Source: Rhodoplanes sp. Z2-YC6860
GTDB taxonomy: Bacteria; Pseudomonadota; Alphaproteobacteria; Rhizobiales; Xanthobacteraceae
Reading direction: 5' to 3'
Length of the DNA: 64,000 nucleotides
Assembly: GCF_001579845.1 (NCBI RefSeq)
Contig: NZ_CP007440.1
Coordinates: forward strand, 5,044,029 to 5,108,028
The translations under genes were made by a program, and so were the position numbers. Below, piece after piece: positions 1 through 64,000 of the stretch. Each line of letters begins with the position of its first letter. Positions within the stretch are counted from its first letter, which is position 1. The notes beneath the pieces were generated by a model. That model ran no database searches. It worked only from the letters and a program-made list of their open reading frames with translations, and was not told the origin of the DNA.

Positions 1-309
1 CACGCGCGGCTGTTCGATCTCGATATCCTTCTTGAAATGCAGCAGCGTGCCGAACGGCGTGACGTGCGCCGCTTCTTCCCGCACCTCGACGTCACGATTG
101 CCGACCGTGACCTGATTGATGCCGAACGGCGGACGGCTGTGACTGAGCCCCGCCCGCGCGATGATCTCATAGGCCGCCGTGAGATTTCGGACCACGCCAT
201 GGCCCGGCAAGCCGATCCCGAAATTGCCGATCGAACGGGCCGCGATGCCCGCCAATGCCCGGACCGGGCCCATGACGTCAGAATGGGCCTGATAGGCCGC
301 GTACAGCAT
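1..309 (-). CDS. phaZ: Intracellular polyhydroxyalkanoate depolymerase, N-terminal part
   Basis: The gene runs off the left edge; only its first 103 codons are here, from an ATG at 309. The product begins MLYAAYQAHSDVMGPVRALA and contains a VGNRDVEVREE stretch followed by a TPFGTLLHF segment. This is the layout of the N-terminal region of intracellular PHB depolymerases, which mobilise stored polyhydroxybutyrate in the cytoplasm. The catalytic serine and histidine lie in the missing part, so activity cannot be judged. Identification rests on recalled family similarity of the N-terminus. It is transcribed away from the GST gene at 450, so the 140 bp between them must carry both promoters. Confidence 0.75.
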   Translation of the reverse strand, partial: MLYAAYQAHSDVMGPVRALAGIAARSIGNFGIGLPGHGVVRNLTAAYEIIARAGLSHSRPPFGINQVTVGNRDVEVREEAAHVTPFGTLLHFKKDIEIEQPRV

Positions 310-449
310 TCAACAACCCCTGCGGTGTCGCAGCCGCCCGGCTCGGCGGACCCGCTCCCTCGCAGTGCAAAAAAGACTAGTGCATTTTCTTTTGCGCTGC
401 GAGATAATTTCTTGGGGCACGAGCCGGTCGAAGCCCTCAGGGGGATTGA

Positions 450-1106
450 ATGGCGAAAGCCACGCTGGCGATTGCCAGCAAGAACTATGGCTCGTGGTCG
501 TTGCGCGGCTGGCTGCTGTGCAAGATGGCCGGCATCGAATTCGACGAGGTTCCGGTCTCGAGCGACGACCCCTCGACCCGGGCCGAACTGCTGCTGCTGT
601 CGCCGTCCTTCCTGGTACCGTGCCTCACCCATGACGGCGTCAAGATCTGGGACACGCTGGCGATCGCCGAGTATCTCAACGATCTCAATCCCGGCGCAGG
701 CCTCTTGCCGACCGACCGCGCCGCGCGGGCGCGCTGCCGCTCGGTATCGGGCGAGATGCATTCCGGCTTCAGCAATCTGCGCTCGGCGCTGCCGATGAAC
801 CTGAAAGTGCACTACAACGGCTACAAGATTTTCGCCGGCGCCCGGCCGGACATCGAGCGCATCACCGCGATCTGGCGCGAGTGCCTGAGCGAGTCCGGTG
901 GCCCGTTCCTGTTCGGCCAGAAGCCTTGCATGGCGGATGCGATGTTCGCGCCGGTCTGCACGCGCTTTGCGACATACGACGTCAAACTCGACAATGTCAG
1001 CGCGGCCTACAACAAGACCGTGCTGGCGATGCCGCTCATGCAGGAATGGATCGACGCCGCCCGCGCCGAACCGGAGGAATTGGAAGAGCTCGACGTCGAG
1101 TTCTAG
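450..1106 (+). CDS. Glutathione S-transferase family protein
   Basis: A 218-residue cytosolic GST. The N-terminal thioredoxin-fold half carries a YGSWSLR segment (residues 13-19), where the catalytic Ser/Tyr normally sits, and a VPCL segment (the cis-proline position), followed by DTLAIAEYL in place of the usual glutathione-contacting ES.AI motif. The C-terminal half is the helical GST_C domain, with an ADAMFAPV segment like the conserved ADxxxAP motif. The start is the ATG at 450, behind a strong AGGGGGA ribosome site. The natural substrate is not evident. It stands alone between the PHB depolymerase and a convergent LysR gene. Confidence 0.88.
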   Translation: MAKATLAIASKNYGSWSLRGWLLCKMAGIEFDEVPVSSDDPSTRAELLLLSPSFLVPCLTHDGVKIWDTLAIAEYLNDLNPGAGLLPTDRAARARCRSVSGEMHSGFSNLRSALPMNLKVHYNGYKIFAGARPDIERITAIWRECLSESGGPFLFGQKPCMADAMFAPVCTRFATYDVKLDNVSAAYNKTVLAMPLMQEWIDAARAEPEELEELDVEF

Positions 1107-1209
1107 GCCGTGTGCTCATAACTGGACACGTCCGCTTTACCCCCAATCGCGACCGAACAGCGGGCGTCGCCACTCGCCCGCTTAGCGCCACAAGCCGACT
1201 CGGCGTTCT

Positions 1210-2151
1210 TCATTTTCGCATTTCCGAAATCTTCGCGACTTCGCGCGCGCAGTCGATGAAAAGCTGCACGACAGGGCTGGGTCTGCGGCTCTTCAAGGTC
1301 ACGACTCCGTTTGGCACGCCGGCCATTGGCAGGCGAACGGGTAAGACCTTGATCTCCGGGCGCAAGGCGGGAAATTTCAATGCGGAAGCCGGGAGAACCG
1401 TGACAAAGCGGCCGCTCGCCAGCAGACTCATCCGCGCATGAGGAGAATCGGTGACCACAGTCATGCGAGGATAATCGACGCCGTTGGCGCGAAAGGCTTC
1501 CGCTGCGATCGACGCAATCTCGCTTCCGGGCGGCGGCAGGACCCATGATTCTTTCAACAGTTCGGCAAACTCGATCCTGCGCCGCCGAACCCATGGACTT
1601 TGCGCACCCGCCGCGACGACAGACGAGTCATTGAAGAGAAATTCGAAGCCCAGTCGCTCTTCAGCGATGGGGCCAAATCTCCGGGCAATCAAAAGATCGA
1701 CGTTACGCCCGATCAGTTCGCGGTGCAGCGCCTCCACATATCCGGTCACGAGATGAAAGACCATGCGCGGATAGCGCCGGGAGAGCCGATCGATAACAGC
1801 CGAAACAAAACTCGCGGCCAGCAAGGGGGTGCATCCGATCCGCACTTCTCCAGCCGCGGGGTCGGCGAGAAACTCGATAGTCTTGACTGCTTGGCGCAGG
1901 TCATCGAACACGGCTGCTCCACCATCAAGCAAGGCGCGACCGTACTTGGTCGGCTCGACCCCACGGGGGTTGCGATCGACCAGACGCACCCCGACGGTGT
2001 GTTCCAATTCCGCGATTGATCTGGAGATGGCGGACTGCCCGGTGTTCAAGAGCGCCGCCGCCTTGTTCATGCTGCCAGCCTGCACGACAGCCATCAGGAC
2101 GTGAAGGTCGTGCAGCTTCATCCGGCGTCCAATACGATCGCTCAGTTGCAT
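1210..2151 (-). CDS. LysR-family transcriptional regulator
   Basis: A LysR-type DNA-binding regulator of about 313 residues. The winged HTH is clear: LHVLMAVVQAGSMNKAAALL then QSAISRSIAELE, followed by the G-RL--R segment. The C-terminal two-lobed effector domain starts near EVRIGCTPLL. The ATG at 2151 is preferred because GGGGGG lies just upstream; ATG 2163 and an internal ATG at 2121 are alternatives. It is divergent from the Bug receptor at 2300 and the two share a 148-bp AT-rich gap. By family habit it probably controls that gene in response to a carboxylate ligand; this is inferred from position only. Confidence 0.9.
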   Translation of the reverse strand: MQLSDRIGRRMKLHDLHVLMAVVQAGSMNKAAALLNTGQSAISRSIAELEHTVGVRLVDRNPRGVEPTKYGRALLDGGAAVFDDLRQAVKTIEFLADPAAGEVRIGCTPLLAASFVSAVIDRLSRRYPRMVFHLVTGYVEALHRELIGRNVDLLIARRFGPIAEERLGFEFLFNDSSVVAAGAQSPWVRRRRIEFAELLKESWVLPPPGSEIASIAAEAFRANGVDYPRMTVVTDSPHARMSLLASGRFVTVLPASALKFPALRPEIKVLPVRLPMAGVPNGVVTLKSRRPSPVVQLFIDCAREVAKISEMRK

Positions 2152-2174
2152 CGCGCCCCCCATCACTAGACGGT

Positions 2175-2186
2175 GATATCTATATC
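2175..2186. promoter_or_regulatory. Candidate LysR operator between the divergent LysR and Bug genes
   Basis: The inverted repeat GATAT-CT-ATATC sits in the most AT-rich part of the 148-bp gap between the LysR gene and the Bug receptor gene, followed by AAAATATGG. LysR proteins bind interrupted palindromes in such divergent promoters. The sequence is seen; the function is inferred from placement. Confidence 0.35.
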
Positions 2187-2299
2187 AAAATATGGCGCTA
2201 TCCGCGCATATCCACATTCACTAAGTTCGTAATGACGTGCGTAAAAATGTCGGATGCTAGGACACAGCACCTCGCAGACCTGAACCAGATCAGGACGCC

Positions 2300-3277
2300 A
2301 TGACGATTCAGCGCCGCCAATTTCTGCATCTGGCAGCGGGTGCTGTTGCTGTCCCCGCCATGTCGAACTGCGCCTGGGGGCAAGCCTATCCGTCGCGGCC
2401 GGTGCACTGGATCGTGCCGTTTCCACCAGGCGGTGGGACCGACATTCTCTCACGCCTGATCGGCCAATGGCTGTCGGAGCGACTCGGCCAGCAATTCGTC
2501 ATCGACAACCGGCCGGGCGCCGGGAGCAACATCGGCACGGAGGCGGCCGTGCACGCGTCGCCGGACGGCTATACGCTCCTCCTGGCCGCTTCGGTGCACA
2601 CCATCAACCCGTCGCTCTATGACAAGCTCGGGTTCAATTTCATCCGGGACATCGCGCCGGTCGTGGGCCTCATGCGCGTGCCGAACGTGATGGTCTTGCA
2701 CCCTTCGATTCCGGCCAGGTCCGTTCCCGAGTTCATCGCTTATGCCAGGGCCAATCCGGGCAAGATCAACGTGGCGTCGGCCGGAATCGGGACTGCACAA
2801 CACCTTGCTGCCGAGTTGTTCAAGCTCATGGCCGGTGTCGATATGGTCCATGTGCCTTATCGAGGTACAGCACCTGCTCTCACCGACCTGCTCGGCGGGC
2901 AGGTCCAGCTCCTGTTCATGAGCCCGGCCTCATCGCTTCAATACATCAGAGCCGGCACGCTGCGCGGGTTGGCTGTGACGTCAGCGGTGCGTTCGCAGGC
3001 GCTGCCAGATCTGCCGCCGGTGGGCGATTTTCTGCCGGGCTTCGAGGCGAGCCTGATGTACGGACTCGGCGTACCCAGGAACACACCACCCGAGATCGTC
3101 GACCGGCTCAACAAGGAGGTCAATGCCGGCCTCGCCGATTCCGGCATCAAGGCGCGGCTTGCCGATCTGGACGGCACGGTGCTTGGCGGCTCCCCTGCCG
3201 ACTTCGGCAAGCTGATCGCGGAGGAAACCGAGAAATGGCGCAAAGTCATCCGGCTCGCCAATATCAAGCCGGAATGA
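2300..3277 (+). CDS. Tripartite tricarboxylate transporter substrate-binding protein (Bug/TctC family)
   Basis: A 325-residue periplasmic binding protein. An N-terminal QRRQFLHLAAG stretch resembles a twin-arginine signal and the mature part starts after a WGQAYPSRP segment. Family hallmarks are IVPFPPGGGTDILSR near the start, a conserved DGYTLLL, and a VPYRGTAPALTDLLGG stretch in the second half. Bug proteins bind small carboxylates or amino-acid-like ligands. No TctA or TctB membrane subunit lies nearby, so it is an orphan receptor. It is divergent from a LysR gene and convergent with the Bug gene at 3327. Confidence 0.92.
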   Translation: MTIQRRQFLHLAAGAVAVPAMSNCAWGQAYPSRPVHWIVPFPPGGGTDILSRLIGQWLSERLGQQFVIDNRPGAGSNIGTEAAVHASPDGYTLLLAASVHTINPSLYDKLGFNFIRDIAPVVGLMRVPNVMVLHPSIPARSVPEFIAYARANPGKINVASAGIGTAQHLAAELFKLMAGVDMVHVPYRGTAPALTDLLGGQVQLLFMSPASSLQYIRAGTLRGLAVTSAVRSQALPDLPPVGDFLPGFEASLMYGLGVPRNTPPEIVDRLNKEVNAGLADSGIKARLADLDGTVLGGSPADFGKLIAEETEKWRKVIRLANIKPE

Positions 3278-3290
3278 TGTGACCACGCCC

Positions 3291-3338
3291 AAGTCTAGTC
3301 GAGCCCAAGTCTAATCGAGCTTGAGTCTAATCGAGCTT
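3291..3338. repeat. Three tandem 16-bp repeats across the end of a Bug gene
   Basis: Three adjacent 16-bp units read AAGTCTAGTCGAGCCC, AAGTCTAATCGAGCTT and GAGTCTAATCGAGCTT. The last one encodes the final Lys-Leu-Asp codons and the TAG stop of the minus-strand Bug gene ending at 3327. The two others lie beyond the stop, in the short gap between two convergent genes. This looks like a local tandem duplication of the gene end. Confidence 0.8.
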
Positions 3339-4304
3339 GGCGCCCGAGCGCTCCACCACGTCCTTCCACTTGGCGAGATCGAGCTTGATCGTCCGGGCAA
3401 AATCCTCGGGCGTGCCGCCGCCCGGTTCGTCGCCGATCGAGCTGAAGCGCTCCTTGAACGCATCGGTCCGGATCGCACGGTTGGCCGCGGCATTGAGCTT
3501 GTCGAGGATCGGCCGCGGCAGGTTGGCCGGGCCGATCAGCCCCGACCAGGTCGGCGCCGCATAGCCCGGCACGGTCTCGCCGACGGTCGGCAGGTCGGGG
3601 AATGCAACCGAGCGGCGTTCGCCGCTCACCGCCAGCGCCCGAACCGCGCCGGACTTCGCGTGCGGCGAGATCGAGTTCAGGCTTTCGAACATGAAGGTGA
3701 CGCGGCCCGCGATCAGGTCGGTCGTCGCCGCCGCGCCGCCGCGATACGGCACATGGACGGCGTCGATGCCTGCCATGTACTTGAACAGCTCGGCGCCGAC
3801 ATGCCCCGGCGAACCGCTCGCCGAGGATGCATTCGTCAGCTTGCCGGGGTTCTTCTTGGCGCCGTCGATCAGGTCCTTCACGGACTTGTATTCGGAGGTC
3901 GGCGCGACCGCGAGCAACAGATGCCCGCGCGCGATCAGCGCGATCGGCTGGAAGTCGCGTTCGACATTGTAGGGCATCTTCGCCAGCATGTTGGGGCTGA
4001 TGGACAGCGCACCGATGGGACCCACACCCAGCGTGTAGCCGTCAGGCGCAGCCTTCGCGACGATGTCGAGGCCGATGGTGAAAGCCGCGCCGGGCCGGTT
4101 CTCGACGATGATGGTCTGATTGTTGAGCTGCGGACCAAGCTCGGCGGCCAGAATGCGCGCCACCGTATCGGTGGCGCTGCCGGCCGCCTGCGGCACGATC
4201 AGGCGGATCGGCTTGTCGGGATATTCGGCGCGGGCCGCCGTCGGCGCCGCCGCGAATGTGCAAGCAGCCAACAACGCAACAAACGTTTCGCGAACAAACG
4301 GCAT
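3327..4304 (-). CDS. Tripartite tricarboxylate transporter substrate-binding protein (Bug/TctC family)
   Basis: A 325-residue exported solute receptor. The signal peptide is followed by ARAEYPDKPIRLIVPQAAGS, and the family segments DGYTLGVGP, VPYRGGAAATTDLIAG and FPDLPTVGE are present. The ATG at 4304 is preceded by GGGAGGG. The glycine-rich ligand loop reads AAGSATDTVAR rather than the usual PGG form, a common variation. No permease subunits are adjacent. Its neighbour downstream on the other strand is another Bug receptor, about as divergent as usual for this family, so the two are not a recent duplication. Confidence 0.92.
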   Translation of the reverse strand: MPFVRETFVALLAACTFAAAPTAARAEYPDKPIRLIVPQAAGSATDTVARILAAELGPQLNNQTIIVENRPGAAFTIGLDIVAKAAPDGYTLGVGPIGALSISPNMLAKMPYNVERDFQPIALIARGHLLLAVAPTSEYKSVKDLIDGAKKNPGKLTNASSASGSPGHVGAELFKYMAGIDAVHVPYRGGAAATTDLIAGRVTFMFESLNSISPHAKSGAVRALAVSGERRSVAFPDLPTVGETVPGYAAPTWSGLIGPANLPRPILDKLNAAANRAIRTDAFKERFSSIGDEPGGGTPEDFARTIKLDLAKWKDVVERSGAKLD

Positions 4305-4354
4305 GGCACGCCCTCCCGCACTTTTATCTTTGCGCAGAGCCTAACCGCCGTCTT

Positions 4355-5242
4355 TCATTTCGACAATCGTGCCGCTTCCTCGAGGACGGCACACTCGGCG
4401 ACGCGCTGTTGATCGGTGGGCCCAAATGCCGCAACCGTGATCGGTGGATTGGATTCGGGAAAGTGATAGGCCGCCGACACGCTGTCCGGCCCTTGCCCGG
4501 TATGACCGATAGAGAGCCCAAGCGGCGGTGCTGTGTTGATCATCAGCCCCAGTCCGTAGCCTGCGGTCTGCCACGGCCGGCCAGCTGGCACTGGCTCGAT
4601 CACGCGACGCTCGCGCATCGCGGTACGCAGCGGCGGCGGCAGCAATGAACCGGTCAGCAGGCGGTGCATGAACAGCGCGACCTCGGACGGCGGCCCCATC
4701 AGCAGGCCATGCGCCACCCATCCCGGATGAAAGTCGTCTTCATCGCCAAAGACGCTCAGCGCCAGATCGGCGCGCGTGCGCGCGATGAAGCTCCGCTCGA
4801 TGCCAAGCGGACCGAGCACCAGCGCCTTCAGCGCCCGCTCGATGTCCATGCCGGTGGTCTGTTCGATCATCCGGCGGATCAGGAAATAGCCGAAGTTCGA
4901 ATAGCCCCAGCCCTGCCCCGGCTCGTATAACGGCGTCTGCGTCTCGAACTGCCGGATGAGTTCGTCGTCGCTCCAGGCGTCGGCATGGTGTTCGACCGCA
5001 GCTTCGTAGGCGTCCATCTCGGTGTAGCAGTCGAGCCCGCTGGTGTGCTGCAGGAGCTGTCGCAGCGTGAAACGATGACCGGCGAGCGGCCGATCAAGCT
5101 CCAAGCGCCCTCCCGCCACCAGCACCAGCGTGCAAGCCGCGAGGCAGGTCTTGGTGATGCTCCACCACGGCACGATCGCCGTGTCGTGCTCAGACACCAG
5201 CCGATCCCCGACGCCAACCGCGATCAACTGTGGGCGCGCCAT
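4355..5242 (-). CDS. Serine hydrolase of the beta-lactamase / D-aminopeptidase fold
   Basis: A 295-residue protein with the three active-site elements of the penicillin-binding fold: S28-I-T-K31 (nucleophile and general base), Y114-S-N116, and an HTG triad near residue 255. A QLLQHTSGL segment, typical of class C-like esterases and D-peptidases, lies at 62-70. There is no obvious signal peptide, so it may be cytosolic. The ATG at 5242 lies 1 bp after the aminotransferase stop, implying co-transcription; a longer upstream frame overlaps the aminotransferase and was rejected. The substrate is unknown (peptide, ester or amide). A true beta-lactamase role is unlikely without an export signal. Confidence 0.85.
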   Translation of the reverse strand: MARPQLIAVGVGDRLVSEHDTAIVPWWSITKTCLAACTLVLVAGGRLELDRPLAGHRFTLRQLLQHTSGLDCYTEMDAYEAAVEHHADAWSDDELIRQFETQTPLYEPGQGWGYSNFGYFLIRRMIEQTTGMDIERALKALVLGPLGIERSFIARTRADLALSVFGDEDDFHPGWVAHGLLMGPPSEVALFMHRLLTGSLLPPPLRTAMRERRVIEPVPAGRPWQTAGYGLGLMINTAPPLGLSIGHTGQGPDSVSAAYHFPESNPPITVAAFGPTDQQRVAECAVLEEAARLSK

Positions 5243-5243
5243 C

Positions 5244-6425
5244 TTATCGCCGGTTGAGCCAGGCGCCGATCCGCTCCACCGCCTCACGCATGTCGGCAGC
5301 CGAGCCGGCGTAGCAGAACCGCACGAAGCGCTTGCCGTTGGTCGGATCGAAATCGACGCCCGGCGTCGCCGCCACATGCGCCTGTTCCAGAAGCTGCTTG
5401 GCGAAGGCGAAGCTGTCGTCGGAGAATCTCGAGATGTCGGCGTAGAGATAGAATGCGCCATCGACCGGCAGGAACTTGTCCAGGCCCGCTTTCGGCAATC
5501 CCTCGATCAGGATTTTGCGGTTGTCCTCATAGCCATGCTTGATCGCTTCGAGTTCGTCGCGGCTGTCGAAGGCGGCCTCAGCCGCGATCTGCGACAAGGT
5601 CGGCACCGAGATCGCGAGATTGCCGTGCAGCCGGTCGACCGCGCGAACAAGCGTCGGCGGCACCACCATCCAGCCGATCCGCCAACCCGTCATGCAGAAG
5701 TATTTCGAGAACGAATTGATCACCACCACATTGTCCGACAGCCGCACCGCCGTCTCGGCGCGCATCGCATAGTCGAGGCCGTGATAGATCTCGTCGGAGA
5801 TGAAGCGGATGCCCTCCTCGTCGGCAACGCGAATGAGCTCGGCAAGCGCTTGCGGCGTCATCATCGTGCCGGTCGGATTCGCCGGGCTCGCCACCAGCAC
5901 GCCCGCAAGCTTTTGCCGGCGGTGCGCGGCGCGCAGCGCCTCGCCCGTCAACGCGTAACGCGTGGCCTCGCTGGTCTCGATCAGCACCGGCTCGCAGCCA
6001 AGCGCGGTCAGGATATGCCGGTACGGCGGATAACCCGGGTTGGCGATCGCCACGCGGTCGCCCGGCTCGAACATCGACAGAAACGCCAGGATGAAGGCCG
6101 CCGATGAGCCGGTGGTCACCACCACGCGGTCGGCGCCGATCGACAGCCCGTAGGTGTCCTCATAGTGCCTGGCAATCCGTGCGCGTAGCGACGGAATGCC
6201 GAGCGACTCGGTGTAGCCCAGCGGCCCGGATCCCAGCGCCGCGCGGACCGCGTTGATCGCTGCACCCGGCGCGCCCACGGCCGGCTGGCCGACCTCCATA
6301 TGGATGACCCGGCCGCCGCCGGCCTCGATGCGGGCCGCGGCCGCCATCACGTCCATCACCATGAAGGCCGGCACGTCGCTGCGTGCCGACGGCGTCATCA
6401 GGCGGCGGGCGGAATCGAGCATCAT
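5244..6425 (-). CDS. Pyridoxal-phosphate-dependent class I/II aminotransferase
   Basis: A 393-residue fold-type I aminotransferase. Visible landmarks are GYTESLGIPSLR (substrate gate), the NPTGT segment near 183-187, the SDEIYHGL motif near 210-217, and the PLP-binding lysine K241 in NSFSKYFCMTGWRIGW. A terminal RFCYAGS segment supplies the arginine that binds the substrate carboxylate. It probably moves amino groups between an amino acid and a 2-oxo acid in the cytoplasm; the exact substrate cannot be read. It heads a two-gene operon with the downstream serine hydrolase. Confidence 0.93.
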   Translation of the reverse strand: MMLDSARRLMTPSARSDVPAFMVMDVMAAAARIEAGGGRVIHMEVGQPAVGAPGAAINAVRAALGSGPLGYTESLGIPSLRARIARHYEDTYGLSIGADRVVVTTGSSAAFILAFLSMFEPGDRVAIANPGYPPYRHILTALGCEPVLIETSEATRYALTGEALRAAHRRQKLAGVLVASPANPTGTMMTPQALAELIRVADEEGIRFISDEIYHGLDYAMRAETAVRLSDNVVVINSFSKYFCMTGWRIGWMVVPPTLVRAVDRLHGNLAISVPTLSQIAAEAAFDSRDELEAIKHGYEDNRKILIEGLPKAGLDKFLPVDGAFYLYADISRFSDDSFAFAKQLLEQAHVAATPGVDFDPTNGKRFVRFCYAGSAADMREAVERIGAWLNRR

Positions 6426-6607
6426 TGATGGTCTTCCATGGGGATTCGATCGCGCATTAACTCTTTGCCGCCAAGCTGCCGCATTCCGCCGGTGCTTACG
6501 TCCAAATTGCCAAGTAAATGCGCAAGCAGACGTGATCGCCGTCGCGTTGACCCTGCCGGGGGGCGCAACTAGTTTGGCCGAACATTAGGGCTGAGTTCCG
6601 AGCCGAC

Positions 6608-8023
6608 ATGACCGTTGAGGCAAGACCTATCAGGGCGCGCCGGTGGGCGCCAGCAGCCCATGCGGTTGCTGTGCTGGCGGCTGTGGCGGTCGCGGTGGCG
6701 CCGCTTCCAGTCCCGAGGCCCGCCTACGCCCAGAGCATTCCGCGCGGCATTCCGCTCATTCGCGACGCCGAGATCGAGCAGCTGTTGCGCGACTACACCA
6801 TACCGATCCTGCGTGTTGCGGGGCTCGCGCAACAGAACGTGCAGGTCGTCATCATCCAGGACCGCTCGTTCAACGCCTTCGTCATGGACGGCCGCCATAT
6901 CTTCGTCAACGCGGGCGCGCTGATGGATGCGCGGACGCCGAACGAGATCATCGGTGTGCTCGCGCACGAGACCGGCCATATGGCCGGCGGTCATCTTTCC
7001 AAGCTGCGTCAGCAACTGGCGACAGCGCAGACCCAATCCATCATCGCCATGATCCTCGGCATCGGCGCCGCGGTCGCGGCGCGCAACGCCGGCAATCCGG
7101 CCGCGGCCGTGCTCGGCCCGCAGGAAACCATCCGCCGCTCGCTGCTCTCCTATCAGCGTCAGCAGGAGGAGCAGGCCGACCTCGCGGGCGTGAAGTTCCT
7201 CAATGCCTCCGGCCAATCGCCCAAGGGCATGTACGACACCTTCAAGCGGATGTCGGATGAGGTGCTGTTCGCGGCGCGCAACGCCGATCCGTATCTGCAG
7301 TCGCATCCGCTGCCGGCCGAACGCGTGCAGGCGCTCGCCGGAGCCGCCCGCGGCAGTCCGTACTGGGACAAGAAGGACCCGCCGGAGCTGCAACTGCGTC
7401 ACGATCTGATGCGCGCCAAGCTCTACGGTTTCCTCGATCGCGGCGACGCGGTGGCGCGGCGATATCCGATGACCGACCAGAGTCTCGCGGCCAAATATGC
7501 CCGAGCGATCTCGACCTATCGTCATTCCGATCTGCGCAATGCCATCGCCCAGATCGATGCGCTGATCGCCGCCCAGCCGAACAATCCCTATTTCCACGAA
7601 CTCAAGGGCCAGGCGCTGCTCGAAGGCGGCAAGGCCGACGAGGCGATCGGTCCGCTGCGCCGCGCGATCCAGCTCGCGCCAAAGCCGGCGCTGATCCAGG
7701 TGCTGCTGGCGCAGGCGCTCAACGCCCAGACCAGTTCGAAGTCGTCCGATGAGGCGGTGAACCTGTTGCGCACGGCGCTGGCCCAGGAGCCGGAATCGGC
7801 CGACGGCTTCGCCCAGCTCGCCGTGGCCTATAGCCGCAAGGGCGATCTCGCCCAGGCCGATCTCGCCTCCGCGACATCGGCTTTCATGAAGGGTGACGCT
7901 GCGACGGCGCGTCAAATTGCGGCTCGCGCCAAGACCCGTTTTCCGATCGGCTCGCCCGGCTGGGTGAAAGCCGACGATATCGTCGCCACATCCAGACCCA
8001 ACCAGGGCGCCGGACGTCCCTGA
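6608..8023 (+). CDS. M48-family metalloprotease with C-terminal TPR region (BepA-like)
   Basis: A 471-residue periplasmic zinc protease. A hydrophobic export segment lies at about residues 15-42, the zinc motif HETGH at 120-124, and the third ligand in the EEQAD segment near 187-191. The second half contains helical repeats typical of TPRs (for example NPYFHELKGQALLEGGKADEAIGPLRRAI). The family includes BepA, which degrades misassembled outer-membrane proteins. It lies 20 bp upstream of a DsbA-like gene, and pairing of the two fits envelope protein quality control. The ATG at 6608 has no strong ribosome site. Confidence 0.9.
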   Translation: MTVEARPIRARRWAPAAHAVAVLAAVAVAVAPLPVPRPAYAQSIPRGIPLIRDAEIEQLLRDYTIPILRVAGLAQQNVQVVIIQDRSFNAFVMDGRHIFVNAGALMDARTPNEIIGVLAHETGHMAGGHLSKLRQQLATAQTQSIIAMILGIGAAVAARNAGNPAAAVLGPQETIRRSLLSYQRQQEEQADLAGVKFLNASGQSPKGMYDTFKRMSDEVLFAARNADPYLQSHPLPAERVQALAGAARGSPYWDKKDPPELQLRHDLMRAKLYGFLDRGDAVARRYPMTDQSLAAKYARAISTYRHSDLRNAIAQIDALIAAQPNNPYFHELKGQALLEGGKADEAIGPLRRAIQLAPKPALIQVLLAQALNAQTSSKSSDEAVNLLRTALAQEPESADGFAQLAVAYSRKGDLAQADLASATSAFMKGDAATARQIAARAKTRFPIGSPGWVKADDIVATSRPNQGAGRP

Positions 8024-8043
8024 TCTTGAAAGGACCGTTTCCC

Positions 8044-8808
8044 ATGATCGCCGCATTCCGTGTCGCCTTGGCCGCCGCCGTGATGGTCTTTACCGGCGTC
8101 GTCGCCGGCCACGCGCAGAGCTTCTCCAGTCCGCAGCGCAGCGAGATCGAGAAGATCGTCCGCGACTATCTCGTCGCTCATCCCGAAGTGCTGCAGGAGG
8201 CGATTGCGGCGCTTGAGAAGAAACAGGCCGCCGATGAGGCCGAGAAGCACGAGGCCGCCGTCAAGGACAACGCCAAGGAGATATTCGACTCGCCGCGGCA
8301 GGTCACGGTCGGCAATCCGCAGGGCGACGTCACCTTCGTCGAATTCTTCGATTACAATTGCGGCTACTGCAAGCGCGCGATGTCCGACATGTTCGACCTC
8401 ATCAAGAGCGATCCCAAGCTCAAGGTCGTGCTGAAGGAATTCCCGGTGCTCGGCCCGGGTTCGGTCGAGGCCGCGCGCGTCGCGGTCGCGGTGCGCATGC
8501 AGGACAAGACCGGCAAGAAGTATCTCGACTTCCATCAGAAGCTCCTGGGCGGACGCGGTCAGGCCGACAAGGCCCGCGCGCTCGCCGCCGCCAAGGAGGC
8601 CGGCTTCGACATGGCCAAGATCGAGAAAGACATGGCCAGCGACGAGGTCCGGGCCAGCCTCGAAGAGAGCCTCAAGCTTGCCGAGAAGCTCGGGCTGAAC
8701 GGTACGCCGAGCTACGTGATCGGACAAAACGTCGTGGTCGGCGCCGTGGGCCTCGACGCGCTGAAGGAAAAGATCAACACCGCGCGCTGCGGTAAAGCGG
8801 CCTGCTGA
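8044..8808 (+). CDS. DsbA-family thiol:disulfide oxidoreductase
   Basis: A 254-residue exported thioredoxin-fold protein. A signal peptide ends near GHAQS (residue 26). A helical, charged region (about 30-85) precedes the thioredoxin domain with active-site C106-G-Y-C109 in FDYNCGYC, and the cis-proline loop reads NGTPSYVIG. The CGYC dipeptide and long N-terminal helix resemble the Com1/BdbD-like group that forms or isomerises disulfides in the periplasm. The start chosen is the ATG at 8044, nine bases after GAAAGGA; a TTG at 8026 would precede the ribosome site. It is followed by a strong hairpin terminator. Confidence 0.92.
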   Translation: MIAAFRVALAAAVMVFTGVVAGHAQSFSSPQRSEIEKIVRDYLVAHPEVLQEAIAALEKKQAADEAEKHEAAVKDNAKEIFDSPRQVTVGNPQGDVTFVEFFDYNCGYCKRAMSDMFDLIKSDPKLKVVLKEFPVLGPGSVEAARVAVAVRMQDKTGKKYLDFHQKLLGGRGQADKARALAAAKEAGFDMAKIEKDMASDEVRASLEESLKLAEKLGLNGTPSYVIGQNVVVGAVGLDALKEKINTARCGKAAC

Positions 8809-8824
8809 TCCAACTCTTGCTCTC

Positions 8825-8861
8825 GAACGCGCGTCCGGTTTGACCAACCGGGCGCGCGTTC
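8825..8861 (+). terminator. Hairpin terminator after the DsbA-like gene
   Basis: GAACGCGCG at 8825-8833 pairs with CGCGCGTTC at 8853-8861, and an inner CCGGTT/AACCGG pairs too; the hairpin is followed by TGCTTTA. The U-run is weak but the stem is very stable. Confidence 0.75.
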
Positions 8862-9016
8862 TGCTTTACAGGCAGGTTTCCTTTGCCGCCCCTCGGTCAC
8901 GACCGCCGCACCGCCGGGCTTCCCCTTTGCGGATTGGCTGCCTATAAACAGGCCCGATGCGGCGCCCGCGGCTCATTTCGCTTGCGCCATCAAGGACCTG
9001 ACCGGGCACTCTGACG

Positions 9017-9493
9017 ATGGCCAAGAACGCGACCAAGCACGCCGCCAAGACCATTTATGTTCTTAATGGTCCCAACCTGAACCTGCTCGGCACGCGGGAG
9101 CCCGAGATTTACGGCCGTTCCAACCTGAGGGACGTCGAGAAGCTTTGCGTCAAAGCCGCCGAAGCGCATGGCTTCGCCATCGATTTCCGGCAGTCGAACC
9201 ACGAGGGCGATATCGTCGATTGGATCCAGGAGGCCGGCGCCAACAACATCCTTGGCGTGGTCCTCAATCCTGGTGGCCTCACCCACACCTCGGTCTCGGT
9301 CCATGACGCCATCAAGGGCATCAAGGTTCCGGTGATCGAAACCCACATCAGCAACATTCACGCGCGCGAGCCGTGGCGCAATCATTCCTACGTGTCGTTT
9401 GCCGCCAAGGCCGTGATCTGCGGTTTCGGCATCAACGGCTACGCGCTCGCGATCGACGGCCTTGCCGAACTTGCCGGCAAGGCCAGGCGTTGA
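9017..9493 (+). CDS. aroQ: Type II 3-dehydroquinate dehydratase
   Basis: A 158-residue protein that dehydrates 3-dehydroquinate to 3-dehydroshikimate in the shikimate pathway. Family motifs are all visible: [19 protein letters not shown] with the catalytic tyrosine, [32 protein letters not shown], and [11 protein letters not shown] with the catalytic histidine. The length is usual for the dodecameric type II enzyme. An extra lysine-rich N-terminus ([10 protein letters not shown]) precedes the core. It is the first gene of aroQ-accB-accC, an arrangement widespread in alphaproteobacteria. Confidence 0.97.
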
Positions 9494-9528
9494 GCACAAC
9501 GCCGATTATGGCATCGAAGGACGAAACG

Positions 9529-9978
9529 ATGACGGAGAGCGGCAGCGGGATCGACAAGGAGCTCATTCGCGAGCTCGCCAAGCTTCTCGACGAAACGAAC
9601 CTCACCGAAATCGAGATCGAGCGCGCGGGCCTGCGCGTCCGCGTCGGCCGCGGCACAGCGGCGGTCGCAGCCCCCGTCGTGAACGTGACCGGCGCAGCGT
9701 CGGTCGTTCCGGCTGCGGCGGCGCCCGGCGATCCTGCGAAGCATCCCGGCGCCGTGACCTCGCCGATGGTCGGCACCGCCTATATGGGTCCCGCCCCCGG
9801 CGCCAAGCCGTTCGTCGATGTCGGCAGCAGGGTTTCGGCGGGCGATACGCTGTTGATCGTCGAAGCCATGAAGACCATGAACCAGATCCCCGCGACGCGC
9901 AGCGGCACGGTGACAAAAATCCTGATCGAGGACGGCCAGCCGGTCGAATTCGGCGAACCGCTGATGATCATCGAGTAA
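9529..9978 (+). CDS. accB: Acetyl-CoA carboxylase biotin carboxyl carrier protein
   Basis: A 149-residue carrier that holds biotin for acetyl-CoA carboxylase, the first step of fatty-acid synthesis. The N-terminal helix ([19 protein letters not shown]) is typical of AccB, an Ala/Pro-rich linker follows, and the C-terminal biotinyl domain carries E-A-M-K115-T-M, the biotinylated lysine. The ATG at 9529 is preferred since GAAGGA lies just upstream; an in-frame ATG at 9508 would add seven residues. It sits between aroQ and accC with short gaps, so one transcript is likely. Confidence 0.96.
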
Positions 9979-9995
9979 CGGAATCGGCCGGAGCG

Positions 9996-11348
9996 ATGTT
10001 CGACAAAATCCTCATCGCCAATCGCGGCGAGATCGCGCTCCGGGTGCTGCGGGCCTGCCAGGAGCTCGGCATTCCGACGGTCGCGGTGCACTCCACCGCC
10101 GACGCCGACGCGATGCATGTGCGGCTTGCGGACGAGAGCGTCTGCATCGGTCCGCCGCCCGCGAAAGACAGCTACCTCAACGTGCCGGCGCTGCTGGCCG
10201 CCTGCGAGATCACCGGCGCCGACGCCGTGCATCCGGGCTACGGCTTCCTGTCGGAAAACGCGCGCTTCGCCGAAATCCTCGCCGAGCACAACATCCAGTT
10301 CATCGGCCCCAAGGCCGAGCACATCCGGCAGATGGGCGACAAGATCGAGGCCAAGCGCACCGCGAAGGCGCTGGGCATTCCTTGCGTGCCGGGCTCGGAG
10401 GGCGGGGTCTCATCCGACGCCGAGGCGATCGGCATCGCGCGCGCCATCGGCTTTCCGGTGCTGGTGAAGGCCGCAGCCGGCGGTGGCGGCCGCGGCATGA
10501 AGGTCGCGCAGCGCGAGGAAGACCTGGCCATGGCGCTGGCCACCGCGCGCGCCGAGGCCAAGGCCGCGTTCGGTGACGACGCGGTATATCTGGAAAAGTA
10601 CCTGACCCGGCCGCGCCACATCGAGATCCAGGTGCTGGGCGACGGCCGCGGCAACGCCATCCACCTCGGCGAGCGCGACTGCTCGCTGCAGCGGCGGCAC
10701 CAGAAGGTGTGGGAGGAAAGCCCCTCGCCCGCGCTCAACGTCGCGGCGCGCTTCGAGATCGGCGAGGTCGTCGCGCGCGCCATGCGCGAGCTGAAATATC
10801 TCGGGCTTGGCACCGTCGAGTTCCTCTACGAGGACGGCCAGTTCTATTTCATCGAGATGAACACCCGCATCCAGGTCGAGCATCCGGTGACCGAGATGAT
10901 CACCGGGCTCGATCTCGTGCTCGAGCAGATCCGGGTTGCGGCCGGCGGCGAACTGCCGCTCACCCAGCACGACGTCGAATTCCGCGGCCACGCCATCGAG
11001 TGCCGCGTCAACGCCGAGAACGCCAAGACCTTCGTGCCTTCGCCGGGGACGATCCGGTCCTATCATCCGCCGGGCGGCCTCGGCGTCCGCGTCGATTCCG
11101 CGGTGTACCAGGGCTACACGATCCCGCCCTATTACGACTCCATGGTCGGCAAGCTGATCGTGCACGGCAAGACGCGCACCGAGTGCCTGATGCGGCTCAA
11201 GCGCGCGCTCGACGAGTTCGTGGTCGACGGCATCGACACCACCTTGCCGCTGTTCCAGCGGCTCGTGCGCACCCAGGACATCATCGACGGCAATTATCAC
11301 ATCCACTGGCTGGAGCACTTCCTCGCCAATGGCGGCATGGAGCCGTAG
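9996..11348 (+). CDS. accC: Acetyl-CoA carboxylase biotin carboxylase subunit
   Basis: A 450-residue ATP-grasp enzyme that carboxylates the biotin on AccB. It opens with the canonical MFDKILIANRGEIALRVLRA, has HPGYGFLSEN, the glycine-rich ATP lid KAAAGGGGRGMK, and the EMNTRIQVEHPVTE segment with catalytic Glu/Arg residues; the C-terminal biotin carboxylase domain follows. The length matches the family. The start at 9996 is 17 bp after the accB stop, confirming the operon. The carboxyltransferase subunits accA and accD are not in the window, as is usual. Confidence 0.98.
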   Translation: MFDKILIANRGEIALRVLRACQELGIPTVAVHSTADADAMHVRLADESVCIGPPPAKDSYLNVPALLAACEITGADAVHPGYGFLSENARFAEILAEHNIQFIGPKAEHIRQMGDKIEAKRTAKALGIPCVPGSEGGVSSDAEAIGIARAIGFPVLVKAAAGGGGRGMKVAQREEDLAMALATARAEAKAAFGDDAVYLEKYLTRPRHIEIQVLGDGRGNAIHLGERDCSLQRRHQKVWEESPSPALNVAARFEIGEVVARAMRELKYLGLGTVEFLYEDGQFYFIEMNTRIQVEHPVTEMITGLDLVLEQIRVAAGGELPLTQHDVEFRGHAIECRVNAENAKTFVPSPGTIRSYHPPGGLGVRVDSAVYQGYTIPPYYDSMVGKLIVHGKTRTECLMRLKRALDEFVVDGIDTTLPLFQRLVRTQDIIDGNYHIHWLEHFLANGGMEP

Positions 11349-11368
11349 TTTGAGCAGCCAATGGCTGC

Positions 11369-11752
11369 TTAGTGCCTGGCCGCCTGCATCCTGCGCAGGA
11401 TCGCGCAGAGCCGATCCGGATTGTAGGGCTTGGGAACGAAGGTGGCGCCGGGCACCGCCCTGAACTGATCGATGCGGTTGTACGAGCCCGAGGCATAGAC
11501 CACCGCCAGATCGGGCCGCAGCTCCCGCACCCGCCACGCGAGCGTGGCGCCGTCCATGCCGGGGCCGAGATTGAGATCGGTCAGCAGCAGGTCGCAGGGC
11601 GCGCCGCAAGTGAGATGCTCGAGGGCTTCGTCGGCATTCGCCGCCGTATACACTTCGAAGCCATGCTGGATCAGCGCGTCTTCGATCATCGCGCAAATCA
11701 GGAATTCGTCCTCCACCAGGAGGACGCGGGCCTTCAGGCCAGTCGCTGGCAT
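11369..11752 (-). CDS. Single-domain response regulator receiver
   Basis: A 127-residue stand-alone CheY-like receiver. The acidic pair E14-D15, the phospho-acceptor D59 (LLLTDLNLG), the Ser in VVYASGS and the conserved K108 in VPKPYNP are all present, so it should be phosphorylated by a histidine kinase. No output domain follows. The start is the ATG at 11752 after GGGAGG; a longer open frame upstream is not needed. Its partner kinase is not in the window. It lies between accC and aat but on the opposite strand, an insertion into an otherwise conserved gene order. Confidence 0.93.
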   Translation of the reverse strand: MPATGLKARVLLVEDEFLICAMIEDALIQHGFEVYTAANADEALEHLTCGAPCDLLLTDLNLGPGMDGATLAWRVRELRPDLAVVYASGSYNRIDQFRAVPGATFVPKPYNPDRLCAILRRMQAARH

Positions 11753-11931
11753 TTGCTTGCCTCCCCGTTTTCCCGAACGAGCGCTACGGCAACACGGTTT
11801 GCGAGGCGTTGTTCGCAATTTGCATAAAATTGCGCCTGATATCGCTAAGACTTCATTAAAGGTCCGGATTGGGTCTAGACTGGCGGTGTCACGCACTCGA
11901 ACCAGACCTGATCCATACCGATCCGCCAGGC

Positions 11932-12603
11932 ATGGCCAGCCGCGAAACCGCATTTGTCGAGATCACGCCCGAGGTGCTGCTGAAGGCCTATGCCTGCGGC
12001 ATCTTCCCGATGGCGGAAAGCGCCGACGATCCGGCGCTCTATTGGATCGAGCCGGAGAAGCGCGGCATCATCCCGCTGAACGGCTTCCATGTCGCCTCGC
12101 GGCTCGCCCGCACGGTGCGCGCCGGACAGTACACCATCGCCATCAACCGCGACTTCGAAGGCGTGCTCGACGGCTGCGCCGAGCCCGCGCCAGGCCGCAC
12201 CCGCACCTGGATCAACGCGCGCATCCGCACGCTCTACTGCAAGCTCTACGACATCGGCCATTGCCACAGCGTCGAGGCTTATGAAGGCGACAAGCTGGTG
12301 GGGGGGCTCTACGGCGTCTGCCTTGGCCGCGCGTTCTTCGGCGAAAGCATGTTCCACCGCGCGCGCGATGCTTCGAAGGTTGCGCTGGTGCATCTCGTCG
12401 CCCGGCTGAAGGCTTGCGGTTTCAGCCTGCTCGACACCCAGTTCGTGACCAGCCATCTGCAGACCTTCGGCGCGATCGAAGTGCCGCAGCGGCAGTATCA
12501 CAAGCTCCTCGAAGCATCGCTGATCGGCGAAGCCGACTTTACGGCGTTCGCCCGCGCGCCGGTGATGAGCGGCGCCGACGCCGTCGATTGGGCGCAGCGA
12601 TAG
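11932..12603 (+). CDS. aat: Leucyl/phenylalanyl-tRNA--protein transferase
   Basis: A 223-residue enzyme that adds Leu or Phe to proteins with N-terminal Arg or Lys, marking them for ClpS/ClpAP (the N-end rule). Motifs seen: [70 protein letters not shown] and [11 protein letters not shown]. The start is the ATG at 11932 (MASRETAF); an upstream GTG extension is not conserved-looking. Note that a ClpS2-type adaptor is encoded at about 36.0-36.3 kb in this window, on the same pathway. Confidence 0.97.
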
Positions 12604-13171
12604 CGGCTTGCCGGGGGCGGTCATTCCGATTCACGTTTCAAACAGCCCGCGCTCGCGCGCGTCGTCTCAGCATTGGTACAGGCGTGATTCATCGGCCCCT
12701 TCAAAGCAGGCGCGGGGCCAGCGCCTCTGTTCTTCCTCGTCCCTCACATGCGTGAGGGCGCGGAGCGCCGGTTGGCGCTACGTGGTCGTCGGCACCTTGG
12801 GAGGTGCCGCGGGCTTGCGAAGCCCGCTCGCCTCCCGGCGCTCCACTTGTGGCGATTTATTGCGAGGCCACCGTTCGAGATTCGATCGGACCGGCTGGGC
12901 TTTCACCCACCATGCTCCAGGGGGCATTTGCGCCCGCTTTCACCCGACCGCGCCCTGCCACTGAAGGCGGCCCCCTCATCGGGGACGGACAATGACCTCA
13001 CACCCTGGGACGTGGTCACGAGCCACGCCTGCAGGCGCCACACCCCGCTCCGCCAAATAGACGTCTCTAGATGACGCTCTCAACGAACGAGGCAAATTCG
13101 CGTCTACACGTGATTTGCGAAAACGCAAACAATTATTCCCGTTCGCAAGCTTGCCCAATGTTGCTGAGGCC
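12604..13171. other. Non-coding gap with a structured repeat
   Basis: No frame in this 568-bp gap has a recognisable product; several short frames pass through but look like chance reading of GC-rich DNA. The middle holds the multi-hairpin element described separately. The part nearest the membrane-protein gene (about 13080-13170) is more AT-rich. I see nothing else here. Confidence 0.6.
12741..12844. repeat. Multi-hairpin palindromic element
   Basis: Four perfect hairpins are packed together. CCCTCAC/GTGAGGG spans 12741-12758. An outer stem GGAGCGCCGG (12762-12771) pairs with CCGGCGCTCC (12835-12844). Inside it are GGCACC/GGTGCC (12791-12808) and GCGGGCTT/AAGCCCGC (12809-12827). The outer stem with two inner hairpins forms a branched, cruciform-like fold. 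It resembles the large intergenic palindromes of Hyphomicrobiales in style; only one copy is in the window. It could be a mobile repeat or a structured RNA. Confidence 0.75.
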
Positions 13172-13963
13172 TCAGGCCAGCCCTTGAGACCGGCCCGGAT
13201 GCCGGCCTGCCCTTTGCGGCAGGACCAGCAGGCAAAGCACAATGACGAATGCGATCACAGCGGATGCGATCGGACGGCTGAGCGCGAGGCCGCCATCAGC
13301 CACCGGCTTGTCCAGAAGATCGCCGACGGTTGCGCCGAGCGGACGGGTGAGGATGAACGCCACCCAGAACAACAACACAGGCGAGACACTGCTCCAGCGG
13401 TACAGCGCCAGTACGACCGCGAGGCCCGCCGCGAACACCAATGCCCCGCCGCCGAAACCAAAACCGCCGGTGTCTGCCATCCAATCTCCGAGCGCGGTGC
13501 CAAGCGTCTGCGAGAGCGTGATGGCCGCCCAATAGAACGCCTCGACCTTCGGCGTGTTGACGGTGTTGACCGAAATCGTGCCCTGCGCCCAATACCAAAG
13601 GCCAAGCGTGACGATCAACGCGGTCAGCAGGAAAGTCGCGCCGCCGGTGTATCCGATGCCCAGCGAGCGGTCGGCGAAATCCGCCATCGTGGTGCCGAAG
13701 GTGGTGGAGGCCACAATCGTCGCCCAATACAAAACCGGATGGAACTTCTTCGCCAGAATCTGCGCAACGACCAGCGCTATGAGCGCCACGAGAAACAACG
13801 CCGTTCCGGCGAGGTAGCCCCAATTCAGCGTCATGGTGACGGTATCGCCACCGGTCTCGCCGAGCGTGGTGGCAAGAATTTTGATGATCCAGAAGACCAG
13901 CGTGACTTCGGGGACTTTGCTGGCCTGCTGCTGCGTGGGAGCAGTGAAGCGGGAGTCGTTCAT
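13172..13963 (-). CDS. Integral membrane protein with four repeated G-x-T-x-x-D type motifs (COG4705-like)
   Basis: A 263-residue polytopic membrane protein with about eight hydrophobic segments. Four copies of a short motif fall at the starts of helix pairs: ATTLGETGGD (31-40), STTFGTTMAD (86-95), SQTLGTALGD (151-160) and LTRPLGATVGD (205-215). This resembles an uncharacterised family I recall as COG4705. The repeated Thr/Gly/Asp segments in the membrane suggest a fourfold pseudo-symmetric transporter or channel. No function is assigned. It stands alone, with the DUF2155 gene upstream on the same strand. Confidence 0.85.
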   Translation of the reverse strand: MNDSRFTAPTQQQASKVPEVTLVFWIIKILATTLGETGGDTVTMTLNWGYLAGTALFLVALIALVVAQILAKKFHPVLYWATIVASTTFGTTMADFADRSLGIGYTGGATFLLTALIVTLGLWYWAQGTISVNTVNTPKVEAFYWAAITLSQTLGTALGDWMADTGGFGFGGGALVFAAGLAVVLALYRWSSVSPVLLFWVAFILTRPLGATVGDLLDKPVADGGLALSRPIASAVIAFVIVLCLLVLPQRAGRHPGRSQGLA

Positions 13964-14126
13964 GCGGGATCGCCTCTAAGGAAAACACTTACGCGATCCG
14001 CATCGGCTCCGACCGTGCTGACGCAAAGCGCAAGTGCAGCGCCCCCATGGAAGAAGTGCGCGACCCGCTGCCGGGCCGGCAAGTCAACAAGTCCGCACGA
14101 GTCAGCAGAATCCGGTAGCGCTTCCG

Positions 14127-15104
14127 CTACTGCCTCTGGAACGGCGGCGGCGGCAACGACTGTGGTTGCGGCAGCGACTGTGGCTGCGGCGGACGACGCG
14201 GTTGCGTCGGCTGGCCGGGAACTCCCGGCTGTGCGGGCTGCTGCTGCGCGCGTTGCTGACGCGGTTGCGCAGGCCTCTGCGGCGGCGGCTGATCCGGCAC
14301 CGGACCCGGCGTCGGGCCGGCGTCGGCGATCGCGGGCTGCGCGCCGCCTTTGCAGTCGGTCAGCCACACGTCGTAGATCGGATGCTCGACGGCATTCAGA
14401 CCCGGGCTCGCCGCAAACATCCAGCCGGTGAAGATACGCTTGAGCTCGCCCTGCAGAGTGAGCTCGTCGACCTCGATGAACGCGTCGGTGTTCGCAGCCT
14501 CGGTCGGCGGCCGCGTGAAGCAGGCGCGCGGCGTCACTTCGAGCGCACCGAAGCGCACGGTCTCGTTGATCGCGACGTCGAAGCTGATGATGCGGCCGGT
14601 GATCTTGTCGAGGCCGGAGAACACCGCGGTCGGATTGGCGATCTTGGCAGCCGACGGCTCGATGATGGTCTCGGCGGGCGGCGGCGGCGCAGCGGGCGCG
14701 GCAGGAGGCTGCTGCGTGCCACCGCGCTGCGGCTGCTGCGGACGCTGCCCTGGCGGCGGCGCACCGGGCGTCGGCGGCGGCAGGTTGACGTTGCGCGGCT
14801 GCTCATAGCCGCCGGGCGGCGGCAGCGGCTCTGTGCGAATGCGGGCGTTCGGCGGCGGCCCAGGCTGCAGCAGGCCGCCCTGCTGCGGCGGATAGTAATT
14901 CGGATCGCGGCGGTCGCCCGGATAAGATGGGCGGTTCGGAATGTCGTTCGGCGGCCGCGACGGCGGCGGCCCGCCGAAGATCGACTCGAATGGGGTGCCG
15001 CGGAAAATCTGATCGAACTGGGCGAACGCCGGCGACGCGACGCCCAAGCCTGTCAAGCTTGCGCCTGCGGCAACCAGCAAAGCGATGTAACCGGATCGGG
15101 CCAT
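14127..15104 (-). CDS. DUF2155 domain protein, secreted, proline-rich
   Basis: A 325-residue exported protein. The signal peptide ends near SPAFAQ (about residue 29). A long low-complexity Pro/Gly/Gln stretch (about 45-150) comes next, then the DUF2155 domain (about 155-270), recognisable from LDKITGRIISFDV, VTPRACFTRPP, AFIEVDEL, IFTGWMFAASPGLNAVEHPIYDVWLTDC, and finally another Pro/Gln-rich tail. DUF2155 is found in alphaproteobacteria beside respiratory and housekeeping genes; its function is unknown. Neighbour order (NDUFA12 just upstream) matches many relatives. Confidence 0.93.
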   Translation of the reverse strand: MARSGYIALLVAAGASLTGLGVASPAFAQFDQIFRGTPFESIFGGPPPSRPPNDIPNRPSYPGDRRDPNYYPPQQGGLLQPGPPPNARIRTEPLPPPGGYEQPRNVNLPPPTPGAPPPGQRPQQPQRGGTQQPPAAPAAPPPPAETIIEPSAAKIANPTAVFSGLDKITGRIISFDVAINETVRFGALEVTPRACFTRPPTEAANTDAFIEVDELTLQGELKRIFTGWMFAASPGLNAVEHPIYDVWLTDCKGGAQPAIADAGPTPGPVPDQPPPQRPAQPRQQRAQQQPAQPGVPGQPTQPRRPPQPQSLPQPQSLPPPPFQRQ

Positions 15105-15261
15105 CAGCAGGCTTCGTTGGACCTCAAGCGAATGTCGCCTGCGCCAAAGTCATGGGATGCCCGGTTAACACGGGGAATGCGGCTGGGAAAGGGCAGCGGC
15201 GGAAGGTCGCCCAAAAGGTCGCCCAGGTTGCAGGCAGATCGGACCCCGATCAGCGTCCAAA

Positions 15262-15672
15262 TCAGCGACCGGGATTCCACGCCTTGTAGTCGCCGGTGGC
15301 TTTCGGGCGGCGGCCTTGCGAAAGCGTCGAGCCGGTCGGCCGGTGCGCCATGGGCGTGCCGGTGAGGTTCGGCCGATGCGGCTTCTGCCACGGCCGCGGC
15401 TGATAGTTCTCCTGCGTCGGCGGCACATCGACGGTGTGATGCAGCCAGCCGTGCCAGGACGGCGGCACCGCGGAGGCTTCGGCGTAACCGTTGAAGATCA
15501 CCCAGCGCCGCTCCATCAGCAGCACCGGATCGATCTTGCCGCCCTTGGTCCGGTAGTAGCGGTTGCCGAACTCATCGGTGCCGACCGCCTCGCCATGGAG
15601 CCAGGTCCAGAGCTGCGTGCCGAAGGTCTGGCCGTTCCACCACGTGAAAACCTTGAGGAAGAAGAGTTTCAT
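15262..15672 (-). CDS. NADH:ubiquinone oxidoreductase subunit NDUFA12 (B17.2-like)
   Basis: A 136-residue supernumerary subunit of respiratory complex I shared by alphaproteobacteria and mitochondria. Visible family segments are GTDEFGNRYYR, ERRWVIFNG, AEASAVPPSWHGWLHHT and the C-terminal YKAWNPG. It binds the peripheral arm near the membrane. The start is the ATG at 15672. It lies 157 bp upstream of the DUF2155 gene on the same strand. The rest of complex I is not in the window, as is usual for this subunit. Confidence 0.96.
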   Translation of the reverse strand: MKLFFLKVFTWWNGQTFGTQLWTWLHGEAVGTDEFGNRYYRTKGGKIDPVLLMERRWVIFNGYAEASAVPPSWHGWLHHTVDVPPTQENYQPRPWQKPHRPNLTGTPMAHRPTGSTLSQGRRPKATGDYKAWNPGR

Positions 15673-16259
15673 GAGTCGCTGCTTTGCACACCGAAGCCAA
15701 GGCGTTCATGCCACCCGACTGCCGTGATGTCGAGCCGTCTCACTCCCGCGAAAAACCTGTTGAATACCGGCGTTGGATAAGTTCGCGGCCGAGCTGTGGG
15801 GCCACGTCACGGCGCGCGATTCCCACAGGCTCGGCGAGCCGGTTCACGCAAAGAGGGCCACGGCAAAGGGCCGGCCCGTCCCTGCCCGTCCCGTATCTCG
15901 ATAACAGTTTGATGACACGGCAGAATCGCTGCGCATCGCCTGAAAGCGCCCGGTTCCGCTCCACGCGAAAGCCCGGAAAAACGTGAGCGCGCTTCCCGGC
16001 CGGAACACGCCGCCCAAACGGTTTCAGGCACGCTGCCCGAACGTTATTGGGGATTGACTGTGATTTTATGACAGACGCCTTGGGAAATTGTGACCGAGGG
16101 GCCTTTCCGAATCTCGCTGATCTGTCCGATACTTCTGGCTCTCCCCACTGAGTCGTCCCCGCAGTCCCCATTGTTCACAAGGGACACAAGACTTAGTATT
16201 TGATTCAGATTTGACGACTACTGCTTGACGGGTGCGGCGAGTCTGTCTTAGCGTTCAAA
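15673..16259. other. Long non-coding stretch between NDUFA12 and nrdJ
   Basis: No convincing gene lies here. The rightmost part (about 16140-16260) is more AT-rich and should hold the nrdJ promoter. One candidate is TTGACG at 16225-16230 with a weak -10 (TTAGCG) 17 bp on; another TTGACG starts at 16211. I could not recognise a clear NrdR box or a cobalamin B12 box. Confidence 0.5.
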
Positions 16260-16405
16260 CCGTTCGGCGCGGGTCTGTGTGTTGTCCCCGCCGGGCACAA
16301 TCTTCAGATCGCAGACAGGCTTCCGCCCGGGTTTTCCCGCCCGGCGGGGAGGGAAAACTGTCGCCTCGATCGACCGTTTAAAGGCTCAGTCCAAGGGCCG
16401 AACGG
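16260..16405 (+). ncRNA. Structured leader of nrdJ with two kissing hairpin loops
   Basis: A closing stem CCGTTCGGC (16260-16268) / GCCGAACGG (16397-16405) encloses: GTCTGTG (16273-16279) / CGCAGAC (16310-16316); inside it GTTGT (16281-16285) / ACAAT (16297-16301) presenting the 11-nt loop CCCCGCCGGGC (16286-16296); and GTTTTCCC (16331-16338) / GGGAAAAC (16351-16358) presenting the loop GCCCGGCGGGGA (16339-16350). The two loops are perfectly complementary over 11 nt. This suggests a pseudoknotted regulatory RNA ending 138 nt before the nrdJ start. It lacks the cobalamin riboswitch core that I know. Structure read by eye; no folding was run. Confidence 0.7.
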
Positions 16406-16543
16406 GTGCCGGTTTGGGTACCCGATGACTATGTAAGGGATGCGTCAAAAACACTGAGCACGGCTGGGCTTTAAGGGCCTCGGCCGAAGAGAAAATGTCG
16501 GCACTGAGGGGTGCCGCGCGCAACGACAAGGGGCCATACCAAG

Positions 16544-20281
<3,738 letters not shown>

Positions 20282-20311
20282 AAAGAACGGCAGAGCCTGA
20301 ATAACGTACGG

Positions 20312-20340
20312 GCCCGCATCGCAAGGTGCGGGCTCGTTTA
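20312..20340 (+). terminator. Rho-independent terminator after nrdJ
   Basis: GCCCGCA (20312-20318) pairs with TGCGGGC (20327-20333) and is followed by TCGTTTA. It lies between nrdJ and the convergent nuclease-like gene. Confidence 0.8.
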
Positions 20341-20350
20341 CTGCCGTAGC

Positions 20351-21643
20351 TCACCACAGTCTTCTTGGCTCTTGCGGCTTTGGCATTAGCCCATCGGTGT
20401 CCGGAATGTGGAAGACCATCACCGTGAGGAAAATCTCTCGTGTTGGATCGTCTGGCTTTCCGAAGGTAAACCGCTGGCGGGATTCGCTGTGGACCTGTGG
20501 GCCACGCTTCATGGCCGGGTGACCGGCAACGGTCTCCATAATCGTCTTCAGCGGCTGGGTGATACCCTTACGCTTTACGAACACTACCAAGGCGGCTTTG
20601 GTGTCGCGCCACGTCAAATAGTCGAGAAGCTGATCGACTGCGTCTTTGATGCCCTGCTCCGTGCTCCAAATCTTACATTCACCTATGAAGAGGTTCCTGT
20701 CTTTCTCTCGGACGAGAATGTCAGTCTTGCCGCTGCGATTGAAGGTCTCTCCTGAAGCGTTTCCTTTGTAGTGGCCGTTGAGCTGAAGAAGGAAATGGTC
20801 GCGAATTTCCTCTTCCTTGAGCTTGGCGAACGTGCGGGGACTGCGCTCCATCAAGCGCGCCATGCCGCTTAAAACCTCAAGGATGTGCTGATACTCGCCC
20901 TCATCGATAGTTGGCTCAGGATCGAATGTCACCCCATTCCGGGGCGGCGTTATCAGACGAGGTGTAATGATCCGTTGCAGTTCCTGCGTAATGTACGTGG
21001 GCGGCGCATCCTCACGTCGTACCATCTGATAACCGAGGGAAGCAGCGATGTGCCTTGCATTTAGAATTTGCCGTTTTCGTTTCTCGACGTATTCGCGAGT
21101 CTTGGTTCGCAAATCCTCGTTGAACGCATGGAGGATGACATTTTGCGCTAAAACGTAGGCGATGATCTTAGTGATCTGCCCATCAATTTCCTGCTTAACC
21201 GCCTCTTGCGTGAGGTCTTCACCGTACACGGCAATGAGCACACTGCCGGTCGGATTTCCTTCTTCAATCTTTGCTTTGAGGATAGTCGCGCCTGGTGTGT
21301 TGGGAATCCAGTGATTGAACATCCCCCTCGCGCCGATAAACGGGAACGCCACCTCGAATTTAAAGCCGTTGTCCAACGAGTGCCGAGTATGTCCATCTTC
21401 ATCTAGGTACGATCCGATCGCCTGCGGGACGCGAGAGACGCCCTGTTCTCGGTAGATTGTGAGCGGCGGAATGAATGTCTGCTTGTAGACGTGTTCGACA
21501 AGATCCTCCGTCGGTGTTGCAAGCAGGGCGTCATCCATACGATCGTTGACTATCCACTCGATCTTGCCCTCCTGCTGGCTCATCGTGTCCGCCAGATCAC
21601 GTTGATTGAAGAGCTCTGGATAATCCGTGGGAAAAATCCGCAT
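20351..21643 (-). CDS. PD-(D/E)XK nuclease-like protein of unknown role
   Basis: A 430-residue protein of no recognised family name. Near the C-terminus it has the nuclease signature GKTDIL (D308) followed by FIGECKIW (E322-x-K324), with acidic residues at 277-282 that could supply the first metal ligand; this D-...-E-x-K spacing is typical of restriction-endonuclease-fold enzymes. The N-terminal ~270 residues are mixed alpha/beta with no motif I know. Base composition looks clearly less GC-rich than the neighbours, suggesting transfer. It is divergent from a HerA-like ATPase gene. Nucleic-acid cleavage in a defence role is a plausible inference, not shown. Confidence 0.75.
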   Translation of the reverse strand: MRIFPTDYPELFNQRDLADTMSQQEGKIEWIVNDRMDDALLATPTEDLVEHVYKQTFIPPLTIYREQGVSRVPQAIGSYLDEDGHTRHSLDNGFKFEVAFPFIGARGMFNHWIPNTPGATILKAKIEEGNPTGSVLIAVYGEDLTQEAVKQEIDGQITKIIAYVLAQNVILHAFNEDLRTKTREYVEKRKRQILNARHIAASLGYQMVRREDAPPTYITQELQRIITPRLITPPRNGVTFDPEPTIDEGEYQHILEVLSGMARLMERSPRTFAKLKEEEIRDHFLLQLNGHYKGNASGETFNRSGKTDILVREKDRNLFIGECKIWSTEQGIKDAVDQLLDYLTWRDTKAALVVFVKRKGITQPLKTIMETVAGHPAMKRGPQVHSESRQRFTFGKPDDPTREIFLTVMVFHIPDTDGLMPKPQEPRRLW

Positions 21644-21967
21644 GAGATTCCGGCTTCGGTTTCAACGTAGGATGGGATTGAGGCGCGAAGCGCCGAGCCC
21701 ACGATCTTTAGCTATCATATCGCCGAAACTGGTTGGTGGGCACACTCCGCTATTACTGACCTCGGGCTGGTAGCTCCGCTAAACACACGTTACAGCCCGG
21801 CCGGAATGATGGACCGGCACGCGAGTGGCCGGCGAACGCCACGGACGAAGCGATGCACGGCGAATCAGCCAGGGCGCCGCGATGGCAGTTTGCCGGCCCA
21901 CAGGCTCGCTCGACGGGCTGAGATCAAATTGATAAGCCCTCTCCGCAGAGGGGCGTTGAGTCGAGAC
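21644..21967. other. Divergent promoter region between the nuclease-like and HerA-like genes
   Basis: This 324-bp gap separates two divergent genes. It holds a degenerate copy (21665-21705) of the palindrome seen at 27.1 and 29.3 kb. The AT-rich piece ATCTTTAGCTATCATATC at about 21704-21721 could be promoter DNA for either gene. A small hairpin CCCTCTCCGCAGAGGGG lies just before the HerA-like start. Confidence 0.5.
21665..21705. repeat. Degenerate copy of the GTAGGGTGGG palindrome
   Basis: The stretch begins ACGTAGGATGGG, has a GGCGC-GAA-GCGCC core and ends GCCCACGAT. It matches the left half of the intact two-part element at 29262-29360 with several substitutions, so it looks like an old, decayed copy. 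Confidence 0.6.
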
Positions 21968-23491
21968 ATGACCGTCGCGATCGAGATGGGGCACACGACG
22001 GCAGGTGTCTCGGCCGCATTGGATCTCGAAGAGCTGCTGGCGACCCGTCTTCTGGTGCAGGGCAATTCGGGCTCCGGCAAATCCCATCTGCTGCGCCGGC
22101 TGCTGGAGCAGAGCGCTCCCTGGGTGCAGCAGACCATCATCGACCCCGAAGGCGACTTCGTCACGCTGGCCGACCGTTTCGGCCACGTGGTGATCGATGC
22201 CGAGGACCATACCGAGCGGGGTCTACAGGTCGCCGGCGAGCGAGCGCGCATCCATCGCGTCTCCACCGTGCTCAATCTCGAGGGGCTCGACGCCGAGAAC
22301 CAGATGCGGCGCGCCGCTGCCTTCCTTGGCGGGATTTTCGAGGTCGCCCGCGACCACTGGTACCCGATGCTGGTGGTGGTGGATGAGGCACAGCTGTTCG
22401 CGCCGGCTGTCGCCGGCGAGGTTACGGACGAGGCCCGCAAAGTCTCTCTCGGCGCCATGACGAACCTGATGTGCCGCGGACGCAAGCGCGGGCTTGCGGG
22501 GGTGATCGCAACCCAGCGGCTGGCGAAGCTCGCCAAGAACGTCGCGGCCGAGGCTTCCAATTTCTTCATGGGCCGCACCTTCCTGGATATCGACATGGCG
22601 CGCGCTGCCGACCTTCTCGGCATGGAGCGGCGACAGGCGGAAGCCTTCCGGGACCTGGAGCGCGGGCAATTCATGGCGCTGGGACCGGCCCTCTCCCGCC
22701 GCCCGCTGGGGCTGCGGATCGGTGAAACGGAGACCCGGCCGCGCAATGCCATCCCGCGGCTGATGCCGATGCCTGAAGCGGCCCTGCAGGACGCACGCGC
22801 CATCATCCTGGCAGACTCGCCAGCCGAGACTATCCGGCCGCAGCCCCGCCCCCGGCCGTCGTCGCCGGACCTCCTGAGCCAGCTCATGGCAGCGAAGTCC
22901 GAAGCGCTGGAGATTGGTCCCGAAGCGGTGGACCAGCAACTCAGCGACGCGGAACTGGCGGAGCGGCGCGCGCGGCTGGACCGTATCCTGCGCGCCATCC
23001 TGTCGGAGCCCGACGCGGGATTCCGCGCCGTCGGCATCCTCCATCAGGAGTTCGTGGTCCGCTGCCGGATTGAGGGCCTCGGTTCAGCCTTGCCGGACCT
23101 CAGTCACTTCCAGCGGATGCTGACACACGCCCGCGCCGGGCTCGACACTGTGGTCGAGGATGACGCCTGGCGGGACGTCTCGGAGCGAGCCACCGTTCTG
23201 CCTCAGGATACGCAAGGCATCTTCATGATGATTGCCCGCGCCGCGAAGGAGGGTTGGCCCTGCCCGAGCGATGCAGCGATTGCCCGTGCCTATGGCACAC
23301 ACTCGTTGCGCCGCGCGCAGCGCCTGCTGACCTATATCGAGGAACAGGGCCTCATCGTCTGCCGCACTGACGGCGCCGGCCGGCGGATCGTGACGCTCGT
23401 CGAACTGGCCTGGACCACAGCGCCGGGCGATCCCAATGCCAAGGAACTGCCGGCGGAGGAAGGCTGCAGCAGTTTGCCTCTGCGGGCGTGA
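21968..23491 (+). CDS. HerA/FtsK-type P-loop ATPase with C-terminal winged-helix-like region
   Basis: A 507-residue ATP-binding protein. Walker A is GNSGSGKS (32-39); Walker B is MLVVVDEAQLF with D139-E140; ATQR at 181-184 is the sensor-like motif seen in HerA/VirB4-type DNA pumps; GRKRG lies just before it. After about residue 400 the sequence looks helical and could form a winged helix (AIARAYGTHSLRRAQRLLTYIEEQGLI). The ATG at 21968 begins MTVAIEMGHT; an upstream in-frame start is not supported. HerA-like ATPases translocate DNA and often work with nucleases, and a nuclease-like gene is divergent just upstream. Related proteins occur on phages and mobile DNA, so an accessory origin is likely. 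Confidence 0.85.
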   Translation: MTVAIEMGHTTAGVSAALDLEELLATRLLVQGNSGSGKSHLLRRLLEQSAPWVQQTIIDPEGDFVTLADRFGHVVIDAEDHTERGLQVAGERARIHRVSTVLNLEGLDAENQMRRAAAFLGGIFEVARDHWYPMLVVVDEAQLFAPAVAGEVTDEARKVSLGAMTNLMCRGRKRGLAGVIATQRLAKLAKNVAAEASNFFMGRTFLDIDMARAADLLGMERRQAEAFRDLERGQFMALGPALSRRPLGLRIGETETRPRNAIPRLMPMPEAALQDARAIILADSPAETIRPQPRPRPSSPDLLSQLMAAKSEALEIGPEAVDQQLSDAELAERRARLDRILRAILSEPDAGFRAVGILHQEFVVRCRIEGLGSALPDLSHFQRMLTHARAGLDTVVEDDAWRDVSERATVLPQDTQGIFMMIARAAKEGWPCPSDAAIARAYGTHSLRRAQRLLTYIEEQGLIVCRTDGAGRRIVTLVELAWTTAPGDPNAKELPAEEGCSSLPLRA

Positions 23492-23517
23492 CGCTCAGCA
23501 AGCGCACCTCCTGTGCA

Positions 23518-24168
23518 CTACGACCGCACAGCTTTCCCTTCTGGCGAGCCGGTCATCCATCCCATGAATCGTCCACCGAGCCAGCCGATCAAACCCAGGA
23601 ACGGTATCGGCGCGAGCGGCGCAAAGACAAGAAGGCCAATGCCGGAGTCTGGCTCGAGAAAACTCGGATATGGGCCGAACCAGAGCGGGATGCTGAGCAT
23701 GGCCTGAATAACGCCGATGCCCTGCCCGGCATCGAAGACGTTGGACACCATCTCGGGCGCCAGGAAGAATAGCGGCACGTTGAGAAAAGACATCAGGGTC
23801 GCGGAAAGCCACATCGCAGACCGGGCCGATCCGGAGTTCGGCGACAGCCGGCACGTCACGTACAAAGCAACAAATCCCCAGTTCATGAGCGCGAAATCGA
23901 GGGGAAGCTGAAAAATGAAAGTCGAAAATCGATATCCGGATGGAGCGGCCTGCAACAGACCGGATTGGTAGCCAAGATAGATCAGCGTGGCGACTGCGCT
24001 TGGACCGATGGAAACCGTCAGGAACGCAATCAGCGGCACTTGAGTCCAGGCGAGCGACCGGCCGTCTGCAGAGACCGCGTGTCGTCCCTTGAAGTATGCG
24101 AGCAATACCGCCAGCAGCATCACTGCGAGGGCTGAGTGTTTGAACAGGTCGCCGGCCAGCGGAAGCAT
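23518..24168 (-). CDS. Polytopic membrane protein of unknown function
   Basis: A 216-residue hydrophobic protein with about six membrane segments (for example LAVMLLAVLLAYF, VPLIAFLTVSIG, LDFALMNWGFVALYV, FLNVPLFFLA, FLGLIGWLGG). No family was recognised. The base composition looks less GC-rich than the housekeeping block, and it lies in the same accessory stretch as the nuclease-like and HerA-like genes. The ATG at 24168 has no clear ribosome site. It is convergent with the HerA-like gene. It could be a passenger of the island; nothing links it to a process. Confidence 0.7.
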   Translation of the reverse strand: MLPLAGDLFKHSALAVMLLAVLLAYFKGRHAVSADGRSLAWTQVPLIAFLTVSIGPSAVATLIYLGYQSGLLQAAPSGYRFSTFIFQLPLDFALMNWGFVALYVTCRLSPNSGSARSAMWLSATLMSFLNVPLFFLAPEMVSNVFDAGQGIGVIQAMLSIPLWFGPYPSFLEPDSGIGLLVFAPLAPIPFLGLIGWLGGRFMGWMTGSPEGKAVRS

Positions 24169-24207
24169 GGCGTCACGATTCGGCTGCGGCGTATCGAAAT
24201 GCGTCTT

Positions 24208-24948
24208 TCATCGACGGGCCAACCTCTTTCTGACGCGCTCAATCGCCTCCGGACCATCCGGGTCGGACGGCACCAATTCGGCGAACCTCTTGTAGTCTGC
24301 CAACGCGCGTTGCAGATCGAGCTTCAGTTCCCACGACGAACCGCGGCCAAAGAACGCCATTGCATCGTTCGGATTGAGCCGGATCGCTTGGCTGAAATCT
24401 TCAATGGCGCGCTCGTATTGGTCCTTGAACACGTACGCGCGACCGCGGTTCTTGAACGCAGGTGCGTGGTTTGGTTTGAGACGGATCGCCTGGTTGAAAT
24501 CCTCGATGGCGCGGTCGTGTTGGTCTTTGTTCTCGTACGCGAGGCCGCGGTTGTTGAACAAATCTGCGTCGTTCGGACTGAGCCGGATCGCCTGGTTCAA
24601 ATCCTCGAGCGCGCGGTCATATTGCCGTTTAGCGAAATAGGCCTGAGCACGGTTGCTCAATGCTCCCGAACTGGTCGGATCGAGCTTGAGCGCCTGGCTG
24701 CAATCGTCAATGGCTTTGTCGTATTCCTGCTTGTCGGGCCACTCGGCGCAACGATTGGAAAGAAGCGCGGCAAGCTCACGACCGCTGTATCGGCCGGAAT
24801 CAATGGCCCGGGTGCACGCAGCGATGGCTGCGTCGCCGGATTCGTTCGTGCACATCTCGCCGTCGTCGGCCGCAGCGGCCGGCCCCGCCAGCCAGACGGC
24901 CGAAGTGAGTGCCAAAACCGCCAGCGTGCCGCGCAGAATTGACGTCAT
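24208..24948 (-). CDS. Secreted tetratricopeptide-repeat protein
   Basis: A 246-residue protein with a signal peptide ending near GPAAAADDG. It then has about five TPR units: A-S-N-R-A-Q-A-Y-F-A-K-R-Q-Y..AIRLSPND, FNNRGLAYENKDQHDRAIEDFNQAIRLKPNH, FKNRGRAYVFKDQYERAIEDFSQAIRLNPND and a last one. The three central repeats are nearly identical, which suggests recent internal duplication. TPRs bind protein partners, here presumably in the periplasm. The ATG at 24948 fits the signal peptide; a longer frame upstream adds a charged tail that would block export. It lies 39 bp upstream of the membrane protein on the same strand. Confidence 0.85.
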   Translation of the reverse strand: MTSILRGTLAVLALTSAVWLAGPAAAADDGEMCTNESGDAAIAACTRAIDSGRYSGRELAALLSNRCAEWPDKQEYDKAIDDCSQALKLDPTSSGALSNRAQAYFAKRQYDRALEDLNQAIRLSPNDADLFNNRGLAYENKDQHDRAIEDFNQAIRLKPNHAPAFKNRGRAYVFKDQYERAIEDFSQAIRLNPNDAMAFFGRGSSWELKLDLQRALADYKRFAELVPSDPDGPEAIERVRKRLARR

Positions 24949-25275
24949 AGGAATGGTCCCTGGAATACCAGCTTGGAATCGGCCGTCGCCTGGCGACCCG
25001 ACTGAATCTCGTGCATGGCTCTTGGTCGTTGGCACGGGGCAGACGGTTCAAACCTCCGCACGAAATGATGGCCGTCGCGTCACGTTTTGAACTCACCGGC
25101 CCAATACGCTGACCAGCAAACGTCAAGCACACGGCGCGTCAGAGCAGATGCGACACCGGCTCGCATCGCAATGCGGGGAGCGGTGTTAATCTATGCCCTC
25201 GGAAGTTCCAACGCTGGCCACTGCCCGTCATTGGAACCACCGAACCGATAACGCGCGAAGCCCAGGAAGACCGTG
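24949..25275. other. Non-coding gap before the flavin monooxygenase
   Basis: This 327-bp gap separates the divergent TPR and monooxygenase genes. No further gene or clear structured element was seen; it presumably carries both promoters. Confidence 0.5.
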
Positions 25276-26619
25276 ATGGCTCAGATGATCTTGTCGGCCG
25301 CTCTCATGCATGGCCTCGGACATCAACCCGGCGCGTGGCGGGTTCGCGGCGGCCCTGCGACGGACTATGTCTCGCCGGACATGTACGCGGCCATTGCGCG
25401 CAAGGCGGAGGAAGGCAAGCTGCATGTGCTCTTCCTGGCCGAGCAGATCACCAACCAGGAGGTCGGGGCGCAGCGCCCGTGCGGCGCGATGGATACCGCC
25501 TCGGTCCTGTCCTACATGGCGGCCGTCACCAGCCGGATCGGGCTCGTCGGCACGGCGTCGACCACCTACAACCAGCCCTACGATCTGGCGCGGCGCTTCG
25601 CCACGCTGGATCATCTGTCGAAAGGCCGGGCCGGCTGGAACTGCGTGACGACGGCGCACGCCGTCGCGGCCCAGATGTTCGGCACCGGCAGCCATCCGGA
25701 GGCGCCGCAGCGCTACAGCCGGGCCGACGAATTCCTCGACGTCGTCATCAAGCTTTGGGAAAGCTGGGAGCCGGACGCGCTCGTCGGCGACAAGACGAAC
25801 AACGTCTTCGCCGATCCTGCCAAGATCCACGCGATCAATCACGCCGGCGAGAACTTCTCGGTGCGCGGGCCTCTGCCCTTTCCGCGCTCGCGCCAGGGCC
25901 GGCCGCTGATCTTCCACGCCGGCTCTTCACCGACGGGCCGCGACCAGGCGGCGAAGTTTGCCGACGTGGTGTTCACGGCGCAGCACACCACCGAGGGCGC
26001 GAAGGCGTTCCGGACGGATCTGCGGCGGCGCGCGCAGGCGCACGGGCGGCACCCGGACTCCATCAAGATCTTGCCGGGCATGAACGTCGTCCTCGGCGAG
26101 ACCGTCCAGGAGGCGCAGCGCAAGAAGGCGGCGCTCGACGGCGCGCAGACGCTCGATCAGTTGCTGGCGACGATGGCGCGGATTTGCGGCGTTCCCCCCG
26201 CGCTGCTGCGCGACCATCTGGACCGGCCGTTTCCGGTTGCGGAATTCCCCCCGGACGCGGAGCTCAAGAACGGAGTCGGCTGGCGCAAGAGCATCATCGA
26301 TCTCGCGACGGAGGAAAACCTCACGACTCGCGAGGTGCTGACGCGCGCGCCGAGCTCTCATCATCACATCGTCGGCACCGCGGCCGACGTTGCTGACGCC
26401 ATGGGGGAGAGGCTCGCAGCGCAAGCGGCCGACGGCTTCACCATGATGGTCGACATGCTGCCCGACGGCGTGAACGATATCGTCGACCTGCTGGTGCCGG
26501 AGTTGCAGCGGCGCGGCCTGTTCCACAAAGAGTACAGCCACCGCTACCTCCGGGACATGCTCGGCCTCGAGGCCGGCACGCCGCAGGAAGCGCGCTACGA
26601 CACGCGCGTGCCCGCATAG
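25276..26619 (+). CDS. FMN-dependent monooxygenase, NtaA/SnaA/DszA family
   Basis: A 447-residue luciferase-fold protein. It shows the family's ILSAALMHGLGHQPGAWR opening, a TASTTYNQPYDLARRFATLDHLSKGRAGWN stretch, FGTGSHPEAPQRYSRADEFLDVV, and FHAGSSPTGRDQAAKFADVVFTA. These enzymes oxidise or cleave chelators and organosulfur compounds with reduced FMN from a partner reductase. The true substrate is unknown. The ATG at 25276 follows AGGAAGA. The SRPBCC gene 48 bp downstream is probably co-transcribed. No flavin reductase gene is adjacent. Confidence 0.93.
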   Translation: MAQMILSAALMHGLGHQPGAWRVRGGPATDYVSPDMYAAIARKAEEGKLHVLFLAEQITNQEVGAQRPCGAMDTASVLSYMAAVTSRIGLVGTASTTYNQPYDLARRFATLDHLSKGRAGWNCVTTAHAVAAQMFGTGSHPEAPQRYSRADEFLDVVIKLWESWEPDALVGDKTNNVFADPAKIHAINHAGENFSVRGPLPFPRSRQGRPLIFHAGSSPTGRDQAAKFADVVFTAQHTTEGAKAFRTDLRRRAQAHGRHPDSIKILPGMNVVLGETVQEAQRKKAALDGAQTLDQLLATMARICGVPPALLRDHLDRPFPVAEFPPDAELKNGVGWRKSIIDLATEENLTTREVLTRAPSSHHHIVGTAADVADAMGERLAAQAADGFTMMVDMLPDGVNDIVDLLVPELQRRGLFHKEYSHRYLRDMLGLEAGTPQEARYDTRVPA

Positions 26620-26667
26620 TCGTCATCCCGCCCGCCTGCCATTCCCACCGCTCACAGGAGAACCGTG

Positions 26668-27111
26668 ATGCCTGGCACCGTTCGATTGCACCGCGTGCTC
26701 ACGACCAAGCCCGACAAGGTCTACCGCGCCTTCCTCGAAGCCGACGCCGTGGCGAAGTGGCTGCCGCCCAACGGCTTCACCTGCACGGTGCATCAGCTCG
26801 AGGCGAAAACCGGCGGCACCCACAGGATGTCGTTTCGCAACTTCACCACGGGCGGGAGCCATTCGTTCGGCGGCAAATATCTGGAGCTCGTGCCCGGAGA
26901 GCGGTTGCGCTACACGGACAAATTCGACGATGCCAATCTGCCGGGCGAAATGCAGGTCACGGTGACGCTCAGGGCGGTCGCCGTCGGCACCGAGGTGAAC
27001 ATCGTGCAGGAGGGCATACCCGACGCCATTCCGCCGGAGGCTTGCTATCTCGGCTGGCAGGAGTCGCTGCGCAATCTCGCCCGCCTCGTCGAGCCGGACA
27101 TCAATCAATAG
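26668..27111 (+). CDS. SRPBCC / AHSA1-like protein
   Basis: A 147-residue START-fold protein of the AHSA1 group. The pattern VRLHRVLTTKPDKVYRAFLEADAVAKWLPPNGFTC is the classic opening (helix with AFLE..AVAKWLPP), followed by HRMSFRNFTTGGSHSFGGKYLELVPGERLRYTDKF and a C-terminal helix AGWQESLRNLARLVE-like. Such proteins bind hydrophobic ligands or act as stress proteins. The ATG at 26668 follows AGGAGA. It is the last gene before the IS630 insertion and shares direction with the upstream monooxygenase. Confidence 0.92.
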   Translation: MPGTVRLHRVLTTKPDKVYRAFLEADAVAKWLPPNGFTCTVHQLEAKTGGTHRMSFRNFTTGGSHSFGGKYLELVPGERLRYTDKFDDANLPGEMQVTVTLRAVAVGTEVNIVQEGIPDAIPPEACYLGWQESLRNLARLVEPDINQ

Positions 27112-27129
27112 CGAGTGTCGAAGCACCAG

Positions 27130-27167
27130 ACGTAGGGTGGGTTAGCGCCGAAGGCGCGTAACCCACC
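27130..27167. repeat. Left half of a two-part palindromic repeat
   Basis: This palindrome begins ACGTAGGGTGGGTTAGCGCC and ends GGCGCGTAACCCACC. Its partner half is at 28241-28278. An IS630 element sits between them. The intact version of the pair is at 29262-29360. Confidence 0.85.
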
Positions 27168-27178
27168 CCTAGAGCGGT

Positions 27179-27832
27179 TCACAATTTGACGGAAGCGTAT
27201 CCGGCGTTTGCGAAGTAGTTGCTGCATTCGCGGGGGCCTATGGTTGTGACGAGGCTGCCGATTTGGCGCCAGACATCGTCGATGGTGCGCCTTTGAGCCA
27301 TGCGCATCCAATGTTTGATCTTGGCGAAGGCCTGCTCGATCGGATTGAGGTCCGGCGAGTAGGGCGGCAGGTACCAGAGCCTGGCTCCGGCTGCTCTTAT
27401 GATCTGTCGCAGCACGGCAGCCTTGTGGCTTCCGAGGTTGTCCATGACGACAATATCGCCGGCCTTCAGTGCGGGAACGAGTTGCTGCTGGACATAGGCT
27501 CGGAAGCACTCGCCGTTGATCGGGCCATCGAACACGCAAGGGGCTGTGAGGCCGTCGTGGCGGAGCGCGCCGAGGAAGGTCAGCGTCCGCCAATGACCAT
27601 GCGGCGCGTAAGCTCGCAGGCGATCGCCCTTGCGTCCCCATCCGCGCAGCGGGGCCATGCTGGTCTTGATCCAGGTTTCGTCGATGAAGACCAAACGCCG
27701 TGGATCGAGACCGGCCTGCCAGGATCGCCAGCGCTTTCGTCTGCGGGCGATGTCGGCCCGGGCCTGTTCAAGCGCGAACAGTGTTTTTTTTGAACCGCAG
27801 GTCTTCGCGCCGCAGGAACAGCCACACGGCAT
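27179..27832 (-). CDS. IS630 transposase, DDE catalytic part (second frame)
   Basis: The C-terminal part of an IS630 transposase. It shows the DDE catalytic pattern: the first Asp in LVFIDETW, the second in VVMDNLGSHK, and the final Glu in YLPPYSPDLNPIEQAFAKIK. The frame overlaps the end of the HTH frame (27768-28127) and differs from it by one nucleotide position at the A8 run (27784-27791). Meaningful translation begins at that overlap; a start codon of its own is not convincing. A fused transposase needs either slippage at the A run (for instance loss of one A) or it represents an inactivating indel. Its last codons lie inside the left inverted repeat. Confidence 0.88.
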   Translation of the reverse strand: MPCGCSCGAKTCGSKKTLFALEQARADIARRRKRWRSWQAGLDPRRLVFIDETWIKTSMAPLRGWGRKGDRLRAYAPHGHWRTLTFLGALRHDGLTAPCVFDGPINGECFRAYVQQQLVPALKAGDIVVMDNLGSHKAAVLRQIIRAAGARLWYLPPYSPDLNPIEQAFAKIKHWMRMAQRRTIDDVWRQIGSLVTTIGPRECSNYFANAGYASVKL

Positions 27833-28127
27833 TGTGCGAGACCTTTACCCCACGCGCGGCAAGTTCGTCCTTCAGCCCATGCAGGGTCAGATGCGGGGTC
27901 TGTCTGATGCGCTCCAGGATGAAGGCCCGATGCGGATCGAGCACCGGCTTGCGATATCCACCCATCTTGCTCGGCGACACTGAGCCAGTCGTCCGATAGC
28001 GCTGAGACCACTTCACCACCGACGACACCGCCACGCCGAACCGCGAAGCCACCGTCCGGCAGCTCTCACCGTTCCGCACCGCCGCAACGACACGCTCACG
28101 CAGATCATTGGACAGAGGTCGGGTCAT
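27768..28127 (-). CDS. IS630 transposase, N-terminal HTH part (first frame)
   Basis: 119 residues beginning MTRPLSNDLRERVVAAV. Two HTH-like segments are seen: NGESCRTVASRFGVAVSSVVKW and the region around TLHGLKDELAARGVKVSHNAVWLFL. These bind the terminal repeats. The frame ends soon after the A8 run with codons for LRFKKN, while the other frame continues the transposase. The ATG at 28127 is the standard start for the family; a longer upstream extension runs into the inverted repeat side and is less likely. Together with the second frame it forms one gene. Confidence 0.88.
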   Translation of the reverse strand: MTRPLSNDLRERVVAAVRNGESCRTVASRFGVAVSSVVKWSQRYRTTGSVSPSKMGGYRKPVLDPHRAFILERIRQTPHLTLHGLKDELAARGVKVSHNAVWLFLRREDLRFKKNTVRA

Positions 28128-28240
28128 GAGCTGCTGGCCTCCAACCCAGCCAGCAGCTTGAATCACAATTCGAAGCCCAGCGGAATCCCCAGCGATTCAG
28201 AAAAGAAGTGAACCGCTCTAGATACGCGGATAGAGCCGGT

Positions 28241-28278
28241 GGTGGGTTACGGCGCTGCGCGCCTAACCCCACCCTACG
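28241..28278. repeat. Right half of a two-part palindromic repeat
   Basis: It begins GGTGGGTTACGGCGCTGCGC and ends CCACCCTACG, an inverted version of the left half at 27130-27167. The spacer between the halves was split by the IS630 insertion. Confidence 0.85.
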
Positions 28279-28292
28279 GTCTGCAGCCCGAT

Positions 28293-29150
28293 TTAGAGCG
28301 GCTGGTCCGGCATGCTGATCGTCCGCCACATGTGAGCCACCGGCGAGTTGTCGTAACCCAGGCCTTCCTTCGGCTGCTTGAAGTTGCGGCCGATGATGTC
28401 GACGAACTCGTCGATCGACACGACGACATTGGGATCGAACGCGTAGAAGTCGTTCACGGTGACCAGCCGCGCGTCCATGTACCAGCGATGGTTCCGCGCG
28501 TACTTGTAGTCCGCCACCACATGCGGCAGCGGCTCGTAGTCGATGCCGAAGGTCTGGAAATAGCTCTTCGGGTACTCGTAGCCGACCGACGGATCCGGGA
28601 AGAACCGGAGCGCCTGGTGGTAGCGGATCGCGAAGGCCACCCGCTCCGACACATACGGCTCGATGAGCTGCGCGCCCCAATAGCCGTGATCGGCCTTCAT
28701 CAGCACCTGGGCGGCATCGTGCAGCAGGCAGGCCAGCACGATCTCCTCGGGTTCGCCGCGGTCCTTCGCGAGCTTGGCGCTCTGCAGCAGATGCGCCGAG
28801 ATGTGCCCCGGCTCGAGACGCAGCCGGAAGAAGTCGACCAACGTGGGCTTGGCCGGCATCTTCTGCAGCCGCGGCACCGTCAGGCCGGTGACGTCCGGGT
28901 TCGCGACCTTGCTGTCGTAGTTGAACGTGAACAGCCGGCCGACGCCGCGGCGGTAGCCCCGCTTGTCGACCAGGTCCTCGTATTCCTTGACAGTCGGAAA
29001 CGTTTTGCCGCCCGCACGCGCCGCGACCGCGGCGTTGAGGAGTTGCGTCTGATAGTCCTCCAGCGCGTCCGCGCGCGCCTCATGATCCATCCGGCTCACG
29101 GCCTCGGGGCCGCCCAGGCTCCGGATCAGATCGCTCGGTTCGAAATCCAT
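28293..29150 (-). CDS. HD-domain protein, possibly a di-iron oxygenase-like enzyme
   Basis: A 285-residue HD-superfamily protein. Possible metal ligands, in order, are H116/H120 (GHISAH), H144-D145 (LLHDAAQ), H155 (DHGYWGA), H178 (RYHQAL) and D234 (VNDFYAFD). The H...HD...H...H...D order is the six-ligand pattern of two-metal HD proteins, which include phosphodiesterases and the MIOX/PhnZ mixed-valent di-iron oxygenases. Substrate and chemistry cannot be decided by eye. The ATG at 29150 follows AGGAG. It is flanked on both sides by copies of the two-part palindrome, one of which has been split by the IS630 insertion. Confidence 0.8.
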   Translation of the reverse strand: MDFEPSDLIRSLGGPEAVSRMDHEARADALEDYQTQLLNAAVAARAGGKTFPTVKEYEDLVDKRGYRRGVGRLFTFNYDSKVANPDVTGLTVPRLQKMPAKPTLVDFFRLRLEPGHISAHLLQSAKLAKDRGEPEEIVLACLLHDAAQVLMKADHGYWGAQLIEPYVSERVAFAIRYHQALRFFPDPSVGYEYPKSYFQTFGIDYEPLPHVVADYKYARNHRWYMDARLVTVNDFYAFDPNVVVSIDEFVDIIGRNFKQPKEGLGYDNSPVAHMWRTISMPDQPL

Positions 29151-29261
29151 GATGGGGCTCCTGCCGCTGCCGTTTGCCGCTGTCGTTCGGAACGAGAACC
29201 ATTCTAGCGCGTTTTCGGTGCTTGAGCGCGGCTATTTGTCGGCATGGCCCTGTTGCAGCAA

Positions 29262-29360
29262 ACGTAGGGTGGGTTAGCGCCGGAGGCGCGTAACCCACCG
29301 CTGAATATGATCGTGGAGCCCATGGTGGGTTACGGCGCTGCGCGCCTAACCCACCCTACG
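29262..29360. repeat. Intact two-part palindromic repeat
   Basis: A left palindrome (29262-29299, ACGTAGGGTGGGTTAGCGCC onward) and a right palindrome (29324-29360, ending CCACCCTACG) are separated by a 24-bp spacer. Each half can fold alone, and the two halves are also inverted with respect to each other. It matches the pair split by the IS630 element at 27.1-28.3 kb. I see no gene in the 29151-29383 gap. Confidence 0.9.
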
Positions 29361-29383
29361 ACCTGCCCTGAGGCCTCAGTCGT

Positions 29384-30364
29384 CTATTGCAGCGGCAGAC
29401 CGCTCGCCTTCACCTGAGCGGCCCAGGTCTTCATTTCGCTCACCGTGAAGTCGCGCTGATAGGCCGGCGTTCTCCGCTCCGCGGCGACCGGCTCGATGCC
29501 GGCGCGGCGCAATTGCTCGATCGTCGCAGGGCGGTCGAGCGTCTTCTTGCTGGCGTCCGAAAGCTTCTGCACGATCTCGTCCGGTGTGCCCTTGGGGAAC
29601 AGGAACGACGACCAGAAATAGGAATCGACGCCGGACAGGCCCTGCTCCTTCGACGTGGTCAGATCCGGAAACAGCGCGGAGCGCTCGGCCGTCAGCAGCG
29701 CGATCGGCCTCGCCTTGCCGCTCTCGATCGGCGGACGCGCCGCGGCGCCAAGCGCGCAGAGATAGTCGAGCTGCCCGCCCATCAGGTCCTGCGCGGCGAG
29801 GCTCGAGCTGCGATAGGGCACATGGACCGTTTCGATGCCGAGCGCCGCATTGAGCTTGGCGCAGGCGAAATGCGATCCGGAGCCGACGCCCGCCGAGCCG
29901 AACTGCATCTTGGCCTGGTTGGCCTTGGCGTAGGTCGCGAACTCGGACAGCGTCTTGATCGGCAGGTCGGCGCGCACGATCAGCACGATCGGCTGCTCGA
30001 CCACGAGGCCCGCCGGCGCAAAGTCCTTGACGGTGTCGTAGGGCGGCTGCTTCTGCAGCGCCGGCGCGATCGCGAGCGTGTCCACCGTGCCGAACAGGAC
30101 CTGATAGCCGTCCGGCGCCGCGCGCGAGACTCGGATCGTGCCGGTCATGCCGGCCGCGCCGGCAACATTCTCGACAATGAGCTGCTGACCCAGGATCTCG
30201 GACATGCCGACGTTGAGGATACGCGCCGCCGTATCGGTCGAGCTGCCGGCCGCGAATGGCACCACCACGGTGACCGGCCGCGTCGGCCAGGTTTCCGCCG
30301 AAGCCGGAACGGCCACAGCAAGCGCACCAAGCGCCAGCAACGCAAGACGAAACGGAATTCTCAT
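29384..30364 (-). CDS. Tripartite tricarboxylate transporter substrate-binding protein (Bug/TctC family)
   Basis: A 326-residue exported receptor. The signal peptide MRIPFRLALLALGALAVAVP ends near ASAETWP. Family landmarks are VVVPFAAGSSTDTAAR, DGYQVLFGT, VHVPYRSSSLAAQDLMGGQ and FPDLTTSKEQG. The ligand loop AAGSSTDT is like that in the Bug protein at 3327. The start at 30364 matches the signal peptide; a longer open frame upstream is rejected. It is divergent from another Bug gene (30572), and the two share a 207-bp intergenic region, so a common regulator is possible. No permease gene is present. Confidence 0.92.
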   Translation of the reverse strand: MRIPFRLALLALGALAVAVPASAETWPTRPVTVVVPFAAGSSTDTAARILNVGMSEILGQQLIVENVAGAAGMTGTIRVSRAAPDGYQVLFGTVDTLAIAPALQKQPPYDTVKDFAPAGLVVEQPIVLIVRADLPIKTLSEFATYAKANQAKMQFGSAGVGSGSHFACAKLNAALGIETVHVPYRSSSLAAQDLMGGQLDYLCALGAAARPPIESGKARPIALLTAERSALFPDLTTSKEQGLSGVDSYFWSSFLFPKGTPDEIVQKLSDASKKTLDRPATIEQLRRAGIEPVAAERRTPAYQRDFTVSEMKTWAAQVKASGLPLQ

Positions 30365-30571
30365 AAGGCTCTCCCAACCACCGGCGCTCAACAATCGCGC
30401 AGCCGGTGGACGATTACCAGAGCCGAAAACCGGCAATCTGTGCATGGGACTGCGCCACGGCGCCGCGCACCAAGCGGCACCGGCGCGGCAGCCATGTTCC
30501 GCGGCGCATAGCCAACGTCCGCGCGGCCTGTGCTAGAAGCCACCGCCAACAGACAACATCGAGGGATGGGA

Positions 30572-31579
30572 ATGCCCAACAGAACTGCCAACAACAATTT
30601 CTACAAGAACACGATCCGCTGCGCCATCGCCGCCCTTCTCCTGGCCATCCCGCTCTCGCCATCGAACGCCGCCGGCTATCCGGAACGCAACGTCCGCTTC
30701 ATCATCCCGTTCTCGGCGGGCGGCGGCGCCGATGTGCTGCTGCGGATCGTCGCCAACGCGCTGGCGGATCACTGGGGCAAGCCGACCGTCGTCGAGAACC
30801 GCGCCGGCGGCAACACGGTGGTCGGCACTGTCGCGGCGATCAACAGCACGGCCGACGGCTACACGCTGCTCTTCGCCGGCGACCAGAGCATCACGATCAA
30901 TCCCGTCATGATGAAGGTGCCCTACTCGGTCGAGAAAGACCTGGTGCCGATCACGCTCATCGCGAAGAACCCGATGCTGCTGGTGATCACCAACGATCTG
31001 CCCGCCAAGAACCTCAAAGAGTTCATCGCGCTCGCCAAGGCCAAGCCGCAAAGCATCATGTTCGGGTCGTCGGGCGCGGGCAGCATCCAGCGCCTGGTGA
31101 TGGAGCTCATGGCGCAAGGCGCAGGCATCCAGCTGGTCCACGTGCCCTACAAAGGATCGAACGAAGCCGTGACCGCGATGCTCGGCGGCGAGATCCAGGC
31201 GGACTACAACGGCGTCGCGAACTTCGTGCAGCTCCTCGAGACGGGCAAGCTCCGCGCGCTCGCGGTCGCGACCGACGTGCGGTCGTCGCAGCTTCCTGAC
31301 GTGCCGACCGTCAAGGAGGCAACCGACGGCCAGATCAGCAACCTCGACACCGGCTCCTGGTTCGGCCTGTTCGCGCCGGCCGGAACGCCGCCCGCCATCG
31401 TCGCGCAGGTGCAGAAGGACATCGCAGCCGTGCTGGCCAAGCCCGAGGTCCGCAAAACGGTCGAGGCGCGCGGCTTCATTCCGGTCGCCAGCACGCCCGA
31501 GCAGTTCGCCGAAGCCATCAAGTCGGACACGGCGGCCTGGCAGAAGGTGATCAAGGACGCCAACATCAAAGCGGAATAG
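30572..31579 (+). CDS. Tripartite tricarboxylate transporter substrate-binding protein (Bug/TctC family)
   Basis: A 335-residue exported receptor with an N-terminal extension (MPNRTANNNFYKN) before the hydrophobic signal segment IAALLLAIPLSPSNAAGYPE. Family parts are IIPFSAGGGADVLLR, DGYTLLFAGD, VHVPYKGSNEAVTAMLGGE and LPDVPTVKEAT. The ATG at 30572 follows GAGGGA by 5 nt; ATG 30566 is also possible. It is the first gene of a likely operon with the NUDIX gene (6-bp gap) and a small exported protein (overlapping). The pairing of a binding protein with a NUDIX hydrolase has no obvious biochemical logic. Confidence 0.92.
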   Translation: MPNRTANNNFYKNTIRCAIAALLLAIPLSPSNAAGYPERNVRFIIPFSAGGGADVLLRIVANALADHWGKPTVVENRAGGNTVVGTVAAINSTADGYTLLFAGDQSITINPVMMKVPYSVEKDLVPITLIAKNPMLLVITNDLPAKNLKEFIALAKAKPQSIMFGSSGAGSIQRLVMELMAQGAGIQLVHVPYKGSNEAVTAMLGGEIQADYNGVANFVQLLETGKLRALAVATDVRSSQLPDVPTVKEATDGQISNLDTGSWFGLFAPAGTPPAIVAQVQKDIAAVLAKPEVRKTVEARGFIPVASTPEQFAEAIKSDTAAWQKVIKDANIKAE

Positions 31580-31585
31580 GATCAC

Positions 31586-32011
31586 ATGATCACGCCACCC
31601 GCAGACTGGCCCTCCATCCGCATCGCCGCCGGCTTGATCGTCGATCATGCCGGCCGCGTGCTGCTGGTGCGAAAGCGCGGCACCACGACCTTCATGCAGG
31701 CCGGCGGCAAGATCGAGCCGAACGAGAGCGCCTATCAGGCACTGATCCGCGAACTCGACGAGGAACTCGGCTTTGCAGCCGAGCCGCATGCGCCGGAATA
31801 TCTCGGCGCGTTCACAGCGGTGGCCGCGAACGAGGAGAAATGCGTCGTCAAAGCCGACGTGTTCTATATCCGCGCCGATCTCGACGTGTCGCCTGCGGCC
31901 GAAATCGAGGAGGTGGTATGGATCGCGCCCGGCGACGTCAGCCTGCCGCTTGCGCCTCTGACACGCGATTATCTTCTGCCGATCGCACAGCAACGAGTGG
32001 CGGCGCCATGA
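31586..32011 (+). CDS. NUDIX hydrolase
   Basis: A 141-residue NUDIX protein. The 23-residue NUDIX box at 41-63 is perfect: G41 x5 E47 x7 R55-E56-L57-x-E59-E60-x-G62-F63, so it should hydrolyse a nucleoside diphosphate linked to some group X with magnesium. The rest of the domain (about 10-135) is a single alpha/beta fold. Substrate unknown; the short, box-centred layout is like MutT-type housecleaning enzymes. It starts 6 bp after the Bug gene and overlaps the next gene by four bases (ATGA), so all three are probably translated from one message. Confidence 0.95.
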   Translation: MITPPADWPSIRIAAGLIVDHAGRVLLVRKRGTTTFMQAGGKIEPNESAYQALIRELDEELGFAAEPHAPEYLGAFTAVAANEEKCVVKADVFYIRADLDVSPAAEIEEVVWIAPGDVSLPLAPLTRDYLLPIAQQRVAAP

Positions 32012-32463
32012 CCAAGACCGCAGCGGCACTCGCATTGCTCCTGTCGCTCGGCGCGAGCTCGGCCCACGCCGCGCCTGCGGGCAAACCTGACTTTCTCGGC
32101 AAATGGACCATCGTGTCGTCGCAGCCCGCGCCTTGGAGCAAGCCTGGCGGCAAGCCCGTCGCGAGCGACCTCAAGGCGCTGATCGGCCACGACGTGACGT
32201 TCCGTAAGGACCGGATCGACGCGCCCTCGCCGCTCCGCTGCCGCAAGCCGCATTACGAGATCAAGGCGTACACGCCGGATCTGCTGTTCCAGGGAAGCCT
32301 CACCGATCCGGACAAGCAGGCGACGGCGCTCGGCTACGGCAAGTCCATGGCCACGCTCGAAACCGGCTGCGAGGGCGCGTTCGACTTTCACTTCCTCGAC
32401 AACGATAGCGCGATGTTCGGCTTGAACAACCGCCTCTACAGGCTCGAACGCAAGAAGCCGTGA
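32008..32463 (+). CDS. Small secreted protein of unknown function
   Basis: A 151-residue protein with a clear signal peptide (MTKTAAALALLLSLGASSAHA). The mature part has FLGKWTIVSSQPAPW near its start, a segment seen in lipocalin-like small beta-sheet domains, and two cysteines (SPLRCRKPHYE and ETGCEGAFDF) that could form a disulfide. No family was named. Its start overlaps the NUDIX stop (ATGA), so translational coupling is likely. It is the last gene before the DoxX gene on the opposite strand. Confidence 0.8.
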   Translation: MTKTAAALALLLSLGASSAHAAPAGKPDFLGKWTIVSSQPAPWSKPGGKPVASDLKALIGHDVTFRKDRIDAPSPLRCRKPHYEIKAYTPDLLFQGSLTDPDKQATALGYGKSMATLETGCEGAFDFHFLDNDSAMFGLNNRLYRLERKKP

Positions 32464-32470
32464 GGCGGCC

Positions 32471-32866
32471 TCACCTCTTGCCGCGCATGCCGTCGATGCT
32501 GATCGGTCCGCCGCCGGTGCAGGCCAGGATCAGGAACACGAAGCAGAACAGCACGGCGGGCTCGCCATTGTTGGTCAGCGGAAAGAAACCGCGCGGTGCG
32601 TGGCCCATGAAATAAGCGAACGCCAGATGGCCCGCCAGGATGAAGGCGGCGAAACGCGAGAACAGACCGACCAGCAGCAGCGCACCAAACGTAAGCTCGA
32701 TCACCCCGGCAAACCAATAGAGCGAGAACAGCGCCGGCGCCTTCATCGCCATGGGGAAACCGAAGAACTTCGACAGCCCATGCTGAAGCAGCAGCAGCGC
32801 CGTCATGATCCGGACGAAGCTCAGCACGTAGGGCAGAAGCCGGTCGGCGGTTTGGGCGAGTGGCAT
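32471..32866 (-). CDS. DoxX family membrane protein
   Basis: A 131-residue inner-membrane protein with four hydrophobic segments. It has the DoxX signature: FVRIMTALLLLQHGLSKFFGFP in the first segment, IELTFGALLLVGLFSRFAAFILAGHLAFAYFM in the middle and a last segment VLFCFVFLILACTGGG. DoxX proteins are associated with redox and stress functions in several bacteria. The ATG at 32866 follows GGAG; a longer frame adds a non-conserved tail. A second DoxX gene lies at 55008-55442. Confidence 0.9.
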   Translation of the reverse strand: MPLAQTADRLLPYVLSFVRIMTALLLLQHGLSKFFGFPMAMKAPALFSLYWFAGVIELTFGALLLVGLFSRFAAFILAGHLAFAYFMGHAPRGFFPLTNNGEPAVLFCFVFLILACTGGGPISIDGMRGKR

Positions 32867-33039
32867 CAGGTCGATTCTCCGTGGTTCCCAATGACAGGCT
32901 AGCAAAGCCGCAACCGGCCTGATTTCACATTTTCATGAGGGATGGAGCCCTGTGGGGCTCGCCCTGGCGCGAGGAGCTGGGCTATATCCGCCTGCCACAC
33001 GAACCATGCTAAGAAGCTGCGAAACGGAGGCTGGCCGAG

Positions 33040-33246
33040 ATGTCGAAGCAAGATATGCGCGAGGAGGCCGAGCGGCTGATTCGCGAGGCCATGGCCAAGA
33101 AGACCATCACGGTGAAGCAGGGCAACACCCGGATCGAGGCGGTGTGCGGCAAATGCGGCGCGCCCAATCGCGTCACCGCCCAGCCCGGCGAGACCCGGGT
33201 CGAATACACCTGCAAGGAATGCGGCCAGAAGCAGAAGACGCTTTGA
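33040..33246 (+). CDS. Small zinc-ribbon protein
   Basis: A 68-residue protein with two CxxC pairs, CGKCGAP and CKECGQK, separated by 22 residues, the layout of a zinc ribbon. A charged helix ([14 protein letters not shown]) precedes it. It may bind nucleic acid or a protein. It has no signal or membrane segment. Function unknown. It precedes an ArsR gene on the same strand. The ATG at 33040 has a weak ribosome site (GGAGG at some distance upstream). Confidence 0.75.
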
Positions 33247-33319
33247 GGCATCGCCGCAGGTCACGCATGGCCGCCGCGCGGTCTGTGGATATTTTCCGCC
33301 AAGCGACTACCTTCCCAGC

Positions 33320-33613
33320 ATGGCTCCCGCAAAGACCCGCCGCCTGACCGATCGCGATTTCGAGCGGATCGCCCGCGCGCTCGCCGAGCCGCGCCGCTAC
33401 GAGATGCTCAAGGCCATCGGCCAGTGCGAGGAGCCGACGGCGTGCAGCTCGCTGCACAAGTGCCAGAACATCAGCCCGGCCACCCTCTCCCACCATCTGA
33501 AAGAGCTCGAGACCGCGGGCCTGATCGAGATCGTGCGTGAGGGCAAGTTCGCCAATCTCAAGCTCCAGCGCGACGTGCTGCAGGCGTATCTGGATCGCCT
33601 GGCGAAGATTTAA
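33320..33613 (+). CDS. ArsR-family winged-helix regulator
   Basis: A 97-residue protein with the ArsR w[22 protein letters not shown], then the recognition helix [32 protein letters not shown]. There are two cysteines in [10 protein letters not shown], not in a standard metal site, so a metal-sensing role is doubtful. The family typically represses genes nearby. The gene 242 bp downstream on the same strand is an SDR reductase, and ArsR/SDR neighbours are common. Its operator was not recognised. Confidence 0.93.
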
Positions 33614-33627
33614 GGGCTCTCTCCGGT

Positions 33628-33733
33628 GTCATTCCGGGACCGCGCGCAGCGCGGGACCCGGAATCCAGACATAAAGGCGGCGATTGCCGCTGGATTCCGG
33701 GTTCGCTCCCTGACGCGAGCGCCCCGGAATGAC
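33628..33733. repeat. Large inverted repeat typical of Hyphomicrobiales
   Basis: The left arm (33628-33668) starts GTCATTCCGGG and ends CCCGGAATCCAG. The right arm (33690-33733) starts CTGGATTCCGGG and ends CCCCGGAATGAC. The arms pair along most of their length across a 21-bp spacer. Palindromes of this sequence type are scattered through Bradyrhizobium-like genomes, by recollection. It lies between the ArsR and SDR genes and could act as a terminator for the ArsR gene. Confidence 0.85.
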
Positions 33734-33855
33734 GTCGGAGTGACTTTTCTCACACATGTCTGTTTGCCCTTGAGCCCAGGCCTTGCAGATCGGCTTCCGC
33801 CCCATATTTCGACGTTCATCGAATTATCGAACAGACTGCAACTGGGAGAATGATC

Positions 33856-34605
33856 ATGAGCAATCTCAAGGGCAAAGTGGCCGTCGTGACCGGCGCCTCG
33901 AAGGGCATCGGCGCGGGCATCGCCAAAAGCCTGAGCGCCGCCGGCGCATCCGTCGTCATCAATTACGCATCCAGCAAGGAAGGCGCCGATCGCGTCGTCG
34001 CTGAGATCACCGCCAAGGGCGGCAAGGCCGTTGCCGTGAAAGGCGATGTCGCCAAGGCCGCCGACGTGCAGCACATTTTCGACGAAACCAAGAAGGCCTT
34101 CGGCCAGGTGGACGTGCTGGTGAACAATGCCGGCGTCTACGCCTTCAGCCCGCTGGAGAGCATCTCGGAGGACGATTTCCACCGGCACTTCAACACCAAC
34201 GTGCTCGGCACGATCCTGGCCACCAAAGAGGCCGCCAAGCATTTCGGCGAAGGTGGCGGCAGCGTGATCAACGTCAGTTCGGTCGTCAGCAAGGTGGCCG
34301 TACCGGGAGCCTCGGTCTATTCGGCGACGAAGGGGGCCGTTGATACGCTCACCCGGACGCTCGCCGCGGAGCTCGGGCCCCGCAAGATCCGCGTCAACGT
34401 CATCGCGCCGGGCGGCGTCGAGACCGAAGGCACGCACACTGCGGGCGTCATGGGCAGCGACTTCGAGAAGCAGATCGTGGCGCGCACCGCGCTTGGCCGC
34501 TTCGGCCAGCCTGATGACATCGCCAAGGTCGCCGTCTTCCTCGCTTCCGACGAATCGGCCTGGATGACCGGCGAACGGCTCGAAGCCTCGGGCGGCTACA
34601 ATTAA
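33856..34605 (+). CDS. Short-chain dehydrogenase/reductase (3-oxoacyl-ACP reductase-like)
   Basis: A 249-residue Rossmann-fold oxidoreductase. It has the TGxxxGxG nucleotide motif TGASKGIG, the NNAG segment VLVNNAGVY, the catalytic Ser region VINVSSVVS, and the YxxxK pair in SVYSATKGAV, followed by PGGVETEGTH. The catalytic Asn-Ser-Tyr-Lys set is complete. The substrate cannot be read; the sequence is close in type to FabG-like reductases. The ATG at 33856 lies six bases after GGGAGA, so it is favoured over the ATG at 33850. A strong terminator follows. Confidence 0.93.
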   Translation: MSNLKGKVAVVTGASKGIGAGIAKSLSAAGASVVINYASSKEGADRVVAEITAKGGKAVAVKGDVAKAADVQHIFDETKKAFGQVDVLVNNAGVYAFSPLESISEDDFHRHFNTNVLGTILATKEAAKHFGEGGGSVINVSSVVSKVAVPGASVYSATKGAVDTLTRTLAAELGPRKIRVNVIAPGGVETEGTHTAGVMGSDFEKQIVARTALGRFGQPDDIAKVAVFLASDESAWMTGERLEASGGYN

Positions 34606-34622
34606 GACTGTGGATCACGCGC

Positions 34623-34660
34623 GGCGCCCGCCAGTTGTCCCCTGCTGGCGGGCGCCGTTT
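34623..34660 (+). terminator. Strong hairpin terminator after the SDR gene
   Basis: GGCGCCCGCCAG (34623-34634) pairs perfectly with CTGGCGGGCGCC (34645-34656), followed by GTTT. The 12-bp stem lies 17 bp after the stop codon. Confidence 0.85.
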
Positions 34661-34741
34661 GATGCCCCGACAATCCAGGTTTTACGCTAGAATCGGCATG
34701 CGATTTCGTCGGGTAAACGAGAGGTGAATCCCGGAAAAAAT

Positions 34742-34769
34742 AGAGTCTGAGACTCTTGGCGGGAGTCTC
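34742..34769 (+). promoter_or_regulatory. Two mutually exclusive hairpins in a short leader
   Basis: AGAGTC (34742-34747) can pair with GACTCT (34751-34756), or GAGACTC (34749-34755) can pair with GAGTCTC (34763-34769). The two pairings share bases and cannot form together. They lie 45 bp upstream of a 25-codon frame, so they could act as an attenuation switch, though they may also be coincidental. Confidence 0.45.
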
Positions 34770-34813
34770 GCCATGCTTCCTGCAGCGATTCTCGATTGTG
34801 TGCGGAGCGTGCC

Positions 34814-34891
34814 ATGAACAACAAGACACTGGTCCTGGGACTGCTGCTGGCCTGCATCGCCAACGTGATCTGTCTCGTCGGCTATCTGTGA
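34814..34891 (+). CDS. 25-residue single-pass membrane peptide
   Basis: The frame reads MNNKTLVLGLLLACIANVIC followed by LVGYL, a short cytoplasmic basic start and a long hydrophobic helix. It has a GGAG at 34804-34807, about 6 nt before the ATG at 34814. It is too short to be certain, but the composition (hydrophobic helix with two cysteines) and the ribosome site favour a real small protein. Function unknown. It lies between the SDR gene and a convergent glyoxalase/Lon-like gene, with two switch-like hairpins upstream. Confidence 0.55.
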   Translation: MNNKTLVLGLLLACIANVICLVGYL

Positions 34892-34953
34892 TCTGGCACC
34901 GCTGAACGAACCCACACCGGACCTCTGCGTTGTCTGCCCGCCACCGCGGCGGC

Positions 34954-35775
34954 CTAACCCTTCAGCAACGCGACGGCGGCCTCCAGTCGCAGCAATTCGT
35001 CATCCGTCTCGAGCACGGACTGCTTCTTTGCCACCGAGCTCGGAGCCAACTGCGCGATCAGATCGGCGAGTGCGCCCGGCTGCGTTATGTTCTCGGCACG
35101 AATCATGAGGCGGGACCGCAGATCGGCGCTCAGGCCGCGAACCTGCGCATTTGCCGCGAAGGCTTTGAACGCCTCTATGGCGGCCCGTACCTGCTCTGCC
35201 GCGATCGCCTCGTCCTCGGGTTTACTCTGAATCAGCTGAGCCTTTGCGTGCCGGCGGCCGCTATCGTCGACGACGGCGACAATCTTTGCGCGTTGCCTCC
35301 CCCGCATGGTCAGCTTCATCGTTCCCTCGGCCGGCTTCGTCCCCAGATCGTCAGCCGTCGCGTCCGCGACCTCCAGGACGTCAGCGACGACCCCGACGTC
35401 GTAAATGCCATCCCGGCGAGGGTGGTCCTCCTGCGCCTCCTTCTGAGCGACGAGCAGGACCTCGAACCCGCCGCGGCGGGCCTCGGCCAGGGCCTTTTTG
35501 GACATCTCGCGACCGACGAACAGCGGCGCTGTCTGCTTCGGAAACAGAACGAAATCGCGGATCAGGATCAGCGGTCCGGACCACCTGTCGACGGCGGCGA
35601 CCGCCGACGAATCGGACGCGCGGTCAATCGCGGCCGACAAGATGTTCCAGTCTTTAGCGCCAAAGATCTTGGCCGTGATTTCGAGGCATTCGGAGTGGCT
35701 GAGCACTGCGCCCTTCGGGGCGAGTTCTGCGCGCAAGGTCTGCGCCATAGCCTTCGCGTCGCGAAAATCGCGCAT
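34954..35775 (-). CDS. Fusion of a glyoxalase-related domain and a Lon N-terminal-like domain
   Basis: A 273-residue protein of two parts. Residues 1-52 (DAKAMAQTLRAELAPKG..ECLEITAKIFGAKDWNILSA) match the short glyoxalase-related domain I recall from Pfam. Residues about 66-260 match the substrate-binding N-terminal domain of Lon protease (LILIRDFVLFPKQTAPLFVGRE, then a variable middle and VGVVADVLEV). No ATPase or protease domain follows. Lon-N-only proteins may bind unfolded proteins or regulate proteolysis. The combination is unusual. The ATG at 35775 follows an AAAGGTGAT ribosome site. Domain calls are by eye. Confidence 0.75.
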   Translation of the reverse strand: MRDFRDAKAMAQTLRAELAPKGAVLSHSECLEITAKIFGAKDWNILSAAIDRASDSSAVAAVDRWSGPLILIRDFVLFPKQTAPLFVGREMSKKALAEARRGGFEVLLVAQKEAQEDHPRRDGIYDVGVVADVLEVADATADDLGTKPAEGTMKLTMRGRQRAKIVAVVDDSGRRHAKAQLIQSKPEDEAIAAEQVRAAIEAFKAFAANAQVRGLSADLRSRLMIRAENITQPGALADLIAQLAPSSVAKKQSVLETDDELLRLEAAVALLKG

Positions 35776-36015
35776 GGATCACCTTTGCATGGGCGGACGA
35801 GATGATCAGGTGCTTGCGTTGCTGACCCGTCCGCTCAGGGCAAAGGGTCAAGATCAATGTGATACGTTCACCATACCCGGTGGGTGCAAGCGGCAGGTCG
35901 TATCAACCGTGAGCGGAATCTTGGAGCGGGCACGTTTCGCTGTCAATGGAATTTGCTTGTCATTTGCGACCAGCGCCGCCGTGCGAGCCCGCGGGCTGGG
36001 TCCGCGCGAAGCGCC

Positions 36016-36336
36016 CTACTCTTCCGGCTCGGTGGTGAAGAACAGCGGATACCCCTTGCTCTTGCCGAGTTCGGTCGCTTCCTTGGCCTTGGTCTCGGCA
36101 ACGTCGCGGGTGTAGACCGCGATCACGCAGGCGCCGCGGCGGTGCGCCGTCATCATCACCCGGTTGGCGGTTTCCTCGCCCATCCGGAATACAGCCTTGA
36201 GCACCAGCACGACGAATTCGCGCGGCGTGTAGTCGTCGTTCAGCAGGATCACCTTGTAGAGCGGCGGCCGCTTGGTCTTTGGCGCCGTCTTGGTCTTGGT
36301 GGTGGTGTCGGGCTTCACAATCGTCTTGTCGGCCAT
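36016..36336 (-). CDS. clpS: ATP-dependent Clp protease adaptor ClpS (ClpS2-type)
   Basis: A 106-residue adaptor that binds proteins with certain N-terminal residues and delivers them to ClpAP. The core is clear: LYKVILLNDDYTPREFVVLVLKAVF, then VMMTAHRRGACVIAVYTRDVAETK, with the DDYTP loop that contacts the N-degron and a C-terminal TTEPEE. The REFV and HRRG variants match the alphaproteobacterial ClpS2 group by recollection. The ATG at 36336 follows a GGCGAG site; an ATG at 36351 adds five residues. It acts downstream of the aat product also encoded here. Confidence 0.93.
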   Translation of the reverse strand: MADKTIVKPDTTTKTKTAPKTKRPPLYKVILLNDDYTPREFVVLVLKAVFRMGEETANRVMMTAHRRGACVIAVYTRDVAETKAKEATELGKSKGYPLFFTTEPEE

Positions 36337-36541
36337 CGTCTCGCCAACCATATCCCTGCCGATCTCGGAAGCTCCCGCGGGAACTTCCGTACCGGTTTTC
36401 GTAAGATTGTTGGTTTTTGGATTATAGTGTCTCGCCGGCCGTCATCCCAGACACGTTCAACCGGAATGTCGCGTGGCCAAACCGGCGCAGGCTCGCTACC
36501 ATCCCACCATTAAGGTAGAGATTCCAGGGAGATGCCCAAGC

Positions 36542-36691
36542 ATGACGCGGTCCAACATTCTTTATCTCGTTGTTGGCGCGCTTGCCGTGGCAGTAGCCGT
36601 ACTCGGCTATCAGCTTTATCAGGATCGCAAGAAGCCCGAAGGCGTGAACATCAATCTCGGCCCCGGCGGCATCTCGATCGAGAAGAAATGA
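36542..36691 (+). CDS. Small single-pass membrane protein
   Basis: A 49-residue protein: an N-terminal hydrophobic segment ILYLVVGALAVAVAVLGYQLY, a charged linker, and a short end NLGPGGISIEKK. It starts at the ATG at 36542 behind AGGGAG at some distance. Short membrane proteins of this form with a NxGPGGxSIE-type tail occur in alphaproteobacteria. No function known. It lies 14 bp before the ModA-like gene. Confidence 0.7.
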   Translation: MTRSNILYLVVGALAVAVAVLGYQLYQDRKKPEGVNINLGPGGISIEKK

Positions 36692-36704
36692 CGGGAGCGA
36701 AGTG

Positions 36705-37457
36705 ATGCGAGCCTTCATGTTCGCGGTGACCCTTGCGCTCGGCGCGGTCACCGCCTGCCAGGCCGCTGAGATCAAGGTGATTTCGGCCAACGGCATGCGC
36801 GACGTCATCGCCGACACCAAGGCGCCGTTCGAGTCCGCGACCGGCCACCGCCTCACTGTCACGGTGGTCGAGACCGGCGAAATTCGCCGCCGGGTGCTTG
36901 GCGGGGAGAATTTCGACGTGATCATCGTGCCGCGCACCGCCGCGGACGATCTCGAGCAGCGCGGCAAGATCGTGCCGGGCACCACGGTGGCGCTGATCCG
37001 CGTCGACTTCGGCCTCGCAGTCGCGTCCGACGGCCCGCGGCCCGAGGTCAGCACGCCGGAGGACTTGAAGCGCACCCTGCTCGCAGCCAAGACGGTGCTG
37101 ATCACCGATCCCAAGACCGGCGGCGTCAGCGGCGTGCACTTCATGGAGGTGCTCGACAAGCTCGGCATCACCGAACAGATGAAGGACAAGCTGGTGCCAA
37201 GCACCGGCGGCCAGTTTCACGCCCGCCGTGTGGTCAGCGGCGAAGCCGACATCGCAGTGCAGGCCGAGCATGAGATCCGCTGCACGCGCGGGGCGACCTT
37301 CCTGCCCTATCCGGCGGTGTTCCAGCAGACCGTCACGTTCCTGGGCAGCGTCGGCACGGCGAGCAAGGAGATGGAAGCTGCCAAAGCCTACTTGGCGTTT
37401 CTCACCGGTCCCACGGCGCTCACCTCGATCAAAGCGCACTGCCTGACGCCGGGCTAG
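36705..37457 (+). CDS. Molybdate-type extracellular substrate-binding protein (ModA-like)
   Basis: A 250-residue periplasmic binding protein of the PBP type-2 fold. It has a signal peptide ending near CQAAEIKV, an AEIKVISANGMRDVI segment, a FDVIIVPRTAADDL part and a VSGEADIAVQAEHEI part, as in ModA. No ModB or ModC is next to it. The ATG at 36705 follows GGGAG. The ligand may be an oxyanion or something else, since the ligand Ser/Thr set is not confirmed. It follows the small membrane gene with a 13-bp gap and may share its transcript. Confidence 0.82.
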   Translation: MRAFMFAVTLALGAVTACQAAEIKVISANGMRDVIADTKAPFESATGHRLTVTVVETGEIRRRVLGGENFDVIIVPRTAADDLEQRGKIVPGTTVALIRVDFGLAVASDGPRPEVSTPEDLKRTLLAAKTVLITDPKTGGVSGVHFMEVLDKLGITEQMKDKLVPSTGGQFHARRVVSGEADIAVQAEHEIRCTRGATFLPYPAVFQQTVTFLGSVGTASKEMEAAKAYLAFLTGPTALTSIKAHCLTPG

Positions 37458-37507
37458 AAACCGATTCAACTTCGTTGAATCAGTTCCGCCGCTCCTTGTG
37501 CTGCTTG

Positions 37508-37555
37508 GGCATGATCCTTTCCGAAAACCGCTTCACACTTTTCGGGGGTCATGCC
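37508..37555. repeat. Short palindrome of a common Hyphomicrobiales type
   Basis: GGCATGATCC (37508-37517) and GGGTCATGCC (37546-37555) form the ends. The inner arms around CGAAAACCGCTTC and ACACTTTTCGG pair in part. By recollection, repeats with GCATGATC ends and GAAAACCGG in the middle are spread through rhizobial genomes. It touches the stop codon of the CPCC protein. Just upstream, GATTCAAC/GTTGAATC (37464-37482) forms a small hairpin after the ModA-like gene. Confidence 0.75.
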
Positions 37556-37863
37556 TAAAGCTCCTCCGGCCGCGGCTTGCGCACCTGATCGATAAACTCC
37601 GCGGTGCTGGCGCCAAGGCGCCGATAGTTCGTCCGTGCCTGCCGCAGGCTCAATTCGCCGTTCGGCCCGCCGCGCACCTTGTCGGCGTCGAACTCGTCCT
37701 GGCCGGCGTCGGCCCAGGCGCAGACCGGGCACTGCTCCAGCCCGCCGCGCTGCCGCAGCGTGCGGCAGCCGCAGCACGGGCAGCGGTGCAGGCGCAACAC
37801 GCCGGTGGCGCGCAACGACACCATTTCGCCGCGTTCTGGCGGACTTTCGACCGGATCGGTCAT
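37555..37863 (-). CDS. Cysteine-rich CPCC-type zinc-binding protein
   Basis: A 102-residue protein with the CPCC motif: LHRCPCCGCRTL, then LEQCPVCAWADAGQDE, a pattern of paired cysteines likely to bind zinc. The conserved WADAGQDE stretch follows the second pair. Function unknown; the family is widespread. The ATG at 37863 follows AAGAGGAG. It overlaps a Hyphomicrobiales palindrome at its 3-prime end and shares direction with the next small exported protein. Confidence 0.85.
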   Translation of the reverse strand: MTDPVESPPERGEMVSLRATGVLRLHRCPCCGCRTLRQRGGLEQCPVCAWADAGQDEFDADKVRGGPNGELSLRQARTNYRRLGASTAEFIDQVRKPRPEEL

Positions 37864-37952
37864 CTGGGCTCCTCTTGGACCCATTGGTCGCGGCGCAGCC
37901 CTGGATCGTTCAAATCCGAGGCAACTGTGCGGTTGATCCTTAAGTCAGGCGC

Positions 37953-38240
37953 TCAAGGCGGGGCGCCGCAGCCGCGGCAAATCCAGAGCTTCTTGTCGAG
38001 TTCGCGGTCGCGCTGTATCTGCGTCTCCTCCTGGCCGGTCGGCCGCGTGTCGGCCGGAATGTCGGAGGCGCGCGGCTGCCGGTGGCCGACCGGTGCGGGC
38101 GGCACGCCCGACGACGAACCGCTTGCGCTTCCAGTGGTTTCCGGACGCTTGTCCTGGTCCTGCGCGCCGGCGCTCGTGGCGTAGGTCCAAGGCGAAAGGA
38201 CGACGATGATGAGCAGCGCGATGTGATGCCGGGTGAGCAT
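37953..38240 (-). CDS. Small secreted protein with a C-terminal CxxC
   Basis: A 95-residue product starting with the signal-like MLTRHHIALLIIVVLS and a mature region rich in Ser, Thr, Pro and charged residues, ending WICRGCGAPP with one CxxC pair. The ATG at 38240 follows GGAGAATG. A longer frame adds a non-conserved tail. The long central region is probably disordered. Function unknown. It is the second of two genes on this strand before the divergent zinc-ribbon gene at 38566. Confidence 0.65.
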   Translation of the reverse strand: MLTRHHIALLIIVVLSPWTYATSAGAQDQDKRPETTGSASGSSSGVPPAPVGHRQPRASDIPADTRPTGQEETQIQRDRELDKKLWICRGCGAPP

Positions 38241-38565
38241 TCGGCATTCTCCATGTCGGTGGGTGGTCTCGACGTGATGGAAACCCGGATCGTCGCTTTT
38301 CCGATCCCAGATACCCGCCACGCAAAATTGCGATAGCGTTCACAACTGCGTGCTGCGCCGCGAAAGGCGCTGCGAAGATGCATGGTGCAACAATCGCCAC
38401 GCGCCAACGCGCCGCACAATTCGAAGAGATCGAATCAAATCAGTCAGCGACGCTGCTTCATTTTTTAAATCGCGACGGTCACGATGACGTCGCAAACGGG
38501 GTGGATAAGTCCGGTCACGGGGAGGAAATAGGCATCGGCGACAACGTTCAGGGAGGACGCACGCC

Positions 38566-38772
38566 ATGAAGCCACAGTATCAGACTCTTCGTTCATTTCA
38601 CTTGTCGCGCCCCATCGTTCCCTGCGCCCAATGCGGCGAGGCGCTGTTTGCGCCGGAGTGGAGCGAGTATTTCGACGACCACCGCATCCGTCACGTCTGG
38701 TCCTGCGACGGCTGCGATTACCGGTTTGAGACGCTCGTGAGCTACCCGACGCCGGGCGCCGCGGCGGCCTGA
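38566..38772 (+). CDS. Small zinc-ribbon protein
   Basis: A 68-residue protein with a CAQCGEAL pair and a WSCDGCDYRFETLV pair, together a zinc ribbon. It shares this arrangement with the small protein at 33040, though the sequences are not close. The ATG at 38566 follows AGGGAGGA at some distance. Function unknown. It is a single gene between two other small genes. Confidence 0.75.
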   Translation: MKPQYQTLRSFHLSRPIVPCAQCGEALFAPEWSEYFDDHRIRHVWSCDGCDYRFETLVSYPTPGAAAA

Positions 38773-38888
38773 GCAAAAAGGACCAACCCAACCAGTCTGC
38801 CCTGCCCTGCGCCTTCTTGGGCGCTTGCGGCGCGCGCAAAAACAAATCACGCTCCCGGACGCATAATAAAACGTCGAGGGAGCGTCCG

Positions 38889-39851
38889 ATGGTTGGAATG
38901 AAACTCATGGCTGCGGTCTGCGCCGCTGTCGCCGTACTGGCGCCGGTGGACGGTGCGCAGGCGCAATCGTCGAAGACACTCCGGATCATCGTCCCCTACA
39001 CGCCAGGCAGCGGTCCCGACATCATCTCGCGGCTCCTGGGTGAGCAGATCGGCAAGGACGGCGGCCCGACCGTGGTGGTCGAGAACCGTCCCGGCGGCGG
39101 CATGACGATCGGTACGGAAGTCGCCGCCCGTGCCGAGCCCGACGGCTCGACGCTCCTCCTTGTCGCCAACGCGTTCACGGTCAACATGGCAGTGAAGCGC
39201 GGCAACTTCACGCTCGCGAATTTCGAGCCGGTCTGCAATCTGGCCTCGACGCCAATGCCGCTGGTCGTGCAAGCGTCCGCGCCGTGGAAGACCGTGCAGG
39301 AGCTCGTCGCCGACGCCAAGGCCAATCCCGGCAAGATCACCTTTGCGAGCGGTGGGCCTGCGACCTCGCTTCACATCGCCATCGAGGTGCTGCGTCTCGC
39401 CACCAAGATCGACACCAACTACGTGCCCTATGGCGGCTCGGGGCCCGCCATCAACGCGCTGATGGGCGGCCACGTGCAGGCGGTGTGGGCCGACTATCCG
39501 ACCGTGGTGTCGCAGATCAAAGCCGGCACCCTGCGTGCGCTGGTCACGTCCTCGCCGAAACGCATTCCCGAGTTGGCCGATGTGCCGACGCTGAACGAAA
39601 CCGGCATCGTCAAATACGAGGCCGAAATCTTCTACGGCATCGTCGCGCCGGCCAAGACACCGCCCGATGTGCTGAAAAGCGTCGGCGCCATGCTGACCAA
39701 GGCCGCAGCGGCGCCGGAGATCAAAGCCAAGTACGCCCAGCAAGGCCTGTTCCCGGACAACACCTGCGGCGACAAGTTCGGCGCTTTCCTGAAGAACATC
39801 ACCGCCGACTACGAGCGGATCACGACGGAAGCCGGCATCAAGCCGAACTGA
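38889..39851 (+). CDS. Tripartite tricarboxylate transporter substrate-binding protein (Bug/TctC family)
   Basis: A 320-residue exported receptor. The signal peptide MKLMAAVCAAVAVLAP ends near GAQAQSSK. Family parts are RIIVPYTPGSGPDIISR, DGSTLLLVAN, ETNYVPYGGSGPAINALMGGH-like and ELADVPTLNETG. The ATG at 38889 follows GGGAG; the ATG at 38898 is an alternative. No permease is present. A GFA-like gene starts 80 bp downstream on the same strand. Confidence 0.92.
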   Translation: MVGMKLMAAVCAAVAVLAPVDGAQAQSSKTLRIIVPYTPGSGPDIISRLLGEQIGKDGGPTVVVENRPGGGMTIGTEVAARAEPDGSTLLLVANAFTVNMAVKRGNFTLANFEPVCNLASTPMPLVVQASAPWKTVQELVADAKANPGKITFASGGPATSLHIAIEVLRLATKIDTNYVPYGGSGPAINALMGGHVQAVWADYPTVVSQIKAGTLRALVTSSPKRIPELADVPTLNETGIVKYEAEIFYGIVAPAKTPPDVLKSVGAMLTKAAAAPEIKAKYAQQGLFPDNTCGDKFGAFLKNITADYERITTEAGIKPN

Positions 39852-39931
39852 TCGGTTTTCATGGTTGTCGACGTGAAAGCCTAGACCTATCTACTCCCGA
39901 CGCCACTGCCGGCGGCTGGAGGACGGTTTTC

Positions 39932-40291
39932 GTGACTGACGCCAAAACTTATGAAGGCGGCTGCCATTGCGGCCGCGTGCGCTTTCGCGTCGAGACCACG
40001 CTGACGCAAGCCATCGAATGCAACTGCTCGATCTGCGGCAAGCGCGGCGCGCTCTGGGCCCCGCTCAAGGCGCAGCAGTTCACGCTGCTCTCGGGCGAGG
40101 ATGCGCTCACCGACTACCAGTTCGCCAGGAAAAAGGTCCATCACCTGTTCTGCGAAAATTGCGGCGTCGGTGCATTCTCGCGCGGCGCGGCGCCGAACGG
40201 AGAAGAGATGGTGATGGCCAACGTGCGCTGTCTCGATGGCGTCGACATTGCCGAATTGAAGCTCAGACCATTTGACGGAAAAAATCTCTAG
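39932..40291 (+). CDS. GFA family (glutathione-dependent formaldehyde-activating / CENP-V) protein
   Basis: A 119-residue zinc protein. The family cysteine pattern is complete: GGCHCGRV, CNCSICGK and the CENCGVGAF stretch. The best-known members bind zinc and glutathione-formaldehyde adducts, though a role in formaldehyde detoxification is disputed. The start is a GTG at 39932, ten bases after GGAGGA; the reading frame has no nearer ATG that keeps the cysteine motif. It is the first of a GFA - hydrolase - carboxymuconolactone-decarboxylase cluster. Confidence 0.9.
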   Translation: MTDAKTYEGGCHCGRVRFRVETTLTQAIECNCSICGKRGALWAPLKAQQFTLLSGEDALTDYQFARKKVHHLFCENCGVGAFSRGAAPNGEEMVMANVRCLDGVDIAELKLRPFDGKNL

Positions 40292-40312
40292 CGCGTATCG
40301 AGGGCGACAATC

Positions 40313-41137
40313 ATGAGCACGGTCACAACCAAAGACGGCGTCGAGATCTTCTACAAGGACTGGGGCAAGGGTCAACCCATCGTGTTCAGCCACGGCTGGC
40401 CGCTGTCCGGCGACGACTGGGACACGCAGATGCTGTTCTTCCTCAAGAACGGCTACCGCGTCATCGCCCATGACCGCCGCGGCCACGGCCGCTCGAGCCA
40501 GGTGGCCGACGGCCACGACATGGACCACTACGCCGACGACCTCGCGGCGGTGACCGCCCATCTCGATCTGAAGAATGCCATCCACGTCGGCCACTCCACC
40601 GGGGGCGGCGAAGTCGTGCACTACATCGCGCGCCACGGCGAGAGCCGCGTGGCCAAGGCCGCAATCCTCTCCGCAGTCCCGCCCTTGATGGTGAAGACTG
40701 CGGCCAATCCCGGCGGTCTGCCCAAAGAGGTGTTCGACGGCCTGCAAGCGCAGCTCGCGGCCAACCGCTCGGTGTTCTATCGCGATCTCGCGGCAGGCCC
40801 CTTTTACGGTTTCAACCGCCCGGGCGCGAAGCCGTCGGAAGCGATCATCGAGAACTGGTGGCGGCAGGGCATGATGGGCGGCGCGAAGGCGCACTATGAC
40901 GGCATCGTCGCCTTCTCGCAGACCGACTTCACCGAGGACTTGAAGAAGATCGACGTGCCGGTGCTGGTGATGCATGGCGACGACGACCAGATCGTGCCTT
41001 ACGCAGACTCCGGGCCGCTCTCGGCCAAGCTTTTGAAGAACGGCATGCTGAAGACCTACAAGGGCTTCCCGCACGGCATGCCGACCACGCACGCCGAAAC
41101 GATCAACGCCGACCTGCTGGCCTTCTTCAAATCATGA
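40313..41137 (+). CDS. Alpha/beta hydrolase (non-haem chloroperoxidase-like)
   Basis: A 274-residue alpha/beta hydrolase. The catalytic triad is visible: S95 in GHSTGGG, the acid in [11 protein letters not shown] and the histidine in [23 protein letters not shown] and [10 protein letters not shown] are the usual oxyanion-side segments. The GHSTGGG nucleophile elbow and lid are those of non-haem haloperoxidase-like esterases. The substrate is unknown. The gene sits 21 bp after the GFA gene and 12 bp before the next gene, so one operon is likely. Confidence 0.93.
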
Positions 41138-41149
41138 GAGGCGACGACA

Positions 41150-41725
41150 ATGGCGCGCGTTGCAATGGTGCCACCGGACTCGACCGACAGCGCGGTCCGC
41201 AAGGTCTATGATCATGTGCTCAAGCAATGGGGCCGGATCAGCAACTTCTCGCGGGTGCTCGCCCATCAGCCCGCGGCGCTGATGGGCTGGGCGCTGCCGA
41301 ACGACGCCATCCGGCTCGGCAACGTCAAGGCCGATCCGGACTACGTCAAGATCCAGCAACTCGTGATCATCAAGACATCGGCGCTCAACTGCAGCGCCTA
41401 TTGCATGTCGCACAACGTGCCGCTCGGCAGGAAGGTCGGTCTCTCCGAGGCGCAGATCAAAGCCGCCCAGGGCCAGGACTACATGGCCTCGCCCGATCTC
41501 GACGATCGCCAGAAGGCGGCCGTGCGCTGGGCCGAGGCGGTCACCCGGATGACCGCACGCGACGACGACGAGGCGTTCGCGGCGATGAAGCGGCACTTCA
41601 CCGAAAAGCAGATCGTCGAGCTCACGGTGTTCTGCGGCATGTGGAATTACTCGAACCGGCTGTGCGAGGCGCTGCACGTTGACCTCGAGCGGCCCGACAA
41701 GCGGATCGAGTTTCAGGAAGGCTGA
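41150..41725 (+). CDS. Carboxymuconolactone decarboxylase / AhpD-like protein
   Basis: A 191-residue protein of the carboxymuconolactone decarboxylase fold. The C-S-A-Y-C-x-x-H motif (NCSAYCMSHN) matches the redox CxxC-H of AhpD-type proteins. A FCGMWNYSNRLCEALHVDLE stretch follows near the end. Members act in peroxide defence or aromatic catabolism. The ATG at 41150 lies 12 bp after the hydrolase stop, forming a three-gene cluster with the GFA-like gene. Confidence 0.9.
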   Translation: MARVAMVPPDSTDSAVRKVYDHVLKQWGRISNFSRVLAHQPAALMGWALPNDAIRLGNVKADPDYVKIQQLVIIKTSALNCSAYCMSHNVPLGRKVGLSEAQIKAAQGQDYMASPDLDDRQKAAVRWAEAVTRMTARDDDEAFAAMKRHFTEKQIVELTVFCGMWNYSNRLCEALHVDLERPDKRIEFQEG

Positions 41726-41738
41726 ACCGCGTCCGCGT

Positions 41739-42041
41739 TCAATGGCGCGACCGATTCAAGCCGCCGGCAGACGCCTCGTCCTTCGGCTCCTCCAGCGTCG
41801 GAGCTTCGTCATAACCGGCGCGCGAGCTGTAGAAGATCAACGCCATCAGGCCGACGCCGATCACCAGACTGAAGAACACGCCGCCGGCCAGAGCGGCCCA
41901 GATGAACGGCGGCAGCTCGGCCTGTTCCGACCTCCACACCGACACGGCAAACGCGACCGCGGCGATCGACAGCGCCACAAGCACCACCAGCAGCAGCACC
42001 GTGCCGCGATTCAAGCCTTCCAGAGCCTTTGGTGTTCGCAT
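41739..42041 (-). CDS. Small two-helix membrane protein
   Basis: A 100-residue protein with two membrane helices: GTVLLLVVLVALSIAAVAFAV and FIWAALAGGVFFSLVIGVGLMALIF. The C-terminal tail is charged (EAPTLEEPKDEASAGG). The ATG at 42041 fits the hydrophobic start; a long upstream frame was rejected because it runs into the gene at 42103. Function unknown. It lies between the AhpD-like gene (convergent) and a tiny membrane gene on the same strand. Confidence 0.7.
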   Translation of the reverse strand: MRTPKALEGLNRGTVLLLVVLVALSIAAVAFAVSVWRSEQAELPPFIWAALAGGVFFSLVIGVGLMALIFYSSRAGYDEAPTLEEPKDEASAGGLNRSRH

Positions 42042-42102
42042 GGCCGTCCTCTGCTGCTCGCGCGAGGCTGCATGGCTCGCGCCATGAGCCTCGACAAGGG
42101 CC

Positions 42103-42279
42103 TCATCGAGGATAACGGATGCGTGCGGCCGTGTCCGCCACACCATTGCGCCCGCTCGCACGCGCCGGATGCAGCGCGCCCTTGAACGAGGACGCAGCGC
42201 TCTCGGCCGCGGCCGTGAGAAACACCGGGATTCCCATGGCTCCGGCAAACCCGGTCAACGTCAATACAAACATGCTCAT
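42103..42279 (-). CDS. Small hydrophobic protein with a strong ribosome site
   Basis: A 58-residue protein: MSMFVLTLTGFAGAMGIPVF then LTAAAESAASSFKGALHPARA. The ATG at 42279 lies just after a near-perfect AAGGAGG, which supports translation. The N-terminal third is hydrophobic, perhaps a membrane anchor or signal. The tail is basic and not conserved-looking. The gene is tiny, so it is a moderate call. Function unknown. Confidence 0.55.
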   Translation of the reverse strand: MSMFVLTLTGFAGAMGIPVFLTAAAESAASSFKGALHPARASGRNGVADTAARIRYPR

Positions 42280-42360
42280 GATAACCTCCTTCGCGTTGCC
42301 GTCACTCACGCGAGCGCATCTTTGATGCCTATGGCTCGCGCGCCGTGACCGGCAGTCTCG

Positions 42361-42627
42361 TTATTCAGGCTGACCGTGCTGCTGCATGCAGACGCGGTAG
42401 TTCTGGCCGATCTGAACGCCCCAGGTGTAGTCGCGCATCTTCGAGGTGGAGTCGTTGCAGTCGCGCAGCGCCTGCGAACGGTCCGGGGTCATCGCTTCCG
42501 TGGCATCCTGCGCAGCACCGAAGGCGTTGAAGCCGGCGCGGCTGTTGTGATGACTCGCGGCCAAAGCCGGGCTTGAAGCCGCAGCAACGGCAATGGCGGC
42601 AGCGACAATAAGATTGCGGATATTCAC
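42361..42627 (-). CDS. Small secreted protein
   Basis: An 88-residue protein from a GTG at 42627 behind GGAGGA. The signal peptide NIRNLIVAAAIAVAAASSPALA is followed by a short mature part with two cysteines (ALRDCNDSTSKM and NYRVCMQQHGQ). This form, a short exported protein ending in a C...C pair with MQQHGQ-type tail, is common in Bradyrhizobium-like genomes. Function unknown. No conserved partner is adjacent. Confidence 0.75.
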   Translation of the reverse strand: MNIRNLIVAAAIAVAAASSPALAASHHNSRAGFNAFGAAQDATEAMTPDRSQALRDCNDSTSKMRDYTWGVQIGQNYRVCMQQHGQPE

Positions 42628-42967
42628 GGTCTCCTCCGTCTCAATCGATGGCGGAACGATTGCTCCGTCGATGCGGTGGAAGTGCTCCCGGCGAGCCCTT
42701 GTCGGTAGCGACGGGAACCCAAAAACACCTTTCGGCAATTCCGAAAACCGGCCTGATTACAACGCTTCGACCGCGGAAATCCGCGATTTTACGAGATCAG
42801 GAGCAGCGCCAAACCACCGGCCCCGGCAGCGGCGTCGGATTATTCAGCGGCGCCGAAAACTGTTCTCGGGATTCCCCGCATTCAGCACCGCGGCTGCAGA
42901 CGCTAGTTGGTGGGGGCGGACGGCACTCGTCGACCGCAGACGTCAAAGGAATTCAAGGAGACTTTCC

Positions 42968-43240
42968 ATGAAAAACTCAGCCCTTTTCAGCAAGCTTGCG
43001 GTGTTCGCACTGGTCGGCAGCCTCGGTGCGGTGACGGCCACGTCGGCCCAGGCCGCTCAGGCCGCGTTCACGCCGTACAACCCGGCTCAGGCCTATACCG
43101 GCGATCCGGCCTACGCCCAGGCCCGCGCACAAGCCGTTCGCGAGCCGCGCTATCGCGCGGTGGAGAAGCATGTCGCGCCGCAAGCCGGCCACAACCTGCC
43201 TTATGCGGACCGTCCTTACGGCGATCCCGACTCCTGGTAG
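42968..43240 (+). CDS. Small secreted protein, alanine-rich
   Basis: A 90-residue protein with a signal peptide (MKNSALFSKLAVFALVGSLG ending near SAQAAQA), then a region of Ala/Gln/Tyr/Pro (AQAYTGDPAYAQARAQAVRE) and a tail with ADRPYGDPDSW. The ATG at 42968 follows AAGGAGA. No family named. A strong bidirectional terminator follows. Confidence 0.75.
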   Translation: MKNSALFSKLAVFALVGSLGAVTATSAQAAQAAFTPYNPAQAYTGDPAYAQARAQAVREPRYRAVEKHVAPQAGHNLPYADRPYGDPDSW

Positions 43241-43259
43241 GCGCAGCGTTACGGAACAG

Positions 43260-43288
43260 AAAAAGGCGAGCCGAGAGCTCGCCTTTTT
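43260..43288. terminator. Bidirectional terminator
   Basis: AAAAAGGCGAG (43260-43270) pairs with CTCGCCTTTTT (43278-43288) across a 7-nt loop. U-runs lie on both sides, so it can end transcription in either direction. It lies 19 bp after the stop of the 90-residue secreted protein. Confidence 0.93.
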
Positions 43289-43397
43289 GCTTGTTGGTTT
43301 GAGCCTGCGCGAGGAGACTGATGTGAGGCGGCCAGCGTACCTATATGTGCTGCCACAGCCGTGCCCGGCTGAAGCAAAGGTCGCCGCTGAGGTCGCC

Positions 43398-44372
43398 ATG
43401 GACAGGTTCGATCAGATCACGACATTCGTCCGCGTCGTGGAGCTCGGTGGCTTCTCGGCCGCGGCGCGCGATCTCGGCGTTGCCCCCAGCGTGGTCACGA
43501 GCCACGTCCAGGCCCTGGAGCAGCGTCTCGGTGCAAGGCTCCTCAACCGCAACACGCGTCACGTCAACCCCACCGATGTGGGTCAGGCCTATTACCGGCA
43601 TTGCGTCGACGTGCTGAAACGCTTCGCTCAGGCCGATGGGCTGGTTGAGTCGATGCAGGCAACGCCGCGCGGCCTTCTTCGGATCAACACCTCGATTCCG
43701 GTTGGCGACCTGATCACGCCGGTGATCGCCGATTACACGGCGCAGTTTCCCGACGTGTCGGTGCGTATGATCTCGACCGGGCGCGAAGTCGATTTCATCG
43801 AGGAGCAGTTCGACGTCTCGATCCGCCACGCGATGCCCGACAACGACAGCCTGATCGTGCGCAAGCTTGCCGAATACGACTACGTGGTCTGCGCGTCGCC
43901 GAAATATCTCGAGAGTCATCCGCAGCCGCAGTCGCCGGACGATCTCGCAGCGCAGAACTGCATCCTCTACACCGACTCGAAATTCGGCGACCGCTGGCCG
44001 ATGTTCCAATCGCATGAGGCGATCACGCCGCACGGCAACCTGCAGACCAACAGCCCGCTGGCGCTGCTGAAGGCCGCCGAGAGCGGCCAGGGCGTCGTGG
44101 TGCTGCCATGCTTTACGGCTGCGGCTCCGATCGCGGAAGGCAAGCTCGTCCGGATCCTCAAGGACCACCCAACCGTCCGCTACCCGATTGTGGCGATCCA
44201 TCCGCATCGGGGCATGGTGCCGACCAGGGCGGTGGTGTTCGTCGACATGGTCGCCAAATATCTGCGGGAGGTGGTGCCGTGCTCGGGGGCTCAGCTCGAC
44301 GCGCGCACGATGCAAAAACCCGCCGCGCTCAGGCCTGCTGCCAAGGCGCGGACCGCCGGCAAGGTCGCCTGA
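43398..44372 (+). CDS. LysR-family transcriptional regulator
   Basis: A 324-residue regulator. The HTH is FDQITTFVRVVELGGFSAAARDLGVAPSVVTSHVQALEQRLG, with RLLNRNTRHV after it. The effector domain follows from about residue 90 with LRINTSIPVGDLITPVI. The ATG at 43398 matches the family start; a longer frame reaches back over the terminator. The tail after about residue 300 (ALRPAAKARTAGKVA) is basic and unique. The target genes are not apparent; neighbours are a small secreted protein and a short hypothetical gene. Confidence 0.93.
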   Translation: MDRFDQITTFVRVVELGGFSAAARDLGVAPSVVTSHVQALEQRLGARLLNRNTRHVNPTDVGQAYYRHCVDVLKRFAQADGLVESMQATPRGLLRINTSIPVGDLITPVIADYTAQFPDVSVRMISTGREVDFIEEQFDVSIRHAMPDNDSLIVRKLAEYDYVVCASPKYLESHPQPQSPDDLAAQNCILYTDSKFGDRWPMFQSHEAITPHGNLQTNSPLALLKAAESGQGVVVLPCFTAAAPIAEGKLVRILKDHPTVRYPIVAIHPHRGMVPTRAVVFVDMVAKYLREVVPCSGAQLDARTMQKPAALRPAAKARTAGKVA

Positions 44373-44424
44373 AAATCGTCAGTGCTCCCGGGAACGCCGT
44401 GCCCTTCTGTCATGTTGCTATCGC

Positions 44425-44634
44425 ATGAGCGGAAAAGGCGCACATATCAACATCCTGGGGGAGCGTATCCGGCGCTACTACGAGCACCTGATGACGGATG
44501 CCCATACATTCGTGGATGAGCTGCGCAAGGATCTCGAAGGTCCGCAGCGCCAGAGCGGCTCGGACCTGTCTGCAAAACCTGATGGAACATCTGCGCCGGA
44601 TGCCGCTGCGCGTCCGGCCAAGCGATCCCATTGA
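44425..44634 (+). CDS. Small hypothetical protein
   Basis: A 69-residue protein with an amphipathic helical start (ILGERIRRYYEHLMTDAHTFVDELRKDLEG) and a low-complexity tail rich in Ala, Ser and Lys. The ATG at 44425 has no strong ribosome site. It could be a real small gene, but base composition is neutral and no family was recognised. It is convergent with the PilZ gene, with a 29-bp gap. Confidence 0.4.
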   Translation: MSGKGAHINILGERIRRYYEHLMTDAHTFVDELRKDLEGPQRQSGSDLSAKPDGTSAPDAAARPAKRSH

Positions 44635-44663
44635 TCACCGTCGGTCCGCCGGACGAGACCGCT

Positions 44664-44915
44664 TCATTCAAACCGCACGCCGATCTTGCCGGGCTGTCTC
44701 CAGATCACCTGGCAGCTCCGCTGAAGTCTTTCCGGCTTGATCAGCAACGTGAAGTGGTCCGGCACGACAGTCGGCGTGCCGACCTCAAGACCAGCGCCGG
44801 TATCCGTCAGGTTTCGGATCGTGCATTCGACGGCCGGCGCGGTGCCAAAGATAATGACGCCGCCCTTGAACGTGCGTTGCCGGGGTAACTTGCGACGCTC
44901 TTCCATGGCAGCCAT
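44664..44915 (-). CDS. PilZ-domain protein
   Basis: An 83-residue PilZ protein that probably binds cyclic di-GMP. Its N-terminal ERRKLPRQRTFKGG holds an RxxxR-type basic motif, and the NLTDTGAGLEV stretch matches the (D/N)xSxxG motif. The rest is the beta barrel with CQVIWRQPGKIGVRF at its end. As a stand-alone PilZ it could be a receptor for the signal removed by the two EAL proteins at 56-59 kb. The ATG at 44915 or 44906 could be used. Confidence 0.88.
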   Translation of the reverse strand: MAAMEERRKLPRQRTFKGGVIIFGTAPAVECTIRNLTDTGAGLEVGTPTVVPDHFTLLIKPERLQRSCQVIWRQPGKIGVRFE

Positions 44916-45167
44916 CTCAAGACAGCCGAGACAGTACCGAACCGCCGGTTACGATTCCCGTCGGGATTCCCCGCCGTCAGATTAAATATGCTTAAGCAAG
45001 GAGCAGGCAGACGGTTCGTCGTCAGGCCCGGCGTAAGGATTGCCCCGACATGCGCTTGTATGTTGCGCAAGACGCGTCTGTGAAACTCATTTCCCGGAAA
45101 TGCATTCGCCGGGCGACAGTGACAGCCGTCGGCCCGGCGATAGCCTTGTATAGCGACAGATCGAAGC

Positions 45168-45749
45168 TTATCGGACGCCGGTCGTCCGCCGATCGAGCTG
45201 CAAGTTCTGCAAGCGATCGGTGCTGTTGATGCGATTCATAGCCGGATTCAATTTATCCGGCGGCGGCGGCCCTGGTGGCAACGGCTGTGGGTTGAGCGAC
45301 ACCGCTGAGCCACGGTTCTTGAACGCGTTCAGTTTGTCCGGCGGCGGTCCCGGCGGCAACGGCTGCGGATTGAGCGACACCGCTGAGCCACGGTTCTTGA
45401 GCGTGTTCAGTTTATCCGGCGGCGGCCCCGGCGGCAGCGGCTGCGGATTGAGCGACACTGCCGAACCGCGATTGTAATAAGTAGATTTCAGTTTGGTCGT
45501 TTTATACCCATCCGGCGGCGGCGGCCCTGGAGGCAAAGGCTGCGGATTGAGCATGCGGTCACCGCCGGTGTTCCTGACCGTCCTCAGATTCTTTGGAGTT
45601 TGGTACGTGATCAGCTTCTTCTGAGCCAGGATGCGTTTCTGGGACGCCGTCAAAGTCGTGTGCTTGGTGTCCAACGCAGATGCTTGGTGGGCCGGAATGA
45701 TCGTGATGGCCAAACAAGTCATGATCGAGAAATATGTCGCCCTTTTCAT
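45168..45749 (-). CDS. Secreted protein with four LNPQPLPPG repeats
   Basis: A 193-residue exported protein. The signal peptide (MKRATYFSIMTCLAITIIPA, cleavage near ASALD) is followed by a linker and then four proline-rich units NPQPLPPGPPP, most followed by DKLN or similar, linked by NRGSAVSL. Each unit would give an extended, polyproline-like segment. LNPQPLPPG repeats recur in hypothetical proteins of rhizobia and other bacteria; their function is unknown. The ATG at 45749 follows AGGAGG. The DNA repeats make the gene prone to copy-number changes. Confidence 0.85.
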   Translation of the reverse strand: MKRATYFSIMTCLAITIIPAHQASALDTKHTTLTASQKRILAQKKLITYQTPKNLRTVRNTGGDRMLNPQPLPPGPPPPDGYKTTKLKSTYYNRGSAVSLNPQPLPPGPPPDKLNTLKNRGSAVSLNPQPLPPGPPPDKLNAFKNRGSAVSLNPQPLPPGPPPPDKLNPAMNRINSTDRLQNLQLDRRTTGVR

Positions 45750-45941
45750 TATGTCCTCCTGTGAGGGCGAAGACACCGGCATCGGCCGCTGCTTGCCCAG
45801 GGGAATGAAAGTCCTTCCACCTCTCTCCATTTCCGATGCGGATGGCCGGCGTGTGAGCATGACCGCCCACCAACCGGCACATGCGAGATTAGCCGAACCC
45901 GGTGGGGCGCTAAAGTGAGTTAGGGCACATTCCTTTAGGCC

Positions 45942-46007
45942 AAGACCTTCCAAGCCGAGACCTTCCAGACCAAGACCTTCCGGGCCGAGACCTTCCGGAG
46001 CAAGACG
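45942..46007. repeat. Four tandem 15-bp repeats
   Basis: Units AAGACCTTCCAAGCC, GAGACCTTCCAGACC, AAGACCTTCCGGGCC and GAGACCTTCCGGAGC follow one another from 45942 to 46001, with a partial fifth. They lie in the gap after the stop of the minus-strand luciferase-like gene. Pairs of units alternate A and G at the first base, so the ancestral unit may be 30 bp. Confidence 0.85.
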
Positions 46008-46024
46008 ATTGGCCTCTGCGAGCC

Positions 46025-47050
46025 TCAGCGCCAGCCAAGGCCCGGCGCGACGTGCTTCAGGATCGCCTCGATGACATGGGCGTTGTAATCGACGCCGAGC
46101 TGATTGGGCACGGTGAGCAGCAGCGTGTCGGCCTCGGCGATGGCCTCGTCCTGCTTCAATTGCTCGATCAGCACATCCGGTTCGGCGGCGTAACTCCGCC
46201 CGAAGATCGCCTGCGTGTTGTCGCCGAGGAAACCGATCTGGTCCTGGCTTTCCTCGCCGTCCCGTCCGAAGTACATGCGGTCACGGTCGTCCATCAGCGC
46301 GAAGACGCTGCGGCTGACCGACACCCGCGGCTCGTGCTTGTGTCCGGCCTCCTTCCAGGCCTCGCGGAACGCGCGGATCTGCTCAGCCTGCTGGACATGA
46401 AACGGCTTGTCGCTCTCGACCATCTTGAGCGTCGAGCTCTGCAGATGCATGCCGAGCTTGGCACCCCAGACCGCGGTGGCATTGGAGGCCGCGCCCCACC
46501 AGATGCGCTCGCGCAAACCTTCGGAATACGGCTCGACACGCAGAAGTCCCGGCGGGTTCGGAAACATCGGTTGCGGGTTCGGCTTGGCGAAGCCCTGGCC
46601 GCGGATCACTTCGAGGAAAACTTCAGTGTGGCGTCGCGCCATCTCGGCATCGGTCATGCCCTCGGGCAACGCGAAACCAAAATAGCGCCAGCCGTCGATC
46701 ACCTGTTCGGGCGAGCCGCGGCTGATGCCGAGTTGCAGACGCCCGCCGGCGATGAGGTCGGCGGCGCCGGCATCCTCCGCCATGTACATTGGGTTCTCGT
46801 AGCGCATGTCGATGACCGCGGTGCCGATCTCGATCCGCTTGGTCCTGGCGCCGCAAGCAGCAAGCAACGGAAACGGCGAGCCGAGCTGCCGGGCGAAGTG
46901 ATGCACCCGGAAGAAGGCGCCGTCCGCGCCGAGCTCCTCGGCCGCGACCGCAAGCTCGATCGATTGCAACAGCGCATCGCCCCCCGTTCGGGTCTGCGAC
47001 TGGGGCGACGGCGTCCAATGGCCGAAAGAGAGAAAGCCGATCCTTTTCAT
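46025..47050 (-). CDS. LLM-class flavin-dependent oxidoreductase
   Basis: A 341-residue luciferase-fold protein. The start MKRIGFLSFGHW and the segments AVAAEELGADGAFFRVHHFARQ, KRIEIGTAVIDMRYENPMYMAEDAGAADLIAGGRLQLGISRGSPEQVIDGW are typical of the bacterial luciferase-like group that uses FMNH2 or F420. The substrate and cofactor are undecided. The ATG at 47050 is used rather than the GTG at 47056. It is separated from the SulP gene by a 238-bp divergent region. Confidence 0.92.
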   Translation of the reverse strand: MKRIGFLSFGHWTPSPQSQTRTGGDALLQSIELAVAAEELGADGAFFRVHHFARQLGSPFPLLAACGARTKRIEIGTAVIDMRYENPMYMAEDAGAADLIAGGRLQLGISRGSPEQVIDGWRYFGFALPEGMTDAEMARRHTEVFLEVIRGQGFAKPNPQPMFPNPPGLLRVEPYSEGLRERIWWGAASNATAVWGAKLGMHLQSSTLKMVESDKPFHVQQAEQIRAFREAWKEAGHKHEPRVSVSRSVFALMDDRDRMYFGRDGEESQDQIGFLGDNTQAIFGRSYAAEPDVLIEQLKQDEAIAEADTLLLTVPNQLGVDYNAHVIEAILKHVAPGLGWR

Positions 47051-47288
47051 GGGCACACGGTGTTGGGATGATCCATCTGGTGGGCTGTTCTAGCCCGAAA
47101 GGCCGAAGCAGGAACAGCTCGCGTTTCGCCGGCTGCCGATGTGTGACGTCGACCACGTTACGATCAGGCTAACCGGAATAGCTTCAACCCGGCAAAGCCA
47201 GTTATCGGGAGTTGCGCGGGCCCATGGGACATGGTGAGCTAACCGGAAGCCTCCAACCAAAATCATTGCCTGGCGCGGTCGAGAGTCC

Positions 47289-49526
47289 ATGACGGAACAA
47301 GCTCACCCGCAAACCGACGCGGCCTTGAATTCCGGCAATCTTCTTTATTGGGTCGACCTACTCCGGCAAGCGGGGCTGAGAGACGCGGCGGCAGGTTTTG
47401 TCGCTTCCGTCGTCCTGATCGCAAACATCATCTCGTTCGGCGCGCTGATGTTTCACGGCGAGCTCAGCGCCGGAATCCCGATCGCCATCTGGTCGATGCT
47501 GGTTGGAGGCTGCATCGGCGGCTTCGTCATTTCGCTGGCAACGTCGTTGCCTCCGATCGCGACTGGAATCGATTCTCCGACCGGCGCGGTCCTCGTTCTG
47601 CTGTCGGCCTCCGTATCCAACGTCGTAATCCCGGCCGGCGGCACGCCAGCCGATGCGATTCAGACGACGATGGTCCTGTTCACGGCCGCGACGCTGCTGT
47701 CCGGCTTGACCCTCTATCTATTCGGCGCGCTGCGATGGGGCGAGTACTTCCGGTTCGTTCCCTACAGCGTGGTCGCCGGATTCCTGGCCGCGACAGGGCT
47801 GTTTCTGTTCTTGGGAGGAGCTCGCATTGCGATCGGGCGGTCGCTGACCGCAAACCCATTCACGCAGTGGACGCTGATCGACGCGGCCAAGATCGGCGCG
47901 GGCGTCGCGGCGTTGTTGATTCTTCTCGCCGTTCGCCGATGGATCAAATCCGGGCTGGCGCTGCCGGTCGCCTTGCTGGCGATGTGGCTCTGCAGCGCGG
48001 CGGCGCTCCACGTTCTCGGCGCCTCGGAGGCTCATCATGGCTGGTACCTGCCGGCGCTGGGGTCCTTGGCCGCGTGGTCCCCATTCACCGAATGGCACTC
48101 GACCCACGTCACGAGGTCCGAAGTCCTCGCTGCTCTGCCGGAGCTCATTGCGGTGGTGCTCGTCGCCGTCGTTTCGCTCGTGACCAAGGTCGCCAGCCTC
48201 GAATTGGCGCGACAGGTCCCTGCGGATCTCAATCAGGAATTTCGATGCCACGGCATCGGGAACATGATCGCGGCCCCTTTCGGGGGCCTCGCCAGCAGTC
48301 TGCAAACCGGCACCAGCCGGCTACTGGACCACGCGGGCTCGATGACGCGCGCGAGCGGCGCGGTCGCGGCAGCGGTTTTGGGATTGGTCGCCGTGACCAA
48401 CTTCAACCTGGCGGGGATTGTCCCCCTGCCCGTCATCGTCGGACTGGTTTTCTATCTGGGTTACACCTTCATTGTGGACACGCTTTGGCGTCCGTTCGAA
48501 CAGCGGGCGTGGCTCGACCTTTCGCTCGCGCTCATCATCATGTCGGTCTGCGTCCTGTACGGCTATCTGGTCGGAGTCCTGGCCGGCATCGTCTGCGCAT
48601 GCGTGTTGTTTGCCGTCAGCTATTCCCGGCGCGGCGTGGTGCGCCGGCACGCGACACGCGCCACGTTCGCGAGCTACGTCACGCGGCCCCCCGAGCTTTC
48701 GAAATATCTTCAGGAAGCCGGCGCCAAGATTCAAATCTATTGGCTGAGCGGACACATTTTCTTCGGCTCAGCCGAGAGCCTTTTCGAACGCGTTCGCGGC
48801 GACATTGCAAAGCTGCCGCCGGGTGAACCGAAGTATCTGGTGCTGGATTTCGAGATGGTTTCAGGCGCCGACACATCGGCCATCCTGAGCATCACCAAGA
48901 TTCGGGACTTCTGTCTGAAGCACAAGATCGTCTTCGTCTGCGCATCGGCGACGCCGTCCATCGAGGCGGCGCTGCAACGAAGCGGCTGCTTCAAGCACCC
49001 GAAAGGCGCGTTTGCCGATCTGAATGTGGCGGTGGCCTGGTGCGAAGATCAATTGCTGGCTTCGGCGGACGTGAGTCCGTCCGCCGGAGAGGAATTCGAG
49101 AGCTGGCTGAAGCAGCAGCTCGGCTCACAGGTCTCGCTGCCCGACTTGTTCGCCTATCTCGAAATCAAATCCATCGAAGGATCGGAAGTGATCTATCGCC
49201 AGGGCGACCCGGCCGACACGATGGATATCGTGGCGGAAGGAGCGCTGGTGGTCGATGTCGCCAACGAGCACGGCGAGACGGTGCGCGTGAGGCGCATCGA
49301 CACCCACTCGGTCGTCGGCGAAATGGGATTTTTCAGGCGCGCCGCGCGCTCTGCGACGGTTTCGTCGGACGGACCGGCCAAGCTGTTCACGCTCAGCCGG
49401 GCGAATTTTGACAGGATGCGTCAGGAACGGCCCGATCTCGCCTACGCCTACGACGACTTCATCGTCTCGACGATGGCGGACCGGGTCGACATCGCCAACC
49501 GCTCGCTCACCGCGCTGCGGCGCTAG
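47289..49526 (+). CDS. SulP (SLC26) anion transporter fused to STAS and cyclic-nucleotide-binding domains
   Basis: A 745-residue inner-membrane protein. A SulP transporter domain (residues about 15-455) has many helices, for example FVPYSVVAGFLAATGLFLFLG and the TGTSRLLDHAGSMTRASGA region. A STAS domain (about 475-600) contains YLVLDFEMVSGADTSAI with the conserved D-S/T-A signature. A cyclic-nucleotide-binding beta barrel (about 615-735) contains VVGEMGFFRRAARSATV, the phosphate-binding cassette with the R that contacts cNMP. The fusion suggests an anion (sulfate, bicarbonate or dicarboxylate) transporter gated by cAMP or cGMP. The ligand and direction cannot be read. Confidence 0.92.
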   Translation: MTEQAHPQTDAALNSGNLLYWVDLLRQAGLRDAAAGFVASVVLIANIISFGALMFHGELSAGIPIAIWSMLVGGCIGGFVISLATSLPPIATGIDSPTGAVLVLLSASVSNVVIPAGGTPADAIQTTMVLFTAATLLSGLTLYLFGALRWGEYFRFVPYSVVAGFLAATGLFLFLGGARIAIGRSLTANPFTQWTLIDAAKIGAGVAALLILLAVRRWIKSGLALPVALLAMWLCSAAALHVLGASEAHHGWYLPALGSLAAWSPFTEWHSTHVTRSEVLAALPELIAVVLVAVVSLVTKVASLELARQVPADLNQEFRCHGIGNMIAAPFGGLASSLQTGTSRLLDHAGSMTRASGAVAAAVLGLVAVTNFNLAGIVPLPVIVGLVFYLGYTFIVDTLWRPFEQRAWLDLSLALIIMSVCVLYGYLVGVLAGIVCACVLFAVSYSRRGVVRRHATRATFASYVTRPPELSKYLQEAGAKIQIYWLSGHIFFGSAESLFERVRGDIAKLPPGEPKYLVLDFEMVSGADTSAILSITKIRDFCLKHKIVFVCASATPSIEAALQRSGCFKHPKGAFADLNVAVAWCEDQLLASADVSPSAGEEFESWLKQQLGSQVSLPDLFAYLEIKSIEGSEVIYRQGDPADTMDIVAEGALVVDVANEHGETVRVRRIDTHSVVGEMGFFRRAARSATVSSDGPAKLFTLSRANFDRMRQERPDLAYAYDDFIVSTMADRVDIANRSLTALRR

Positions 49527-49536
49527 GCCTCGGCCG

Positions 49537-50505
49537 TCAGGCCGACTTCCGCTTTGCCTTGGCGCGCGACACGGGCGCGGCAACCACTTTGCTCTCTTTG
49601 GCCTCTTTGCCCTGCTTGGCCTTGCCGCCCTCGATCGGAAACTTGAATTGCGGCTGGCGGCGCAGATCGTCCTGCTTGGCTTTCGACTTGCCTGACGCGC
49701 TCTTCTTCGCGCTCGCGGCGCCGCCGCCCTCGGCAAGGCTTTTCCGCAGCGCATCCATCAGATTGACGACGTTGGTCGCAGCCTTCGCTGGCGCCTCGGT
49801 GTGGATCACCGCGCCTTTCTGCTTCTTGGCGACGAGTTCGCGCAACGCTGTCTCGTAACGGTCTTCGAATTTCTCCGGCTCGAAGTGGCCCTGCTTCCCC
49901 TTCATGATCTGGTGCGCCATGCCGAGCATCTCGCGGTCGATCTTGATATTGGGAATCTCGGCAAACAGCGGCGCTTCCTTCTTGACCTCGTAAGGATAGA
50001 GCAGCGTGGTGCCGACCATGCCTTTGCTGCGCGGCCGCAGCGCAATCATGTGCTCGCGTGAGCCGAACACCACGCGACCGATCCCGACCATGCCCTTCTC
50101 GTTCAGCGCTTCGCGGATCACCGAGAACGCCTCGGCGGCATGGTCCTGTTCGCCCGGCAGGATGTAGTACGGCGTGTTGTAGTAGAGCTCGTCGATCTCG
50201 CTGTCGGGAACGAACGACACGATGTCGATCGTGTGGTTGGTGTCGAGCGCGATCTCCTCGAGCTCGTCCGGCTCGAACTGGACGTACGAGTCCTTCTCGA
50301 ACTGGAAGGCCTTCACGATGTCCTCGGTGGGCACCTCTTCGTTGGTCGAGGCATCGACCTTCTTGTATTTGATACGGTTGCCGGTGCGCTTGTTGAGCTG
50401 ATTGAAGCTGATCTTGTCCTTCTCCGACGTCGCCGAATGCAGTTCGATCGGACAGGTGACGAGAGAGAGGCGCAGATTGCCTTTCCAATACGGACGCGCG
50501 GCCAT
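49537..50505 (-). CDS. ku: Non-homologous end joining protein Ku
   Basis: A 322-residue bacterial Ku, which forms a ring on DNA ends for repair. It has the starting MAARPYWKGNLRLSLV, the core EVALDTNHTIDI-like and YYILPG regions, and a Lys/Ala-rich tail (KSASGKSKAKQDD ... SRAKAKRKSA) that recruits ligase LigD. The ATG at 50505 is the usual start. No ligD gene lies in the window, so the partner ligase must be elsewhere. The tail is long and low-complexity. Confidence 0.96.
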   Translation of the reverse strand: MAARPYWKGNLRLSLVTCPIELHSATSEKDKISFNQLNKRTGNRIKYKKVDASTNEEVPTEDIVKAFQFEKDSYVQFEPDELEEIALDTNHTIDIVSFVPDSEIDELYYNTPYYILPGEQDHAAEAFSVIREALNEKGMVGIGRVVFGSREHMIALRPRSKGMVGTTLLYPYEVKKEAPLFAEIPNIKIDREMLGMAHQIMKGKQGHFEPEKFEDRYETALRELVAKKQKGAVIHTEAPAKAATNVVNLMDALRKSLAEGGGAASAKKSASGKSKAKQDDLRRQPQFKFPIEGGKAKQGKEAKESKVVAAPVSRAKAKRKSA

Positions 50506-50622
50506 CGGACACTCCACAACGCAACTGGCTACTGGATTGTTGAAAATATAAGCCAATTGCGCGGTTCCGGCACCGGGAACGGACCGCGAATGCCGGGAAC
50601 GGCGTTAACGAAACCGCGCATG

Positions 50623-50651
50623 AAAAAATCCCTCCCCTTGTGGGGAGGGAT
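50623..50651 (-). terminator. Rho-independent terminator after the tautomerase gene
   Basis: Read on the minus strand, ATCCCTCCCC pairs with GGGGAGGGAT across a 4-nt loop and is followed by a run of six Ts. It lies just after the tautomerase stop and before the Ku gene start region. Confidence 0.95.
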
Positions 50652-50684
50652 GCTGCCGCTCGCAATCGATAGTGTTGCTGCGCT

Positions 50685-50879
50685 TCAGCGCGCCGGCATG
50701 TCGCTGAACATCACGCCGCCCTTGGCCTTGTCGGTCTTCGGCGTCTCGACCAGCGTGATGACCACGGCGTCAGCCGGCACCTTGAAGTTCTTCACCATCG
50801 CGTCGGTGATGTCTTTGCAGAGCGCGGCCTTCTGTTCCTGGGGACGTGAGCCTGCGGCGTAGATGACGATCTCGGGCAT
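50685..50879 (-). CDS. 4-oxalocrotonate tautomerase-family protein
   Basis: A 64-residue protein. The catalytic proline is residue 2 (M-P-E-I-V-I-Y), and the segment ALCKDITDAMVKNFKVPADAVVITLVETPK is the usual beta-alpha-beta unit. The small size is standard for members acting as hexamers or dimers in aromatic degradation. The ATG at 50879 follows AGGAGG. The substrate is unknown; adjacent genes (Ku and, divergent, the dienelactone hydrolase) give no pathway, though the latter is also from aromatic catabolism. Confidence 0.92.
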   Translation of the reverse strand: MPEIVIYAAGSRPQEQKAALCKDITDAMVKNFKVPADAVVITLVETPKTDKAKGGVMFSDMPAR

Positions 50880-51090
50880 GATTGTTCCTCCTGTCGATGC
50901 CTTCGCGGCGCACTATAGCGGGCACATCAGGCCAGCAATACTCCCGCTCTGCGGCGCTGAACGCCGAGCACTTCATCGTGACCCGCCCTCACCCCCCTTC
51001 GCCCATCCTATAGATTGCTGCAATAATCCCGCCCGCTGGGGTGTTTACCGGCTGTCGCCGTTTTCACGGTTTGCTTGGAGGAATGGGCAT

Positions 51091-51987
51091 ATGAATATCC
51101 ACTCGAAACTACCGCAGGACATCATCGGGCTTGTGACGCCCGCGCCGGTGTCGCGGCGCGGCTTCTTCATGACCGCGTCAGCGGCCGCGGCCGCGGGCTA
51201 TACGCTCGCCGCCGGTCCGGTGCGCGCGCAGGCCATCACCACCGACACCACGGGGCTCAAGGCGGGCGACGCCACCGTGAAGGTCAGCGGTGGCGACATG
51301 CCGCTCTATTTCGCGCGGCCGGAGAAGGCGAACAATCCGCCGGTGATCCTGGTGGCGATGGAGATTTTCGGTCTGCACGAATACATCAAGGACGTGACGC
51401 GCCGCCTGGCCAAGGCCGGCGCATTTGCGATCGCGCCGAACTACTATTTCCGCTCCGGCCAGGATCTGACGAAGATCACCGAGATGCCGAAGCTGATGCC
51501 GATCGTGAACGCCAAGCCCGACGCCGAACTGTTCTCCGATCTCGACGCCACCGTGGCCTGGGCGAAGGCGCAAGGCGGCAACACCGGAAAGCTCGCGATC
51601 CTGGGTTTCTGCCGCGGCGGCCGCACGGTGTGGGAATACGCGGTGCACAACAAGAACCTGAAAGCCGGCGTCGCGTTCTACGGCTCGCTGGTCGATCCGC
51701 CGGCGCAGAAGGCCATCTGGCCGAAGAGCCCGAGCGAACTCGCAGCCGAAGTGAAGGCGCCGGTGCTGGGCCTCTATGGCGAAGCCGACCAGGGCATCTC
51801 GGTCGATCAGGTCAATGCAATGAAGGAAGCTCTCGCCAAGGCCAAGAAGACGGCCGAGTTCAAGATCTATCCCGGCGCGCCGCACGGCTTCCACGCCGAC
51901 TACCGGCCGAGCTACCGCAAGGAAGCCGCCGAGGACGGCTGGAAGCTCGCGATCGAATGGCTGAAGAAGTACAAGGTGCTGGCTTAG
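51091..51987 (+). CDS. Tat-exported dienelactone hydrolase family protein
   Basis: A 298-residue alpha/beta hydrolase. The N-terminus has a twin-arginine signal (SRRGFFMTASAAAAAGYTLA, cleaved near VRAQA). The catalytic Cys174 lies in LGFCRGGR, the acid is probably in GEADQGIS and the histidine in PGAPHGFHADY. Dienelactone hydrolases open enol-lactones in chlorocatechol breakdown, but a periplasmic Tat copy suggests other esters. The ATG at 51091 follows GGAGGA. It is followed by a perfect hairpin terminator. Confidence 0.93.
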   Translation: MNIHSKLPQDIIGLVTPAPVSRRGFFMTASAAAAAGYTLAAGPVRAQAITTDTTGLKAGDATVKVSGGDMPLYFARPEKANNPPVILVAMEIFGLHEYIKDVTRRLAKAGAFAIAPNYYFRSGQDLTKITEMPKLMPIVNAKPDAELFSDLDATVAWAKAQGGNTGKLAILGFCRGGRTVWEYAVHNKNLKAGVAFYGSLVDPPAQKAIWPKSPSELAAEVKAPVLGLYGEADQGISVDQVNAMKEALAKAKKTAEFKIYPGAPHGFHADYRPSYRKEAAEDGWKLAIEWLKKYKVLA

Positions 51988-52003
51988 CACTCGAGAACAC
52001 GAC

Positions 52004-52034
52004 GTCCTCCCTTCCTGCGAAGGGAGGACACTTT
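52004..52034 (+). terminator. Rho-independent terminator after the dienelactone hydrolase
   Basis: GTCCTCCCTTC (52004-52014) pairs perfectly with GAAGGGAGGAC (52019-52029) around a 4-nt loop, then ACTTTCT. It separates this gene from the peroxidase gene. Confidence 0.88.
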
Positions 52035-52098
52035 CTCATCGGATGCATCTCAACGTCGAGACAACGAACACAGGCGCAGTGAACCGACGGGGACAATC

Positions 52099-52686
52099 AT
52101 GATGCTCAACCGCAGAAACCTTCTGGCGTCGCTTGGACCGGCTGCCGGTGTCACGCTCGTCTCACCCGCATTCGCTCCTCTCGCATACGCCCAGGCGCCC
52201 GCCATGAGCCGACCGACCGCTTTCGCGTTTTCGTTCCTGGGTCTCGACGGCGGCAGCCTTCGCCTGGCCGAGCATGCCGGCAAGCCGATCCTGATCGTCA
52301 ACACCGCCTCGCAATGCGGCTACACCCCGCAATACGCCGGGCTGCAGGAGCTGTGGAAGCGTTACCGCGACAAGGGCCTCCTGATCATCGGCGTGCCGTC
52401 CAACGACTTCGGCGGCCAGGAGCCGGGCGGCCCCGCCGAGATCAACAAGACGGCTCATGACGAATATGGCGTGAGCTTCCCGCTCGCCGCCAAGGCAGAA
52501 GTTCGCGGGGCCCAGGCGCATCCGTTCTACAAGTGGGCCGCGCTCGAGCGACCCGGCGACGGCCCACGCTGGAATTTCCACAAGTATCTGATCGGCCGCG
52601 ACGGCCGCATCGCCGCGGTGTTCTCGACCCAGGTCGAGCCGACCGACCCCAAGGTCATCGCCGCGATCGAAAAGGAATTGCAATAG
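52099..52686 (+). CDS. Glutathione peroxidase family protein with an export signal
   Basis: A 195-residue protein of the thioredoxin-like glutathione peroxidase family. A signal resembling a twin-arginine leader (MMLNRRNLLASLGPAAGVTL) precedes the mature part. The peroxidatic residue is Cys73 in NTASQCGYTPQY, and the conserved WNFHKYLIG stretch lies near the C-terminus. The NDFGGQEPG loop is also present. It should reduce peroxides using thioredoxin or glutathione. Location outside the cytoplasm is inferred from the signal. It follows the dienelactone hydrolase gene after a terminator. Confidence 0.93.
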   Translation: MMLNRRNLLASLGPAAGVTLVSPAFAPLAYAQAPAMSRPTAFAFSFLGLDGGSLRLAEHAGKPILIVNTASQCGYTPQYAGLQELWKRYRDKGLLIIGVPSNDFGGQEPGGPAEINKTAHDEYGVSFPLAAKAEVRGAQAHPFYKWAALERPGDGPRWNFHKYLIGRDGRIAAVFSTQVEPTDPKVIAAIEKELQ

Positions 52687-53007
52687 CCCGCGCTGGCGAC
52701 CGGCCAGCGCGCGAGATCGCGCCCAGCGAATCAGTTGCGAAATTTCGCGCTGCGAGCGGTCGCTTTGCCAAGTTCCGCGTTCATCCGGCGGCAAGGCTCC
52801 GTCCATGTAGGCTTTGCTCCGCAGCCGTTTAGTCCACAAAAGTCGCGATTTTTTGCGAAGAATCCTGGTTCCTTTCGCTGAAATCTTCTCGATAGCGGTC
52901 GCCTGGTTCAAATCATTTGGCATTCATTGACTTGGCCGCCGAATAGCTTCATTCCATCCGCTAGGCCCTTCCGGGGGCTCATTCATTTAGTCGACTTGGA
53001 GGTCATG
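52687..53007. other. Non-coding gap before the polysaccharide deacetylase gene
   Basis: This 321-bp gap begins with a hairpin (CGCGCTGG / CCAGCGCG, about 52690-52712) that may end transcription of the peroxidase gene. I see no gene in the remainder; the AT-richer part (about 52840-52960) probably holds the promoter of the deacetylase. Confidence 0.5.
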
Positions 53008-54138
53008 ATGCGCGGTGCAGCAGCGTTTGCATTGGCGATGTCGGCGTCTCTGTTGGTTCTCGGTCCTGCGTCCGCCCAGAACGCGCCCCCACTGGTGCCG
53101 GCTCCGACGCTCGCTCCAGCCCCCTCGCTCGATCCCGCGGCTGCGCCGACGCTCGCTCCCGCGCCCCTCGCCCCGGCTCCTGCCCCGCTTGCTCCGGCTC
53201 CCGCGCCGACCCGCGCCGCGGCCCCGACGCCCTCTCCGACCACCGGTCAATCGCTCCGTCCGACCCCGGCCGCCGCGACGGCCCCGGCGATCGCCCCGCA
53301 GCAGCAACAGCGCCCCGCCGCCATCGCGGTTGCGCAACCGGCCTGCACCAACCCGAATGCGCTTGGCGTTGCGCGCACCGTCGAGATCGACACCAGCGGC
53401 GGTCCGGGCTTTGGCTTCGAGCACTTCAAGCAGCACGACTTCCTCAAGGACAAAGAGGTGGTGTTGACCTTCGACGACGGCCCTTGGGTGACCACGCCGG
53501 CCGTACTGAAGGCGCTCGCCGACGAATGCGTGAGGGCGACGTTCTTCTCCATCGGCAAGCACGCCACCTACTATCCGGAAATCCTCCGCCAGGTGGTGAA
53601 GGCCGGCCACACGGTCGGCTCCCACACCTGGTCGCACGCCGACCTGTCGAAGCTGACGCCGGAACAGGCCAAGGACGAGATCGAGAAGTCGATCAGCGCG
53701 GTGAAATGGGCGCTGGAAGATGCGGGCCCCGAGGCGCCGTTCTTCCGCTTCCCGGCGCTTCGGCATCCGCCCGAGATGGTCACCTATCTGGGTCAGCGCA
53801 ACATCTCGATGTTCTCGACCGACATCGACTCGTTCGACTTCAAGATCAAGGACCATCCCGACAAGATCATCGCGTCGATCATGTCCAAGCTCGCCAAGCG
53901 CGGCAAAGGCATCATTCTGATGCACGACTTCCAGAAGGGCACGGCGCACGCGATGCCGAAGCTGCTCGCCGATCTGAAGGCCGGCGGCTACAAGATCGTG
54001 CACATGCGGCCGGCCAACCCCTCGGTGACGACGCTGCCGGAGTATGACGAGGCGCTCAGCAAGGAGCTCGCCAAGGAAAACCAGCTGCCGACCGTAAGCC
54101 AGCGCCCGACCTCGAGCGTGGTCAAGACGGTCGACTGA
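53008..54138 (+). CDS. Secreted polysaccharide deacetylase (NodB-homology)
   Basis: A 376-residue protein with a signal peptide (MRGAAAFALAMSASLLVLGP, cleaved near ASAQN), a long Ala/Pro linker (about 25-115) with repeated PAPLAPAP units, then a NodB domain (about 150-330). Motifs seen: VVLTFDDGPW (catalytic DD), GSHTWSHADLS (metal histidines in H-x-x-x-H) and the FFRFPALRHPP segment. These de-N-acetylate chitin, peptidoglycan or exopolysaccharide. The ATG at 53008 lies five bases after GGAGG; ATG 53005 is too close. A strong terminator follows. Confidence 0.93.
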   Translation: MRGAAAFALAMSASLLVLGPASAQNAPPLVPAPTLAPAPSLDPAAAPTLAPAPLAPAPAPLAPAPAPTRAAAPTPSPTTGQSLRPTPAAATAPAIAPQQQQRPAAIAVAQPACTNPNALGVARTVEIDTSGGPGFGFEHFKQHDFLKDKEVVLTFDDGPWVTTPAVLKALADECVRATFFSIGKHATYYPEILRQVVKAGHTVGSHTWSHADLSKLTPEQAKDEIEKSISAVKWALEDAGPEAPFFRFPALRHPPEMVTYLGQRNISMFSTDIDSFDFKIKDHPDKIIASIMSKLAKRGKGIILMHDFQKGTAHAMPKLLADLKAGGYKIVHMRPANPSVTTLPEYDEALSKELAKENQLPTVSQRPTSSVVKTVD

Positions 54139-54171
54139 ACGAGATAACAAAGGCGTCAAACAAAAACCCTG

Positions 54172-54202
54172 AAGGGGCGGCTCGCGCCGCCCCTTTCTTT
54201 TT
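54172..54202 (+). terminator. Rho-independent terminator after the deacetylase gene
   Basis: AAGGGGCGGC (54172-54181) pairs with GCCGCCCCTT (54186-54195) across a 4-nt loop and is followed by TCTTTTT. A textbook terminator. Confidence 0.95.
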
Positions 54203-54229
54203 ATGGCCGGCTTCGGATAATTGCGCGAC

Positions 54230-54784
54230 ATGGCCCTGCCCGATCGCATCGAAGGTCTCGCCATCGTCTCCGACGACGGCATGATCGCGGACGCAAGCGG
54301 CGTTCAGCCCGAGGCGTTGAAGCTCGAGGCCGACCAGCGCTACTTCCGCCACATGCTCGATCAGGCGGCGGCGCTGGTTCATGGCAAGAACTCCGGCGAA
54401 GGCGGCCCGGACGCGGCGCGGCGGACGCGGCTGATCCTGACCCACCGGGTGGCGGGGCTTGCGCCCGCTTCTGGCGTGCCGCGCGCCATGTTGTGGAATC
54501 CGGCGGGCGCCAGCCTCAACGAGGCTTGGGATGCGCTCGGCCTTTCGGGCCGGCTTCTCACGGTGATCGGCGGCACCGGACCGTTTGGCGAATTTCTCCC
54601 CCGCTACGACGCCTTCCACCTGAGCCGCGCCCAGGGCGTCCGGCTGCCGGGTGGGATGCCGGTGTTTCCCGGCATCCCACCTGCGGCGCCCGAGGATTTG
54701 CTCGCCAGCCATGGACTCAAACCCGCGCCGGTGCAGGCCCTCGACACCGCGGCAGGCCTCGTTCTGACGGTGTGGCGACGCTGA
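54230..54784 (+). CDS. Dihydrofolate reductase-like protein
   Basis: A 184-residue protein that resembles, by recollection, small proteins annotated as dihydrofolate reductase family members in Bradyrhizobium. Its start IEGLAIVSDDGMIADASG matches the N-terminal strand and loop, and GRLLTVIGGTGPFGEFLPRYDAFHLSRAQGVRLPGG resembles the GG-x-x-x-F part of the fold (NADPH loop). It is shorter and more divergent than FolA and may have another reductase role. The ATG at 54230 is used; a TTG at 54221 is an alternative. It follows a terminator and so has its own promoter. Confidence 0.72.
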   Translation: MALPDRIEGLAIVSDDGMIADASGVQPEALKLEADQRYFRHMLDQAAALVHGKNSGEGGPDAARRTRLILTHRVAGLAPASGVPRAMLWNPAGASLNEAWDALGLSGRLLTVIGGTGPFGEFLPRYDAFHLSRAQGVRLPGGMPVFPGIPPAAPEDLLASHGLKPAPVQALDTAAGLVLTVWRR

Positions 54785-54869
54785 TTGTCCACAGCTGTGG
54801 ACATGCTGTGGGAATCGCCAGTCCTCAGAAAGCTCGTGACAAATCACGACGAATCAGAACTTATCCACA
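54785..54869. promoter_or_regulatory. Cluster of DnaA-box-like sequences
   Basis: TTGTCCACA (54785-54793) and, on the opposite strand, ATGTCCACA (54796-54804) form the perfect palindrome TGTCCACAGCTGTGGACA. A consensus DnaA box TTATCCACA follows at 54861-54869. No origin-type genes lie close by. The cluster could bind DnaA for regulation or titration. Confidence 0.55.
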
Positions 54870-54963
54870 GCTGGATTTTGATTTTTCAGTCACGCGGTTC
54901 GGCGGCGTTGTGAATGAACGCCGATCCGTTCCGAGGTTCCTCCCGCGTGGCGTATCAAACTTG

Positions 54964-54992
54964 GGGCGGCGCAACTCGCGCCGCCCTCTTTC
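54964..54992. terminator. Hairpin terminator between convergent genes
   Basis: GGGCGGCGC (54964-54972) pairs with GCGCCGCCC (54978-54986), followed by TCTTTC on the plus strand. It lies between the DHFR-like gene and the convergent DoxX gene, and may serve both. Confidence 0.75.
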
Positions 54993-55007
54993 ATTGCAGA
55001 AGGAGTG

Positions 55008-55442
55008 TCAGCGACGGTCCACGGCGGTCGTGCCCGAGCCCACCGCGACGACCAGCAGCAGCCCGCCGATCACCGACAGATTCTTCAGCGCCTGGACCAG
55101 ATTGGTCTGGAAGGCTTCGCCGGTCATGTCCCAGAAATGATGGGCGACCACAACCGTCAGCGCGGTGAAGATGATCAGCAGGGCCGCGCCCCACCGCGCC
55201 TTGAGGCCGACCAGCACCATCAAGGCCCCGAGCACCTCGACGCCGGAGACCAGATAGGCCAGCGCCTCGTATTTCGGAATGGTGGAGTATTGGGCGAGAT
55301 AGGTCGTGACCTGATCCGGGATCGGCACATTGAGGCCTTCCAAATATTTTGCGGTCCCAGCGATATCCATCAGCTTCTGGACGCCGGAAACAACGAAGAC
55401 AAGCGACAGAAAAATACGGCCGATCGTATAGACGGCATTCAT
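55008..55442 (-). CDS. DoxX family membrane protein
   Basis: A 144-residue protein with four hydrophobic segments. It begins MNAVYTIGRIFLSLVFVVSG followed by VQKLMDIAGTAKYLEGLNVP and has ALAYLVSGVEVLGALMVLVGLKARWGAALLIIF and VVVAHHFWDM, typical of DoxX/SURF4-like proteins. Function in the membrane is unknown. It is a second DoxX next to the one at 32471, of a different subgroup. The ATG at 55442 follows GGGAGAT. It is convergent with the DHFR-like gene. Confidence 0.9.
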   Translation of the reverse strand: MNAVYTIGRIFLSLVFVVSGVQKLMDIAGTAKYLEGLNVPIPDQVTTYLAQYSTIPKYEALAYLVSGVEVLGALMVLVGLKARWGAALLIIFTALTVVVAHHFWDMTGEAFQTNLVQALKNLSVIGGLLLVVAVGSGTTAVDRR

Positions 55443-55601
55443 GGTCTCGATCTCCCTGCCCGCGAAACGAGGGGACAATGACCTCTCCGCCCGCGGAGAG
55501 GTCATGCAATGCTTCAGACGCCACCCGGCGTTAGTCTCGGTTGTTCAACCGCCGTTTGATCCGGCGCTTCGCACAGAAGCGCCTGGACGAGCCGTTCGAT
55601 C

Positions 55602-55913
55602 TCAATAGCAATTGCGGGAATGAACACGCATATAGCTGCCGTCGCGACGACGTAGCCAGCAACCATCCTGATACCAGTAATAGCCAGCCCGGCGCGGCTC
55701 CATCGAGCCGCCAATCGCGGCTCCCGCCGCCGCGCCGATAATTCCGCCAGCCACCGCGCCACCGGCCCGGCCGGTCGCAGCCCCACCGATAATGGCGCCC
55801 GCGGCGCCGCCCAGAAGGGCGCCACCCAGTGCGTCCTGCGCCGCAGCCGGTTGCACAGGCACCGCAGTGGCGATCATGGTCAGCGTCAGTGCCGCCGTCA
55901 GAATACGCGTCAT
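55602..55913 (-). CDS. Secreted glycine-zipper protein
   Basis: A 103-residue exported protein. The signal peptide ends near PAAAQDA. A glycine-rich stretch LGGALLGGAAGAIIGGAATG then GGAVAGGIIGAAAGAAIGG forms a glycine zipper, a transmembrane or outer-membrane-associated element. A C-terminal basic Tyr/Trp/Cys part (YYWYQDGCWLRRRDGSYMRVHSRNCY) resembles that of other short rhizobial proteins. The ATG at 55913 fits the signal peptide. Function unknown. Confidence 0.82.
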   Translation of the reverse strand: MTRILTAALTLTMIATAVPVQPAAAQDALGGALLGGAAGAIIGGAATGRAGGAVAGGIIGAAAGAAIGGSMEPRRAGYYWYQDGCWLRRRDGSYMRVHSRNCY

Positions 55914-56015
55914 GTCGTGATTCCTCCCGATCAGTCCACCCGGAGGCAAGTTAACAGACGTCCATTCGGAGGTTCAATGGCATACCGGTTGCGCCCACAG
56001 GCATGGACAGGCCGG

Positions 56016-57644
56016 CTAAACGGCGGCGGCGACCGCGGCCACGTCCTCCTTGAGCGGCTCGGTCTCGCGCTTCTTGAGCGGATCGATGGCATCGACCAGT
56101 TTCAAGAACACCGGGCCCGGCAACGGCGGCGCGAACACATAGCCCTGCGCCGCCCGGATGCCGAGTTCGCGCAGATGCACGACCTGCTCGAAGCTCTCGA
56201 CGCCCTCCGCCACCACGTCCATGCGCATGTTCTGCGCGAGATCGACCAGCGTCTCGATGATGGTGTTGGAGTTGCGGTCGATGCCGATTGAGTCGATGAA
56301 GAGCTTGTCGATCTTAATGATGTCGGCGCCAAGCTTGAGCATGTAGGACAGGCCGCTGTGGCCTGAGCCCACGTCGTCGATCGCGACCTTGCAGCCGAGC
56401 CCTTGCAGAGCCGCGATCACGCGCCGCGTCTCGGTGAGGTTCTCGATCGGCTGGCGCTCGGTCACTTCGAGCACGAGCTGCGACATCTTCAACGGCGAAC
56501 GCTTGAAAATGGTGCGCACGTCATCGACGATTTCTTCACTGGCGAAGTGCTGCGCCGTGAGATTGAAGCCCAGCGTGACGTGCGGCCGCTTGCCGAGCGC
56601 CTGCCCGGCCTCCTGCAAGGTGCGCCGCATCAGCGAACGTGTCAGCTCGATGATCAGGCCGCTCGACTCCGCGAGCGGGATAAAGCTTGCCGGCGGCACG
56701 ATGCTGCCGTCGGGCTTGCGCCAGCGCACCAGCACCTCGGCGCCGCGCAGCCGCCCGGAGCGGATGTCGACGATCGGCTGGAAGTACGGCACGAACTCGC
56801 CGGCCCCGAGCGCCCGCTCGATATCGGCAATCGGATTGGCGCGCTCGCGCCGTGGCAGCAGCATGCTCAGTGCCAGAATGAAGATCGCGAGCAATCCGCT
56901 GGCAACCGCGCCGATGGTGCGGAGATCACCCTGCCCGGATCCGACATTGCCCGGCGGCGCGGTGATGTGAGTGCGGAGCGGGTAACGGCTCGACGACAGG
57001 TCCACCACCAGCAGATCGCCGGCGTTGGTGTTCGCGTCCCCCATATGGCCGGACTCGGCGATCAGCGCACCGCCCGAGGTCAGCATCCGCGCATGGAAGT
57101 TCATGGGCTCGCCGCTGTTGGAGACCTGAGGCACGAACAGCAGCGCAGGAACCAGCGCCGCAACGCTGTACGCGGCACCGACGTTGGCTTTGCGGAAGCG
57201 GACCCAAGGGCCCGAGATCCCGGCGTCCGTCCCGAACTTGATCACTTCCATCAGATAGGAGCTGCCGGCGGCGAGCGGCTCCGACGAAACCACCTGCCGC
57301 TGATCGGACTGGTTGCCGACGTCGCTGCAGAGCGTCTTGCCGTCGGGATCGACGATCGAGAACTCTTTGACTGCGGCGGTCGTGAAGTTTGCCCGCCGCA
57401 GCGCCTCGATATCGGCTGGCTTGCAGGAATCGATGCCGCGCTTGGCGACGTCGTCCAGGGCCGCGAGCACACGGTCGACGCGCGCCTCCGACAGCGCCAT
57501 GTGACGGCGCGCCGCAAGCTCGAGTTCCTGCCGACCTTGTCGCTCGACCAGGCCGCTCAGCCAAATGTTGAACGCCGCCACCGGCGGTCCCGCAAGGGCG
57601 ACGCCGATAGCGATCGCTGCGAGCAACTTGCGTCTCGGCGACAC
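56016..57644 (-). CDS. Membrane-bound cyclic-di-GMP phosphodiesterase with CSS sensor domain
   Basis: A 542-residue protein. A first helix (LLAAIAIGVALAGPPVAAF) is followed by a periplasmic CSS-motif domain with C74 and C106, likely redox-paired, then a second helix near 240 and an EAL domain (about 265-525). Catalytic EAL residues are all seen: AEVLVRW (E), FNLTAQHF (N), LVLEVTER (E), IDDVGSGHSGLSYM (DD), IIKIDK (K), VVAEGVES (E) and AAQGYVF (Q). It should cleave c-di-GMP. The start is a GTG at 57644 behind GGAG. Its paralogue starts just upstream. Confidence 0.94.
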   Translation of the reverse strand: MSPRRKLLAAIAIGVALAGPPVAAFNIWLSGLVERQGRQELELAARRHMALSEARVDRVLAALDDVAKRGIDSCKPADIEALRRANFTTAAVKEFSIVDPDGKTLCSDVGNQSDQRQVVSSEPLAAGSSYLMEVIKFGTDAGISGPWVRFRKANVGAAYSVAALVPALLFVPQVSNSGEPMNFHARMLTSGGALIAESGHMGDANTNAGDLLVVDLSSSRYPLRTHITAPPGNVGSGQGDLRTIGAVASGLLAIFILALSMLLPRRERANPIADIERALGAGEFVPYFQPIVDIRSGRLRGAEVLVRWRKPDGSIVPPASFIPLAESSGLIIELTRSLMRRTLQEAGQALGKRPHVTLGFNLTAQHFASEEIVDDVRTIFKRSPLKMSQLVLEVTERQPIENLTETRRVIAALQGLGCKVAIDDVGSGHSGLSYMLKLGADIIKIDKLFIDSIGIDRNSNTIIETLVDLAQNMRMDVVAEGVESFEQVVHLRELGIRAAQGYVFAPPLPGPVFLKLVDAIDPLKKRETEPLKEDVAAVAAAV

Positions 57645-57761
57645 CTAAACTCCACACAACTCCAAAGCACCTCCAGATTGAAGGAGCAGTGTTAAGGGCG
57701 GCTTAAGCTTAAGATTTGACGGCGGAATTGCGGCAAGTTGGGCAGCCGCATTTACACCGGG

Positions 57762-59387
57762 TTAACGAAACGACGACGCCCGTTGCGGCTTGGCCGGGGC
57801 CGGCACCATCTCGGCCACAGGCTCCATGGCGTCGAGCAATTGCAGGAATGAGCCGGCCGGCAACGGCGGCGCAAACACATAGCCCTGGGCCGCGGCAACG
57901 CCGCGCTCGCGCAGGTAGGTGACCTGGTCGAAGTCCTCGACGCCTTCGGCGACGATCTCCATGCGCATGTTCTTGGCGAGATCGATCAGCGTCTCGATGG
58001 TGGCCTTCGAATGGCCCTCGGAGCCGAGCGCGTGCACGAACACCTTGTCGATCTTGATGATGTCGACGCCGAGCTTGAGGATATAGGACAGCCCGCTGTG
58101 TCCGGTGCCGGCATCGTCGATTGCGACCTTGCAGCCCATGCCTTGCAGCGCCGCGATGGTCTTGCGCATGGCGGTGAGATTGTCGATGCGGTGGCGCTCC
58201 GTCAGCTCCAGCACGATCTGCGTGAGCTTGATCTGCGAATTGTCGAATATGGTGCCGACATCGTTGATGATCATCGCATCGTCGAAATGCTGGGGCGCGA
58301 CGTTGAAGGCAACGCTGACGCGCGGCCGCTTGCCGATCGCTGCGCCAATATCATCGCGCACCCGCCGCATCAGCGACCGTGTCAGGTCGAGCGACAGCCC
58401 GCTGGATTCGATCAGTGCCGCGAAAGCGGCCGGCTCGATGAAGCTGCCGTCGGCGCGCTTCCAGCGCACCAGCACCTCGGCACCCAGCAGCTTGCCGGTC
58501 TGGATATCGACCACCGGCTGATAGTACGGCACGAACTGGTCTGACAGAATCGCCTTGGCCAACTCTGCGGTGCCACTGGCCGGCTGCCTGGCTCGTCGCA
58601 ACGCAAACAGCAGGATGACGATCGCGGTCACGCCGGTCACCAGCATGGCGATGCGCCGCAACGCGTCCTGATCGGCGATCAGGCCACCTACTGGCAGCGA
58701 TACGGTGACGGTCAGGCCGTAGGGCTGGGAGCGGAGCCTGACGTGACGCTGCTCCTGCTCGGAATTCACTTTGCCGGCTTCGCTGACCACAGCGCCGTCC
58801 GGCATGGTCAGCCGGACCGCGCCGTCGAGCCGACCGCCCCGCAACGAAACCTGGGGCAGCAACAGCGCCGTGGGGATCACGGCAGCGATGCTCGGCTTGT
58901 CGGCCTGTCCGACCTTGCGGACCCGCAGCAGGCGCTCGCTGCCCTCGCCGATGCGAACGAGTTCGAGCAAGATGTCTCGATCTGTCGCAGCAACCGAAGC
59001 GATCACCTGCTGCCGCACTTGCAGGCCGCTGTCGGTGCACGCGACCTGGCCGTTCTGCCCGATCAGCAGCAACTCCTTGAATGGGCCGCTCCGCAGCACC
59101 GCGCGGCGCATGGCCTCGACCTGCGCGGGTCTGCAGGAGTCGATGCCGTTCGTCGACAGATCGTTGATCGCGGTGACGGCCTCACCGATCTGCGTGTCCG
59201 CATAGCCCAGCGCCCAGGCGGCGGTGACCGCGGTTTCGTCTTCGCCCTGGCCTCTGAGCCAGGCATTGAAAAGCAGCACCGGCACGCTTGCGGCGATGAT
59301 GCCCAAGACAACGGCCAAAACGCTCAGATTTGACTGCTTGAAGTGACGCAACGTCGGCCTCGGAAGATTCCGCCGAACAATGGGCAA
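57762..59387 (-). CDS. Membrane-bound cyclic-di-GMP phosphodiesterase with CSS sensor domain
   Basis: A 541-residue paralogue of the protein at 56016. Same layout: helix near 20-40 (LAVVLGIIAASVPVLLFNAW), CSS periplasmic domain with two Cys residues (GIDSCRPAQ and VACTDSG), helix near 245, and an EAL domain with AEVLVRW, FNVAPQHF, IVLELTER, IDDAGTGHSGLSYI, IIKIDK, VAEGVED and AQGYVF. The start is a non-ATG (TTG at 59387 or a later TTG at 59351 after GAGG), so the N-terminus is uncertain. The two genes are tandem with a 117-bp gap and arose by duplication. Confidence 0.92.
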   Translation of the reverse strand: MPIVRRNLPRPTLRHFKQSNLSVLAVVLGIIAASVPVLLFNAWLRGQGEDETAVTAAWALGYADTQIGEAVTAINDLSTNGIDSCRPAQVEAMRRAVLRSGPFKELLLIGQNGQVACTDSGLQVRQQVIASVAATDRDILLELVRIGEGSERLLRVRKVGQADKPSIAAVIPTALLLPQVSLRGGRLDGAVRLTMPDGAVVSEAGKVNSEQEQRHVRLRSQPYGLTVTVSLPVGGLIADQDALRRIAMLVTGVTAIVILLFALRRARQPASGTAELAKAILSDQFVPYYQPVVDIQTGKLLGAEVLVRWKRADGSFIEPAAFAALIESSGLSLDLTRSLMRRVRDDIGAAIGKRPRVSVAFNVAPQHFDDAMIINDVGTIFDNSQIKLTQIVLELTERHRIDNLTAMRKTIAALQGMGCKVAIDDAGTGHSGLSYILKLGVDIIKIDKVFVHALGSEGHSKATIETLIDLAKNMRMEIVAEGVEDFDQVTYLRERGVAAAQGYVFAPPLPAGSFLQLLDAMEPVAEMVPAPAKPQRASSFR

Positions 59388-59601
59388 ACCGCGTAAAGGT
59401 CGGTTTAAGTCGAGGCTTTTCCTGGAACCGCGGGTGCCGCGGCCGAACCGCCGTGGTTATCGGCCGGTAAATGCGGTGCGAGGGCGCGCGAAATTTTCAT
59501 GTGCCATCAAGGGACCGCATCCCTTGACCGTCCGCCACAAAACCGCGCCAACTGGCGGGCGATGCGCCTGTGAGAAGCGCCACCTCGGGGAGTTTTTGAC
59601 G

Positions 59602-60684
59602 ATGCGGACCGGATCGTTGTTTTCAGGCTGTGGTTGCTGCGTCACCGGATTTGCGGCGTCCGGCCCGATGCCCAGCCGGCGCAAGGTTCTGACCGGCGGC
59701 ATGGCCAGTCTCGGTGCAGCCGCAGCGCTATCCGCTCCAGCGCTGGCGCAAACCGCGCCGAAAACCCGCATCGACGTGCATCATCATTTCGTTCCGCCGG
59801 TCCATGCCGACGCCATGGCGACGCGACGAAGCGGCGGCCGGCCGCCGAAATGGACGCCGCAGATGTCGCTCGACGAGATGGACAAGAGCGGCATCGCGAC
59901 CGCGATCGTGTCGCTGGTGCAGCCCGCCACCTGGTTCGCCGACGACGTGCCGCTGTCGCGCAAGCTCGGCCGCGAGTGTAACGAGTATGGCGCGAAGCTC
60001 GTGCAGGATTATCCCGGCCGCTTCGGTCTGTTCGCGGTGATCTCGCCGCCCGACACCGAGGGCAGCCTCAAGGAAATCGAATACGCGCTCGACACGCTGA
60101 AGGCCGACGGCATCGGCCTGATGACGAGCTACGACAACAAGTATCTCGGCGACCCGTCGTTCGAGCCGGTCTATGCCGAGCTCAACCGGAGAAAGACGCT
60201 GGTCTATGTTCATCCGACCACGCCGAACTGCTGCCGGGCGGTGACAGCCGGCATTCCGCCTTCGACCATCGAATACGCCACCGACTCGACGCGCACCATC
60301 GGCCAGCTGGTGATGAGCGGGCTGTCGGTGAAGTACCCCGACATCCGCTGGCTGTTTTCGCACTCCGGCGGCACGCTGCCGTTTCTTGCCGGGCGCTTCG
60401 TGCGGCTCGCCGAAGAGCGCAAGCCGGCGCACCTGCCGAACGGACCGATGCCGGAATTCCGCCGGTTCTACTATGAACTGGCGCAAGGCAACACGCCTGG
60501 ACAGATCGCTGCGCTGCTCAAAATGGTGCCGATGTCGCAGGTGCTCTACGGCACCGACTATCCGTTCCGCGACGGCGCCGAAATCAACGAAGGCATCGCG
60601 GCCTACGGCTTCAATCCCGCCGACGTCCGCTCGATCGAGCGTGAGGTCGCGATCAAGCTTATTCCGCGCCTCAAGCAAACTTAA
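59602..60684 (+). CDS. Amidohydrolase (ACMSD-like) with a Tat-type signal and N-terminal CxCC motif
   Basis: A 360-residue TIM-barrel amidohydrolase. An unusual N-terminus has C10-x-C12-C13 followed by a twin-arginine SRRKVLTGG at 25-33, cleaved near ALAQTAP. The metal site opens with RIDVHHHF (H60-H62) and the family parts PQMSLDEMDKSGIATAIVSL, LKADGIGLMTSYD, WLFSHSGGTLPFL and LYGTDYPFRDGAE follow. The fold is that of ACMSD and related decarboxylases. The reaction is unknown. The ATG at 59602 follows GGGGAG. Its close paralogue is the next gene. Confidence 0.92.
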   Translation: MRTGSLFSGCGCCVTGFAASGPMPSRRKVLTGGMASLGAAAALSAPALAQTAPKTRIDVHHHFVPPVHADAMATRRSGGRPPKWTPQMSLDEMDKSGIATAIVSLVQPATWFADDVPLSRKLGRECNEYGAKLVQDYPGRFGLFAVISPPDTEGSLKEIEYALDTLKADGIGLMTSYDNKYLGDPSFEPVYAELNRRKTLVYVHPTTPNCCRAVTAGIPPSTIEYATDSTRTIGQLVMSGLSVKYPDIRWLFSHSGGTLPFLAGRFVRLAEERKPAHLPNGPMPEFRRFYYELAQGNTPGQIAALLKMVPMSQVLYGTDYPFRDGAEINEGIAAYGFNPADVRSIEREVAIKLIPRLKQT

Positions 60685-60778
60685 ATCCGCGAGAGCCCGC
60701 TTGACCTGATTTTCGAATGCGCCAAGGTTACGGCGCAGGAATATGTGCGCCCGCAAGAGGCGCGTTGGGAGGAGTGAA

Positions 60779-61873
60779 ATGACTGTGACCGGAATGGGTG
60801 GCGCTTCGCGGCGCAAGTTCTTTGCCAGCTGCGCGTGTTGCGAGCCGACGTCGGCCCGAAGCGCACTGCCGATGGAGCGCCGCAGCTTCCTTGCGGGCGG
60901 ACTTGCCGCGCTCGGTCTCGGCACCGTTGCTGCGCCGGCGGTGCAGGCGCAGCCGGCCAAAACCCGGATCGACGTGCATCATCACTTTCTGCCGCCAACG
61001 CATCGCGAAGCGCTCACCAAGCACAAGATGGGCGCGCCGAAATGGTCGCCGCAGATGTCGCTGGAAGAGATGGACAAGAGCGGCATCGCGGTCGCTGTGC
61101 TGTCGCAGGTGCAGCCCGGCACCTGGTTCGGCGACGCGCAGGAATCGCGGTCGCTGAGCCGCGCCATCAACGAATACGGCGCCAAGCTCGTGCAGGAGCA
61201 TCCCGGCCGGTTCGGCCTGTTCGCCACCATCACGCCGCTCGATGTCGAGGGCAGCCTGAAGGAGATCGAATACGCGTTCGACACGTTGAAAGCCGATGGC
61301 ATCGGCCTGCTCACGAGTTACGACAGCAAGTATCTCGGTGATGCATCGTTCGCGCCGGTCTATGCCGAACTCGATCGCCGCAAGGCCGTGATCTACGTGC
61401 ATCCGCTGGCGCCGAACTGCTGCGCCGACGTGGTGCCGGGCATTCCGCCGGGCTCGATCGAGTACGCCACCGACTCGACACGCACCATTGCGCATCTCGT
61501 GTTCACCGGCATGTCGCAGAAGTATCCGAACATCCGTTGGATCTTCTCGCATTCCGGCGGCACGCTGCCGTTTCTCACGCAGCGCTTCATCCAGCAGCAG
61601 AAGGTGCAGAAGCATCCGCACCTGCCGAACGGCCCGATCCCGGAATTCCAGAAGTTCTATTACGAACTGGCGCAGGGCAACACCAAGGCGCAGCTTGCCG
61701 GCCTGTCCGACCTCGTCGGCGTGTCGCAAATGCTCTACGGCACCGATTATCCGTATCGCGATGGCGCCGAAGTGAACGACGGCATCGCGGCGTGGAAGTT
61801 CTCCGCGGCCGATCTGCGGTCGATCGAGAACGAGACGGCGCGGAAACTTTTGCCGAAGCTGAAGTTCGCTTAA
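60779..61873 (+). CDS. Amidohydrolase (ACMSD-like), paralogue with two RR segments
   Basis: A 364-residue protein that is clearly related over its length to the one at 59602. The N-terminus has an RR pair (SRRKFF, 10-15), then C18-x-C20-C21, then a second RR (ERRSFLAGG) before a hydrophobic stretch cleaved near QAQPAK. The catalytic part has DVHHHF, PQMSLEEMDKSGIAVAVLSQ, WIFSHSGGTLPFL and LYGTDYPYRDGAE. The ATG at 60779 follows GGGAGGAG, so the long form with both RR pairs is the translated one; M32 would give a standard Tat signal. The 94-bp gap suggests co-transcription with the first copy. Confidence 0.92.
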   Translation: MTVTGMGGASRRKFFASCACCEPTSARSALPMERRSFLAGGLAALGLGTVAAPAVQAQPAKTRIDVHHHFLPPTHREALTKHKMGAPKWSPQMSLEEMDKSGIAVAVLSQVQPGTWFGDAQESRSLSRAINEYGAKLVQEHPGRFGLFATITPLDVEGSLKEIEYAFDTLKADGIGLLTSYDSKYLGDASFAPVYAELDRRKAVIYVHPLAPNCCADVVPGIPPGSIEYATDSTRTIAHLVFTGMSQKYPNIRWIFSHSGGTLPFLTQRFIQQQKVQKHPHLPNGPIPEFQKFYYELAQGNTKAQLAGLSDLVGVSQMLYGTDYPYRDGAEVNDGIAAWKFSAADLRSIENETARKLLPKLKFA

Positions 61874-61907
61874 CTGAGGACCGACGGCAACGCCGCTGCC
61901 GTCTTCT

Positions 61908-62882
61908 CTATTGCGGCTTCATATCCAGTTCCTCGACAAGGCCGCGCCAGCGCTCCTGCTCGGATTGGATGTATGCCGCCGTCGAGGCAGGCGTGCCGGC
62001 GTCGCTCACCCCGAGTCCGAATGTCAGGACCTTCTCACGAAGTTCCGACGACTGGAGAACCTTGTCGATCTCCCGATTCATCCGGTCGAGGATCGCGGCA
62101 GGGGTGCCGGCAGGAGCCACGACAGCAAACCAGCCATCGATGCGGAAGTCCGGCAGCGTCTCCGCAATCGTCGGAAGGCTTTCCAGGCCCGGGAAACGCT
62201 CCGCCGAACTCACGCCAATCCAGCGAAGCATCGCTGCCTTTTCCGGTCCCCTGACCGCCGGAATGGAGCTGACCATCAACTGCACAGTCCCGGCCATTGT
62301 GTCCTGCGCCATTTGCGGGCTCGACCGGTACGTCACCTCTGTCATTCCAATCTGGCCGCGTTTGTTGAGCAGCCGGCCGGCGATAATGGCCAGACCGCCA
62401 CTGGCATCGACCGCGTAGGAAAGCTTGCCCGGATTGTTTTTGCCGTAGGCGATCAACTCCGGGATGCTTTTGACCGGCAGTCCCGGATTCACGCTGACGA
62501 CCATCGGTCCTTTGTCGCAAACCATCGCGACAGGGGCGAAGTCGCGCCGTGGATCATATGGCACGGACTTGTAGAGATAGATGTTCGACGACAGCAGCGA
62601 AGCCGGAGCCAACATGAATGTATCGCCATCCGGAGCCGCGCGAGCCGTGGCCTGCGCCCCGATAAAGCCGGCCGCCCCTGGCATGTTCTCCACGAACATG
62701 GTCTGCCCGAGTCCCTGAGACACGCCCGTTGCCATCATGCGAGCCATGACGTCGACAGCATGACCGGCGCCAGTCGGCACGATCAGCTTGATCGGACGCG
62801 AAGGCCAATCGGCGGCATGCGCGCTCGCGGAGAAGCTGAGAAGTGTTGCGACGAGCAGTGACCGGACAAAAGAACGCGTCAT
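61908..62882 (-). CDS. Tripartite tricarboxylate transporter substrate-binding protein (Bug/TctC family)
   Basis: A 324-residue exported receptor. The signal peptide (MTRSFVRSLLVATLLSFSAS, ending near AHAADWP) precedes RPIKLIVPTGAGHAVDVMAR, DGDTFMLAP and a FPGLESLPTIAETLPDF stretch. The ligand loop TGAGHAVDV is unlike those of the other five Bug proteins in the window, so its ligand may differ. It ends 35 bp from the convergent amidohydrolase gene and shares an intergenic region with no permease. It is the sixth Bug-type gene. Confidence 0.92.
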   Translation of the reverse strand: MTRSFVRSLLVATLLSFSASAHAADWPSRPIKLIVPTGAGHAVDVMARMMATGVSQGLGQTMFVENMPGAAGFIGAQATARAAPDGDTFMLAPASLLSSNIYLYKSVPYDPRRDFAPVAMVCDKGPMVVSVNPGLPVKSIPELIAYGKNNPGKLSYAVDASGGLAIIAGRLLNKRGQIGMTEVTYRSSPQMAQDTMAGTVQLMVSSIPAVRGPEKAAMLRWIGVSSAERFPGLESLPTIAETLPDFRIDGWFAVVAPAGTPAAILDRMNREIDKVLQSSELREKVLTFGLGVSDAGTPASTAAYIQSEQERWRGLVEELDMKPQ

Positions 62883-62998
62883 GGCGCCTGAGCATTCCTT
62901 GAAACGAGTGATGGGGCGACGATTTTCCGGCGGTGAAATTCTCGGTGCGGCGGCATCGCGCCGCCGCACCTGCAGTCATCGGGCAGAACCAAAGAGCC

Positions 62999-63340
62999 TC
63001 AAGCCGCTTTGGTCACGGCGTTGACGGGTGGTTCGGTGTAGATCACCTCGCCGCCCGGATTGCGCGCGACCGCGAAGGTCGTGAAATACTCGATCTCCGG
63101 ATAGACACCGTAACGCTGCAGGATGCCGTCGAGCCAAGGGCCTTGATAGAAGGCCTTTGCGTCCGCCAGCGTTTCCCACTGATAGACGCCGCCGGCGACG
63201 CCGCTTTCGTTCCAGATGAACTGCTTGCTGATGAAGCCCTTCAGGCTGCCGAAGTCGGGGGCGATCTTGTGGAAGTGCTTGAGGCATTCGTTGCGGCCGA
63301 TGGTGGGCGGCAACTTGTAGCGGACGATGGCAGTGATCAT
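62999..63340 (-). CDS. YdhR-like putative monooxygenase
   Basis: A 113-residue dimeric alpha-beta barrel protein. It opens ITAIVRYKLPPTIGRNECLK, has a FHKIAPDFGSLKGFISKQFIWNE stretch and WETLADAKAFYQGPW, as in the YdhR/ABM type of small monooxygenases. No cofactor motif is needed in that family. The substrate is unknown. The ATG at 63340 begins MITAIV. It follows the Bug gene on the same strand with a gap of 116 bp. Confidence 0.82.
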   Translation of the reverse strand: MITAIVRYKLPPTIGRNECLKHFHKIAPDFGSLKGFISKQFIWNESGVAGGVYQWETLADAKAFYQGPWLDGILQRYGVYPEIEYFTTFAVARNPGGEVIYTEPPVNAVTKAA

Positions 63341-63470
63341 GAGCGGCGCTCCCTGGTTTCATGCTGAAAGTGCTTAGCGAAAATTGTGCCAAAGGCGGCG
63401 TCTCGCGCTCGCCCCTGCTCTCCGGCATGCGAAGCCGCGCAATCCGAGTTCGATGCACAGCATAAGGTCA

Positions 63471-64000
63471 TCATAAATCCAGAACGAGACGTTCGCTCTT
63501 CGAGCCGGAGCAGCAGATCATCATGGTCTTGTTCGCGGCGTGCTCGCCATCCGACAGAACCGCGTCGCGATGATCCGGAATCCCCGCGATCACCTTGGTT
63601 TCGCAGACACCGCAGATTCCCTCCTGGCAGGATGAATCGAGTTCGAGCCCGGCCTCCCGCAGCGCTTCGAGGATCGTTTGGCCCAGCGGGATCAAAACCT
63701 CGCGACCGGAGCGAGCCAGTTCGACGACGAAACCACCGGCGGTGCTCGCCTCTTCCTTCGGCGTGAAATATTCGAAGTGAACCCGCTCGGGCGACAGCGC
63801 CACGGTCGCTGCACGAAAGACTTCGAGCATCGGCGCCGGCCCGCAGCAATAGAAGTGACTTCCCGCAGGCGCGTGCGCAACCACGCTCATGAGATCAAGC
63901 AGCGCACCATCATGTTCGTCGTCGCAATGGATATGAGCGAATGGCGCGCCGTCGAGATCGTCGAGAAACGCAAGCTGCGACCGCGAACGACCCGCGTAGT
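63471..64000 (-). CDS. VanB/phthalate-dioxygenase-reductase-type oxidoreductase, C-terminal part
   Basis: A partial gene that runs off the right edge. The visible 176 codons start with YAGRSRSQLAFLDDL, part of the NAD-binding region, then FYCCGPAPML, and end in a plant-type ferredoxin domain: SCQEGICGVCETKV with three of the four [2Fe-2S] cysteines and a fourth near MMICCSG. This is the order FMN - NAD - ferredoxin of VanB and phthalate dioxygenase reductase, which feed electrons to Rieske oxygenases. The oxygenase is not in the window. The stop codon is at 63471. Confidence 0.93.
   Translation of the reverse strand, partial: YAGRSRSQLAFLDDLDGAPFAHIHCDDEHDGALLDLMSVVAHAPAGSHFYCCGPAPMLEVFRAATVALSPERVHFEYFTPKEEASTAGGFVVELARSGREVLIPLGQTILEALREAGLELDSSCQEGICGVCETKVIAGIPDHRDAVLSDGEHAANKTMMICCSGSKSERLVLDL

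Follow-up and report, generated by a model that had tools for sequence, protein, structure and literature searches.

Known leader RNAs and the nrdJ locus

Cobalamin riboswitches (RF00174) are leader RNAs of B12-linked genes, and pseudoknotted riboswitches are exemplified by SAM-II and preQ1. An RNA upstream of nrdJ is also already on record, as a sequence-only reading of the DNA studied here had suggested might be the case. This is the nrdJ RNA RF03034, which appears in a table on Streptomyces (PMC8079986). The SAM-II (metA), serC, speF, suhB and ybhL motifs are, like the RNA described below, alphaproteobacterial RNA elements found by comparison (PMC1273637); the main text of that source contains no nrd or ribonucleotide term. 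In the open-licence literature that we searched, we found no earlier description of an nrdJ leader RNA in the bacterial family considered here.

The stretch of DNA that we analysed (the window, 64,000 nucleotides) comes from the 8.19-Mb single-contig genome of Rhodoplanes sp. Z2-YC6860. The nrdJ gene occupies 16544-20281 on the + strand, and the proposal that the leader precedes the gene of a B12-dependent ribonucleotide reductase was borne out by a match to NF005736 at 2298 bits. Judging from the best 80 of 591 loci, the closest relatives of this nrdJ are those of Xanthobacteraceae and Bradyrhizobium-type bacteria. NrdJ is the sole reductase detected in the genome: nrdJ is the only PF02867 gene detected, and neither a class I small subunit nor NrdD was found there. 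Control of NrdJ therefore bears on DNA synthesis. The genome also holds one NrdR gene.

A search of Rfam, suggested along with the earlier reading, returned no family that reaches its gathering threshold in any part of the window. This includes RF00174, in agreement with the remark that the core of the B12 riboswitch is not seen. At a permissive threshold, the interval 16000-16600 gave three matches, all at chance level, and among relatives there was no match in 20 leader loci at E<=1 and none in 12 loci at gathering thresholds. The nrdJ leaders tested thus give no Rfam match above chance, which sets them apart from SAM-II (metA) and the serC, speF, suhB and ybhL motifs. Two canonical cobalamin riboswitches do occur elsewhere in the genome (G000:C1:6329642-6329842 and 3359484-3359687), so RF00174 is present in this genome yet not used at nrdJ. 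RF03034 and the leader have their location upstream of nrdJ in common, but RF03034 differs in fold, with two successive hairpins over 80 positions; when its consensus was compared by eye, this two-hairpin layout with an AGACA-type linker was absent from the leader model. We rejected RF03034 as the identity of the leader, since none of the 292 genomes of the family reaches its 40.3-bit cut-off, and none of the weak RF03034 matches in the family that could be compared lies at the nrdJ location. One RF03034-like match in the collection (L234, G157:C5:26080-26155) scores 29.8 bits against the cut-off of 40.3, lies away from nrdJ and contains a strong GC hairpin. Pseudoknotted riboswitches such as SAM-II and preQ1 resemble the leader in sending a 5' strand into a downstream loop, a contact that a ligand could close, but no sequence relation between them and the leader was detected.

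Promoter and predicted transcript start

Two NrdR-like boxes, ACACAAGACTTAGTAT (16184-16199) and CGACTACTGCTTGACG (16215-16230), and a promoter consisting of TTGACG, 17 nt and TTAGCG (16225-16253) sit on the + strand just 5' of the leader, so the transcript is expected to start near 16260, with a predicted start at about 16259-16261. The second box overlaps the -35 element, and both boxes recur 5' of the promoter in nrdJ relatives (consensus from 120 rows). We call these putative sites NrdR-like because they resemble NrdR boxes and are separated by a 15-bp spacer. NrdR binding has been reported at box spacings of 14-17 bp (PMC12051234), and nrdJ may already be under NrdR control.

Among 159 distinct upstream regions of nrdJ relatives, 125 contain the pattern TTGAC-spacer-TAG. 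These regions derive from 180 loci, namely the best 80 of 591 and 100 further regions, of which 11 could not be oriented; 170 sequences, with the window included, reduced to the 159. A generic sigma-70 promoter scan gave the TTGACG/TTAGCG promoter no score, and the case for the promoter and its predicted start therefore rests on comparison. The main text of a Bradyrhizobium start-site map (PMC4842269) contains no nrd term.

Two further features of nrdJ upstream regions deserve mention. About 50 nt 5' of nrdJ, the A-rich AGAAAAT (16490-16496) could be a second -10 element; its counterparts are GATAAAAT in most congeners and GATATAAT in one other relative. In Rhizobium, Roseibium and Brucella relatives (among L073-L103), NrdR-type palindromes of the kind CACTATATATAGTG, at times a pair of them, lie 5' of nrdJ, and by eye the leaders seem unrelated to the leader RNA of the family.

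Family-wide distribution of the leader RNA

Many leaders show the same succession of elements straight after the promoter: GTYCGGCGCGRGTG, CCCGCCGGRC, a small hairpin, and two helices that we call P5 and P6; a regular expression recovered the 5' motif in 80 of the 125 promoter-bearing regions. Covariance model R1 was seeded with 27 of 30 Bradyrhizobium-type leaders (alignment A1), a seed from which the window and its genus were absent. It nevertheless matches the window leader at full length (27 bits, E 0.0048 in 502 kb), the best of four matches in the window. At whole-genome scale this match is weak, with E 0.077, and in the order-wide search it was not reached at 0.05. A second model, R2, was trained on alignment A3 with the window included; it gives the window 51.9 bits, a score obtained by a member of its own training set, and at E<=0.5 it recovered 76 of a chosen set of 98 leader loci. 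Together the models place a conserved structured RNA domain at 16257-16368 on the + strand. That a structured RNA before nrdJ is real and conserved is, in our judgement, nearly certain.

Applied at E<=0.1, R1 matched 133 of the 292 genomes of the family and missed 159, and within the window's genus it matched 2 of 11 genomes and missed 9. The position of nrdJ is listed for 77 of the 135 R1 matches, and 76 of these 77 lie 167-342 nt 5' of nrdJ on the same strand, a count that leaves out the other 58 matches; the match in G312 is 5' of nrdJ. Sampling across the order, R1 gave matches in 11 of 297 genomes, 9 belonging to the family, and R2 in 17 of 397, every one a family member, in searches whose stricter filters lose weak matches. 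Given these order-wide results and the nrdJ-adjacent positions, the leader RNA appears to be mainly restricted to one family and one gene. No conserved upstream open reading frame was seen when the leaders were inspected by eye.

An extra R1 match in G296 (E 6.1e-5) is a degenerate leader before a gene other than nrdJ. This copy lies on the - strand (L223, G296:C1:900900-903400), and the gene that follows it, which we take to be DUF3800-like, has a start resembling that of nrdJ. Perhaps a duplicated nrdJ promoter region was here taken over by another gene.

Nested helices of the leader

Helices P1/P2, P4, P5 and P6 covary across the family. In the window, the strands of P1 are GTCTGTG (16273-16279) and CGCAGAC (16310-16316), P4 is a small hairpin, ATC-TTCA-GAT (16300-16309), that we assigned by eye, and P5 joins CCGCC (16323-16327) to GGCGG (16343-16347), all on the + strand. 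The position of P4 is that of a CCC/GGG hairpin in Bradyrhizobium-type leaders, in which 88.5% and 85.5% of cells are paired; when P4 was tested by itself, 5 rows were usable, too few to say anything. The region 16230-16430 folds better than its shuffles (z -2.96); a single one of 200 shuffles did as well or better.

Two alignments were used to assess these helices. In A3 (73 rows, being matches from 94 sources with a few false ones among them), 82.5% of cells pair, compared with 71.8% in shuffled and 35-51% in slid controls. In A4 (77 rows, nested helices only), the corresponding figures are 76.5%, 64.6% and 40-49%, and the covariation score of 0.390 against 0.214 for shuffles was equalled in none of 500 shuffles. 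Since the nested model guided the fitting of both alignments, their pairing counts are biased towards it. A register-free test of nine segments, giving 36 pairs, ranked P5 highest (z 3.9), then P1/P2 (3.3) and P6 (2.8); next came the loop pairing of the sequence-only reading (2.1) and the pseudoknot candidate Pa (1.7). Unrelated segment pairs span z -3.4 to 1.3, and because some of them reach -3.4, a z near 2 falls within the spread of this test. One wrong-strand row was omitted from the segment test, from the family test of the loop pair and from the genus tests.

Within the window's genus the picture is flatter. P1 pairs in 39 of 63 cells, a weak level of support, and P5 in 32 of 45 cells across nine congeners, where the alignment slips by one base; neither shows a covariation excess in the genus. 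A genus-only free-register test on 10 sequences likewise gave no excess of covariation for Pa, P1, P5 or the kissing loops. A structured 5'-leader domain with family-wide covariation, one general mark of a riboswitch, is present at nrdJ.

A likely pseudoknot at the transcript start

The strand at the transcript start, GUUCGGCG, is complementary to CGCCGGRC in the loop of P1/P2, which suggests a pseudoknot that we call Pa. In the window, Pa would pair GTTCGGCG (16262-16269, +) with CGCCGGGC (16289-16296, +); the latter strand belongs to the P1/P2 apical loop and also lies inside the first loop drawn in the sequence-only reading. We regard Pa as likely, not proven.

Several comparisons speak for Pa. 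In nine congeners, 63 of 72 cells are paired. On A4, at least 7 of the 8 pairs form in 62 of 75 rows, the 2 of 77 rows with gaps being left out, and the total of 540 pairs against 531.9 in shuffles was reached by 6 of 2000 shuffles. In free register, 114 distinct leaders scored 1852, whereas 300 shuffles averaged 1738 (sd 24) and peaked at 1808; a neighbouring control segment gave no excess in the same test (1297 vs 1353). The whole helix is replaced in some divergent leaders: GTGCGGTC faces GGCCGCGC in L025, a member of the window's genus, GGTCGCCGCG faces CGCGGTGACC in L193, and GTGCGG faces CCGCAC in L139. The common 5' strand is missing from 54 leaders, of which 13 fall within their best tenth, against 5.4 expected; the median of these 54 shows the own 3' region to be no better a partner than foreign ones (median 0.58). 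Column-wise, covariation of Pa is not in excess (0.167 vs 0.166), and segment tests based on A4 are weak, with z 1.7-1.9.

A local hairpin, GTCC-CCGCC-GGAC, was also considered and dropped: it pairs in 65% of cells, whereas the outer half of Pa reaches 88%, and its own pairs show no excess (196 vs a shuffled mean of 196.4).

Downstream leader and probable output

Beyond the conserved domain, the + strand contains a hairpin, CGGGTGCC/GGTACCCG (16403-16424), which was read from the sequence and also appears in predicted folds. It is followed by a conserved stretch, ACTATGTAAGGGATGCGTCAAAAACAC (16428-16454), that is strongly kept in most of ten genus leaders and least in L027; TATGTAAGGGATGCGTCAAAAACAC is this same stretch, situated in the second half of the genus leader. 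The ribosome-binding site AAGGGG (16528-16533) was assigned by eye, and AGGGGC stands before the ATG in 10 of 10 aligned genus leaders. In the consensus fold of the ten genus leaders, a further hairpin (16499-16516) abuts the ribosome-binding site on its 5' side. Since this hairpin is present in the genus and no terminator-like site was found on the + strand between 16100 and 16600, control is probably exerted on translation.

Proposed mechanism and alternative explanations

That the leader RNA regulates nrdJ in cis is probable. Our best reading, to which we give about an even chance, is that it is a new orphan cis-regulatory RNA, riboswitch-like and probably acting on translation; that it is a small-molecule riboswitch we would place just short of even. 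On this reading, the 5' untranslated region of nrdJ would open with a domain of about 110 nt, made up of P1/P2 with P4 inside it, then P5 and P6. The pseudoknot would close the domain, with the 5'-most nucleotides of the transcript pairing into the P1/P2 loop. The putative sensor would toggle between this pseudoknot and a state in which the strand in the P1/P2 loop has its partner further downstream, in the 3' arm of P5. Its signal would pass to the ribosome-binding region some 160-180 nt downstream, a relay that we infer because there is no intrinsic terminator on the + strand.

Adenosylcobalamin or a deoxynucleotide would be the first candidates for a ligand, and the tie of the RNA to a single gene says little about which it is. 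Shut-off by B12, the response of classical B12 riboswitches, would be surprising in a sole reductase; activation by the cofactor or feedback by deoxynucleotides would fit better. In its most specific form, the proposal is that the eight-nucleotide CGCCGGRC strand can pair either with the 5' end or with the 3' arm of P5 but never with both, and that adenosylcobalamin or a deoxynucleotide, by settling which pairing forms, decides NrdJ synthesis, an RNA-level feedback beside NrdR. This version is speculative and unlikely. If the RNA did sense B12 or deoxynucleotides at a B12-dependent reductase, it would constitute a second layer of control besides NrdR and a counterpart to the nrdJ RNA of Streptomyces, to which it is unrelated. 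Being family-wide and without an Rfam match, the leader RNA would be an orphan riboswitch candidate open to testing in Bradyrhizobium and Rhodopseudomonas, genera that are cultivable and harmless.

Other explanations of the leader must be weighed against a riboswitch-like RNA. Single-gene association is the usual pattern of protein-bound leaders, and the RNA is linked to one gene in 76 of the 77 checkable matches. The leader could accordingly be autoregulatory, with NrdJ itself or another RNA-binding protein binding it and repressing translation in the manner of ribosomal-protein leaders, and dosage control would be plausible for the sole detected reductase. We nonetheless consider autoregulation unlikely, given that NrdR, a known reductase repressor, is encoded here and NrdR-like boxes lie at the promoter, and we know of no RNA-binding role of NrdJ. 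The fold might also be passive and set mRNA stability or a fixed rate of translation with no sensing. GC-rich leaders fold anyway, and the whole leader from its predicted start barely beats its shuffles (z -0.99; 23 of 200 at least as good), yet conserved strand and loop sequences combined with a candidate pseudoknot are more than a stability element needs, and a purely passive role seems to us improbable. Finally, the conserved run continues unbroken from the promoter into the leader, as it would if the block after the start bound a protein as DNA and the RNA fold were incidental; two-sided changes in the pairs of P1/P2, P5 and P6 would be unexpected for a DNA site and make this very improbable.

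The sequence-only reading had drawn another fold, in which two hairpins kiss over 11 bp within a 9-bp closing stem. All strings that it quoted are located in the window: CCGTTCGGC (16260) and GCCGAACGG (16397), CCCCGCCGGGC (16286) and GCCCGGCGGGG (16339), GTTTTCCC (16331) and GGGAAAAC (16351), and GTCTGTG (16273) and CGCAGAC (16310). The complementarity of the loops is present as well, over 12 bp rather than 11 (16285-16296 with 16339-16350), and a perfect complement of at least 11 nt arose in 5 of 500 dinucleotide shuffles of 16260-16405. Pairings of ten bp between the same loop regions occur in two relatives, and family-wide the strand pair attains z 2.1, with 13 of 500 shuffles as high, fourth among the 36 segment pairs. 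On covariation between the loops the results point both ways: beside this family-wide score, the pairing shows none in the genus (196 observed vs a shuffled mean of 202.1; 10 sequences, free register), and of 76 family rows examined singly, 7 place in their best tenth, the level of chance. Among nine congeners, the 11-bp kissing interaction in fixed register pairs in 37 of 99 cells, a pessimistic figure, as the alignment is shifted by one base close to P5. In free register, 5-8 bp form between the two loop regions in 9 of 9 congeners, and in 6 of the 9 the pairing is supplied by CCGCC with GGCGG, both of which are conserved motifs.

The remaining elements of the drawn fold fare less well. The second hairpin, GTTTTCCC/GGGAAAAC (16331-16358, +), is perfect in the window, where it is an alternative to P5, but specific to it, pairing in 24 of 72 cells across the nine congeners; the closing stem pairs in 48 of 81 cells and has a family-wide z of -0.7. 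In the minimum-energy fold from the predicted start, moreover, the 12-bp complement becomes an ordinary stem instead of kissing loops. The idea of a structured, probably regulatory RNA before nrdJ thus stands, whereas the two-hairpin kissing fold as drawn is mostly unconserved and most unlikely to be native. The evidence on the loop pairing is mixed, and we do not adopt it as the native fold; possibly it represents a second state of the RNA, in competition with the pseudoknot over a shared strand.
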